Below are positions 1-64,000 of a DNA stretch of 64,000 bases, one piece after another. A program made the position numbers and the translations under genes. The notes under the pieces were generated by a model. It made no database searches. It saw only the letters and a list, made by a program, of their open reading frames with translations, and had not been told where the DNA came from. The DNA is from Mansonella perstans (lineage: Eukaryota; Nematoda; Chromadorea; Rhabditida; Onchocercidae), in the NCBI GenBank assembly GCA_037074765.1, contig JBAMDO010000017.1:389264-453263 (forward strand), read 5' to 3'. Every line of letters starts with the position of its first letter. Position 1 is the first letter of the stretch.

Positions 1-193
1 TTTATATGATGTTGCTAACGTGCTTTTGTATCTAATTGGTTAGAAAGATGCCATTTACATGGGTTAAATGAACTGGAATTTTACACTAAACTCTTTTTTA
101 ATTCTAATTTCACTCAAATCTGAAATTCTCTAGCTTTAGATCCTTTTCATTTCCAAAATTTTTCACACTTTATTGAGTTCAGGATATATCCAG

Positions 194-2087
194 ACGAATT
201 CATGAATCATAGCAATTGTCGAAATTTTGATTTAACACTGAGAAATGATGATAACAATCACCATTTGGCCATACACATGGAGATAATCAAATCTAATGCG
301 TCAGCAATAGGTCCTTGGTGCTATGCTTACGATACTGTTCGTTTCGTTTTTCAATGCAAAACAAAAACTTTAATCCTTTTTTATCCGATTTAATTGCCTT
401 CTAAAAAAAATTGAAATGCTGAAGAGGACATTATTGTAACCGTCTAACTTTTATTACAGTTTTTATTGGCAGTACGTGTTTTTAACCTGTAGGATTAAGG
501 ATTTTTTTCTAGTGAAATTTTTATTATTTATAACTTTAGATGCTGGAGTCAGTGACGATATTGTTTATTTAAACTTCAGAAATATGATTTATTCAAGCAA
601 TGAAATTTATCTGAAATCAAGATTCTGACTTCTTAAAAGATTATCACGCACATCTCTGCGAAGATTAATTTCTTAAGGCTTCTGATTTGCATCTTTTATA
701 GTTTCGATGTTGGCTAAATAAGCGTTATATGCCGACGATTTTGTGTGGTATTAAGAGCAGACATTTTTGTTCTAGTCCTAAATATTCCTAGATTGGTCCT
801 AGTCCTAAATTTTCCTAGATGAATAATCAATAAAATTGAGTAACATTAGATTAGATTAGATTATCAACGAAAGATATATCATATTGAAAAGCTTCTTATA
901 CCGAAGAATGCATTGTTATATTTTTCTGTATGAGTATTTCATAATATTTTTTTCCTACAGTTATTTAAATTTCAATAGTGATTAATTCCACCGAAAGATA
1001 TTAGTATGTTATTTGAGATCCACTCAAAATACTATGTGGCACGTTGCTTTCCTGAATGTGTTGGAAATAAGTATCAGAACAGTACGCTTCCTTCGCGTGA
1101 GTTTTTCTTGATTTACCCGTCTCTTTTGTCTCAGCTTTTTCAGTTTATATCATTTTGACACTGTAGCTATCATAGTTTCTCTCGTGTGATTTTTACCGAC
1201 ATCTTCGAGCTTTGTAGGTCGCATCAAAATTCCAATAGCTATGGATATGAAGCCGAACTACAATACGAAACTGATAGATTCAATTGCTATAAACGCTTTT
1301 AGCAGATACGAATGGGGACCATCTGATTATTATGATTCTGTATATTATTAAGAATTCGATTCGTTTCTAAATTTATATATTTAATAAATCTCTTGAAAGT
1401 TCCGATAAGTTTTATAGATTATCTGCTTAGATTATTATTGTACTGTTCTTTAATATAACGTTACAACATGTGCAGCAAAAGAGTCATGATCTACTAATAA
1501 TGATCATTGATATAGCATTCCTATTTTCTACAAATGATACAATGTGCCAATAAATCTGTTAAGATTCCTGTTAACTTGGAATACAAAATTGTTTAGTTCA
1601 TTGTTCGTCTTAGTTTTAGTAAACTCCATTCTTTCATTTCACATCATTTCTTTTTAGAATTCATAAAATCAAATCATTTTCAAATGTTATTTATTTTTAA
1701 TAGACTTTCAGAGCGTTTTTAGAGACCGTCAAGTGTGTTACTATCGGCTGAATTTGAAAAAAATCGTTATTCAGCTTTCGTTGCGATGATTTTCTTCGGT
1801 ATGGCTCTTATGAGCTGCAGCATTTTATTCGTTATAATCCAAAATTACATTAAAACTAGGCATAAAAAGGTAAGTAATTCAAGCCATTTTTTTCTATCGC
1901 ACAACTTTTCAATGCTAATTTTATATATGTTTCTAAGCTTTCAATAAATAGAATTTTTCAGGAAGAGGTTGAAGGAGAAATACCTTCAAAAAGGCAATCC
2001 ACAGCGAAGAAGTTACCTGCAGCAGTTGCTCCTGCAGTTTCAAATCCATGCGAACACTTGAAGCAAGAAAAGGGAACACCCGTATAA
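194..2087 (+). CDS. Single-pass membrane protein with kringle-like signature (5' partial)
   Basis: I do not recognise a named ortholog. Four C-terminal exons join in phase: 1005-1096, 1218-1339, 1723-1869 and 1962-2087 (stop TAA). They encode a short Cys-containing ectodomain with an NST glycosylation site, then one hydrophobic segment (about 20 residues, from SAFVAMIFF to LFVII). A basic stop-transfer stretch (KTRHKK) and a Lys/Ala/Pro-rich cytoplasmic tail ending in GTPV follow. Upstream, an open exon from 194 carries NHSNCRN and, about 30 residues later, GPWCYAYD, which resembles the CRNP...GPWCY core of kringle domains. The layout recalls kringle-plus-TM proteins such as PIK3IP1, but that is inference. 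I could not find a phase-compatible junction between the 194 exon and exon 1005, so the kringle part may belong to another isoform or gene. The 5' end lies outside the window or is unresolved. Confidence 0.5.
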
Positions 2088-3172
2088 TACAATCTGTTAA
2101 TTTAATTGTGTTTATTTGTGATAAAAAAAAAGTTTACTTATGATGAAAAGAAATCCTAATTTCTAATACTTGTTGGTGGGACACATTTCAAGGAACCCTG
2201 TTTTCTAAATATTAAAGGGCGAAAAATTGAATGGAACTGAAAGTTTAACGCAACGGAAGTGGGAATGATCGTCTGAAGGATGGATCAATCTTTGTTTGAA
2301 TTTTTTTTTTAAATCCGTTGTTTTTTGAAAAGCAAAAGTAATTAAAAAAAGTAATCTGTTGTTTTTTGAAAAGCAAAAGCAGTTTGGTGTTTCTATACAG
2401 CGTATATTTGAATATGTTAGACTTACATACTTGTTTGTGGTCTCACTCAGGATTCAGCATAAGACTTCTTCTCTCAGAAACCTTTTCACAACAAGGGTGA
2501 ATTTATTGGCGAGACTAAAGATTACGAGAATGGACAAAATTGAACTGAACTAAAACATTCATTCCATTACTCAATTTTTTGTGGTTTATACTTACGTTAC
2601 AGATCAGAAAACACCAGATACAATAGTCGCACAGAAAATAATTTCTGAACAATCCTAAGGAAAGATAAACAAGCAGTAAATTAAAATCAATTAATTTAAT
2701 ATTTATTCCCAGCAAACGTTTTTAAATTGCAAAGTTTTAGAAAGTTTCGGGTTTTTATCAAAAAAAATAATTGTAAGAAATTATTTTATAATCATGCCAA
2801 TACAAATCATTTCGGTCTTCTCGATAAGTGTTGTCGATATTGATATGTTATCATTTGATTTATCATTTAATCTGAATAAATTCTACCCCCATGATTATTC
2901 CAGTTGACCATAATGACTTTATTAAAATTATAGTTTCGATGAACCCCGATTCCCATATTGCATTCCGAAAGATATTATATTTGTAGATCATTTCATTGAG
3001 TGGTTTGGTCTGCTTTAATTTTATCTGAAGCGGCTATCACTGATTTGCCCAAAACTGCGGTGAAGTTTTTAACTGGAAGACGATTCTTAACTTTTCTTTT
3101 TTAATACATAAAAAGTGAGCAATATTTATGCTGATAAAAGGACTTCGGGAAATTCAATAACTACTGTCCAAT
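2088..3172. other. Convergent intergenic spacer
   Basis: AT-rich DNA between two convergent genes. It contains a 22-base direct repeat (2317-2338 and 2358-2379, beginning GTTGTTTTTTGAAAAG) and a 31-codon ATG-started open frame at 2891-2986 with no other support. Confidence 0.6.
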
Positions 3173-6100
3173 TTATTGTTGTCGTTTTGGTGTTGAAATG
3201 GTACGCTGAAAGCTTCCAGTTGTTGTTGTAACTTCATAAGTACGACCTTGGTTTCGACGGTGACCTGCTGCAGTAGTTGCTGGAACTATCGACTGCGGAA
3301 TGTCTTCCTCGTGGACTCTGTCACTGGGAAACATCAAAAATTAAGATAACCTTATTTCATTTTATCCTACAACTAAAGGTATCTGCACTGTGAAAATCAG
3401 TAATGTGCTAAACATTTGGTTTCTAAAGTGTGATTTTGCTTTTTTTTTTTAAATTTAACAAACAAATGTTGTAATTAGTCTACGCGAAATCATTACACAC
3501 TTACGTGTACTCCTCCTTCAAAGAAGACGCACTTATACGTGGTAACCTGAACCACTGAAAGAATGGACTCACGCGCTCCTCCAGTGTCATTGGTTTTTCT
3601 AATGCATAATAATAGTTTTCTTGAAAATATAGAACAGAGTGACACTGAAAATAATACAAGTAATATGTTACTGGTTAACTTAATACTAATCTTTCTTTAT
3701 CAAATAAATTCAAAAGTGATGAGAGAACTTACTGCATGAAGAAATAAATTATATTTATTTTCAAACCAATGAAATATTTTGTTATAACATGAAAAAACAA
3801 AGCATATATAAGTTAGCTTTTTGAGATGCTGTTAAAATGAAAACTTTCAAATTTATTTAAAAAGAATAATCCTAAACAGTTACCAGAAAAAGAGCAATAA
3901 AAAAACCAATCAACCATCCGAACCAAATGTCTCTCCAATGATTCTTGTAACCACTGATTCGCGAAAGTGAATCAATCAGTGTAAGAGCCATGAAACCAAA
4001 TATCAGAAATGGTCGCAGTAAAGGCGCATTACGTACGTTGATCATATTGTAAATGTAGCACTGCAAAATTGAAAAAGCAAAGAAGATTAAGTTCACTTAT
4101 TTCATTCATCTTTCTATTTCACCAATAAATTCCTTATTTTCCTTCATTCTTTAACTGACAAAATCAAAATTCAACTTCCGCTTCCGTATTGAACTACTTA
4201 AGTCCTTACTCAATTTGTTCAACTTGTATGGGATCATGCAGTTAGATATGTAAACAAATACCGCAGCTCGAGACCTTATTATATTATGAGGTGAAAATCT
4301 ACGAAACAATGTCAAATAGATAAGAATTTTAAATGCTTATTCAAATTAGTGAATTACCGAAGCAAATGTGCATGAAAATGATGAAAACGCCGCATGGAGT
4401 GACGGAAAGGAAAGTGAGGCATAGCGCAAATCGTCAGGATTCCGATATATGCAGGCTAAAAAGGGAGATGGCGATGGCGATTGCTGAAGCGGTCCTGTAC
4501 AAGCGCTGTAATTTCATCTCGCGTTTTGTGTTGGGAAAAAAGGCATAAAGTTAAAATTGTTCCACTAAAAAGTTTAGTGAAAATTAACCGGTTAGAGAAA
4601 AACCAAGTCGAGAATGTTATAGCTAAGGCCTCGGAGTACATCTGACCACTTCATTCATTATTTCTTCATTAGAACTCGGTAAAAGAATCTCATCTATCTT
4701 TGCCAATATTTATATCTTATTTAGAACGGCTGATTTCAACGATTTTCCTTTCTGTATAATTAACATTCAAAAAAAGACTAGCCAGAAATTTCAAATGTGA
4801 AGTTTTCTTCTTGCCATAAGTGAAAAAATCTCTTTGAAAAATAAAACTAGAATTTAAATTTAGACATGGTTGACTTTTTTATCTTATCCAGAAAAGCTGA
4901 TTTCTTTCTTCCGATGAACCTTTTCTTTTAAACTCATTAAAAACTTGAAACGCTCATATTAAAGGTTTCATTCTAACAGCAATAATCACTTGCGAAATGC
5001 AGTTTTGATGGGTAGCGAAACATATACAATAAATATCATCACTAAAGGAAGGTGATGAAGATTATCTCTTACAAGAATCTTTTACAAAAGTAAACAAAAG
5101 ATAGACTGCAGTCTGTAATGAGGAAAATATAACTGGGAGAACCTTATATTTGGTCTACAAAGAGACAAAAAGTATGGTCGATGATAACCAGTCATAAATT
5201 TGATCGTATAAACAAATATTTGTGTTATAAGTGCACCAAACATAAATACACCTGAAATCCGAAGTCATCAGAACATTTCATACTTTTATTCATCTTTTTC
5301 ATTTTAACTTTGATTAAAATCAAAACTGTTTCAATACAAAGTCAATTTTTCGAATGTTTGTAGATTCAAAATTCTTAAAAGAATTGGTATTCTATTTGAG
5401 AAGCAAATTACAATTTTTTGGAATGTTCAAAATTTAAAATGCGACTTATCAAATTAAGAACAATTTATTTCGTAAGTTCATTGCTCAGATTACGAAGTAA
5501 ACTTCGGATTCCCGTAATATATACTGGTGTTTTCACCGCGACTTATCAACCTTTCTATTGTTTTAGTTTAATAAAGGTTAGAGAAATGAAATTCCATCAA
5601 AAGATTTTTTAACTTTATTCTGCTTACATTAACACTTAAGTACAAAGTTAGCAAAACTGATAAGACGTATGAATGTTGCTGCGCTCTAATGCAGTGTTTC
5701 GACGACTGACCAATAAATAGGGTAAACCGTCGAGTTAATAAATGAATTTTACATTCACCACAACTAGCATAAACTTTCTTTCTCGGTTTCGTAGAAAATA
5801 GCCAAAACATTATTTCACCGATAAAAATCTATAATAAAGTAAGAACTTTGCATGAAAAGATAGAAATTGGTTAAATTCTCTAGATTTAAAAAAAATTTTT
5901 TTTTTGAATTTTGTAATTGCTATTGGACAAATTTCGCTTACGCTTACTTTTTATTATGAAGTGGAATACAAAAGTAAATGGAGCTTAACCGAGCTGATCA
6001 AGACAACCTGTTTAGGTAAGTATGCTTTAACTCAATCGCGCCGCTGGTAGAAAAAAATGTGAGGAAAGATAAAATGGTGGAATATAAAACATACAACAAG

Positions 6101-6576
6101 TGCCGGTAGTGTGAAACCAAGTGCATAAAGAAGCTCATATGATACGTGAAGAATGAAATCCTCTGGATGAAAATTAGGCCTGTACAAAAGGATATCATGA
6201 CACTGGAATACTTGATGATGATAGGGAAAAAGTGTCGTGAAACTGAAATTTTTATATAAACGAAATCAATTAAACTTTGCTGTAAAACAGTTTTTTTTCA
6301 CATCCAGTAAAATGCGCGAATTTAAGAGATGTTATAGAATTATTTTTCAAAAAAATAAAAGGATACTCGTTTATATGATTATATACAAGGTAAGGAATCA
6401 AAAATCTACCTCATGTAGTACCACAATGTCCATAGAAATGCTAAACCAATAATTGACAACATGAAAATTGGTATAATGAAATAGTTCAATTGTATTCGTG
6501 CTCGTTTAATGACTGGTCCAGCATTCTGAGATGTCGAGAATACCTCAGATTGAGCTTGTAAATGCGGAAAAGACAT
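3173..6576 (-). CDS. Phospholipid phosphatase-related protein (PLPPR/PRG-like, PAP2 fold)
   Basis: Eight exons join in phase to a 384-residue protein: 6410-6576, 6095-6242, 5711-5828, 5096-5251, 4358-4455, 3884-4060, 3505-3644 and 3173-3323 (ATG at 6576, stop TAA at 3173). It is a six-TM PAP2-family membrane protein. The first TM is near residues 32-55 and is followed by the conserved QCHD loop. Motif C1 is K162-x6-R169-P170, C2 is P214-S-L-H217, and C3 is S262-R-x5-N269-x3-D273. The C3 nucleophile of active lipid phosphate phosphatases is His; here it is Asn, as I recall for vertebrate PLPPR5 (YRNHWSD-like). The loops (GYHRPYFLSLCRPN, LTRRF) also look like PLPPR rather than PLPP1-3. The C-terminal tail of about 95 residues is hydrophilic and Thr-rich, presumably cytoplasmic. 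Expected role: plasma-membrane lipid signalling or neurite shaping without phosphatase chemistry. The family is certain; the lack of activity is inferred. Confidence 0.92.
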
Positions 6577-8782
6577 TTTTGCAAAACTATTAATCGTATA
6601 TGCTGTAGCTTTTTGCGAGTTCTTTGGCAAATAAAATTAGTAGTTTGAATTCAAGAAATTTAATCCAACATTGGCAATGATACATGAGTAGACTTTACAA
6701 ATGGACTGTAGTATAAAGAGAAAAAAATTCAATACAATATAAAAGAGAGAATAGTAGAAAGCAGAGAAAAGGTAAGACAAAAATCAAATTTCACAGCTAT
6801 GTTGTTGAACTATAGTACAGTATTTACTGAGAGATAGAAGTGTCAGCGTGTTGTAGACCGTTTGTGTTGTAGACGTTATAATTCAACGATGTTGATAAAG
6901 CAAAGGATCGATTGATCGACAAGATCCGATCGAGAAGTCCTTCTTTCCCCATCTTCTTTCCTTCCTCTTTTACAGTTCAATTTTTCTTTTCTTCGTTCAA
7001 TGAATGAATGAATGTGCTATCCAATTGACTAAACTGATTCTAAATATTTGACTATGGATTTATGTTAAATTGAACAAATAGAAATACACTGCAGAAATGA
7101 AGAACGATAAAAGGAATAATCGAAAGCAAAATGTACGCCATACAGCTGTTCAAAGCTCTTTTCTCCAATTAGAATGCTTGATAATTGTATCGATAATCGT
7201 TATACTTTTTTAATATGAATAAAATTTTGTCTACCTCAATTTTAACAAAGCTGAATTGTGGAAAAATTCACATTTGTAAATGGATAAATGAACATATGAA
7301 TGAATGGTTGAGATAATTTTAGGCTAATTCAAATCTAATAAATCTAAAAAGCGATCTTCAATTTTCAAAGCAAGAATTCTTTAATTGAAATAGTGCGTCA
7401 AAAACTTAAAAAGTAATTGTTAAATTGGCGAATTTAAAAATGAGTAAAAAAAAAGAAAAAAAAATCCACCTTAAGGAAAAAATGCCACAAGAAGAAGGGT
7501 ATAATGAATTAATGGTTCGATCGATCAATCATTTTGCTTTTTTTTTTTTTTTTTGAAATTGAAGCCTTTCCTTTTAAATTTTTTCTGTGAAAATTTCAAT
7601 CATGTTTGCTAATATATAACAAATGGTGAAAAAAAAAGATAAATTTGTTGGAATGTTGAAGATTTAAAGAATGTTTATGAAGTTGGGATAATAAAACAGA
7701 ACCACTGTAACATTTCTCATAGATTTAAATTAATGATACTAATGAGTATAGTAGTTTCTAAACTTATTTCATTTTTAACTTTTACGACGAAATGATGAGA
7801 AATAAAACGATGAAAGAAATTGCATTTCGTTCCCAAATAGTCGAAGCTTGCACGGCATTTCAATTTTTTTTTTTAAACAATTACTTCAGTGAATTTGAAT
7901 TTTTTTTTTTTTTTGTTTAAACAATTACTTCAGTAAATTTCAATTTTTTTTCTGTTTAAACAATTACTTTAGTGAATTTGAATTTTAAACAAACAAACAT
8001 TTTCGTTCAACTACAGCTAAAACGCGCGAAATTCTCCGTGTATTTGGATTGGAAATATGATTCACTGACATTGTGAATGTATGTATGCAGTGTAGGAGTG
8101 GTGTCTTATAAGATATGTATGAGCATTTGATTTTTTTTCTTATTTATTGCGTTTAAGCTTAGAAATACTCATAAAATGATATTAATTAGAATACTTTAAC
8201 TTTTTAATTTTTTAAATCCAAAATCTGTCTACTTTTAAACTTTTTTTTGCATTACTTTTTATAAAACCAAATGTTTTTTTTTTCTCTTTATCGCTTAATC
8301 ATTTTGTCTGAGTCATATTTTTAAAGCTAAAGTTAAAAGAATGCATTGCTATTTAATAAATTCCTGAAAACATAATTTTTTTTTTTAAATTAATATCAAA
8401 AAATCAAAATAATAGATAGACAAATAAACAGAATTAACAGTCAAATAAACAAAGAATGTCTCTAAAATTATCGAAATGTGCATACGAAAAAGAGCGAGAA
8501 TGTATACATGTTTACATGTATCAAAATATGCATACATGTTTGTATACGTAAACCGAGAAATTTCATATCTTCGAGAATCAGAAAGCGACGTAGATAATCT
8601 TGCTAAATCTGATCTATGATGACTATAAGTTAAGGAAAAGAATTCTTAAACATGGGTAACTCATGGAATGGGAATGCTAAGCATTGTGTTATTTTCTCAA
8701 TGATTATCTATTTTCAATTTTTTCTTTGTTTTTTTTAAACAAAGTTTATTTTTTAGGTGAAATATTTGCTTAATCAGAATTT
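6577..8782. other. Divergent intergenic region with T-run repeats
   Basis: About 2.2 kb between the divergent PLPPR gene (-) and the 8783 gene (+), so it should hold both promoters. It has long T runs and three copies of a ~40-base block built on AAACAATTACTTCAGT(G/A)AATTT (about 7861-7986). A pyrimidine tract ending in AG at 8755-8756, 26 bases before the downstream ATG, is a plausible cis or spliced-leader acceptor. I found no coding exon in it. Confidence 0.55.
7861..7986. repeat. Three-copy T-rich direct repeat
   Basis: Three tandem blocks share TTTAAACAATTACTT(C/T)AGT followed by AATTT(G/C)AATT and a T run of variable length. The copies differ by single substitutions and poly-T length, which fits replication slippage. 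Confidence 0.8.
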
Positions 8783-11700
8783 ATGGTAGGAATGTATGGT
8801 ATCGTTTTTACTCCACCATTCATCAAAGATGAAATAATACATGTGGTTTATGTGAGAGAAAACTATCCTCTTCTATTCATTAAACAAGCAGCTTCAGTAT
8901 CAAACAGAGCAAAAATGAGTAAACAAGAATTTAAAGAACTCGAAAAAGTGGTTGGTTTGAAACATTTTTGCAAAATTTGTCGCTTATAAACCTCATTTTT
9001 CACTTTTCCTACTGAAACATTTCTTTGAATTTTATGAATTTTTCATGCTTAAAAGAAAAATTCATTAGATGAATTACCCAATGAATTTTTCTTAATTTTT
9101 TTTTAGATGAATTTTTTTTAGATGAATTATCTAGTGATTTTTCTTTTTTTTTTTTTTTTAGATGAATTACCTAATGAATTTTTCTTTTAAGAAATTCATT
9201 GTTCTCGAATTCATTATTTGTCCGAGAAACAATGTAACAACTTTATTATCTCATATTATACGTAAAATTGGAATAAGTAAAATTTGTACGGATATAATTT
9301 GTATGAATAAGTTAAGTGTTAATTTAAATTGGTTAGTAGTTTGAAGGATATTTCAGGATGAAAAAAAAAAATCACTTATGTTCGGTGACTGCATTGAATT
9401 TGATGAAAGCGATATTAAAGAAGGTTGTATTGAGAGGTATGGAAAGATGTTTCCATTGTACCCTCATCGCTGCAATGGTAAACAATACCAGGTAAGTGCT
9501 GCTTAATAAAAACGAAAATTTATTATTTGTGGAGTTATTTCAGAAATAACTTTACGCTTTAAAATGTAGAATATTTTGAAAATTTTTTACACTCTTTTGA
9601 TAGTTTACTTTTGTAACAGTAGCAGTAACAAAGGAAGAGTATATTTGTCACATATTCAATCTTCCAGAATATTTCAGAATTGCAAAATTTATTGAAAGTT
9701 AGATTAAAGATTTGTTAATTCTAAGAACTATATTCATTTATTACAGTGTAATGAATGCTAATTTCTAGACTTGTCAAATAGAAAGGATTTAGTTGATTTT
9801 AATTTTTGAGAGCTTGTTCATTGCAGATTGAATTAACTTGTATCTTTTCATCGCTAGCTCCAGAATGGGAGAATGAGTGTTACTGTCGATTGTTTGGCAA
9901 AGTTCGAGTTGATCCGATATTGAGAAATTGTTTTATTGCTGATGTTGCATATCGGTAATACAGATTAATCAGTAAAAACAGATTAATTTAAAAACTTTTT
10001 ATGGAGCTAGTATGTAATTACAAGTGTATATGTTTGTGATGCTTTATACAATTGAAGCACGCGAAATTAAGAAAGTTTTAAATTTAAAAGGTTATCATTA
10101 TATTCCTTTACAGCAATGTTCATTATTGATTAGCGTGTAAATTGTTTTTCTCTTTCATTTTTTTTTTAGCTGTTGGATTTCCGTGGAAGTAAAGTGGACG
10201 CAGTCTTTACATTGGTCTTTATATACCGAGCTTGGTGAATATATTGGTGTGTCAGAAGAGCAAAATTTGGTTAAAGAAACGGTGAATTCTGAATTCTTGT
10301 TTGCAGTTCAACAATACAGTAATATTCATTATTTTCTAAATTTTAAACAGCCAATTTTTTATTCGTCTTAATTCAGAAGTTGTACATCCCAAAATCCCTG
10401 AATTCTCAAAATTTAAAATTGAAGTTTAAAAAATATTTGTAAGTTTAGAGTAATTTTAGTTATTTGTTCTATAATCCTATACTGTAATGAATTGCAGGAA
10501 AATTAAACAATGGGATTTCTCAATCTTTTTCTTTTGTTAAATTTTGTTTACGGTGGGCGATTTGCTGCTGTAAAATGAATTCAGATTAAAAAGTGTTGCA
10601 GTTACCAAATGTAGGGAAGATATGAGATTTATCAAAAAAAAAAATTGTTAAAAAGAAATCAAAAATAATTTATAATCAGTTTATAGCCCTGGAATCGTGG
10701 GGATCCTCGCTTTTTTGCCATCGTAGGCAGCGATGATGATGAAAGTGATTCAGATCTGAGAGGAGACCTTCGAATATCGTATCCTTATGAGGTTTGTTTC
10801 ACCTACCTGCGCTGTTTGCTGTTATCTATCATTTGAAAACAAAACTACTCATTGTAAATTTTCTCATACTGTGATTACTGTATCGACGATAAATCAGTCA
10901 CTGTTGATACTTTATAGAACCGAAATCCATATTGTTTTGCTTTATTTTTTTGGTTATTATGTTTCAATCTTAAGAATTTTTCAGTATTTCATTCATAAAC
11001 ATTCTTTGTCAAAAATCATAAAGTATTAATGGCGTAGGGAAAATATGCAAAAAGAAATTGAAAATATGGGGAATATAGGAATGAGAACTTTCAAGGAGTG
11101 GGATGAAGGGAAATCCGAGAAAAAACAACACCCCATATGAATCTAAAAATTAATTTAACTTTCAAAAAACAACTTATAATTTTGATTTGATACATATAAT
11201 ACCTTAATATCTGTTTGCAATCATGATTCCCATAGAGTTTATAAGGTATTGCAACTATTTTTCTTTAACTTATATGCTTTAAGCCTATGAAATACCTTGT
11301 TTTAATAAGAATTGGATACTGTAGTTAAGTGTCAAAATACTGTCGACGCTTGCCCGCTAGATCAACTTTCAACTTTTCGGAAACTTTTTTTCCTTAAACA
11401 CTTTACAATGGAAATATCTAGAAAAAGGGATAAAACTTCATTCAAAAGAATGTGAAATCACTTGATTGATATCGCCTTAATTTTGAAAGTTTTTTTCTAA
11501 TGCTACTTTTTTATGATTTTTTTCAAGCGTTTTTGTGCCAAAATTAGAGACAAAGTTGAGAATCTATTAGAGACAAATTAGAGACATTAGAGACAAAGTT
11601 GAGAATCTATTAGAGACAAATTAGAGACATTAGAGACAAAGTTGAGAATTAGAGACAAAGTTGAGAATTATGTATCAAAGTAAATTGTATTTGGAATAAA

Positions 11701-13962
11701 TAAAAACTACAAGAAGTTTAATAGTTAGAATAAAATCTGTTTAGGTTTTCAATTCTTTCTTTTTGCAATGTAGTTGAACATGAAATCTATCTGAATATTA
11801 TGAAAATTAGAATAATGCAAATATTACTTCAATTCCATATAGTTTGCAGTATATGGTCATAGCAAATTCTTCGAAGCGATAGTAAGACTTATTTTTGATA
11901 GATAACACATAGTTTTATTAAAAAGTAATAAGAATTCTCATATATCTTGAGATTTAATCTTCTGTATATTTCATCTCATTACAGATATGCGATGTAAATG
12001 GTGTATTAATTAGTGAACGAAATGTTTATAGTAACCAATATCCGGATGTAAAAATTATGTTGGGTTATGTGAAACATGGACAATATACTCTTGTTGGTAG
12101 CCGTATAAAATTTAATGCCTATTACAATGCTCCATTACAATTTTATGTAGTTCGGTCGTATCGTCGTTTAAAGAAACAGTCGTTTACAGCAAAGCCATTC
12201 GATTACGCATCATCGTTTTTGGTTATTTTTCTTTTTTTTAAACATCTTTCATAAAAACCCATAGTTGAACACCGATAAAAATTACTGACACATCGTAATA
12301 GAAGGCATATATCGATCAATATTTTTCTCTAAGCTTGTTATATTCCGCAAAGTTGATATTTTCATTAGATTTTCTGGACGTATTCATGATAAATGGCATG
12401 AATTTACAGCAGATCTCCGTTGTGAATCTACGCTTCATGAATAAAATAAAATTAACTCGAATTATTATTCCGTTAATTTTATCATTTTAGTTAGAGGTTA
12501 ACGCTAGTTGGGAACCAGATTTGCCAATGGGATATTTGCGTTCTGAAAATAAGGATCTGGGATTGATCCATGATCCAGATGGACTACTGCTACCTGTATT
12601 ATTAGGTAAAAATCCAAATGCACTGATCTGTATACATGTGGCATATACAGGTCCTAATCGTTTAAGTTGTTTTGCAGTAAAAGACATATCAGCAAAGGAA
12701 GCAAATGTTGCTGTCAATAGTGGCTGTGTAAGAGATTATTTTTTTTTTTTTTTACTTTTTTCTCGTTTTCCAATTTACAAATAAAAAATGTTAAAGTTTC
12801 TCAAAGGGTATAATATTACAGATTATTTCAAATTTCTCAAACTGTTAAAGTTTTCAAGGTTTCCTATTGCAGTTATTTGGGAGCACGAAATTAATGAATA
12901 ATTGCAATAACCTGTAATATTGTATCCTTATTACACCATAATATGCTTCTTAGCAAGGATCACTCAATAAATTAACAACTAATAAAATGCATTACACAGT
13001 AACTTTATATAGATTAATAATTTAGACTACGTTAAAACTTCCTCGTAATGTAATTTTAGATGGAGCTGTCGGATGATGGCTTGGTTTTGGATGACGGCTC
13101 TCTTTTAGCATCCCAATGTTTGAAAATTCGCTTCGATGGTAGTTCGCACGAAGAATGTGACAAGCTTATTCCTGGGACATGGGTCAAGTTCACAGCATGG
13201 AGTCCTGCTAACATGCCGGATTTCAGAATCAAAACTTGGAAACTTACAGATAATCCACATTTAATGAAGATTCATGCAGTTCCTACATGCGATGGTTATG
13301 CGGTAAGTACACATCCCTCCCTTTGATGCCCTGTGAAGCGTTAAATTAAAAAGAATGCTTTTGATTTCATTTAATCTACCTTTTATTACACCATATAGAG
13401 CTGTGTTAGATATATTGTGCGTAATTTGGATTTGAGTGAAGGACTGGATAAATCTAAAGATTTGTATAACAACTTTTTTGCTTACATTTGCCTGCGTTAT
13501 AGTTTTTTGAATGCTTAAGAATTTTTCAATTTTAGTTTAAAACATGTGGCTTTTATGAAGAAAAGCTAAGCGCCATCCGATCAACCGTATTCGGTTTTAT
13601 TGAAATACCGCACGAAAAACGACCGCTGATAAACTCAAAAAATAAAGATATAATGACTGTCTGGGTACGAGAAGATAAAAGGAATAAAACAACACGTTTT
13701 GTGTTTCATTCGATTGAAATGCCGCAGCCTATCGTAAGTTCACTTACAGAGTTGGATTTAAAAAAAAAAATAAAAAAATTTTATATCTACAACTATAGAA
13801 ATTTTATATTTACAATTATTTATATTTATCATTTAAAAAAAATAAATGCCTCATTAAATGGTCTTGCTACTTAATTAAATAGTTAAGTGGTTGCCAAAAC
13901 CGGATAACTCTGGTACAATGTCGGGGCGCAAGATCACTTGCAGACGACTTGATTACCGGTGA
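8783..13962 (+). CDS. Uncharacterised 544-residue protein, ten exons
   Basis: Ten exons join in phase: 8783-8947, 9357-9491, 9827-9954, 10170-10281, 10687-10791, 11985-12221, 12491-12727, 13060-13302, 13536-13733 and 13888-13962 (stop TGA). Donors and acceptors are mostly consensus (gtaag; tttag or cag); the exon-1 donor (AAA|gtggtt) is weak. I recognise no catalytic motif, signal peptide or TM segment. The product is rich in alternating hydrophobic/polar strands and scattered Cys, with an acidic patch (GSDDDESDSD) encoded at the end of exon 5 and a basic tail (GRKITCRRLDYR). Two segments of similar texture (exons 2-4 and 7-9) suggest repeated beta-rich modules, perhaps OB-like; this is only an impression. 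It is probably intracellular. It is divergent from PLPPR and convergent with the GPS2-like gene. Confidence 0.85.
9065..9185. repeat. AGATGAATT..AATTTTTCTT short tandem repeat in intron 1
   Basis: Units of TAGATGAATTA(C/T)C(C/T)(A/T)A(G)TGAATTTTTCTT separated by T runs recur about four times inside intron 1 of the 8783 gene. Confidence 0.7.
11543..11670. repeat. 43-base tandem repeat in intron 5
   Basis: ATTAGAGACAAAGTTGAGAA recurs at 11543, 11586 and 11629 (exact 43-base period). A shortened unit at 11648 follows (period about 19). Copies are near identical, so the expansion is recent. Confidence 0.9.
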
Positions 13963-15490
13963 AGCTGTTGTAAGCAGTAGAGCAGCCTCCATACTACGAT
14001 CTGTTGAGATTTATCCTTTGATTGGACGATTTGTTTTTTTCTTGATTTTTCATATATACTATAAGATGGTTTTGGTATATTATTGCTGGCTATGACAAAA
14101 ATGCTTATCATGCTTATCTTATCAAGTTTATCGGAAAAACGAGCAACAAAACAAAAAGAAAAAAGAAATACAACTTTACAATTTGACTGAGGATATGTGA
14201 AATAGTTCCCTGGAGTGATTTTCTGAATTTTCTGGGGCAATATTCTGGACATTTTATAACCTTTCCATCTTTTAAAATGTGAAATTATCTTCAGTAATCA
14301 TTTCTTGAATTTCAATTCTCTACTAGGTTTTCTGTAATTAATTCAATATTTTTCAAAATACCAACAAACAATACCATGTGTTTGGCCAGAAGAGCGAAAC
14401 TCTCAAATAACTCATTAACGGGAACCAAATATCTGCTATTTGTATTGATTATTCAACTATTTCACTCTTCCTTTCTCAGTACCATGTTGAAATGTCATAT
14501 TGCTATATAAAAGGAATAGATTAACTGGTATTATAGTTGCCGAAAGAATTTATGTAAAATAATTTTGAACAAATGTTGTTGAAATTTCTATGGAATATGA
14601 TGAATTGTAAGTCAGGAATGAATCGCAGAGTCAGGATCGAAAATCGAACATTACATTCAGTGCAAGCATAACCTATGCATTACTTTTAAATTGGCAAAAA
14701 AAAAGAAATCTAAGCCTACTCAATAATCTTTTTTTACAAAAAAATCAGTTAAAACTTTGCTAACATTTATTTATCAGTACATCTTTTAACAACAAGCATG
14801 ATAACTTGTGTGAGCTTATTAGATATATATGTCTATATCAACTGTTAGTCGCAAATTTTAATATACTGTTCAACCAAGTCAACAAGGCAAACAGGTTACA
14901 AAGCTAGTTGGTTAGCTGAAATTAGCTTCGTTTAGCAATACAGAAAATGTTATGCAGTATTACAAGACAAATAATTTATTTGATTCTTCACTAATGTGAG
15001 GATAAAATTATAAACATTAAAATTCATATCATTTAAAGGCAGATTTAGCTGGAATAATTCAATTTAAAACAATAACGATAACAGAATTTATCACAACTCA
15101 AATTACTACATGATTTCTTGATTTCGTTCAGAATTTTTCTACACTGTCTCGTTATCCAAAAATGAAAGATTTCAAAAAAATGGAAGAAAATAACACTGTC
15201 TCGTTATTCAAAATTAAATCAAATGGAAGGTTTCAGTAATTTTCAAAGAGTATTTCTCAAAAAAAAAAAAAAAAAAGAAAAAAACTTGCATAGCACAAAG
15301 AGTTTAATAAAGATCTATCATTACTTCATCTTCCTATCATTTATTGATCAAGTTTGATTTTTTCAAACTTTTCCAGATCCAGATTCTATTTATCTGAAAT
15401 AGAAGAAAAATAACTCTCAATGACCTAATATTCATACCATTTCTTTAATCATAAGAAAATGATGTCGTAAGAGACCTCCATACAGCTCGC
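13963..15490. other. Convergent intergenic spacer
   Basis: 1.5 kb of AT-rich DNA between the 3' ends of the 8783 gene and the GPS2-like gene. I see no convincing exon or RNA. The open frame at 13953-14252 on the minus strand has no codon bias or splice support. Confidence 0.5.
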
Positions 15491-16982
15491 TCAACTCAAA
15501 TCGGAATATGCGTTCGTGACTGCAGTACCAGCATTCTGCAAATCATCCAAATAATTGTCTTATAGAAACTGATCCTACATTGGTATCCTTTTCCTTAAAC
15601 AAGCCCTAACCGATAAAATATGAACACTCTTTAGATATACAACCTGCCCTGATATTCCTGCATGTTGTGAAATCTAAGGAATTCGCATTACAGTAAAGTT
15701 CCAATATTTCAAAAAATAAAACATCATACTGAAAAATAATGCTACCACTGAAAAAACCGATTACTTCGTTCAAACCTTATTCCGAATTTGAGGCTGAATT
15801 AATTGACTATAAAAAACAGTTTGATTTTGAGTTCGATCTTTCGACTTCGCAACCACTTCTTTAAGTTCCGCAAATAATTTACTTCTTGCTTCATTTAATT
15901 CAGCCTTCCGCGCATTCAGGTATTGAATCTGAAAATCATAATAAATTTTAATATCGAATGTTGTGATATTTTGTAATGCATTTTTGAATATATTTAAATA
16001 TTATGTAGAGCTTAGCAAATGCTCGTGTTAATGAATTCAGCACTATGTGCCAGCTTTGCTGTAAGTCTGTTTCCAAAAAACAAGAAGTCAAATTGGGGAT
16101 TTAAGGCATCGATTAGTTTACTTTTTTTTCACACCCGCTGATTTCCTCCTTGTACCAAGCATGTTTCTCTTCCACATTTTTACGCTCTTCAGCACGTGCT
16201 GCACGAGCTGCGCGATCTGTAATAACTTCAGATAATTAAACATTGTCTATTAACAAAAATCATAGTTTGGTAATCACAATATAAAGGAGGAAGATAAAAA
16301 TGAAAAAAACCAATTAATGGGTTGATGAGATATTAATTATACAACACTTTGTTTTGATTACTTATCCCTGATGTGAAATAAACGAAGTAATCAAACAGAT
16401 AGCAGAATTAAATCAGAATCGATCAAATAAACATTAACAACTGAATCGATGACAGAGAGATTCATGATCATTGGTAAAGTTTTTAGTAGACAAATGATCC
16501 ATTAATGGAAATGTAAATAATAAAATGAACATTAATGGAAATAAAATAAAAAGAAAAAACAATGAACACTTTCCAGCATGTCTTATCACTTTTGATTACT
16601 TATCACTGGTGTACGATAAATAAATAAAGTAATCAAAAAGGTAATGATTGATTCAGAATCGATCAACTGAAGAATAAATTACATTGCATTGATAAAATAA
16701 AAATTTTCACTTTGTATCTGAATCAAATCAAATTTTTCTTTGATCTAAAAAAATTTTAAATACAAAACCTCTTTCCTCTTCTTTACGTCGAGTCATAATC
16801 TGATCGAGTATTTTGCGGCGTACAGCATCTGTTGGTGGTAATAATGGTTTCCAACCAACGGGTAATGTTTTTCCTATTCCACGTCTTCGTGATAAAAATT
16901 CTGCGATACGATTATCAGTGACTGATGAAGAAACTGCTGTTGTTACTGCTACTGGTACGGTTGTTGCTACGTTATCAGGCAT
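15491..16982 (-). CDS. GPS2: GPS2-like co-repressor subunit
   Basis: Four in-phase exons: 16769-16982 (ATG), 16122-16216, 15776-15928 and 15491-15535 (stop TGA). They encode 168 residues. A Thr/Val/Ser-rich start is followed by a basic segment (LSRRRGIGK), then about 75 residues of charged heptad-like helix running from QIMTRRKEEER through KNVEEKHAWYKEEI to ELKEVVAKSK. The order (an IM..RRKEEE start, then a K..I..LNARKAEL..LF.ELKEV helix) parallels the N-terminal coiled coil of GPS2, which binds NCOR/SMRT and TBL1. The protein is much shorter than human GPS2 (about 330 residues) and lacks the long Pro/Gln-rich tail. Assignment rests on this helix alone; another nuclear coiled-coil protein remains possible. 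The gene is head-to-head with ASCC1. Intron 1 holds a duplicated hairpin element. Confidence 0.6.
16352..16638. repeat. Two copies of a hairpin element (TTTTGATTACTT terminal inverted repeats)
   Basis: Copy 1 has TTTTGATTACTT at 16352-16363 and AAGTAATCAAA at 16385-16395. Copy 2 has TTTTGATTACTT at 16590-16601 and AAGTAATCAAAA at 16627-16638. Both interiors begin ATC-CTG-TGT and both are followed by a GAATCGATCAA block. They could be a tiny MITE-like element or a duplicated intronic hairpin. Confidence 0.75.
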
Positions 16983-17524
16983 TCATAAAAGTGCAAAATA
17001 TAATTTCTGAAATATTTTCATCATTTTCAGATAAATAATTAATTATTTCAGATAATTAATTATACATTGTTTTCAGATAATTAATTAATGTGAAATCTGA
17101 AAAAGCAGAAAAAAATCTCCAGGTTACATCTGCATATATTATTAAAAATTTAAACATATCGAATGTCATTAATTAATCAGCCTAATTAGTTATCTCTAAA
17201 ATTAAGCTAATTAATATTTACCTGGAAATGATGAAAATATTTCAAAAGTGCAATTAATTATATGTCAAAAATATTGAAGGAAAAAAAGACACAATTAATT
17301 TAAATTAATTGTACTTATTTTGTGAACCACTTTTAATTTGGCAAATTCAATGCAATCAATTTTGAAATTTTAATTTAATTTGTAAACTTTTATTTTAAAT
17401 CCGCCAATAAACGATATGGAAAAGTCATGAAAAATCCTCGAATGTAAAAAGTGATACAAAAACGGAATTCCGAAGAATCATTTAAGTGTCATAGAAGCAT
17501 AGACAGAAAAAGACGGCCCATGCT

Positions 17525-17825
17525 ATGACCGTTATGGCCACGGTTGTGGCCCCTAACCATTTAATATTTCGAAGGCGTGAAACTTGTGCGAAATGGTAAT
17601 TCTGGGGCACGTATGCACGTAAAGGGTATATGGAAAAATCCGGAAATTTGTATAAGAAGGTAAAACACGGAAGTCATGCGTCAATCGTGAATGATCACGT
17701 GAATGATCACATTTTTAATTTTGCTAAAATGCCAATTTAGTAAAGTTTATATACTTCTTTCTCTTTTTCTCTTTTTTTGCAGGATACATAGCATAATATA
17801 CGTCAAATTTCTATTTTCGAATTGA
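17525..17825 (+). CDS. Possible two-exon 37-codon small ORF upstream of ASCC1
   Basis: ATG at 17525 opens 17525-17595, which ends at a donor (ATG|gtaatt). It joins in phase to 17783-17825 after a strong acceptor (tttttttgcag) and ends in TGA. The first exon is clearly GC-richer than its surroundings. It may be an upstream ORF in the 5' leader of ASCC1, a separate micro-protein gene, or chance. No homology is recognised. Confidence 0.25.
17687..17710. promoter_or_regulatory. Tandem 12-mer GTGAATGATCAC x2 containing TCACGTGA E-box
   Basis: Two perfect head-to-tail copies, 17687-17698 and 17699-17710. The junction creates TCACGTGA (17695-17702), a palindromic E-box of the kind bound by bHLH factors of the TFEB/HLH-30 and MYC/MAX type. 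It sits about 550 bases upstream of the ASCC1 ATG. Function is inferred. Confidence 0.4.
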
Positions 17826-18258
17826 TGCGTTTATTCGGAACAATAATAAAATTGTCCAAACATTTCCAATTACTATTTCTTGGATCATTTCCACAAAGTA
17901 TCACGGTACTTTTGATTCTTTTTTTTTCGTATTAATTAATTGGCAAATTCATTAATGAGAATTGCTGTCGGAGAAATGAGAATCTAAAAATCGAAAAAAA
18001 GAAAGAAAAAAGTGAAAAATATTTTTGCATAGCATTATGCTAAATCGTAACTGTACTAATAATGTATATCAGATGTTTTGATAATTTACGGTGGTAATTG
18101 TTTGAGATTTGAGACTGACTAGCAACAAGACGATAAAACAAATTGAATTGAATTAAATTAAATTTTTTGAATTGATTGATTGAAATGAGAAATTAAAATT
18201 CTGTAAAAGCAAGTAGAAAATAATATAATTTGCAGATAGTTTGCCGATTATTTCACCT

Positions 18259-21200
18259 ATGAACTTTCCATTATTCGTCCCAACATATGAAATTGATGGT
18301 CGCATTTATAGGCGTAATATTCAAGGAATAAGAAGGTTGAAAAAAAATTTATATTAACATTAATTTGGCAAATTTTAACTGTGATATCTTATATAGTTCA
18401 TGAGTTTTTTTCTTAAGCATGTATTCTCTTCTTTTATTTGTTTAACACTAGATGGTACCATTATTGCATGCAGAGAATATATAATTAATAAAATAATGAG
18501 TTAAATAAAACAATAAAATTAAGGAGTTCGTTACTTCGGTATATTATATTTTAAATATTAGCTCATGTAATACCTGGTTACAGACATATGGAATTCTTGG
18601 ATTGATCTAAAGACTTAACTATAATGGAGTTTTAGGTATTCATATACGTACCTTATCAAATTCAGAAATTTATCAAAATTGATTAGTTGTAAAAAAGTTT
18701 ACGAACTTTTCATGTATCATTTATATCTGTCATGCTTCACAAAAATTCTTGGTATAATTGTGTGATAGAAAGTTTGACTTATTCTGTTATCCCATCCTAT
18801 TACTTTTTATTTACTTTATGAGGCAAAAAGGAAGAGAATTAGTGCTTATCAAAGTTATACAAAGTTTTCATCCTTTTCAGTTCTTCTCCTTTTTTCTTTT
18901 ATTTACTGATTCTGTTTTTTCCCTGTTCGTTAGTTCTACTGCTAACTGATAATCCCATTTTCCTGATGCAAATTATTAACAGTTTCATTAGCGTATTTTT
19001 TTTCCAGTAATTAATAGAATTTCAACCTATTAAATTTTTATATTCCACACTTGAGAATAATTCTGGAAAATTAGTTTGTTGAATTACTTAAAATTTTCTG
19101 TGGCTTTTTAGAAATGAATATGAGTTAAATTTTGGAACCAATGATACAGCTGATTTATACGGTGAAAGCGATTCATACGATTCAGCTGGTTTGTTACACA
19201 AATAATTGACTTTCTTTCTGGTAAATAATATATGCGCTGTTGAAATTCCAAGTGAAAAACGGTGATTGAAATGGCCACTTCAGTATGTCAAAGTTACAAA
19301 TGTTGAAGATGCTGATGGTATATAAGTTATTATAGTACAGTAAATATCGGCTATTCTAACTCAGCAGCAAGATTAAAGTTAGACTTAGAGTGCTAGTCTT
19401 ATTCGATTATTATTAGGTTTAGATAAATACCTGGTATTCAGAATTGGTGAATATTTCAAAGTAATATTTTATAGTATATTTTTTTATATTTTTTATTTCA
19501 GCTAGATTTTGAATATTATCGCTTGACTTCGTTAAACAATATTTATGTTTTGAGTTAAAACAAATGTAAAGAAGTATTGCAGTGAATACATCAAACAATT
19601 CTGATGAGACTAGAACAATGACAAGTGAATCAAGTGATCTCTTAACAACAGACGTGACTGATGAAACAGATGAAGATCATTTGGAGCGGAACGAAGATTT
19701 TGTTGTAAATTACAATAAAAATACTAAGAAATGGGCAGCCAAGTAATTTGCTTATTTGTATTGCTCGTACAACATTGATATCAAAGATATCGGTAGCGAA
19801 AATAACTGAAATAATATGGACTGAGAGATTACCTTTATATTCTTATTGAGAATCCCTGACAGTAGTCCTGATGATCTTTAATTTACTTATTTTCAGTTCC
19901 ATGTTCTTTTGCTTATATTTGATTTTATATTATTTTATCCAGTTTTATGTTATTAGTGATTGGCAAATTGAATTTTTTTTTCTTTTTTGAGAATTAATAT
20001 TCCTGCTTCTCTGCGCCGTTTTGTAATTGGACCGAAGGGATCTATGAAGAGGAAAATTGAAGAGGAGACGAGCTGCCGTTTAAATTTTCCGACGAAGAAA
20101 AAAAAGAAGCATCCTGTTGGTATGTAGCTCTTTTTGTTGTTTTTTTTTTTTTTTTTTATACCAGTTTTTCTGCAAAATGTATTCTTGAGACTTTTTATGA
20201 ACTTATAGTTTCCCAATTTCTGTACTATTTTAAATATTGTTGAAAGAACATAGATAACATTTTGTAATGTAACATTTACATTTTGATATGTTGCACTGAT
20301 TTAGGCTATGCGTTCAAATTTTTTTTTTACGTCACTAACGAAATTCACATATGAACCCTTCGCACTTCAGATCAAATTTATACACATAAATAAACAAGTA
20401 GCAGTGATTAGCTCTCGTATATTGCTTAATCTTTGTTATTTCTACGTAACATGTAAGACAATTATTATCTTATTTTTTTGAAATGTTGCTGAAGGCATTT
20501 TATCTTCTATGATTCTTTCTTTTCGTTTATTTTTTGTTTTTGTTTTTATAGAAATCATTTCAATGACATCGGAGGAAAGTGTAATGCGTTGTCGTGATCG
20601 AATACAGCTAATAATTCACGAAGCACGTGATAGAGCCTCTTATACGCATTTTGTTTCAATTCCTATGACACATGAAATTATTAAAGACAATTTTCTCAAA
20701 TTTATGAATACAGTTATAAATGATGAGGAATTATCGGTAAACATTTTATTTCTCAATTTTCTAACAACATCCCGTTTTTTTATTCTTTTTTTTTCTTCCA
20801 ACACTTTCAATATTTGCAGAAATATATATGTCCTTTGCATTCAAATTATTTCGTTACGGTAGTAGATGTTTATGTGGTGAGAAGAGACTTGTAAGTGTTT
20901 GGAAATTTATTGTATGCATTATCCTCTAAAATTTTTATTATTATATGTCATTCTGTTAAGATTTTTCAGCATTTTTAAGGATCTTTGCAGGATTCATGTA
21001 AAGAAGAAGCGGTTTTTCAAGATTCGAGAAAATTACATTTAACGATAACAATGCTATCATTGTTGGACAGTGCTGAAGAGAAATCAGTACTGAATTCGCT
21101 AGAAACAGTAATTAATACATGTGTAAGGTAGATATTTCATTTAATTTCTTTTATGTGTTCTATCGAGTACTACTCTCGATGTATTGTCTGATAAGTACTG

Positions 21201-22463
21201 GCAATCGTTTAGTCTTTCCCAATGTTAATTACTGTTCTGTTTATATCGTTGGTATAAGCTTAGCGAGTAGTCAGTTTGCAAAAAATAAAGAATCTGAAAT
21301 CAAACAAATGTTTAAGTGGAAAGTAGTGTGAAGACTATTCTTTCATCTTAAGTTTTATCTTCAAAAAATATAATCACCAATTAAGTAATCCAATTAATCA
21401 ACTAGTTATTTCGATATTCAGGTTGTAATTTCATTGTAATTTTGTTTACTCACTTAAATGTATGAAATTAGCTTGTTCAGCAAAACTTTATATTTTGGAT
21501 TGTTTTCGATGACTAAATATTTAAGCGAAATCTTGAATGGTAAACCATTGGAAGTGGAAGTTAAAGGACTCGAAATCATGAACGATGATCCCACTCGTGT
21601 TAATGTACTATACGCACTAACCTCATCAGATAAGTGCGTTTTTATTTCAAATTCCATTTCTTAATTATTTTTCCCCTGACGTTTTGTCACTTTTATTACT
21701 TTTTAGACTGGCCGATGTCATGAATGCAATATCAAACGCGATGAGTGATACAGGTTTCGCTCCGCAGCAGAATTCAGTAAAGATACATTTGACTCTTATG
21801 AATACCAGATATATGGTTAGTGTTCCGAGAGATAAAAAATTTCGATTATTTTCATGATATAACATAATTTCATTAAGAATAAAAATGCAGCTTTACAGTG
21901 GGAGAAGAAAAAGAAACGAGAAAGGATGGATGTGGCGAAGTTGCTGGAGAAATATCGAAATTATGAATTTGGAAAAGTCACAGTAACTGAAGTAAGTTTT
22001 TGAAATGCGGTAATTTTAAGATATAAATTCATAACAGTTATGAAAAAGAAAATATCGATGCATTGCTTGTAATTCGGCTGTCTAATACCAAGTACAATGA
22101 AATGTATGCAGTACTCTATAGGTTGTATAAATATACTATTATAGGTTATAAAAATGACCAGTCTTCAGTTGAAAGACTAATTTAAGTACAGAAAGATAAA
22201 AGATTTATTTTAGAACGTATTAGCTTATCAGAGACGTCAACAACAAACAATATACATTGTTTGTTGGTTAGTTAATGAATCCCAAAGTCCATCACTTATC
22301 TTGATTAATAAGTAATATTAAACGATCAGATGTGTTTTGCATGCTTTTCACATTTATCCATCCAAATTTTCAGGTCCATATATCGAATTTAAAAGGATCA
22401 AAAGATGAACACGGATACTATTCTTCAATTGGAAACTTTGAACTGAACAAGATAACGATGTAG
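18259..22463 (+). CDS. ASCC1: ASCC1, activating signal cointegrator 1 complex subunit 1
   Basis: Eleven in-phase exons: 18259-18335, 19112-19188, 19583-19742, 19992-20119, 20552-20736, 20820-20876, 20991-21127, 21481-21633, 21707-21815, 21899-21991 and 22374-22463 (TAG). They encode 421 residues, close to human ASCC1 in length. The N-terminus keeps the EIDGRIYRRN element. A KH domain follows (about residues 105-150, GPKG loop), then a 2H-phosphoesterase-like fold with both HxT motifs: H244-L-T246 and H352-L-T354 (IHLTLMN). The GKPLEVEVKGLEIMNDDP block and the terminal VHISNLKG...GYYSSIGNFEL strand are diagnostic. In animals ASCC1 works with ASCC2/ASCC3 in alkylation-damage responses, transcription coactivation and stalled-ribosome handling. 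Residues 25-105 are acidic and poorly conserved. The gene is head-to-head with the GPS2-like gene and convergent with USP19. Confidence 0.95.
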
Positions 22464-23481
22464 CAATCGTTAACGAGTGCTACACCTGATGCATGATTCT
22501 GATTGAAGAACTTTGAGATCAGTGATAGATTATTTTCGTCTCTCAAATTGCTACCTCAAAATTTCATATTTGATTGTTCGACCGTAAGCTCCTACCGATA
22601 ACCCTTTTGTTTGTTTTTTTTCGCTAAGAACTGCTCTTCTTTGTACTTTTCAATATGAACTGCTCTCCTTTGTACTATTATATTGACAAAATTAGTTGAA
22701 AATACTCAACTAATGCTAATTTTATAATTAGCAGATCCCTTAGAAATTAATAATCACCCTCTCTTTATGTTAATATTTATTTTCTCATTTTAATAAATGC
22801 TAATTCTCTATTTGGATTTATCTTGAGTTTCATTTCTTTTGTTTTTTTAATGATCGCTTTTAGATTCAAAAAAAAAACACTGAAGTATTTAGAAACTTTT
22901 GCCACGATATATTGAAATAAATTTCTTAGTAACTCAAACTTCTGAGTTAAAGCAAATTTAATAACTCAAATTCTTATGAATCTTTTACAAAGCAATAGTG
23001 ATAATATCATAGTTGAATCTTATATAGTGCATGTTTAATGCGTAATACAAATAAAGCATTTGAAAATTGAATAAGTTTCGTTCTTTCAAAGAAATATTTA
23101 GCAGTAATAAATTAAGAAAGAATTTTAAATGATAAAATTAATTGATTAGTTACTTTTAATAACTGCTTGTTACAAATAATTCTTTTACTCTTGCTCGCTC
23201 GCTATTGGAGAAAAAAAAAAATAAAACAGATATAATAAAAAGAGAGCAATGTAGAAGAAAAGAACAAATGCAACCGTTTCAATTGAAAATATATGTAATA
23301 GAAAAATACTTTCATTACAAATGAACTTTCAGTTATTACTGAATATCATAATATCATTATCAAACAGTTACATAAAAGAAAACAATGATTTTCCCGGAAA
23401 GAAGCAGAAGATAATATTATATGGAAGAATTGGATAACGAGGCTTCTTAAAACAGTGTAAAAAGAACACTAAAATTAGGAA
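22464..23481. other. Convergent spacer ASCC1/USP19
   Basis: About 1 kb between two converging 3' ends. It contains AATAAA-like sequences on both strands near the ends (for example around 22791 and 22915) that could serve 3' processing, and no exon that I can support. Confidence 0.5.
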
Positions 23482-26400
23482 TTATTCAATACAATAATAT
23501 TTCTTGAGCAAATCCTGTGTTGCATTTCCATGTTGCTTATAGAAGAGCAAGTAAGCATCATCATTTTGAACACGTGAAAGTTGTGCACGTGTAACGATCG
23601 AATCATCAAAATTACGCCAATCTGTAAGATATAATGGTATTTAGATGGAAGTTTAAAAAAATTTCACGAGAAATATAATAATTAAAATTAAAAGTCAAAA
23701 TTTATTTTTATTTGAGTGACAAAATATTTTTAAATTTTTATAATAATTAAAATTAAAAGTCATTTTATCTGAGTGACAAAATTTATTTGTATTAGAAAGG
23801 AAAGTAAGAAAATTACCGATTTCTGTCGTTTTTCCATCAATACTTTGCAATCTACCTAGCGATATATAATGTCCAAAATAGCTACTTCCAGAATGACATA
23901 CTACGCCTGTCAAATCATATTTCGTTTCCTAAAAAATGAAATTAATTAGAAGAAAAAAAGAGAATCTGTCCAATGCATTAACATTATTTGTAAAAAAAGC
24001 AAATATTTCTGAGTCATATATTTCTGAATTTGAATTTGCATAACCTGTCCCGGTGGAGCAGTATCGGCTAAAAATTGAGCTAAGTCGAGATTATCAATGG
24101 GATATCGAACTGGACGATCATCCTTGGAGCGACGATGTATTGTCATTAGCGATGTAGTGTAAATGAAACGTTTCAATTGGACAATCAAAATAGGAGGTAA
24201 ACGGTACAGAATAAGCTGCTTTGTTGCTTCTACATGTTCTTTACACTTACTGCAGTACCTAAAATTGGGAAAAAACTAGCAAAGTGCAGCCTATATCTAT
24301 GAGGATAATAATTCTCTACAAATTATTTTATTTCTTTAAATAAAAATAAAAAAAAAACACTACTTAATAATAAAACAGTTTTGGCAACAATTTTAACTAT
24401 TCTGTTATTATTCACTATCACGCTGTCTAGAATTTATGAGATTAGCAAATTACAACATATACCAAGATTCCTCCGGTTTAAGGCGTTCTGTTTCTGAGAA
24501 CATCGCTAACATATCGTACAGTGATGGATTCGAAGCAATGTTACTCGAACTTGCCATTGATGATGACATCCTCTGATAGTAAGCTGATTTTTCGACGTCG
24601 ATATCCTGCAATACGACAGCTTAATTTTTTTTGTTGAAATTTTTAAGATTTTCGGAATTTACAGAAATAAGTATAACATATACGATACTAATGAAATCTA
24701 ATAACTTACCACTTCTCTTTTTGTTTCCACTGTTAAATATTCTTTGCCTAATTTCAAGTTGATCCAATTAATTGATAGAAATGTTTCATTTGGTAAATCC
24801 AAAGCTACTGAAAACCAGATTATAAATACTTTGTACGAATCTAATAAATAATGATTAATTTTTACTACTGTATAATCAAATGACATTTTACATAAAATTC
24901 AATTTTTCATCAAATTTATTTCTACAAATTAAATTTTTTTTTTACTTTGCATAATCATCATGATCAGATTATGTTAGCTTATAGCTGAAGTGTTGCATAA
25001 ATCAAACAAACATTCACTGCGCTTCTCAAATTTAATAGCAAATAATAAAACTAGAAAATAGTCCGGCAATAATTTAAAAAAGAAAATCATCGAATTTTAC
25101 CATCAGAACGTGTTTCAACCAGTGTATCACCAATGATAGCATCTGGTTGTTGTAGTTTACGTACTATGAAAAGTTTCGATTCTGTTTGTAATTTATTTCG
25201 TGGCTCACCAAGAACCATTTGTCTTTTCGCCGCAACAGGAGTTACCTCCATCTAGATATGGATGAACGTAGATTTATGGTGAGGAAGAGATGAGCATCAT
25301 AATTTTTCTTAAACTTCATGCTTATCTCATTTCCGATCGAATGATTTCTAACTATAAATCTTCTAACTATAAAGTTTCACTTTTAATAAAGTTCAATGTA
25401 TTTAACAAACCGGTAAATCATCAGCATTCCCATTAATAACAGATAGTGAAACACTCGAAGTGGAACCAATATATGATTCACGAGAAGATTCCAATGGATC
25501 AATCGTTGCATCGTTGTTATTTTCAACTGGTGGTTGGAATACATTAACTGAATGTCTGGAAAAAAAAATTACATAAATGAATAAGTAAGAAGAAATTTGG
25601 AAAAGTAAGTGGTTGTTCGTTGTTGTTCATTTTTCCGAAAAAATAAACAAGTACTTGTTATTGAAAAAGAATCAAACAATTTTTGTAACTAATGATTTTT
25701 TTTTTGAAATGTATATTTTATGAATTCCACTGAATTACAGTAATAATACTTTCAAATAAATATCATATTTGTCATTATAGACGAAAAAAAAAATGCCTTA
25801 TTAATATAAGTACGAAAAAAAAAGCGTCACGAGAATCACTGCCATTGAGTGAATAATTGGTCTTAATGACTTTTCTTCCGATTGCTAGCAATTTTCGGCT
25901 TTTATGGGATGGCAAGGAATTGACAAATAAAAAAAATTATCAACATCTATGAAAAATTCGGAAAAACCTTTCAATAAAACCTGACAACAAATCTTTTAAT
26001 CAATGATTAATGCTTAGAAAATTCATTAAATAATTATTTCCTATAGAAAAATAAATGAAAGAACTAACCTGCAACGACTTTCCAAATTTCGCATAATATT
26101 CGAATAAGTAGCTCGTTTTTTAGGCAACGAAATGATGAATGGTTGTCCAACAGCTTCTGCTTGGGTTCGTGATTTACAGCTGATTTTATGCATCGGCCAA
26201 TTTGCCAACTGACATTCGCTGAAAAAATAAATGATAAGTGATCTTTTGGGTTATTCGAAAAAATAAACTTAAAATGAATTAAATAATATTTCATTATTAG
26301 CTATAAAAATTATTTCTGTGACCTTTAAATGAATGTCATGTCATTTTAAGAGTAAGGGCAAATATATTAGATTCCGGGCATCTCACACTACGATAATGCC

Positions 26401-29400
26401 AGACTGTTGTGACTAATTGCCACTGAGTTGATTGGCGAGTATAAATGTTGGATTGGTGACTGCTTTTGTCGGTAAGTGTATTAGAATGAACATAATACTG
26501 AATTTTAATCATATAATATATTTTAACAAATAAAAAAGAATCAATCTCAAATAATAAATGGTAATTTTCATATTTCATATCGTTAAATATGTATTCAAAA
26601 ATAGAAATGAAAGTACACTTTAAAATCCACCTTAAAAATTTGATAATTATATTTGAAATAATTGCATTTATTCTTGTAAAAAATAAAATGGCAATAAATT
26701 GAGACTATTAATAGTTTTACACTTCGAAGTTTGAAGTTTTGGTAAATGAACTTTTTTTTTCTTCATGCTTCTGTGCTTGTAAATAAATCTCTCAATGGTA
26801 AAAATAATTGAATATCTCTCAAATTAATTTTCATATATTCAGGAATCCTTATTTCAACTTTTTTTTTTTTTTTTTTTTGGAACAAATTCATTTTCATTTT
26901 TTGAAAATAGCATTGGAATAATGAATGGATTTGGAGGAAAAGTAATTATTACCAAAAGTAAAATGAAAACAAACCGACTGCAGTAGAAAGCATCGTAGCA
27001 ACGCTCGCAAGTTTTTAATTTCACATCCGTTGCTTGACATCGAGCACAAGCACGACAGATACCCTTACGATAGAGAAGACGCTGAACAACGGCAAACTCA
27101 ATAATATCATCATTGCAATCATATGGATCATGTATTTGAAAACTGAAACAATGAGTAATTTGAGATGTTTCAAATGAAAAAAATGAAGCCTTTGCTAGCG
27201 ATCTTGATACGGTATTTTAATTTAATAAGCAAAAAAATTCGACCAATTTATCCAAAATTTTCTGGAACAAAAATTTCAAATATAGAAAAATTACAAGCTC
27301 GCAATTAAACATATTCTTAAATAGCAATCTGACAGCTTATTTATTTACAAGAATTTTACATCTTTTAATGGTGCCTTTTGAACGCTAATATTAATTTCAT
27401 CAATTATTAAAGGCAATATTCTGAACAATGATTAGTCGTCATTATTTATCATCAAATCCATCAAAAAAAAAGACAGATTTTCAAATAAATAAATTGTTAG
27501 AACAAATCATGGATATAGGTGCTGGATTTAAAGAAAATTTTAACGTACACATAAATAATGTCCGTAGTAAGTATGTTGTTAACACTGTCATCTGGATTAT
27601 ATACGCGAACAATATGATGATTGTTTACTTCGATCATACGCATCTAAAAATTTTATATCGACCTTAAAAATTACAAATTTCTATTATTACATTTTTAAAA
27701 GCAAACCATGAATGGTACATGCTAACTGATCACTACACTACTAATTCACTACTTGTCAAACTTACAGAACTTGGATATACGTTAACCAATCGTGACAATG
27801 CATCTAATACTTCTGAAATTTTGCCATCTGCGTTATATCGTACCGTAATCTGCAAAACAGAACGCATATAAAAATTCCATAACTTCCAGTAACCTTTATA
27901 ATCAACTCGTTGTATGGAAATATGAAAAAAACTTTTCTTTTTTCCAGAAAATCAAGCTGGAAAGTTAAAATACATACTCGAGCTGGTTTAAGACATGGAT
28001 CAAGAGGCCAAAAATACACCATCGAAGAACGTTTTTCTTTCGGGAACGGTACAGCAAGATAAGCAAACGGATCGAAAGTAATGGATATCTGAAAATACAA
28101 AGCAAAAGTATCAAGGAATAAAGACCAGAAAAAAATAAAGCTAGATATTTGAAAAGCAAACCAAAGACATATAAACTTCAATATGTAAAAGATGAACCTA
28201 AATTAATAAGCAACATTTTGTTTCAAAATAATATGGAATCAATTATTTAATTTGGAACTAATAATCTGGTCCCAAAATAATTTGGACTTAGAGCAATATT
28301 TGTTATAAAATTAATTTATATCAGTTCCTAGTAAATTCACCTGATTACATTTCGGACATTGAAGTCTGGATTTCAATTGGCCATGAAAAAGATCCACGAA
28401 AATGGAGTCATTACGCAATAAATAGTTATGCCATGCTTCACGTGAAACCTTAACAAATAATTATAATGAAAACTTGTCAAGTGTAAAATTAAGATTTTAA
28501 TTTTGAATTAATTCACACTTCGATATCTGGTCGTCCTTCAGCTTCAATTGTGTTTGTTGTAGGCTTCAATCGAACTCGATTAAGATCTTCATGCAAACCA
28601 TCCAAAACGAAACTCAAAAATTCATGAGCATCATGCTGGGCAAAATTTGCAAATTGCGTAGCCTTCTCAGCAACTAACTCCTACAAAACAAAACTATACA
28701 TAATTGTTCGTCATCACTAACCATATATATTATGAATTTTGATAAATTATTTAAAGTTTGATTATTACATCTCAAAACAATTTCTGAAATATACATGATT
28801 TAAATGGCTAGAAATATAAATTTTAATGGCTCTAAACTTTAAAAATTTGCATACCTTTATTTTCGTTGGTTCATATGCTCGATTCATACCATTCCACATT
28901 TGCTTCATGAATTCTGCGAAAACTTCAGCTAAACGTCCACCGAAACCAAGTGGATTCATTACATTGATATCTTTCTTATAGTAACCCCCTAAAACATTAT
29001 GGGAATCTTCTTCTAGAATACTAATTATCTAATTAGCAAGAAAGTAAGCAAATAAGAATAGAATTAATACGTAAAGCATTCAAATCAATACAGCATCTGT
29101 TTACCGCTAAAGTAAATTTGAAGTTCTTTGCAATTGACGAGCATCTGCAAAGTGGAATTCATGAAACATGTATTTCCAATATTTCGCAAACCAGTAAAAC
29201 CACAGTCGACTACTGTACCTTGCTCATCATATGGTAACACCTGCAAACAGAATCCTAGAAAAATAATTCCAGTAAAATCTTAGTTTCTGAATTTAGAAAT
29301 GAATAAATTTTATAAAATAAATAGAAATAATAAATTTCTCATTCATAAACAGAAAAGCACCGAAATACCACATTCTCATTCATCACATGAAATCACGAAC

Positions 29401-31260
29401 CTTAGCTGTTGGGCGACCTGTCAAAGATTGCGAAGCAGGAACAGCTTGTTTCAATGTAATGTTTGCTGAATGCTGCAAATCATTCGTTGAATTTTGAGCA
29501 ATAGTTGAAGAAGCTGAAGAAGCCGACGAAAACAATGATGACGAGGAAGACCTGAAAAATGAGGAAAGCATTCTATTGTTGTATAATGTAATAATTAAGA
29601 TAAGAATTAACACCAAAACAATTTAGCAAATCCATGCAACAAAAGAACATAAGTAAAATCATTTTAAATGCCATGTACTTATGTTTAATTCACAATGAAT
29701 ATTTTATTTTTCTTTGTTTGAAACTACAGTAATATGATTTATAAAAAGCTTATAAAATCAGTAAAACTGTTACAACCTTCGCAAAACTGAACTTGTTGAC
29801 TGCGATCTTAGCGTTGTTGATGGATAATTTCCATATGTATTATTAAGACTGAAATTTTGGGCTGAATATGGAACTCGACTAGTAGGATAATAAGAGGTAC
29901 GCTGATATTTCGAATTGTTTGAAGACAGCCAGTTCGAAGACTGCCCTATAGGCGGTAAACCAGATCGATCAGTTATTGTGGAACCAGCGTAACGATAACA
30001 AACGCTTGGCCGTCTATGAAATTTAAAATTATTGGAAAGCAGAAAAATTTTTAAAATCAACAATCGATGATCAAGTGAATTTATTGACATAACTCTAAAA
30101 CAACAAAAACAAAAAATATATAGTTTAAAAATCAAATACAGTCAATTTTATTTTCAATAAAATTCACTTATTAATTAATTAGAGAAAAACTAACGGTGTA
30201 TGAGGGCATGTAGTTGATAAGGAACGTAAAGGTAATAAAGCACTTGATGAGTTACTCTGCAGCAAGCCTGAATTCCACTGACTTGGATCTCGCCTTTTTA
30301 ACGCATATTCACGATTATTATCACGCATTTGGCACTCTTCTGGTATTATGTCATGTGCAAGCTCTGCATGCCAAATAAGTTGCATTGATTTATCCACTCC
30401 ATACTTTAGCAGAATTGGATCTGTATCCGATCTAAAAAAAATAAATTCAATTGAGAGAATTTCAAACTAAATTGAATATTTCAGAGTAACAAAGTCACAT
30501 GAATATTATATAAACAAAATCATCTCACATTACATGAACAACAACTTATTCCTTACTCCTACTATCATTTACTATTTCTTTTACTTCGCATAATCTTTTC
30601 TAATAAATATCCTATTAAAATTCTACTAATCCTAAAAGCACTAAATCTCCGATATATTAATCTAAAAGTAGTAATAAATTTAAAATTTTTTTTTTTAACA
30701 CTAATTTCTAATTTACTAAATAAACTCTCAATCTCTTTTTTTGTGTATATATCATCTTTGTTACTATTCTCTTATTTAATAGTTGTATTTTCATTATCTC
30801 TTTCTAAATCGATCTGTTTTAATATAAAGAAAATTCACATTTAATTTTATTTCTAAGGAAATTAAATATTCAATTCACTAAGTTCGAAAAAAAAAAAAAA
30901 AAAAAAAACATAAATAGTGAAATAAGTTCTACTAGATTATAAAAAAAAAAGAAAAAAACAAAAGTATTGTAATTTCTTTTTTAATAAATATACTTACAGG
31001 CAATGAAAATCAATCTGCAGGGAACGTTCATGAAAAGTGACTGCATCGATTTGAATTTCTTTATGAACTACACGAACAATATATAGATCTGGAGATTGCT
31101 TGTATGAGCCATATTTGAACGAATCTATAATATCCTCTTGTAATTAATTACCAACTTATAATAAATAATAAATTAACGATTAAAAAATATCAATAATTAA
31201 CTAAATTTTATTTTACCTGCCCCTAAGAACTTTCGACTACAGGAACTTTCCAAATAATTA
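23482..31260 (-). CDS. USP19: USP19-type ubiquitin carboxyl-terminal hydrolase (CS + USP + MYND), 5' partial
   Basis: 21 in-phase exons run from 31217-31260 and 30998-31124 to the last at 23482-23621 (TAA). They encode at least 981 residues. The others are 30195-30431, 29777-30013, 29401-29551, 29105-29240, 28855-28988, 28519-28680, 28341-28448, 27978-28088, 27766-27849, 27549-27643, 26975-27142, 26069-26218, 25411-25555, 25101-25251, 24710-24807, 24463-24605, 24045-24258 and 23817-23928. Numbering is from the first full codon. A CS (p23-like) domain spans about 20-125, then a Ser-rich linker. The Cys box [18 protein letters not shown] has C290, followed by QHDAHEF, a CPKC zinc pair, a MYND finger inserted in the catalytic domain (about 560-615), and the His box YFGHYISL with H918. 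All catalytic boxes are intact. It ends about 20 residues after YLLFY, without the C-terminal TM segment of the ER form of human USP19. The start codon was not found. Confidence 0.95.
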
Positions 31261-33285
31261 CTAGGTTAAAATGATAAGCATAAAGAGTGATATGTTAGGA
31301 TAGTTTTAAATAATATAAAAAATCAGTATGCTAAAAAAAAAAAAAAAAGAAAATTTTCAAAAAAGATGATCTGTGAGCTGCAAGAAAAAAAATTTCAGAA
31401 TGAAGGAGAAAGAAAATCCTAACAATATTCATCTTTTTTTTTTGAAAAACTACGAAGATATGAAATAGAATAAGTGCATAAATATCATGCCCACAGTCAT
31501 AATTAATAAAATATTCATCCATTTAAAATTAGTTCTATTACTCTCTTAAAAAGGTCAACAGCCATATACAAAGGACTTTACAATCTTTACAATTCGTTAA
31601 TTGCAATGTACAAATTAAATTTTTAAAATAACTTTATGCTTTATGATCTCTATGACTTTTAAAATAACTTTATGACCAAAACAAAGTGACCTCATATTTT
31701 TTTTGCTTCAGTTTTAAATACTATTATTTGAAAATTTGAAAGGAGCAATTTAAGTTCTCCGAAAAAATATATCCAGAAAAATATACTTTGTTTTTATCAG
31801 ATATCTATAATTGCCTTTTTATCCTATAAAAAAAGCTTTTTTTTTATAAAAAAGTAGTAATAATTAATTAATAATTCAAAATAAAAAAAAGACATAAGAA
31901 TCGCGAAAATTAATTTTCATCACAAACAACTATAACCTTAATCAAGCAAATAGCTATGACCTTAATCTTTCTCTTTCAGCGTTTGATGTGATAAAAGTTC
32001 AGTTAAGATATATTTAATGTCATATATGTTAGAATTATTATTTCATAAATATTTTTTAAATGAACTATGTTAGAAGAGAGTAAATAAATTTTCATTTTTC
32101 GCCCGTAGCTTCACTTCATTCAAATTGTTCCACATAGATATAAATTACATCTCTAGCAATAATTTTGATTCGTTAAAAAATTAAATTAAAATTTCAAAAA
32201 TAATTAAAAATTCTGTATTATACTTGAAAGTTTGAACATTCCGGAATACGTGAAAAAAATAAACTTTAATACATGGCCCTCCCAAAAGTTAACAAATACT
32301 ATTTTTAGCTTTAGTAAGTTTGTAAAGTAAGAATGATAATTAAAATAATAAAAGAAATTATCAAGTTATGAATAATAAAGTGTGAACTATGAATTTATCT
32401 GGCATAAACCTTAATGAAAATAAGTGGAAAAGTATGATTCAGTGATTAATTTAAGCGATTACATTTTCAAGCGATTGTATTCATTTAGTTATTAAAAATA
32501 AGCCATACTACAAATGTTTTCGCCTTTCTTATTTTTTTAAATTCTTTTTTTTTTTTTTTTTTTTTTTTTGACTGAATCATACTTTTCCATATCATCGTTC
32601 ACACTGTACACTATGTTTACAGAAAAATATCCTAGTTCACATTGTTGTACAAATGTTTACATTAATTCTTTTAGTAATACAAAAACAACAATGCTATCAG
32701 CATTGAAATCTTCCAATTTGTAACATTCAATTATATGAAAGAAAAGAGGAAGAAACAAAATTTTATTTACATAAAGTTTCAATGAAATAAAATTAATGAA
32801 AACAAAAATGAATTCCTATTCATCAATAATTGTGATCAATTCGAATAGCTTAAATAAATCAAACTGATAGAGTGAGTTAACTCGTCTAATGAAGTTCTTC
32901 ATCCTTCATCCCTTCTATTTTTAACTTTCTACTACACAATCAATCTAACCTATAATTAATATAATTCGATGACAATAATTTTATAAAATCAGTAAATGGA
33001 TGAAAAATATTTAAATTTGCCTAATTGTTCAAAAAAAAAAAAAAAAAATTGTGCTTATTTTCGATTAGGTTCATAACTCACTAATTTTGTTTAGTTCAGC
33101 AATACTAAATGATAAAGATCAGAAGATTTGCTCATAAATATAAATCTCTCAGTGATAATTGAAAAAAAGATTTCACATCTGAAACACTTAGAAATTAAAC
33201 TATTCATGACTCTATAACTGAGAGATGAAAGATAAATGAATTTTAAGGAACACATTTTCAGCTTTCATTTCAATATATATGTTCA

Positions 33286-33322
<37 letters not shown>

Positions 33323-34871
33323 ATGAACACTTCACAATTTTTAAATTCATAACGATTAATAAAATATTCGAAAAAAAAAAAAAAAAAGACAGCTATAAAA
33401 ACGTAAGGAAAAGAAAAAATGAAAAAAAAAAATTAAACCATGAATAAATATGTTGGAATTGAAATAAAACATTGAACAAACAAAAAATATTCTATTTTTT
33501 CAAAAAAAAAAAAAGAAAAAAATGACAATTAATAACTTAAAATCATACGATAAAACTCTCTTAATGAATATACTGCATATAATATGAGAGATAAGCAAAA
33601 TTGATGAATTGCATTGGGAGATAGAGCAATTGATTGAGGAACACATATATCGTCATCCTCTTATATTTGTGTATTTTTTAAAAGTTAACTCAAACAAAAA
33701 AAAAAAAACATACATCAAAAACATGAAAAGATCGAGGAATATACGTGAGAAGGGAAAGAAAAAAAAAAGATAAAGAAAATTTTAAAAGAGTGTTAAACAA
33801 TAACTTTTCTAATGCAAAAAAAAAGAAAATGAGAAAGATGGAAAAGTAAAATTGTGAAATGAAATGAAATGAAAAGAGAAATGAGAGTTAAAAGCTATGG
33901 ATGAATAATCTACATGGAATAAAGAAGAGGAAAAGAAAGTTGAAAAAAAAAAATTAAAGATTATAAAAGTTATAAAACATGTGTAAGCTATCGCGTATGT
34001 TCAATACACTACATAGTTCGAGTTCTTAAAGTTCGGACTTAAAGTTGCTTGAGTTTGCTTTATGATGCCTTTCATAAATCTCTAACATTCTTCTTCTATC
34101 TCAATTATTTCTGCCTCTTATCATTTTCACTATAACAATTTTATCTTTTTAACATTTCCAAGATTTTCCCCTATTCATTTCTAACATCACTCGTTCGATT
34201 TCACTCATTCACTCACTCATTTCTTCATTCTAACTTATCCTTATCTCTATGTCTATGTCTAAAATTAAAATTAAAACAACAAATGTCTCTCATCTCATAT
34301 CATCTGTTGTAGAATAAACTTCCATCATTTTATTATCCAAATCGTTCACTCACTTATTTATAGCATTAAAAAAAAGATCAAAGTAATTAAAATTTCATTA
34401 TTAGCAGAAAATTCCATTTTTGAAAATAAAATTAACTGGACACTAGTTAAATCCATTCCCTATGGATGCAAATAAAACATTCTATACACCCTAACGTATT
34501 GTAAAATGTAAAAGACATAACAATAATTTGAAGAAGATAAATTGAAGTTATTTTAGTGTAAAATTTGAATGAAAATTTGGAATTGAAAAAGACAAATTGC
34601 AATCAAATATTTGAATAAAGAAATTAAGATGAGAAGGATTGACTAAAGTGCAACCGTAGTAAAACTATTCTACATACATATATAATTATGATTAGAAAAG
34701 TACATATCAAAGCTTAAAATATTTACTCATTTAAATAGACTCTGCTAGGCAAAAATCCCTCTTCTAATATGCATTAAATGAATTTAGATCATATACTTCA
34801 ACCTATCAAGACATACTTTATTCAGTATTAAAACTTCATTAATATGTCAAATATTACAGCTGTCTAATTAG
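31261..34871. other. 3.6 kb AT-rich gene-poor stretch
   Basis: Very AT-rich with many homopolymers: an A run of about 30 at about 33288-33320, a T run at about 32548-32569, and further A runs near 33370 and 33500. The missing first exon(s) of USP19 may lie here, but I see no frame with coding character. Confidence 0.5.
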
Positions 34872-35008
34872 ATACTAGTAGCACGTCATTCCGTAGATTG
34901 CGTCATTGCATTCATCATGGAGCAACTATATCTGAATTCTACGACATGTTCCATAAATCAAATATTCCGCTAAAAGCTAGACGAAGAAAGACTATCTTAC
35001 ATGTCTAA
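34872..35008 (+). CDS. Orphan exon-like segment (about 44 codons)
   Basis: After CTAATTAG at 34871 a plus-strand frame runs 2+45 codons to TAA at 35006-35008. It is Arg/His-rich (SFRRLRHCIHHG, ending KARRRKTILHV) and GC-richer than its surroundings; all three minus frames are closed. A donor-like CAT|gtctaa precedes the stop, so it could be an internal or terminal exon. No partner exon and no homology are recognised. Confidence 0.25.
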
Positions 35009-35129
35009 AATTACTACCCTTACAGTATTTAACTTTTTTCAGTATAACTAGTTTTAAGCAAATAAACACTTTATAACGTAGAAAAGATCAACAACTTTTT
35101 TATTTTTCAAAAGGAAAATTTTCGAAAAT

Positions 35130-35671
35130 TTAAAATGCTTCAAGATCTGGAAATATATCATGCATGATAAATACTTCGACATTAAAGCCTAAATGAAATA
35201 AAATTTAAAACTTATTTGTCAGCTTAACTCAATCAACTGATATAATAGCGAATAAAATTCATTAATTCATAAGCATAATATTCATACCGATCGATATCAC
35301 ACAAACTTCCGGATTCGAATTATAACACTCGAAATCCGTCATACCTGAAACAATCAGTACACAAGATCCCAAAACTTTAATACTGATACATAGAGTTCTA
35401 GTAAAGATTAAAAAATTTTTATAATATCAATTTTCCTAGCTTCTTTTCTCTCAAATGATTTTCCTACATTTTTAGAAAATAGAAAACAAAGGAAAACATT
35501 AAAACAATTAGTATGCATCAAATTCAAACCATCGTCATTTTGGTTCTCATCAGAAACTGTTTCCATTCCATCGTCTGTTTCAAATATAGTATTATTCATA
35601 TTCTTACCACTACTACCACCATCTTCATCATCAGCCGTTTCATCCAAATCAATTGGATCATCATGCTTCAT
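35130..35671 (-). CDS. Small acidic protein of unknown function (93 residues)
   Basis: ATG at 35671 opens exon 35506-35671. It joins in phase to 35288-35344 (acceptor tttcag) and 35130-35188 (acceptor tttag), ending in TAA. The N-terminal half is strongly acidic (DLDETADDEDGG, DENQNDDG); the C-terminal half is neutral and hydrophobic (CVISIGFNVEVFIMHD) and ends PDLEAF. No signal peptide, TM or known domain is recognised. A strong donor inside exon 1 (AGTG|gtaagaa at about 35600) is also phase-compatible with exon 2, so a shorter isoform is possible. A poly-pyrimidine tract with AG about 60 bases upstream of the ATG could be a spliced-leader acceptor. Confidence 0.5.
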
Positions 35672-36420
35672 TATTCTCGTCACGTCACGTCCTCATTAAC
35701 AATCTCCTCAAGCAAAATTTCTAAAAAAAAAAAAAGAAACAATCTACATGAAGCAAATTAATTAAATTTATGGAATAAATGATCGTAATATAACAAGAAA
35801 ACTATCGTTATAATTTTTACAATATTAGCAAATTTTATCATAAGCGATCGAATACGAATTTATCATCATCATTTTAACTGCATACACGAAATTTTTCAAA
35901 ATTTCATACTAACTTATCTATTTCCAGTAACAACCGCTCAATTCTGATCAAATAATTATCAGTACTAATGAATCATCTTAACTATTCTTAACATATTCGA
36001 AATTTCTATCGATCAACTCATATAATTCCTAATATGAAATTTATGCAAATTCAATTTTTATTTCCCTCTCTTTATATCAACTTATTTAAGTTAAATAAAA
36101 GTATTACTGTAATTAATAACAACAAAATTTATGCAAATGTAACTCATATTTGCCTATTTCATTATGACAACTCTACTACACTTGTACTAATTTTGAACCC
36201 AAATTATATCAGTACTGTATCAAATTATGTAGTAATTAATAACAACAATAACAATACTATAACATTTATGAAAAAAGAAAAATAAAGCAAGAAATAAATG
36301 TTTATGGTAGGATGAAGCAAAGAGGAGTATATATTATGACAAACTACAGCTTCAATATCAAAAAATAATGACATTTATGATTGCAACGATGGAAATGACA
36401 ACTAATTCACACAATCGAAA

Positions 36421-36588
36421 ACTTCTGATACTACTGGTAATAATGCTTGATAAACTTCTGATAATAATGGTAATAATGCTCGATGGAATTATGATAATAC
36501 TGGTAATAATGCTCGATGAAATTCTGATAATACTGGTAATAATGCTCGATGGATTTATGATAATACTGGGTAATAATGCTCGATGGTC
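36421..36588. repeat. 33-base minisatellite, about five copies
   Basis: Units of the form (A/C)TT(C/A)TGATAATACTGGTAATA continued by ATGCT(C/T)GAT(G/A)(A/G)A, period 33. The last copy carries a one-base insertion (CTGGGTAAT). The period is a multiple of three, which creates an apparent 11-residue repeated frame on the plus strand; I do not regard it as coding. Confidence 0.9.
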
Positions 36589-37414
36589 AGCGTGTATCTG
36601 CTCTTAGTCATTAACGAATATCATCAATGATGCCTAACTTTAATGCTAGAAAATGTCATTAGTGATGTCATCAGTGATGTTGAATTCCAATATTGGAAAA
36701 GTGCCATCAGTGATGCACTTTCCAAGTGACAAAAATTGTTGAAAAATTTCAAGTGATAAAAATTGTTGAAAAAAATTAAATCTAACATACACTTAATTCG
36801 ATTCTCAAATACTTTTAATTCATTCATAACTTATTTTTTGTTTCTCTCATTATTCGAAACAATTTGATTAATATATATATATATATATATCCATTACATG
36901 TAATCAATAAAAAAGATAAAATTTTAAACTATATCTTAAACTTTTTAATAAAAAAATTAAATTTTTCAAAATGAAATTAGAAACTACAAAATTATGCAAG
37001 TAAATTTAATTAATTTTGAATAAGGTATAATATAATAACGTCCCAGCAATATTAGCAAAACAATAACAATAATACTAATGAATGACGACAAATGATTGCA
37101 TGTATCACCATGTTTGTTATATCTGTTATTGTTCCAATAAAATGCTCAACTTTTTAATGTTTCAGTAATATTGGTGAAATAGTAACAATAATTGAAAGAT
37201 TACTATATATCATTAAGTAGATCTGTTATTGTCTCAACAAAATATTCAATATAATCTCTTATTGTTCTAGCAATGCAACATTTTTGTTTCAATTTGCTTT
37301 GCCACATAAAAAAGCTTAACAGATTAGAAAGTAAGCAAATATTGTTAAAAGTAGAAAAAGAATGAAATGACATCAATGATAGCAATATATTTTTCCTATA
37401 GTATCAAAATACCA

Positions 37415-37492
37415 GTGTATCTGATACACCTAATTATTAACTTTTTTAAAACCATTTCTGTGATACGTAAGCAAAACACGTATCATAGAAAT
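37415..37492. repeat. Two adjacent palindromes upstream of LIG3
   Basis: GTGTATC-T-GATACAC at 37415-37429 is a perfect 7-base-arm palindrome. ATTTCTGTGATACGT (37454-37468) pairs with ACGTATCATAGAAAT (37478-37492), 14 of 15 positions, around a 9-base loop. GATAC occurs in all arms. They could be protein-binding sites or the end of a small element. Confidence 0.7.
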
Positions 37493-37871
37493 AAAACGAT
37501 TTAATTACATTTTCGTACGTGAAATTACGTGAATGCAACAAAAAAAAGACCACAAATAATGGGTAAGATACGACGAAGAGGAAAATACGTGAGCAGTCCA
37601 CGTCAATCAACACACTTTTTTTTCCCTAAAATTATATAGAAGTGAAGCAATTAGCCAGAATGAAAGACTATGTAGGTCAAAAAGGCCAACTATGATATAT
37701 ACTTACATCCATTCACAAACAATCACATATATGGGCGTACCTACTCACACGCGTACCCGCACACTTGTACACGTTTGCACATGCATACACGCACACACAC
37801 ATGTACATTCATTAGGAATCGATTTCTCCAAAGTTAACATAATGGAAATGATTACGCGTGCACGGATGTTG

Positions 37872-37885
37872 ATGATCACGTGAAT
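37872..37885. promoter_or_regulatory. ATGATCACGTGAAT E-box motif upstream of LIG3
   Basis: A 14-base string identical to 17691-17704 upstream of ASCC1. It includes the TCACGTGA palindrome (37876-37883) and lies about 670 bases upstream of the LIG3 ATG. Regulatory meaning is inferred. Confidence 0.35.
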
Positions 37886-38556
37886 TCATTACCAAGGTCA
37901 ATTAAAGTTATCTGATATGTTCATATGTGAGACAATACAAGATAGAAAACAGAAATATTCAGTTGACAGACGTCTAACAATCGATTTTTCAAAAACTTTT
38001 ATTTAGGCTAAATTTAAATTGAACAATATAATTATATAAATGGACGTATTGTACGTAGTTTTTACGTTGTAATCCGGAAAAAACACATTAAAAGATTATA
38101 CTTCCGGAAGTATTCCGGTTTACGCAACACATACGTAAATTGAACGTACAATTTTGTTTTATGGGTAAAACCTGGATAGTATTCTGTGGATAGGGCAGGA
38201 AATAATGCTACCGTATTAATGTTAGCGAGGAATGTTAATTTTAGGTCTATGATTTAACTTAAGCTATAAGTTCTCTTTGAAATTGAACGACGTAATTATA
38301 CGTAAATCATACTAGGATTACTATGCGTAATCTTTTTCAGTCAATTCAAGTTCCATTCGAATTTATTTGATCATAGGCTTAACTTTTTTATCGATTAAAA
38401 TGATAGCAATATTAAGTTAAACTTATTCATTTAACGATTTCGTTGATTACAATAATATATTAATATGTTGGAAAATTTTTTCCACGTCAAATATTAAACG
38501 TATTTCAGATGTTTTGAAATAGTTACGATAAAATACTAGCGTGAGATATAGTTGTA

Positions 38557-41500
38557 ATGTCGTCAAAATTTGGACTTGATTATGCGAAACGAATTGCCAA
38601 ATGTAAGAAATGTCAACAACAATTATTTAAAGGGGTATATTATATCTTATTTTCAAATATTTTCAATTACATAGGTCATTTGATTTTGTTATATATTTTT
38701 TTTTTCAATTATTTTCAATTATTTCAATTTTTTTCAAATATTTTCAATTACATAGATCATTTGATTTTGTAATATAATAGAAGACAAATGTATATTACGA
38801 ACAAAAAGAAAAGTTTCCTTGTTGTCATATCTGTGTACGTCAATTGTCACGTAAAATTTATTGTCACGTTTTACCGAATGCATTTTTCACATTTATCATT
38901 TTGATTTTCATTTGTTTAAATTTGTTTTATTAGTATTTTTATTTATTTAGATTTTCCTTAATTAGTATGCTTAACCAGAATGTTTAACTTTTATGTATTC
39001 CTACGATTTAATTGATTTCAACTTATTTAACAACATTTAACACAATTGGAAAAATTGCTAATTGGAAAAGCTTGTATATAAATTTTGGTATTTTCGATTT
39101 ATTATCTTTTTATTTATTTTTTTTTTACCTAGGATTTACGAATGTGGCGAATGGTACCGAATCCTTTTACGGCAGATACTGGAAATCCAACAGAAATGAA
39201 AAATTATTTCCATCCAGATTGTCTTTTTGAAACACTTACACGTTGTCGTGCTGCAACGAAAGTGATCGATTCATCAGATGATATCGAAGGTTTCTCAAAA
39301 TTATCTGTGATCAATTTCTCTCATGTCAAATATCTTAATTTTTTTTTTTGCTAAATGAAGATTTTACAGGTTGGGATATTGCAAATGATGATGATAAAGA
39401 AATGATCAGAGAGAAAATTAGTAGTCTTTTGGAATTACGACAGAAAAAATTTGGTGACAAAGTAACGATTGCTTCAAAAGATGCTTCCAAATTAACCATT
39501 TCCAAGCATAAATCATCGGAAAAAGTAAAAGATGAAAAAGTAGAAACGCTTATCACCACATCTAATCGAAGAAAAGAAAAAATTGCCGAGAAAGGTGCAA
39601 AGCAAATGAAATCTAAAAAAATTGGTGAAAGCAAGACAAACACTTCTAGCATGAAAAATGATCAATCAACATCAAAAATGGAACCAAATGAAGCACAGGA
39701 TAGTATTCAAAAGAACAGTAGCAAGTTCGATGGATTTAAATTATTTTGCAAACTTTGTGATGTGATTGCTTCAGTATCGAAGTACACCGAAAAGACTGAA
39801 GCTATCAAGATATTTATTAACAAAGGTATAATTGCATATATGGATACTGATTTGTTTTGTTGCACATTCAAGTTGTAAGGAAGAATTATAAGAGAAAAAC
39901 CTGTCATGAATTCGGGTAGTTAAAATTTGTGATTTGGGCATCTTCTCAAGCTTTTCTCTCTTTTAACATTTTTTTGTTATTTTTGAATTTTTGTTTGAGA
40001 TGAATGAGAGGTTACCATAGGAATTTATTTTCGTTTATACTTATAGCATTTCCACTTCGTTTACAGCCTAATTATTTCATTAAGTACTCAATTAGTGGTA
40101 TCGGTTTAGAAAAAAACCATTTTACTACCTATGTTATATAATATTAGTAAATGAAAATAACAAATGTTATTTATCGGTATCAAATAATGACTTTTTTAAT
40201 CAGTATTTGAAGGTTTTAATTTTTAATTAGATTAAGTCATTCATTTCAGAAGGATATGATGGAGACCTTTATCTATTGCTCAAATTTTTAATTCCAGAAG
40301 CAGATCAGAGAGTATACAATTTGAAAGTTAAACAGATTATAAAAATTTTTTCCAATGTAAGTATGTGAATTCTCTGTTATTCATTGTTGGCTTAAAACTT
40401 GAGTAGTACAGAGCTCGAATACTAAAGTTGTATGCTGTAGCAGCTTGGTTATACCATGCTTATCTTTCCTGTTCTTCCTTCGTTGACTGCGTATATATCC
40501 AATTCAGAATTTGTTATCTTTCACAACGAAATTAACTGGAACTGCTCAAAAATAAGCAATTGAACAAGTTTTACAATTTTTTATTTTAAAGTTGTTTGAC
40601 TGGTCAGTCGATGAGTTGACAGAGTCATTCAATCAAACAGGCGACGTATCGGAGACAGTATGCTCGTTTATGTCAAAATTGGGTGCTGATCGAAAAAAAT
40701 CGAAAATAACAAATCAAATGGTAAGTTGAAAATTTGAATGAATGAATCGTTTGCCATGCGTATTTTGTAGCATTATAACTGTAACTCTGATCTGTTTTTT
40801 GTTATGCAAATAATTATAGTGTTTTATTTTTGTGATCTGAATGGTGTTGTGATTTTCATATAGAAATTTCTGAAATATCTCAAATTTAGGTAGACGAATG
40901 GTTAGAGAAGTTAAGTGAATTAACACGAGAAAAGGAGCAACAATCACATTTCTCGAAAATATGTGAATTGTTAGTAATCGTTTTTTGTTTCTTGGGAGGA
41001 ATTAGATTCATTATATTTATATTTTGTACAGAATTCTTTCAATTTCCTTTCACTTAACCGAAAATAAAAATTTTTGCAAAAAAAAATTTCACAAAATTTT
41101 TTATCATTCATGCTAAAAACAATCTTTAATTCCAGCTGTAGGTAAATTAAATTTATATAATTGCAGAGTTTCATGCTTGGAACTGAAATACATTATCCGT
41201 TTGATAATGAAGGACTTGCGTATAAATGCAGGCGCGAAACATATGTAAGTATAAAAGTGACCTAAATTTCAATATGTCAATTTATTTTTTATCTACATTT
41301 TATATGTAATCTTTCTTTAAAGTTTTTCAGTAATGGTATTACTTTTCATATGAAAATATTGGAATTTCTTTTCAGCTCATCATTAAAATCTCCCAATGAA
41401 TTCAGTTCATTTTAAGGTTAGAAGGCCTAAGGGAAGGTGCGTATGAAATGTTTCAACATTCACGAAATCTATATGCCGTCATTGAAAAATGTCAGCACGT

Positions 41501-44500
41501 TGATAAGGAAAAGTTACTTGAACGAGATATAGTTTTAAATACGCCAGTTAAACCGATGCTTGTAAGTTTTTGCGTGTCATCCATCTTGGATTGTGATACT
41601 ATACTTCTTGATTTTAAAAATCTCATACTAAGATATATAGGTAAGACAGGAAATTAAAGAATTAGAATCAGAACGCATGAGAACGGAAAACAAAGAAACA
41701 GGATTTAGTGATCCGTTGATCCCTCTTTTTTTGCAAGATTAAGACGGAAAATGTATTTTGATCAATACTTATCCCAATAAAATCCTTTCCAGGTAGTGAT
41801 TTTTGAACTAAGTTAATATTACAAGTAAATTTACTATATTTCTTAAGGCCAGACCATGCCGAACTGTTGAACAAGCTATGGACGATTGTAGCGAAGAAAT
41901 GTATGCTGAAATCAAATATGATGGAGAAAGATTGCAGTTGCACAAAGATGGTAGCAATTTTGTGTTTTTCTCGCGGTCATTGAAGCCAGCATTGGATCAC
42001 AAAGTTTGTTTGTGAATTTTTATAAAGATTGCGTTTAATGCAACTTTTAACTGCCTTTAATTTAAAACAAGCAATTTGCTTGTCTGTTTTCGATTTCGAC
42101 AGAAAATTGTGATAAAAAGATAAATTGTTGGAAACCAATATTAAATGTTTACAAATTCTCTCTCTTATATTCTTATTTCATTCTATGAATTCTATTTCAT
42201 TCTTTTTGACGAGAATATCAGAATCTTTATTGGTTTTCTGTTAAACTTATCACTACTTAATGTTTTTGTTACTTTTATAGGTCGCTGATCTGAATAAAGT
42301 GATCTCAGAAGCATTTCCAACGAATAGAGATTTAATTGTTGATGCAGAAATGCTTCTGATTGATACAAATACTGGAAAACCGTTACCTTTCGGTACATTA
42401 GGTATCCATAAAAAGAAGCAGTTTAAGGATGCGGTAGTTTGTTTGTTTGTTTTCGACTGCTTATATTACGATAGCACATCTTTGATCGATAAGTTAGTTT
42501 CAATTGTTTTTGTTTAGAATAACATAACTTAGGTTTTTAACACTTTCACAGAACATTATGAAAACGTTTTCAATGTTAAACGTAGTAGATAAAGTATTCT
42601 AATGGAGCAAACATGGTGAAAAAAGTTAAATCCGTACAGGTAAAGTGTTTTTTTTAGGTCTTTGAGGGAACGACGGAAATTTTTGGAGAATAATATGAAA
42701 GAAATTCCAAATCGTGTATTGTTATCTAATTGCCATCTTATCAAAAAAGGAGTAAGTTGGCTCGCTTATTTTTTGCTAGTCACCAAATTTGATTTTGTAT
42801 CTTTTAGGTTTGATATGTTGGATTGTTCCAGGAAAATGATAAGTTAAAAATGTTGATCTCAAAAACCATTGATGAAGGTCTAGAAGGTTTGGTATTAAAA
42901 GATTTGGATTCAATTTATGAACCTGGAAAAAGGCATTGGTTGAAGGTAAATTCTGTAATATCTGAGTTTTTGTTTTCTAAACTGAAGAAAAATTTTGTTT
43001 TCTAAACTGAAGAAATCCAAAAAGATTTTGTTGTATATTCGTTTGTGTTGAGCTGATTTCCAAAAACTTTAAAAAAATTTTTTTGCAGATGAAAAAAGAT
43101 TATCTGAAGGAAAATGATATGGCAGATACAGCTGACCTTATTTTACTTGGTGCTTTTTATGGGACAGGAAATAAAGGTACTCATTTGCAATCTGTAAGGT
43201 TTATTCATTTTTAATGAATGTTTATTTTTGTATTATTTTTTTTATTTTTGCTTATTTTTACCTATTTTTGCCATATGATCAATTTATCATGGTATAATGT
43301 AATTATTATTATTCTTTTAAATAATATTATTTCTAAGCAGAACAGCAATCATTTCTTCATATATTTACTTTATCTGTTTTTTGTCATTTTTTTTAGGTGG
43401 CACATTGTCAGTGTTCCTGATGGGAGTATATGACAAGGAGAAGCAGAAATATTGCACAGTAACCAAATGTGGCAATGGCTTTGATGATGCCACACTAGAT
43501 CGTATCAATAAGGAGTTAGAACCAAAAGTAATTAATATTTCTGAGTATTTTTTGTTATATCTCTTTAGAAAATCTATCCATATATATATGGATGAATTTT
43601 GTCAAGAAATTTTTTAAGCCATATTGAGATTTGTAATTTTCACTGTATTTTTTTTCTCATAGCATATTATGTTCTTTTAAGATACATAAGATATCTCGAA
43701 TATACGAAAATTTACCAGAATGGATTGAATGCTCTCGATCGCTTGTGCCGGACTTCATTGTTATCGATCCCAAACAATCACCTGTATGGGAAATTACAGG
43801 TATTTTGAATTACAGCGTAGTTTGGTTTTGCATTCTATGTAACAAGTGAATTTAGGAGCGGAATTTACTCGATCGAATAATCACTCAGCATCCGGTATAT
43901 CGATACGTTTTCCGAGAGTAACAAAAATTCGACATGATAAAAATTGGGAAACAGCTACTAGTTTACAAGAACTTGAGGTGATTTTTTGAATAACACATAC
44001 AAGGAAGAGTATTGTTTTGATGTTTTCATTCGGAATTTCAAAATTTTTGAATTTTAATGGAGCTTTACATCGCATTATCTGGTATCTCGAGTTTAGTTGT
44101 TATAATGTGTTTCAAAAGTTTCTGATGTTAAGCATTAGAAGCTTCCTTCTTATTTCATTTCCGTCCTCTACCTTGGTATATACAATGCCTATCATACTTA
44201 TATGAGTTTATCATTTAGACATTAATGGAACTATCGAAAACAAAAAGTGATGTTAAGCCAGAAGTTGACGAAGTCATACCTCCTTGCGTTACGAGTAAAG
44301 ATGGTGCAGAAGATGATGGAGAGGGTTTAATAGCAAGAAAAAGGAAACGAGAAGCGACTGACGAGAATCCTGGGAGCAATGAACAAATTTCTATTAGCAA
44401 TGTAAAGGAAGATGATGTAGATGAGGAAACAAATGCGAAGAAAGCAAAAATACCGTGCAAGTTAGTTTTCTTGAAGAAACGGGGATATAGGGGTAATGGA

Positions 44501-45064
44501 TAGCTTGATAGATAGATAGATGATAACACAGGAATGCTACCTTGACGAAAAAAACGCTGCCATAAAAAAATGCAAATTAGAGAGTGAGAGAAGAGAATAT
44601 GAGAGATACCTATCTATTATCTAGAAATGCAATGCAAATCAGGCTCTTCATTACTGTTCTTTTCGAGAGCCACTTCTCTGGCAACTTTTGGTTTTAGGCC
44701 TTTTAAAATTCATACTTATAAATCTTGTGGACCATACTTATCCTTTCTCTTGTTAAATAGTTTTATTTATGTATGTGAATGTACCGTTTTGATTTTTCTA
44801 ATAATCAGTGGGCTTTTGTTGTGAAAAATCTATAAAAGTTAGCTTTTGATTGGTTGTCCGGTAATGTAACAAAATAATTACATATTAATGAATCTTTCGT
44901 GCTAATGAAGAAATTGATTATTATGAGAACTACATTTTTATCATGCATTTATTCATATCTGAATTACTTCTTTTTAATTTCTTAAGTATGAGAATTTTAG
45001 ATACGGTGCGCAATGTTATCGTAAGAACATGGAACATCGAAAAAAATTTGAACATCCGAAATAA
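38557..45064 (+). CDS. LIG3: DNA ligase III with N-terminal PARP-type zinc finger and C-terminal PBZ finger
   Basis: Eighteen in-phase exons: 38557-38634, 39133-39289, 39361-39825, 40250-40356, 40592-40720, 40890-40969, 41167-41244, 41417-41561, 41848-42003, 42281-42492, 42658-42751, 42832-42945, 43089-43176, 43397-43527, 43682-43799, 43856-43977, 44219-44460 and 45001-45064 (TAA). They encode 859 residues. A PARP-type zinc finger (C16, C19, H53, C56) precedes a Lys-rich linker (about 90-205). The DNA-binding and nucleotidyltransferase domains follow, with the AMP-accepting K436 in EIKYDGER. Motif-IIIa-like CLFVFDCLYY, motif IV EGLEGLVLKD and motif V KRHWLKVKKDYL lead into the OB domain. The tail is acidic/basic with an NLS-like ARKRKR. 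The last exon completes a PBZ finger, C838-x5-C844-x6-H851-x5-H857. No BRCT domain is seen. Expected role: nick sealing in single-strand break and base excision repair, possibly also in mitochondria. Identity is certain; the PBZ assignment follows its exact spacing. Confidence 0.95.
38645..38770. repeat. Duplicated segment in LIG3 intron 1
   Basis: TTTTCAAATATTTTCAATTACATAG followed by (G/A)TCATTTGATTTTGT occurs twice, at about 38651-38690 and 38730-38770, separated by a TTTTCAATTA-like run. Confidence 0.8.
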
Positions 45065-45774
45065 GTTGATCCAATTGGAGAACAAACATGCATGTTTCTT
45101 CCTAAATTTATTATTGTAAAAATTTTAGCTTACGTTTTCATTTCCAAACATAGCTGTTGGAATTGCTTATGTGCTGATGATTAGTAATTTCTATAAAATT
45201 GTTTCATATTAATTTCTTCAAGCTTTGCATTTCATATCATTTGAATACTGGTATTATTACATGCTTTATTTTACTTTCATTTTATCTCGATCCCGTCTGT
45301 ATCGCTTTGTAAAAAGATATCACATTTGTTTACTTTTTTTTATATTGTAATTTTTTGAGACTTATGCATTTGAAATTTGAATAAGAGCTAGTAATCTTTT
45401 CTTGCGGCGAAAAAAAGAAAATGTAGACATTTTTTTTACAATATTTGGAAAAAGAAGGCCGAATTGGGAAAGGAGAGTGGAAGAGAGCAGAAAATTTTCT
45501 TCCAGAATTCGTAAGGGAAAAATTATTAAGTTAATTTTGTATTTGTTTGAAAAATTTATTGTCACAATTTCAGAATTACCATTTAACATATGTTTCGTAT
45601 TAGTTGAAAATTGTGGTATCGTTTTAAAATTAGGCGATTGAAATATTTTTATTGTACGTATAATTTCTTTTTCTTGCTATGAAAATTATAACTATACATA
45701 AAAATTTTATTTTGCTACAAAAATTTTGAAAAAAAAAAAGTAATTTGACAAGTTTTTTCTTTGACAGTCGAGGA
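45065..45774. other. Convergent spacer LIG3/C2 gene
   Basis: 0.7 kb of AT-rich DNA. Overlapping open frames on both strands at about 45362-45641 mirror each other and lack splice signals or family features. I see no BRCT-like exon here. Confidence 0.5.
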
Positions 45775-48364
45775 TCACCTCGATGTTATTGTATGCCATG
45801 CTGAAAATGAAGTATTTGGATTACAGAATATTTGCTTCCAATGTCGCATACCTACAAAATTTCCCTGTGGACCAATCACCAAATGACCAATTTCAGTAGG
45901 CTTTTTCGTATCTTTACAAACCTGAAAAGTGCAGTACTTTTCAGCATAAACTATTAATTATTTTTAGCCAGTATTAATCTAGTATCATCAAAATTTGTTT
46001 TACCATAGTAACTCATAGTATCGCAACATTTACTATATTTCTACATATGATGTAAATAAATTAGGAGGCACTTGATGTAAATAATCAGTATTACTCAGTT
46101 AGTATGTTATAAATATATTAGTAAATGCGTCATTAGTAGTGTAATGTTATCGTACTACTTTCTCTCTGATATGTTTTTTTTGATTTCGTGCAATTCCTTT
46201 TTTTGTTTTTTTAGAACTGCATATAGGAGTGAAAAATATATAAATTATCATCGGCACTTGTTATTACTAGTGTTTTAACGATAAATTATCATCACTATTT
46301 GCTATTTTTTACTAGTTTTAATCATAAGTAAAGAGTAATATCACCAAATAGCGTCATTGGTCACCTGTAATGATAAATGATAATGCGTTATTTTATCAGT
46401 TAAATATAGGTATCGAAAGAGGAAAAATTGCATTTGTAATTCTTTATATTTGTTTTTTTTACATAGCCATTTCAATTTATTTTTAATTAGGTATTATTTA
46501 AATTGCTGTTATTATGCAAAAATATATTTTAATCCCTATTTTAATTTCTGATAGTTATTCAGTCATGTATTTTTTAAATAATGTATGTAAAATTTTTAAG
46601 CAAAAAAAAAAGAAAAACCTTAATGAGAAGATTGATATCACTGGAATAAAATGATGCAAATGGCAAATGAAATCCCATAATTTTTTTGAAAAAAATTTTT
46701 GGTACTAAACGTTTACGACATGTTTCATACTTTCCCAAAATTCGACAATTTTGCAACAACTGTACACTGAGGAAAATATCTACAAAAATTAAATTTTCCC
46801 TGTTTATAGGTAATTTTCAGAAATTGCAACAAAATTGGTATTAAATTATAAATTGGATGAAATGAAATTTGCAAATTGGAGGAAAAACAATGAATATGAT
46901 TAATCGTATCCGATATTTGCTAACTTTTTTCTTAGATGACAGAAATTATCCTAGAAGGTTTGCTGTAAAATTATCAAATGAATGATATTAATTAGGGTCT
47001 TGGGATATTTGTTATATAATTATCAAAATTATCAAACGAATAATATTGATTAGAATAAAATAAATATGAATTAAACTCTAACCACAATTTGGCCTTCCTA
47101 CAATATCATCAACTTCAATGAGATCAACAGTTAGTATATTTTCAGAATGATGATATCGCAATGTTAACAGTACTCGTCCAATATTACTCTGCAAAAATTT
47201 TTTTAAATCATTAATTAATTGGGATGAGATTTCAAAAAAAAATATCTATATGTACAGTAAACATTTTGTTTCTTTTCTAGTTTTATCGTTGTTTTTGATT
47301 CATTGAAAACAAAAAAATTTAGTAATAAATTTCTTGCCTTTAAGGATTTCAACAAAATCAAATATTCTTTTATATTTGAATTACCATATTTTAGATTTTA
47401 TGTACATTCAGTAACCTTCGAAAATGCTTGAGTAGTTCGTTGCATATCGTGCCACATCATTTTTGGTTTATTCACATAAGTTGGTATTGTTGATAAAAAT
47501 ATTGGGCGAAATGGATCATCATTATCATCATTTTTCAATAGATGCATTAGCATGGATAATATATCCACTTCGCCCATGTCTTTTCCTTTTATAATTCAAT
47601 CAGTCAATTATTTCATTTATTTAAATTTCATATTTAACGTTTCAGTAATATTATTACAAAAGAAAAATCGTTAGCTAGTATTTTCTTTGAGAATTACGTG
47701 TAATTTTCACGTCATAGTCATTAATTGTTATTACACGTAAAAGTGTTCCATTTATTTTATATATTAATTGACATTTCACTAACATTGTTAGAAATGAAAA
47801 ACCATCATTATCTTTTTGTCTGAGAATTACGTGTAATGCTTACGTAATAATCGTTATTGTTATTATTGTAACAATTAATTATTATTATTACAGTACACAC
47901 GTGTTATTTATAAGATGATCAATGAAAAAAGAAAAACTTTTTTTCATAAAATCAAGCAATTTTTGTTAAATATTTTTAAAATTCAACAAATAGTGTTAGA
48001 AATATCTTCATGATTAACCAAAGTATACGGTATTAAAAAATAAATATGCGGCATCAAAAATACGAATGTATATACGGTATTAAAAATATATGGTAATAAA
48101 AAATGTACGGTATTAAAAAAATAAATATACGGTATTAAAAAGTAATTCATACTTTTATGATGAGATAATGGTGATATATTACTGGTTGAAAACCTTGGAG
48201 TAGTAATAAATTCATGACGATCTAAAAATGATGATTTTGAGCGTGCATCACGACGAACTTTATGTTGAAAACGTTTTTGAGTTGAATTTGCATTTCGTTG
48301 ATTGTGTTGAAAATTTAGGAAATCATGCATTCCATGCTTTGATGCAAAATGATCCATATATGAT
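45775..48364 (-). CDS. Synaptotagmin-type C2-domain protein (5' partial)
   Basis: Five in-phase exons: 48153-48364, 47416-47579, 47083-47188, 46619-46779 and 45775-45921 (TGA). They encode at least 262 residues. The first part is basic and His/Gln/Ser-rich. The C-terminal half is a C2 domain of the synaptotagmin C2B type. It starts with GRVLLTLRYH...LTVDLIEVDDI, continues with FLSVQLL and SSDINLLIKV, and ends GHLVIGPQGN..MRHWKQIF.NP...AWHTI, matching the usual G-LVIGP ... HW ... NP ... WH finish. The usual paired Ca2+-binding Asp residues are not obvious in loops 1 and 3, so Ca2+-independent binding is likely (inference). Only one C2 domain is seen; a preceding C2A may lie upstream, since the first exon starts inside a codon. 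The acceptor of exon 47579 (gaaaag) is weak. Confidence 0.8.
47640..47900. repeat. Diverged tandem duplication inside a C2-gene intron
   Basis: GAGAATTACGTGTAAT occurs at about 47691-47706 and 47821-47836. Each copy is flanked by similar CA(G/C)TAA(T/C)ATT(A/G)TTA sequence upstream and TAATTGTTATTA-like sequence downstream, giving two copies of a ~130-base unit rich in ACGT cores. Confidence 0.65.
48015..48145. repeat. TACGGTATTAAAAA short repeat in a C2-gene intron
   Basis: TA(C/T)(G)GTATTAAAAA recurs five or six times at irregular spacing of 20-35 bases, close to the exon boundary at 48153. Confidence 0.75.
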
Positions 48365-50644
48365 CTGAAAAAAAGGATGATCAATTTAAATTAATCAAAT
48401 AAAATTTAATAAATTATTTCTTGAATATTTCTGCTCGAATATATTGTATGATCAATTACGGCTACTCTCTGATCATCAATAATGATTGCTAATTAATTGG
48501 TGGTATGAGAAAATTATTCGTTGAATTGAAAATAAGCAAACAAATCAAATTAGTGTATTTGTGATTATTTTACTTTTACATAATTTTTTTAGATAGAAAT
48601 CTTATTGAATGGCAAATTTTACCCAATTACTTTACTTTTTGAATATGTTACTTATTTTCACAATCATTTAATATGATGACTCATCTATTTTAATATTAAT
48701 GCATTAATGTGAAATCAGATAGAGTTTATTTACTGATTCATAAGGATAACTAAACTGATTCTCAAAAAAATTTTAATTACTAATTGATTAATTAAATCAT
48801 TTAATACGGTAAAAAAAAAGCATTAAACAAATCGACGGAACTTTTACGTATTTTAATATTATAGCATCAATGTGAAGTCAAATAGAGTTTATTGATTAAC
48901 TGGACATGATGAATTAAGTGTACCTCAAATTTTAATCATCATTTGATCAATTAACTCTATTTAAGTCTATTGGCTAATTATACTTATACTTCATGTAATG
49001 TTGTAGAATTTTTTTTAAATTTATATACGGCTGAAAAAAAAAAACTAAAATCATAAAGAATAATTTAATGAATGGACTGATTCATTTTTTTATTTTTAAT
49101 AATCAATTAACTATGGTTAAGCAAATAAGCATCTGTGTAATTAATACTTTGAATGCTAGAAATTACTCATAAAATTTTTTTCCGCTATTTTTTGAAATTT
49201 ATTTTTTTGTAAAAATTATGGAAAACATTTTTACATGGATTAGCTTTTTACTTAAGCTAAAAAGAAAAAAAAACTTTTTTGCTCTAAAACTTTTATGACT
49301 AATTGATTTTGAATGTACATGAAAAAGTATATTGTAAATTTATCCAAAAAAAAAAATGCCCGCTGAAAATCAGACAATGAGACGAAAAAAATCAGGCAGA
49401 AGTATTACTTAGTAATTAATTATTACTTGAGGTATATAAATGATTTTTTTAATTAAACGAAATGGTTTTAAGTCAGGCTGCTAAATTATTTGTTGAGTTT
49501 TTTTTTTTGAAATTTAGATTAATATATTTCATTATATTAATCAAATTCTTTTAGTTTTTCAAAATCTTAGACTTTTAATTGTAATAATGAATCAAGAATC
49601 ACTAATGCTAAGTTTTAGTCTATTTCTAGTATATCTGCTCCTATTGTTTAATGTTATCCAATAAATTTTACTTTAAGCTCAAGAAAATAATTAGGCTTAA
49701 GAAAAAACGAAATGACATATGGCTAATGATTTATTGAAAGGGAGGAACAAACGAGTGATTAAGTAAGTGTTGATTTATAAATAATCAAATAATTTTGTAT
49801 GTGGGGTTTGTATGTATGATATAACGGAGAAAATAAAGATTAATTAAACTATTTTCTAACTCAACTTCTTGCGGTATTTTCAATGAATTCGCAATAGCAA
49901 GAGACGAAATATCCTTGAACAATGAATATTCAATTGCTATATTTTTCTCAATAGGCAAAGTAAAACAATTTATCGGAAAATTTTGAACCGTTTGATTTTC
50001 CGCCCATATAATTTTATTGGTGATGTATGTGATGTTCATCTCAATTAACCAAATCCAAATGATTTTATTTTCAATTTAATTCAAATAAATAAATTAATTT
50101 CTTTAACTAATTCTATTGCATTTCAATTATATTACATTTAGCTATATGTTACAAAAGTGCTCTTTAAAACTACAAATACATTAATTGGAAGACTTTCTTG
50201 AAATTTTATTTCAATTTATAAGCTACTAAAATGGTTTTTACATTTTCCCCGTGTACATTGTTATATTCTGAAGTATTGAGGAAAGTTAAATAAAAATAAA
50301 AGAGAGGAAGAAAGGAAGAGAGAGAGAGGGGAGGAGATAAAAAAGTGTAAGAGTGATAAAAATACTTAGATAACAGCTGGAGAAATTTGAATTCAAATTT
50401 TTGAATTATTAAATCAAATTTGAATTCAATAATGTTCGTGCAAAGAAAAAAAAAGTAATTGCTTTTTCAACTATAATTTGCATCAATCATTATTTATTAA
50501 TTTTTTTCCTAATTATTATATTTGCCGAATTCGTAGAATGATATGCTGGAATTTCTTTTTAGCTTATGTATATATATTAAATCTAGTTCCTGTGTTTGAC
50601 TTTTTATAATGTTATCAAAAGATGAAGTATTCACGGAAAACTGA
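48365..50644. other. AT-rich region upstream of the C2 exons
   Basis: Probably intron or 5' flank of the C2 gene. The only coding-like segment is a minus-strand open frame from ATG 50039 to about 49848, with balanced codons (a short N-glycosylation-rich start NITYITNK, then IPQEVELEN). It cannot be joined in phase to the 48364 exon by any donor I see, so I leave it unassigned. Confidence 0.4.
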
Positions 50645-50870
50645 TTAGAACATTATCCTCATAGAAATAGCTGAATAGAACACTATCCTTATAAAATTCA
50701 GGAAAGAGCTGAATAGAACACTATTCTTATAAGATTCAGGAAAGCTGAATAGAACATCATAATAAAATTCAGTAGCTAAATAAAATATTATTCTCATAAA
50801 ATTCAGTAAGGCTAAATAGAGCATTACCCTTACAAAATTCATGAAAGCTGAATGGAACATTATTATTAAT
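50645..50870. repeat. Degenerate ~40-base minisatellite
   Basis: About six units built on GCTGAATAGAACA(C/T)TAT followed by (C/T)CTTATAAAATTCAGGAAA. Copies diverge by substitutions and small deletions, so the array is old. Confidence 0.8.
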
Positions 50871-52433
50871 TTGAAATGTAGAAAAAACAAAAAAAAAAGA
50901 AAAAAAACACGAAAATGAAAAAAGAATAAAAGCAGAAAAAAAATAGAAAAGCAGAAAATAGGCCTTTCGGAAAATTGCTTCCCTTTTTAAGCCTTTCATT
51001 TTTTTCATTTGAACAAAGATTAATTAAATTAATAATGTTATGAAATAAAGGAAAAAATTGATCTCTCTCGCTCTCCCTCTCTCTTTCTGCTTCCCTTATC
51101 AAAAAATAAAAAATTAGAAATACATTCTTATTTGTTATTTGTTTGTGAAAGCGAAAGATTTGAAAAAATCAAAAAGTTATCTTTTGTTTTTTCAATACTG
51201 TATTATAATTTCAAATTTAATACTGCAATAAGATTTTAAATTTTGTTATCAGTGTAATAAGATTTCAAATTTAATTACTGCAACAAAATTGGATAGAGTT
51301 TTACAAAAACTCATTTTTAATTCAAAATAAAATTTGGTTTTTCTTTGTTTTTTTTCTTTAAAGTTATAAATTATAAGCTTTTTTAAGCATTTAAATTTTT
51401 ATAATTTTTTATTAAACATAAAATAAAAATAGGCATACATAATAATATTTCCCTTTCTCATTTTTCTTTCCGTTCTTTCGCTCTTTCTCTCCCTCTCTCT
51501 CTCTCTCTCTCTCTCCTCCTATGTCCCTAATTGTTTGGTTGACAATAGTAATTACTGTCATTCTGATCAAACATATCGAAACATCATCTATTTGAATGCT
51601 TATCGAAATTTGAATTATTCTGGAAAAAGTTAAATTCTTAAAAATTTTCAAGGTTGAAAAGAGTTTTTGGCTTTACTTTTTTTTTTTGCATTTTATAGTA
51701 ATTATTAAATGAAATAGAAAAAAAAAACCAAATTTGAATTGAATGAATAAAAATATGAAAAAATATTTTTTTTTCTTATAGAAATGAAAAGTAAATGCTA
51801 GTGAAAATCATTTTTGAAATTTCTATTTTTGTTTTTTTCTTCGTTTTTACCTCTTTTAGGTTATTTTTTAATGCCTAAAAAACTGTAATTGAAATGTCCA
51901 GTAGTTCTTCACACAGAACAATTTAATTCCTTTTTTTTTTTGAAGCGAAATCTTGCTTAATTCTGCGAATCAAATTAATCAAAAAATTATAAGCAGTTAC
52001 TTGATTAACTTAAAAATAAATTGTTTCATATTGGAAATAGAAGATGATACTATGTAATAAGTTATGAATAGTTTTCGAAATAAAAATACAAAAAAGAAAA
52101 TGTGTAAGATAATGAAAACAGGGAACAGGCATCACAGTATATTCTCTATTTTTTATTATCACGAAGACAGCGATGATAAATTGATAACTATGATAAATAA
52201 AGATGACTATAATTATTGCAAGAGCACATAATAATGATTGTAATCATTCTAAAACTAGAAAAAGAATGGTCCAGATAAATCATAGATATACTTTTTAAGA
52301 TACTAATCTAAGGCATCATTCAAAAATTGAATACTCTCGAGATTTGTTTCATCTTTTCTTTCAAATCTGTGCAGTAATTTTTCGTTCAATTATTCATAAG
52401 CGACTTTTTTCTTAGACAATTGATCAATTTTTA
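50871..52433. other. AT-rich stretch with CT-rich microsatellites
   Basis: Contains pyrimidine-strand microsatellites at about 51061-51090 and 51476-51514 ((CT)n, the longest about 26 bases pure). Otherwise no gene that I can support. Confidence 0.5.
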
Positions 52434-52650
52434 CTAAAGTTCATTCAAATCCTGACATAGTTTGTTGTTTTGAAGCTGATTCCTTTTCAGCTTTTTACTG
52501 TGCCAAGTCGAATAAGTGAACACAGATGAGATGCAGTCAAAGATTCGTTTACTAAAACAGCTCGAGTTGAACGTTTCAATTTCATTTCTCGACAATTCTA
52601 CTATCTGAACACTTTCATCTTGTTTTTTCAGTTTTCGATGAACTTTTTAG
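52434..52650 (-). CDS. Possible exon, coiled-coil-like open frame
   Basis: A minus-strand frame is open for about 68 codons from about 52640 to a TAG near 52435. It has charged coiled-coil-like content (KLKKQDESVQIVELSRNE at its start, ending LCQDLNEL). The segment is GC-richer than its flanks. AAAAAG at the frame's start is a possible acceptor. A second minus frame just upstream (SSAAYAKSLSS...) is also open, so this may be two exons or a frameshifted remnant. No family is recognised. Confidence 0.25.
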
Positions 52651-52720
52651 TTGATACAGCTGGAATTTGAACATCTCGAATTGGCATGAAGACAGAGATT
52701 TAGCATATGCAGCAGAAGAA

Positions 52721-52902
52721 AGTATTGTTATTATTACTATTATTAATTATTGTTATTATTAGTGTTGTTATTATTACTATTATTAATTATTGTTATTATT
52801 AGTGTTGTTATTATTACTATTATTAATTATTGTTATTATTACTATTATTAATGTCATTATTATTATTGTTATTATTATTATTAATATTATTATCATTATT
52901 AA

Positions 52903-52959
<57 letters not shown>

Positions 52960-52965
52960 TTCTAT
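52721..52965. repeat. (TTA)n microsatellite with AATTATTG interruptions
   Basis: Long trinucleotide tract. Its left part repeats a ~48-base unit (TTATTATTACTATTATTAAT followed by TATTG..TTAGTGTTG) two to three times, and its right part is nearly pure TTA. Poly-Ile frames are an artefact of the repeat. Confidence 0.95.
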
Positions 52966-53080
52966 TACTGATTATAGTTGTGATTTAACAGCAATTATTA
53001 TAACTGTATTATTATGAAATATTTCAATTTCTATTAAAACTATACTGAAGGACAAGAAACGTTTATGAATTTATATTCAG

Positions 53081-53293
53081 GGACAGCAACAACATCGATC
53101 TCTGTACGAAAGCTTCGTTTGGAACAGCTAAACATACTACAGTTGTTGAGTAATATAATCCTATTATAATGAATCATACTATTGTAGTACTGAAAATCAT
53201 ATTCAGTTTGTAGAAAGAAGAAGAAAGATTATGTACGAAGAGCAAGAGGAAGAATTAAAACATATCATGAATCGCTTTCGTATCGAAAAATAA
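53081..53293 (+). CDS. C-terminal exons of a small coiled-coil protein (5' missing)
   Basis: Exon 53081-53149 follows TTTATATTCAG and ends at A|gtaata. It joins in phase to 53214-53293 (acceptor tttgtag), ending in TAA. The predicted C-terminus is a charged amphipathic helix: LRLEQLNILQLL, then KRRRKIMYEEQEEELKHIMN. It resembles the tail of short coiled-coil proteins of the CFAP141/C1orf189 kind, but this is a weak analogy for a nematode without motile cilia. Upstream exons were not identified; the TTA microsatellite lies immediately 5'. Confidence 0.4.
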
Positions 53294-56200
53294 TTTTCAA
53301 TAGTAACTTGGGATTTCATCCAAATGTTATTTACAAGTAACTAGTAGTTTTATTTCATTCTAAATTTTTGATAATTGTTAGTAAAGGTGATGATCATTAG
53401 CATTTAGTCAATTGGAGCCATTTTGATTAAAAGATAATGTTAATATATTACAGTATCATTAGTCATATCTGTTTACAAAAAATGCACTTAAACACATTTC
53501 GAAAATAAAATGATAAGCTACACTATGAAGCTTTACATGAATCATATGATTGACAATAAACACGCTTAAAATTTCGAAAACAAGGTAATGAATCAAAAAA
53601 TTTGACATTTTGCAAAAAATTTGAGATCTTGCAATTAATCATGTCTTATAGAAATAATCACAGTTTACTGTGATCTGTCTTGTGCCAAACATTTTACAAT
53701 TATTTCGGTTTTTCCAGCAGTAGTGTTGATGAATGATTATTGGGTGCAACATGCTTCAATAATATCAACATGTTGTCATTGAAATTCCTCCTCTATTTGA
53801 GTATGCTCTGTGCATATTTAAATTATTGATGTTTTCAAATATTTATGACAACTGATGAAATTCGAAATACACTGCAATTTCATTGAATTTTTCAAATGTT
53901 TTTCTAAAAGATTCCAGGCAAAATGTTTTAACTATATGAATAGTTTAAGGTAAGAAAAAAAACTTATTTACTTTGCATTACTTTTATACGAGTAACCTTT
54001 GTTAGTTAATTGTTGATTTCTTTTTCTAAAATAAAAGACCCATCTCGAGGCATAGCAATAAGAAGAAAATATTTTTTAAAAGGACTGTGTTGTTGCAAAA
54101 TTTATTCAAATTTTTAACTGAATGATTGAAATTTTGATAACTTATCAATTTTTGTTTAACATATTAAAAAAAAGACCGCAATTTTTTTTAGCAGAATTAT
54201 CCAGTAATTAAGTAATTAAGTTTTCCCAAACGAGTAAAATTAAAGTAAAATAAAAAAATAATTGTTTTATGCCTGTTTAGCTATGATATTTTCCATGAAA
54301 TATTCCCAAATTTTTTAATGAGAAACTTGATAACTTAAAAATAGGTGTTACCCAGAAACAAACATTCATTTCTAGTTTTTAATATCAGTAATCTATAATT
54401 AATTGGCATAAAATAACTGAATATAAAAAAAAGGACAAATTAACTTAAGTCACTTGCAAGCATAATAATTGAATGGAAGAAGCACTGCTCAATTTATAGC
54501 TGAATGATTTTAGCTAATCTTTTGAGCATTGTTAAAAATGCAAAAATCCAATACGCCTTGTTAGGATTGTTTTTCACAAAGAAATTTCCTCACTGTTTGA
54601 CAAAATGAAATTGAAATTAATTTCACACAAAATAAGAAAATGAAAAGCTTTGAAAATTTAAGCTGTTGCTTTTACATAACAAGGCCGAAAATTTCCCAAC
54701 AATTATTGATTAAATGACAATTTAACCGAAAAACTTTGAAATTTAAGAAAGAAGTAGTTGCTTGAGGGAAAGACTAATGAAAAATCAATGAAGCAAATTT
54801 TTTGTGCTTCAGCTGTAATAAAAAATTGAAATACAACATAATTTGAAATGCGTAATTTGAAACTTTTAAGATAGAATAAAGATTTTTTTTTTTAAATCCC
54901 AACAAGTGAAATTTGATCTTAAAAGAAAAAGGTTTGATAGCAAAAAGTATCATTTATCATCAAAAAATATTATTTGCTATTATTATGTATGAAATTTCCA
55001 TTTTTGCTGTCATATTTTTGAAAGTTTTAAAATTTTTCAATAAAACTGAATTTCAAAATTTCAATTGCATTTTTGATATTTTCAAATAACGACAACTAAT
55101 AAACAATCAATAAGAATTTGCAAATTTATACAAGTGCAGTTACTGTAGTTAAATTCCAAATTATTTGTTTTTAAATTAAGTGTTCTAAAAGTTTCATTTT
55201 GTGTCTTGACTAAACTCAACAATGAATATTTTAAAATTAGATTATGCAAATTACTAATAAATCATTGTTTAAAATGAATTAAACGAAAAGGTTTGCATAC
55301 GAAAATTCTCTTCTAATTAAATTTAATTTTTAAAAATTAATTGTAGAAGACAAATATCAAATGAGCAAATTTGTAAGGAAATTTTTTTAAACCAAATTTG
55401 CGAGTTACATTCCATTCAGATTTCATCCTAAAAAAACTGCTCGCAGGGATAATCTGACAAATCTTTAAAAAAATTAATTTGCTTTTAACTTATATTTAAT
55501 GATTGTAACTACCTCTAATTACTGAAGAGCAACAACATTTCAAATTTTAGAAAACCAATTTTTTTTTCTTTTAAATTATGTTGATAATAGAAATATAGAG
55601 TCATATTATGGAAATCTGCAGAACACAATTATAGGCTTTGTGAATAGCTTCTGTTCCCAAATTTCTCTTTTTTTCTCCACTTAAATGTACACTTCTAGTT
55701 TGATTACTTCTGAAAAATATGATAAATGGCCCAGTAAATTAGAAAGAATAGGCTAAGCCCAAAATGTGAAATTTAAGAAAATGATCAATGCATTTTCATT
55801 CAGAAGAAAAAAAACCATTATTGATAAGCATACCTGAGCCAAGAAATGATATTTATGATTTTATTAACAGAATGATCATATCCTGATAATGATGTTGACG
55901 ATGATGACGATAAATTGACGATGATGATATTAAATTGGTTACATTTAAAAAATTATTTCCGAAAAAAAAAACTTTTCCCAAAAATTCATTCATTATAAAT
56001 TGTGTAAAATCATTTCATCCAAACGTTAAATGGTTACAAGTATTTCTAATTGAAAAGTTATGGTAGTTTATTAAAACTACTTTACGAATGCTGTATGAAC
56101 ACAAATAATGAATAGAAAAAAAAATCAGGACTAGCATGATTTCTCGAAATGGTAAAATTTGAAATTTATGCATTTTTTTTTTGTAAAATATATGATAAAA

Positions 56201-56370
56201 TCAAATTATGCAAAGCAATAAGGAATCATTTTAATAAGCTTGGAAATTTTTGTTGTGTAAATTTTGAATTAATTTATTTTGCTTGGAGCTAATTGATTCA
56301 AATTATTTGCAAAATTCATCTCGGTGTGAACTAAATTTTCCTTTTTAGAATGAATAAAAATTTCGATTAA
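53294..56370. other. AT-rich gene-poor stretch
   Basis: No coding exon seen. A short GATGAC-rich tract lies at about 55880-55930. Confidence 0.5.
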
Positions 56371-56607
56371 TTGAATTGTGAGGTAGGAGTTGGGCAGTGT
56401 ACGGCAACGTTTCATCTGGATAGTTTAATGCAGCGTAAACGTGTTGTTAAAGTGTTGCAAGAGATGCCGTACGGTAGAGTGTTACGGATTACACATATCA
56501 GTGAGAATAATGTTGGCCAAGCAGCAAGAATTATTAGTGTTTGGCTCAAAATAATATGGTTTGCATATAATTTTTTTATGAAAAAAGTGCTAAAAAAAAA
56601 TTTGTGA
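56371..56607 (+). CDS. Orphan exon-like island
   Basis: About 60 codons of clearly higher GC than the surrounding 20%-like DNA, in a plus frame that reads VGVGQCTATFHLDSLMQRKR and later GRVLRITHISENNVGQAAR. It is bounded by TGTGAG at about 56380 and a possible donor ATG|gtttgc at about 56560. Internal ATG at 56428. It could be a single exon of a gene with very long introns, or a decayed element. No homology is recognised; the antisense frame is also open but less codon-like. Confidence 0.3.
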   Translation: MNCEVGVGQCTATFHLDSLMQRKRVVKVLQEMPYGRVLRITHISENNVGQAARIISVWLKIIWFAYNFFMKKVLKKNL

Positions 56608-59600
56608 ATTTTCATTTTAGAACTAATAAAATTAAATGAAATTAGTCACTGGAAAATTTTTGAAGCTGATGAAAAATTATGAAAATAGTTATATTATTAG
56701 ATCAAATGAAAAAATAATTATAATTTAAATTTTAATCGATCAACTGTATCATCTTTATATCAACTGAAAATAACAGCAATCTCTTATGAATTATCCTACG
56801 ATTAAATGTTAATTAGATTTTAATGACCTTTATTTATTAAAATTAAATTTAATAATGGTTTTGTTAATTAATTTGGATTTCACAAAACTTATTTTTTGGG
56901 TAAATGCTTCGGTGCGCACTATAATTTCTTTTTTCTTATCTATCATATAAGAGTACCTTATTGAAGTTAATTAGTTGAGGAAAATCAATTAAAACTGATA
57001 AAGTTACCAAATCCTTTTTATTATATGAATAATTAATTAGGTACAATGTGACGTTTGATAAGTTTACATTTACTAATTATTCAACAATCAAATGTTAAAG
57101 AAAATAATATTTTTCAAAAAATTGTTCAAATTATTTAATTTGACAAAAAGTACAGCGCCCATATATACAAATATATCATTTGAATCTTTTTTCAGTTATG
57201 CCTAAAATAAGTAATCTAAAAAGATTATTCAATGTTATTAAACATATTTGATTGAATTTTGTTAGCAATTTATGAATGAAAAATTTCACAGTTTTTTTCT
57301 AGCTCATACTATGCTAGAAAATTTTAGAATTTATATTTTATATTATACGGGCTGTACTTTTTGAACTGTCCTTTTCTAATTTTTTCCGGTTTAACAAGCA
57401 AAGCGCTAACAGAAAATAATAAATAAATCGTAAGTAATTAACTGAATATGCATGCATATGAGCAAAATCATTTTTTATAACTTACAATTTCAAACTTCAC
57501 CGTATGATAATACAATAGCATAATGTGTGATACGCGGATGATTTAATTTCAATTAATGTGATAATGCAGTACTGTTTTTCTAACCTGACAATACAGTAAC
57601 ATAAGCCACATTTGAAATCCTGTTATGATTTTTGACTAATCTGATATTCTAGTAATATGTGGCATTTGCACCGGTGTGGTATTCCAGTTATTAATTACGA
57701 AGCAAAATGCAGCTACTAATTAACATTATGGCGCTTAGCAAAATTGACATTTGAGTTATAAATATTAAATTCTGCTATATTTCTGTTTTGGACAATCATT
57801 TGTTAATTTACCATATGCATAAAAAAATATTTCTGATTTGAATTGGAATATCAAATTGACCAAATATCATTTATTTTTTATTTCGATATTTCTTATTAAA
57901 ATAACAACAAAGATGAAGTGATCAAGCACTTTTCCTGCATGAATTATTCAACAGCTAAAGCAGCAAAAGCGTGACGACAAATCATTTTGATTTACGCCTT
58001 ACACGTGTGCACTCACGTATGTAACCAAAATGAAATTAATTTTATGCAAGCTTTTGGTATCACCTTGCTTCACCATATACCTTCAACAGTGCAATTATTA
58101 TCAAATAATACATCTAAGAATTTTATGCAACAGCATCAAATGAAAATCAAATATAAGTTTTATGAAATTACAAAGTAAAACTATAAAAATATAAAAAAAG
58201 TGTGACTAAAAGTTAAAATGGAATGTGGAAAAAACAGATATAAAATGCGCCGAAAAATAGAAATTGACTAAAAACAATTGAAATATTAACATATGATAAT
58301 TTTATGTGAAATCTCTAATATGTACAAAATCCAGACTGAAAATTCTGATGAATGAAATCTTAAGCGAAAAATTTAATAAAAGCTCCTAAGACATCTATAC
58401 CTAAGACATCTATAAACGTACACAATTTTACTATATAATAAATATATAAATAATCAAAATTCAATAATAGAAGAATCCTGTACTTTTTCAAATATTATTC
58501 AGAAAACTAATTAAATAAGCACAGCATAAAAATAATAAAAGACAAATCTAAAAAATAAAAAAACCAATACGTAAAATTTTATATACCAACAAAAGCTTAT
58601 CAATATGTTAAAATGAAATCGTGGATATGCTCTGCTGTCAGAAAAAAACCAAAACCAAACATACCGTAATACAAAAAAACATATTATTGTTTATATTACA
58701 GTATATAAACAAACATGTAATAATATAACAAACATACAGTAATATAAATAAATGCAAGAATAATTTACATTTGGTTCATTCCTGAAATAAAAAATCATTC
58801 TAATTACTCAAATATCCGTATTTTTTCATTTCGTGAATTATAATTAGCTGAGTAAATGACCATTTTTTTTGACCATAATTCTTTTTTGGTAAAATATTAT
58901 CAATAATAAATACAATTAAAAATTGATTTCGTGAAAGAAAAAAATAAATGTCTTCCCTTCTTCTTAATCATCAAATGTTTTGTTCTGACTTGAGAAAGCT
59001 TCAAAAATTTTTTTTGTTTTTTAAAATATATGGAAAATGACAAAGAGAAATGCTTTTAGGATTATTAAAACTATCATCTTTGCTTGAGCATTTCAAAAGT
59101 TTTTTTTGAAAAAAATCCTTGTAATTAACAATTAATGATCCTAATCACCCGATTTTCATATTTTATTCACGAACATTGTGTGTAATGGTTTGATAATGTA
59201 TCAAGACTTTTCTGGAATATTTCAAAAGTTAAAACAGCAATTTTCGAACACTTTCATCGTCTTCTCTAATTTATCATTCGTTAAATCATCCCTATCATTA
59301 TTAATTTCATTTATCGCATATGACAAAAATCATTTTAATGACTGCTGCTATACATTTGCTACTGGAAAGGATAAATAAGTTTCATTTTTTTATCGTTTAC
59401 ATTCTCAGAAAAAATTTTTTTCAACGAGTAATTCATTTGATTACATAATGTATTCTAAATTCTATTTTGGAAGTCAAAAATCAGCATTATTTAAAATCTG
59501 AATATGAAATCAATTTGAATGAATTAGTTAATGAAAATAATTTACTTAAATGAGCTTTGAATTATTTGTTAATAGTTTTTGTCATTTCCTATTACCATTA

Positions 59601-60117
59601 TTAGAAAGAGCTAATGAATTAAAAAATTCTGGTGCTAGAAAAAAATTTGTTATAAAAAAATGTGCAAAAACGTAATTTAGAAAGTTCAATTTGAAAAATT
59701 GAAGAATTCAAATAATTATTCAAAAAAATAACCTAAAAATCTACAGTATCATTCTTTTTTTATCACCCGTTTTTTTTTAAATTTTCATCGCAGTTTTTTT
59801 CTTTAGGCATAATAATGAATCTGCTATTTGAAGATGGAATTAATTAATTTATGTATTTCATGCAGTTGCCAACACACCCCAGTTTTCATCTTTACAATGT
59901 AGGCAAAATGTTTCACTTTACCGTACTTTAATCAAGCTAGAAAACTTTTTTTTCATATGCTTGAATGATTTTAAAAAGCTTTATTTCATTTTACTTTTCC
60001 ACAGCTTTATATTCCAAAAGTTTGCAAATAAATTGAATTTTTATAATTTTGCAAAGTAGTTCTATTCTAGAATATTCCTTTTGTAAAATTGTTTTTTGCA
60101 AGTTTTTCAGATGAAAA
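56608..60117. other. AT-rich gene-poor stretch
   Basis: Nothing that I can support beyond short direct repeats (for example CCTAAGACATCTATA twice at about 58385-58413). Confidence 0.5.
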
Positions 60118-60525
60118 TTTGGATAGTGATGATGATTGAATGATGATCATGATGATTAGGCGGCTGTGATGATGATGATTGGACGCTGATGATGATGGGT
60201 GGTGATAGTGAGTGACAGTAATTATGGCGGTGGGTAATGAAGGTGATGATGGTGGTGGTTGAGTGGATAGTAGCGATGGCTGATGATGATAATGATGTAG
60301 TGGATGATAATGATGATCGCTGATAATGATGATGATGGATAACGATGAGGAAGATGGTAATAGTATGGATGATGATGAAGATGATTATGGATGATGATGA
60401 TGATATGATGATGATTGGGTGAAGATGAGGATGATGATGATGATGATGGATATTGATAATGACGATTGTTAATGATGATGATGATTGTTGATGGTAAAAT
60501 GACTGCTGACGATGTTAACGATGGT
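60118..60525. repeat. GATGAT-rich degenerate trinucleotide array
   Basis: About 400 bases of imperfect (GAT)n mixed with GGTGGTGAT, ATTGG and similar units. The minus-strand poly-Ser/His/Ile frame is a repeat artefact. Confidence 0.95.
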
Positions 60526-60882
60526 AATTGGTACATTTTTTATCAAAATAAATTTAAAAAAATCGTATTCAGTGTTTTCAAATTACGGTTGCAATTGATT
60601 TCCGAAAATTATGTTTTAGCTGTTATTTACAATTCGAACAATTAAATTCGCTACCAGTTTTGAAAATCTATAAAAATTCCTTGCTAGGAAACTTTTTTTA
60701 ATTTCGAAGCTTTTAAATTCAAGCACCAATTATTTTTTTTACATAAAGAAGGTTTTTTACTTATCCAAATCTTTTTTCCTCTTTCAAATTACAAATCTCA
60801 CACCCACTATTATTTCATAATGTTAAAATTTATTTATTCCGAAATGATTTTACTCAAGTTATTCAAAGTTTCAGATATTAGC

Positions 60883-61040
60883 TTTTTTTAAAAAATCCAA
60901 TTTTTCGGATTTTTTTTTTAAAATTTAAATGTTTGATGTGTTTAAAAAACCTTTTTTTGAAAAAATAACTTTTTTTTAAAAAAATCCAATTTTTCAAATT
61001 TTGAATTTAAATGTTCGATGTGTTAGTTCGATGTGTTAGT
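60883..61040. repeat. Direct duplication plus 15-base tandem
   Basis: GCTTTTTTTAAAAAATCCAA and CTTTTTTTTAAAAAAATCCAA each lead into AATTTAAATGTT(T/C)GATGTGTT. The second copy ends in a 15-base tandem (GTTCGATGTGTTAGT twice). Confidence 0.8.
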
Positions 61041-62204
61041 TCTTCAAGTTGCAATCGCTGTTGCAATAGATTACTTTTATATAAGAAAAATGGACCTTTG
61101 GAGGTAAAAAAGCGCGATTAAAATTCATTGATGTCAATAGTTTCAAATGCCTGAATGTATCTACAAAATGAATTGACATTAATGAGAAGAAATATGCAAA
61201 AAATGGCATTGATTAATGACAAATGGCAAAAGTAAGAACATATGAATTAGATTAATGAATTTTTTATTTTTTTTCATTTCTTGTCCTTAAAAAGTTTTCG
61301 AATGTAAATAAGAAATTTCCTCCAGTCTTTTTTCTTCCTTTTGGGACATATTAATCTAAGGCCATTTATCTGAAGCCAAATCACCCAAGTAATTGGCTGT
61401 AATACAATTGAGAGATATTGCATTCGATCAATAGCAACTTCAAAGCATCACTTATAAAATCATTTCATTTTAATAATTAGTTTGCAAATCTTGTAAATTT
61501 AAATTTACATTATTTCTCACATTTTTTTCTTTTTATTCATCATTTTATTTGTTTCCGAAAATTCAAATTCAAACATTCAAAAAAAAGTTACAAAAAATTC
61601 TAAAATGGAAGCCAAAAATTTGTTTGTATTTTGTTTCCTTTTCTTTTTTTTTGCAATGCTAAGTAAAAAAATGGAAAAAATTTTAAAATCTTTTGTTCTG
61701 AATTGCCAATTTTTTTATACCGAAATTTCAAAAACCGATCACTTTCACTTTTAAAGTGCATAGAGAATATAAACAGCTCCAGAGGAAAAAAAGAAAAAAA
61801 AACGAAAGCAAAAATTGCATTAGGCCAATTGGCCAATAACAAACATTGAAATGTGGGTTTCATGGCTGCCGTCGTTTTTTTTTTTGCTAGTGAAAAGCTT
61901 TCTCATTTTCTTTTCTTTTCCTTCTTTCATTTTTTTTTGTGTTATTGTTCTCAAATAAAAAATAATTTTTCAAAAATGAAGAAAATTTGTGAAATTTTAC
62001 AATTATACATTTTTATTTGGTTCGTTCCTTTATAAGCAAAAATTGTTTCATTTCAAATATTTAGTTTTTCTTGCATTTTTTTAAAAGTTTATATGAAGGC
62101 AATTACTGATACAGATTTCACTTGGAAATGATAATTTTTGATTGCTTTTCATTATTTATTTATTTTTTTCCTCCACAAGAATGAATGAATTTGGAAAGTT
62201 TAAT

Positions 62205-62990
62205 CATCTGAATAGTGAATAACCACCTAATAGTAAATTATTAGCCGACGGTGAATTATGATCCCAATGTTTAATTATCACCTTAAAAATAAGTATCTTG
62301 ATAGTGGATTGTTATGTGATAGTGATCTATAATCTAGACAGTGCATTATGGTTTGTTGTGAACTGCAACTGGATTATGAATTATCTTCTGATAGTGAATT
62401 ATTGTTTAATGATAAATCATCTTATAATGAGTTATCATCTGTAGTGAAAATTATCACGGTTGTGAATTATAATTGAATTATGCATTATCTTTGACAATGA
62501 GTTGTCGTTTGAAATAAGTTATCGTTTGGCAATGAACTGTCATCCGATACCAGAATTATCACCTGATAGTGATTATCACTTAAAATTAATTACCATATGA
62601 CAATGAATTATCATGGCTGATTTATTATCCGATAGCTATCCGATGGCTGATTTATTATCCGATACATTTGCCAGCGAAATACCATTCGATAGTGACTTAT
62701 CTTTTGGTTTTTGGTTATCATTTAACGTGAATTGACTGACGATGAGAATTGACTTCTCTTCTGATTGATAAGTTTTCAACTGATAATGAGTTATTACTTC
62801 CCAAGGAAATTACCACTGGGAAGTGATTTATCTTCTAGCAGTGAACTAACAACAGATGTTGAATTATCAGCTGATAATGAATGTTGTCATATGATAGTGA
62901 ATTATCGCTTATAGACTATTATCTGTCAGTGAGTCATCATCCGATATTGAAAATCGTCAGCTAGTAAAATTATCAGCAAATATTTAATCA
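62205..62990. repeat. Degenerate 18-19 base tandem array (TGATAGTGAATTATCATC)
   Basis: About 780 bases in which units near TGATAGTGAATTATCATC recur with many substitutions and indels. ATTATC, TTATC(A/T) and GATA(G/A)TGA appear throughout. One internal block is freshly duplicated (GGCTGATTTATTATCCGATA at about 62610-62665). The unit is partly self-complementary (GATAnT..ATTATC). Confidence 0.85.
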
Positions 62991-64000
62991 CTTGAATAAT
63001 AACTCTTTCCAAACACAAAGGGAACTTCGTTTTTTTCTCTCTTTCTAAGAATACATCCATCAGATGTTTCTTTTATTTTAGATCATTTTAGAAGAGGAGC
63101 ACTTCGCAAATCCTAAAAATCACTTCAAGCACGTTTTCGAGGAGTTATTTTAAAATTGCTATTAGCCTCAAATTTTATCTTAAAGAAACATTATTTTTGT
63201 AATGTTAAATATTTTACATCATTCCTTACTTCTACATTTATCATATTTTGAAAGGTGTGGAAGAAAAAACAAAAAATGGTAAAACAAATCATAAAATTGC
63301 ATGGTAACAAAGATGACAAAATGAATGAGACTTAGTGTTCATTTTTATCTATATACTTGAAAAATTTTCTCATTTTCAATTTCTTTTTCTCTTTGAATCA
63401 AATTTTGTTGATTTTAAACAAAGTTCGAATTTCAATAAAGCAACATATTGTATTGCGTTAAAAAAAAATTTTTGAAAGATAAAAAGAGCGTAAAAGCGGA
63501 AACAGTGTGAAAAGAAATGTGGTAACGATGAATATCTCTCCAGTTTTTCTTTAGCTCATTCAAACAATTAATTTTTTCCCAAATTATAATTTTTATAATG
63601 AAGATATATCATTAAGAATGAATTTGGCATCAAATCAAATTTGCAGTTTTAATAAATTAATTTGGAATTTTTTTTCAATTATCAGTATTAGTCCAGTGAA
63701 AAATAAATAGCATCAACTTTAGGACTATATTTGAAAAATAATTTCTGACAGTGAATAAAGTGATTGCGTATTTATTATCACACCTGTCATCTGCATTTCT
63801 ATTTATTGCCAACTCGACCATTTTCATTTCACAACAAGAAAAAAAACAAAGTTGAATTTAGCTAAATGAATAAAATGAAGCTTGATTTGGCGCACTGTAA
63901 TATTTTTCCTCATTCTCCTTCTCTCTCTCTACTTTTTTCTTTCTTTTTAATTTTTTTTGTATTTTGAAAGGTTTATAAAATTAAATAAACTGCAAATAAA
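62991..64000. other. Terminal AT-rich stretch with one possible short exon
   Basis: A good acceptor (tttattttag at 63072-63081) precedes a 23-codon frame 63082-63153 (IILEEEHFANPKNHF..., stop TAA). It could be a terminal exon, but no upstream partner is seen. Nothing else is supported. Confidence 0.3.

Follow-up and report, generated by a model that had tools for sequence, protein, structure and literature searches.

A DNA ligase 3 of a filarial nematode with a probably ancestral PBZ finger and no C-terminal BRCT: predicted guidance to DNA breaks by poly(ADP-ribose)

Introduction

The C-terminal BRCT of vertebrate DNA ligase 3 (LIG3) binds XRCC1, and the usual account of recruitment runs from PARP1 through poly(ADP-ribose) (PAR) and XRCC1 to LIG3. 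The locus described here lies in a 64-kb stretch of Mansonella perstans DNA, which was analysed as a whole and is called the window below. It raises the question of how a LIG3 would reach a break when its C-terminus carries a PAR-binding zinc finger (PBZ) and no BRCT.

Results

Gene model and domain layout

The predicted LIG3 gene comprises 18 coding exons (Table 1) that encode 856 residues without an internal stop, and all 17 introns are bounded by GT and AG. Pfam domains cover the protein in the order zf-PARP (residues 10–95), ligase N (201–366), ligase M (408–604), ligase C (632–743) and zf-CCHH, the PBZ family (832–856). The PARP-type zinc finger that a sequence-only reading of this DNA had placed at the N-terminus is real: it scored 48.9 bits (E = 1.1e-12) against a Pfam cut-off of 39.3, and in a search of solved structures it was matched by the human LIG3 finger 1uw0 with E = 1.7e-20. 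Residues C16, C19, H53 and C56 are presumably its zinc ligands. The KxDG adenylation motif is present, and the solved structure nearest to the ligase core was human LIG3 (3l2p, E = 2.2e-186), followed by LIG4 (4.5e-46) and LIG1 (6e-43). In the protein search, the Mansonella protein was 71–80% identical to filarial entries, some of which cover part of it only, and it places within the filarial worms in a 52-row tree of the LIG3 core built without LIG1 or LIG4. The Mansonella protein is a genuine DNA ligase 3, from a filaria-like nematode.

Table 1 Features of the predicted LIG3 gene, with positions in the window
Feature	Positions	Strand	Basis
LIG3 gene, 856 aa	38557..45064	+	Spliced model; Pfam zf-PARP, ligase N/M/C, PBZ; 3l2p match
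Exons 1 and 2 (38557-38634, 39133-39289), bulk of the PARP-type zinc finger	38557..39289	+	Pfam zf-PARP; 1uw0
Exon 3, remainder of the finger, a basic linker and the beginning of the ligase N domain	39370..39825	+	Spliced model; DNA_ligase_A_N 201-366
Exon 9, with the adenylation motif KYDGER at residues 433-438	41848..42003	+	DNA_ligase_A_M 408-604, E=1.9e-59
Exon 17, last part of the core, then the linker and C835 as first PBZ ligand	44219..44460	+	Spliced model; residue positions
Last intron, 540 bp, splitting codon K836 within the PBZ	44461..45000	+	GT...AG
Exon 18, remaining PBZ (Y837, C841, Y842, R843, H848, H854) and stop codon	45001..45064	+	Spliced model; Pfam

The C-terminal finger and its splice join

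In the predicted transcript, exons 17 and 18 are joined in phase as TGC AA/A TAC, and the frame ends at TAA. The intron between them begins with the donor GTTAGTTT from 44461 and closes with the acceptor AGAATTTTAG up to 45000, and the tail translated across the join is KIPCKYGAQCYRKNMEHRKKFEHPK, followed by the stop. The join had been proposed in exactly this form and is borne out across a GT...AG intron. The finger pattern C-x5-C-x6-H-x5-H claimed together with it is also present, but the residue numbers assigned to its ligands (C838, C844, H851 and H857) were three too high; the ligands are C835, C841, H848 and H854.

On the whole protein, zf-CCHH scored 40.9 bits (E = 1.9e-10, cut-off 22.7), and a profile search of the last 37 residues, suggested along with the original claim, returned the same family with E = 2.4e-12. 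When the window is translated in all six frames without splicing, the strict pattern occurs nowhere, so the complete motif arises only by splicing. A zf-CCHH search of the assembly used for all genome-wide searches (75.7 Mb, 539 contigs) found the unspliced last exon with E = 2.9e-7; this was the sole match above the cut-off in the genome, two further matches lying at E = 2.1 and 4.0.

Among solved structures, the tail was best matched by the PBZ of human APLF (2kuo, E = 4e-11; 2kqb, E = 1.1e-10). In APLF, Y381, Y386 and R387 make the adenine and phosphate contacts to PAR (PMC6264785), and their aligned counterparts in the worm protein are Y837, Y842 and R843, so that both Tyr and the Arg are kept. 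A structure model of the Loa loa orthologue (60 aligned sequences) had a mean pLDDT of 75 and a pTM of 0.46, with pLDDT values of 85 and 87 in the last two ten-residue blocks, 66 in the block where the finger starts and about 30 in the linker. A fold search with this model returned ligases, with human LIG3 3l2p on top, and is uninformative on the finger.

When scanned apart by hmmscan, the two exon pieces gave no family up to E = 1, as would be expected if the finger were a chance outcome of splice-site choice. That explanation has almost no prospect of being right and was rejected: the GT-AG intron is phase-correct, the spliced tail scores far above its Pfam cut-off, and the public entries for Loa, Acanthocheilonema, Litomosoides and Cercopithifilaria have near-identical endings. 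The PBZ on this LIG3 is genuine, and its binding of PAR is predicted from the residues that it keeps.

Conservation in nematodes

The nematode survey consisted of the 29 named entries among the best 120 of 1079 protein matches (E up to 0.001), in which the PBZ was scored by pattern and the BRCT by a home-made profile. Pattern-based calling makes the constancy of the four ligands true by construction, and this constancy is barred as evidence; several entries come from one genus, so the counts below are of entries and not of independent species. A PBZ without a BRCT was found in 18 of the 29 entries, both domains in one and neither in ten. The entry with both, Plectus sambesii, is the only named nematode with a BRCT among the matches listed, the other 28 having none. 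Two unnamed proteins (P0011 and P0017), taken to be nematode because of where they rank among the matches, also carry a PBZ and no BRCT. Three congeners of Pristionchus pacificus have a LIG3 with a PBZ.

The PBZ proved to be common to the relatives of Mansonella when its conservation was checked, being 75–92% identical to that of five related worms, compared with 27–49% for the linker and 75–85% for the last 450 core residues. The higher identity of the finger than of the linker points to purifying selection on the PBZ. In two Mesorhabditis entries, the two adenine-contact Tyr positions are occupied by Trp and Ser.

The entries without a PBZ differ in how they end. The four listed Brugia proteins all stop at KIPCK, the residue at which the last Mansonella intron begins (a comparison made on proteins, with the intron position known from Mansonella DNA alone). 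The Wuchereria and Gongylonema entries run into unrelated residues in place of the PBZ, and the Ancylostoma ceylanicum and partial Angiostrongylus entries have different or early ends and no PBZ. In Setaria, the first PBZ Cys is replaced by Ser and the protein ends four residues on, and the Dirofilaria entry departs from the frame within the finger. Eight of the ten entries look like truncated or read-through models, i.e., annotation gaps, and the damage in Setaria and Dirofilaria may be real decay.

Position 9 of the PBZ, which is the APLF R387 site, was Arg in Mansonella and in all 20 BRCT-less worm entries among the matches listed (18 named and two unnamed). In the other 45 listed PBZ-bearing LIG3 proteins this position was Gln in 39 (Plectus included), Asn in four, Leu in one and Arg in one, Trichoplax being the sole case of the last. 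It is suggestive that Arg at position 9 accompanies the loss of the BRCT, a single event on a single branch.

PBZ and BRCT across animals

Two protein searches (best 120 matches each) yielded 204 different proteins, 173 of which were neither nematode nor nematode-like. Among these 173 listed proteins, 41 had both PBZ and BRCT, 117 BRCT alone, three PBZ alone (two named isoform X2 and one partial) and 12 neither (several being isoforms or unnamed). Both domains were found, for example, in Ephydatia, Trichoplax, corals, molluscs, Owenia, Lingula, Branchiostoma, Glandiceps, Apostichopus and Strigamia. In the tree, the five rows from vertebrates and the four from insects all have a BRCT without a PBZ, and the listed vertebrate LIG3 proteins have no PBZ and carry the BRCT at their C-terminus. 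A worn PBZ was seen in two decapods, of which Palaemon (24.1 bits) passes the Pfam cut-off narrowly and Homarus fails it, the pattern counting both. In the copepod Tigriopus, a macrodomain (Macro 801–909) sits between the core and the BRCT of LIG3; for another copepod, Lepeophtheirus, no macrodomain is listed.

In the 52-row tree, a quick one that cannot distinguish gain from loss, the 19 nematodes are monophyletic (SH-aLRT 100), and the 18 without a BRCT form a clade beside Plectus (97). On this tree the BRCT needs two changes, one of them at the row of Tubulanus isoform X2, and the PBZ needs three, with Brugia and Setaria excluded from the latter count. C. auriculariae forms a long branch. 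NCBI taxonomy assigns Plectus to Plectida and Loa to Rhabditida, the order to which the remaining named worms of the survey presumably also belong.

The sequence-only reading had treated the PBZ as a worm novelty that replaced the BRCT. This part of it fails, as the two domains co-occur in the 41 non-nematode proteins and in Plectus. Given that co-occurrence, the PBZ is probably an old, ancestral feature of animals, and what changed in the nematodes beyond Plectus was probably the loss of the BRCT. Because a PBZ is present in a sponge, a placozoan and cnidarians, its loss in vertebrates and insects would be the simplest reading of its spread. The finger itself is already catalogued, since Pfam annotates a PBZ on many database LIG3 proteins. 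In the excerpts of the open-licence literature searched, neither a mention of a PBZ on LIG3 nor a description of this pattern of domain loss was found; a Nature paper of 2008, reportedly the first on the PBZ, lay outside the scope of that search.

BRCT, XRCC1 and partner genes in the genome

Pfam detected no C-terminal BRCT in the LIG3 protein. A home-made profile of the LIG3-type BRCT, run over the six frames of the window, gave a best match of E = 0.22, on the opposite strand. A search of the genome with LIG3_BRCT gave no candidate; no control genome gave a signal either, so that the genome search alone is no proof of absence. A hidden downstream BRCT exon was rejected on these window and genome results, and the claimed lack of a BRCT on this LIG3 agrees with the protein, window and genome searches alike.

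XRCC1 had been named as a gene to look for, and no credible XRCC1_N match was found by an exon-wise search of this unfinished assembly, which could overlook a diverged XRCC1. One match of 33 positions (E = 0.02) passes the cut-off only together with its neighbours and is interrupted by a stop; the surrounding open frames resemble a REEP-type gene by eye, and it was discarded as spurious. BRCT_2 matched five genomic places, two of which, on contig C42, resemble one TOPBP1-type protein by eye, and none of the five was recognised as XRCC1. Taken with the reported absence of XRCC1 from C. elegans (PMC3969565; phrased as a condition in PMC7744777), the lack of a credible XRCC1_N match makes it likely that XRCC1 is absent from this genome. 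No X-family polymerase palm was found in the genome up to E = 10, and C. elegans is reported to be without polymerase beta (PMC7744777).

Four exon matches to PARP_reg, above the cut-off (best E = 8.9e-7), lie at one end of contig C28 together with zf-PARP exon matches below their family cut-off (best 8.4e-4), which indicates a PARP1-like gene running off the contig. The PARP catalytic family gave a single, unconfirmed match, below the cut-off, on contig C26 (E = 0.0016). Matches above the cut-offs were obtained for PARG (E = 1e-17), for PNK3P (E = 4.7e-22), so that PNKP is present, and for the ligase core, on four contigs. Four of the six control families expected (PARP_reg, PARG, PNK3P and the ligase core) thus passed, the PARP catalytic and zf-PARP families remaining below their cut-offs.

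Discussion

The reading that we favour, and consider probable, is that this LIG3, with an ancestral PBZ and no C-terminal BRCT, is guided to breaks by the PAR binding predicted for its finger. PARP1 would make PAR at a single-strand break, and the PBZ would bind it and tether LIG3 there; a flexible tether some 65 residues long between core and PBZ would hold the ligase in place, and the N-terminal finger and core would locate the nick. LIG3 would in this way get to breaks without the BRCT-BRCT bridge of vertebrate XRCC1. The PBZ need not be the sole route, since LIG3 is listed with another PAR-binding motif and is reported to contact PARP1 directly (PMC8327145, PMC10722394). In APLF, the second PBZ boosts the affinity for PAR more than 1000-fold (PMC4030884); by analogy, a single PBZ may hold PAR weakly. 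A wider reading is put forward more tentatively, as possible but somewhat short of probable: that a large nematode clade repairs single-strand breaks without XRCC1 and polymerase beta, its LIG3 having shed the XRCC1-docking BRCT once and come to use an ancestral PBZ, sharpened by the Gln-to-Arg change at the phosphate-contact site, as the main link between PARP1 and ligation.

Other explanations, which are not mutually exclusive and whose probabilities need not add up to one, were weighed against PAR-guided recruitment. The PBZ could be real and serve some other role, the ligase being recruited by its N-terminal finger and core, by which human LIG3 finds nicks and nucleosomes (preprint PMC11952658); the listed vertebrate LIG3 proteins, moreover, manage without a PBZ. 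We consider this unlikely, since the PBZ domains studied so far bind PAR (PMC4030884, PMC5087659), the PAR-contact residues are kept in this one, and PARP1-like and PARG matches were found in the genome. It is also rather unlikely, given the XRCC1_N result and the behaviour of the control families, that another scaffold or a diverged XRCC1 bridges the ligase, for example via a motif in the linker, with the PBZ merely assisting. A worm-specific acidic P-L-[YF] motif in the linker would suit such a bridge, as would the presence of PNKP. Of 17 BRCT-less nematode entries tested, 13 have this motif, and no copy turned up in Plectus or in the three non-nematodes that were tested; the motif is, however, unrecognisable in Mansonella, Brugia, Thelazia and Mesorhabditis.

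The irregular tails of several filarial entries bear on a further possibility, namely that some filariae have a last exon that is skipped, follows a retained intron or is decaying, so that the PBZ would be optional or a relic, comparable to a BRCT-less splice form of LIG3. The Brugia proteins that end at KIPCK, the unrelated tails of Wuchereria and Gongylonema and the odd fingers of Setaria and Dirofilaria can all be read in this way. Nevertheless, the alternative tails vary by species, as artefacts would, a 64-base last exon behind a 540-base intron is easily overlooked, and the finger outdoes the linker in conservation across five relatives, which makes an optional PBZ quite improbable.

The worm protein can be set beside known systems. 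Human LIG3 alpha has the same order of PARP-type finger and ligase core; it ends in a BRCT and has no PBZ, whereas the worm LIG3 shows the reverse. The LIG3 proteins of Ephydatia, Branchiostoma, Strigamia and Plectus likewise carry a PBZ between core and C-terminus, but in invertebrate proteins of this type a BRCT follows the PBZ and position 9 is mostly Gln, whereas the worm protein ends after the PBZ and has Arg. The same finger is found in the mammalian proteins APLF, CHFR and SNM1A, which are not DNA ligases; APLF, which provided the best solved match, differs in having two PBZs. These three and several Dictyostelium proteins are the PBZ carriers named in excerpts of the literature. A C-terminal PBZ is reported on an enzyme of bdelloid rotifers and Mortierella known as ligase E or ligase K (PMC10665377, PMC6264785), but this is a ligase of bacterial origin and not LIG3, and the excerpts mention no PARP-type finger for it. 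In Dictyostelium, a macrodomain is reported on LIG3 and a PBZ on Ku70 (PMC5087659, PMC8529158). These proteins and the macrodomain-bearing LIG3 of Tigriopus resemble the worm protein in the fusion of an ADP-ribose reader to a repair enzyme, but the macrodomain is another reader fold than the PBZ, and Ku70 is another enzyme.

Many animals thus have a LIG3 with a predicted PAR reader of its own, which in these worms is the only recognisable C-terminal docking device. This suggests that sole reliance on the XRCC1 bridge is a derived vertebrate state, and the worms without a LIG3 BRCT provide a natural experiment on the purpose of that bridge. The finding also bears on a question raised for C. elegans, namely which ligase seals nicks and what coordinates repair if XRCC1 is nonexistent there; LIG-1 and LIG-4 are named as possible nick-sealing ligases (PMC7744777). 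When a LIG3 remnant was sought in C. elegans with the C. auriculariae tail, the search returned the query alone among nine candidates; K07C5.3 is tabulated as the C. elegans LIG3 (PMC3195855).

Public LIG3 proteins of filariae

The LIG3 proteins deposited for Brugia (P0001, P0002, P0004 and P0005), Wuchereria (P0020) and Gongylonema (P0021) end, or turn into unrelated residues, at the site of the last intron of the window LIG3 gene. Since this break coincides with the position of that intron, the PBZ exon has probably been overlooked in these public entries, which come from several filariae and one relative. In the LIG3 of Setaria (P0007), the PBZ is represented by SKYGV followed by the end of the protein, and in that of Dirofilaria (P0026) it reads CKYGAQCFRK and then passes into a different frame; these odd PBZ sequences may reflect either true decay or errors.

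Linker motif and domain variation

A short motif of acidic residues followed by P-L-[YF] was present in 13 of the 17 BRCT-less nematode LIG3 entries tested, being located in the linker about 20 residues past the core (for example, in the entries P0015 and P0030). It was not found in the LIG3 of Plectus or of the three non-nematodes tested, and was not recognisable in the window LIG3. This motif is perhaps a docking site.

The domain scan of the LIG3 of the copepod Tigriopus (P0122) placed a macrodomain at residues 801–909, between the core and the BRCT (984–1061), that is, at the place occupied by the PBZ in other invertebrate LIG3 proteins. The same domain set is listed in the database for the LIG3 entries P0077, P0121, P0123 and P0132–P0136, and the macrodomain is absent from the domains listed there for LIG3 of Lepeophtheirus, also a copepod.

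Repair partners and C. elegans

In the assembly holding the window, a PARP1-like gene occupies bases about 1–5900 (minus strand) of contig C28, apparently running off the contig end. A search of this whole genome for the X-family DNA polymerase palm gave no match at E up to 10, in agreement with the C. elegans account in PMC7744777. The sources differ on LIG3 in C. elegans: a table of PMC3195855 gives K07C5.3 as LIG3, while in the text of PMC7744777 the ligases considered possible are LIG-1 and LIG-4. Our guess is that K07C5.3 is perhaps a diverged LIG3 remnant.

Other features of the window

The location of the UCH and MYND exons on one strand points to a USP19-like gene. The DUF7506 and AKAP7_NLS matches indicate further genes.

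Further features detected in the window
Feature	Position	Strand	Remarks
DUF7506 match, strong	12491-12781	+	E=5e-32
AKAP7_NLS match, weak	21621-21854	+	E=0.0028, under the cut-off
UCH exon and MYND exon	23949-27216	-	UCH E=3.3e-8; MYND E=9e-5
Tandem repeat, 33-bp unit, 4.9 copies	36423-36585		About 2 kb upstream of the LIG3 start codon
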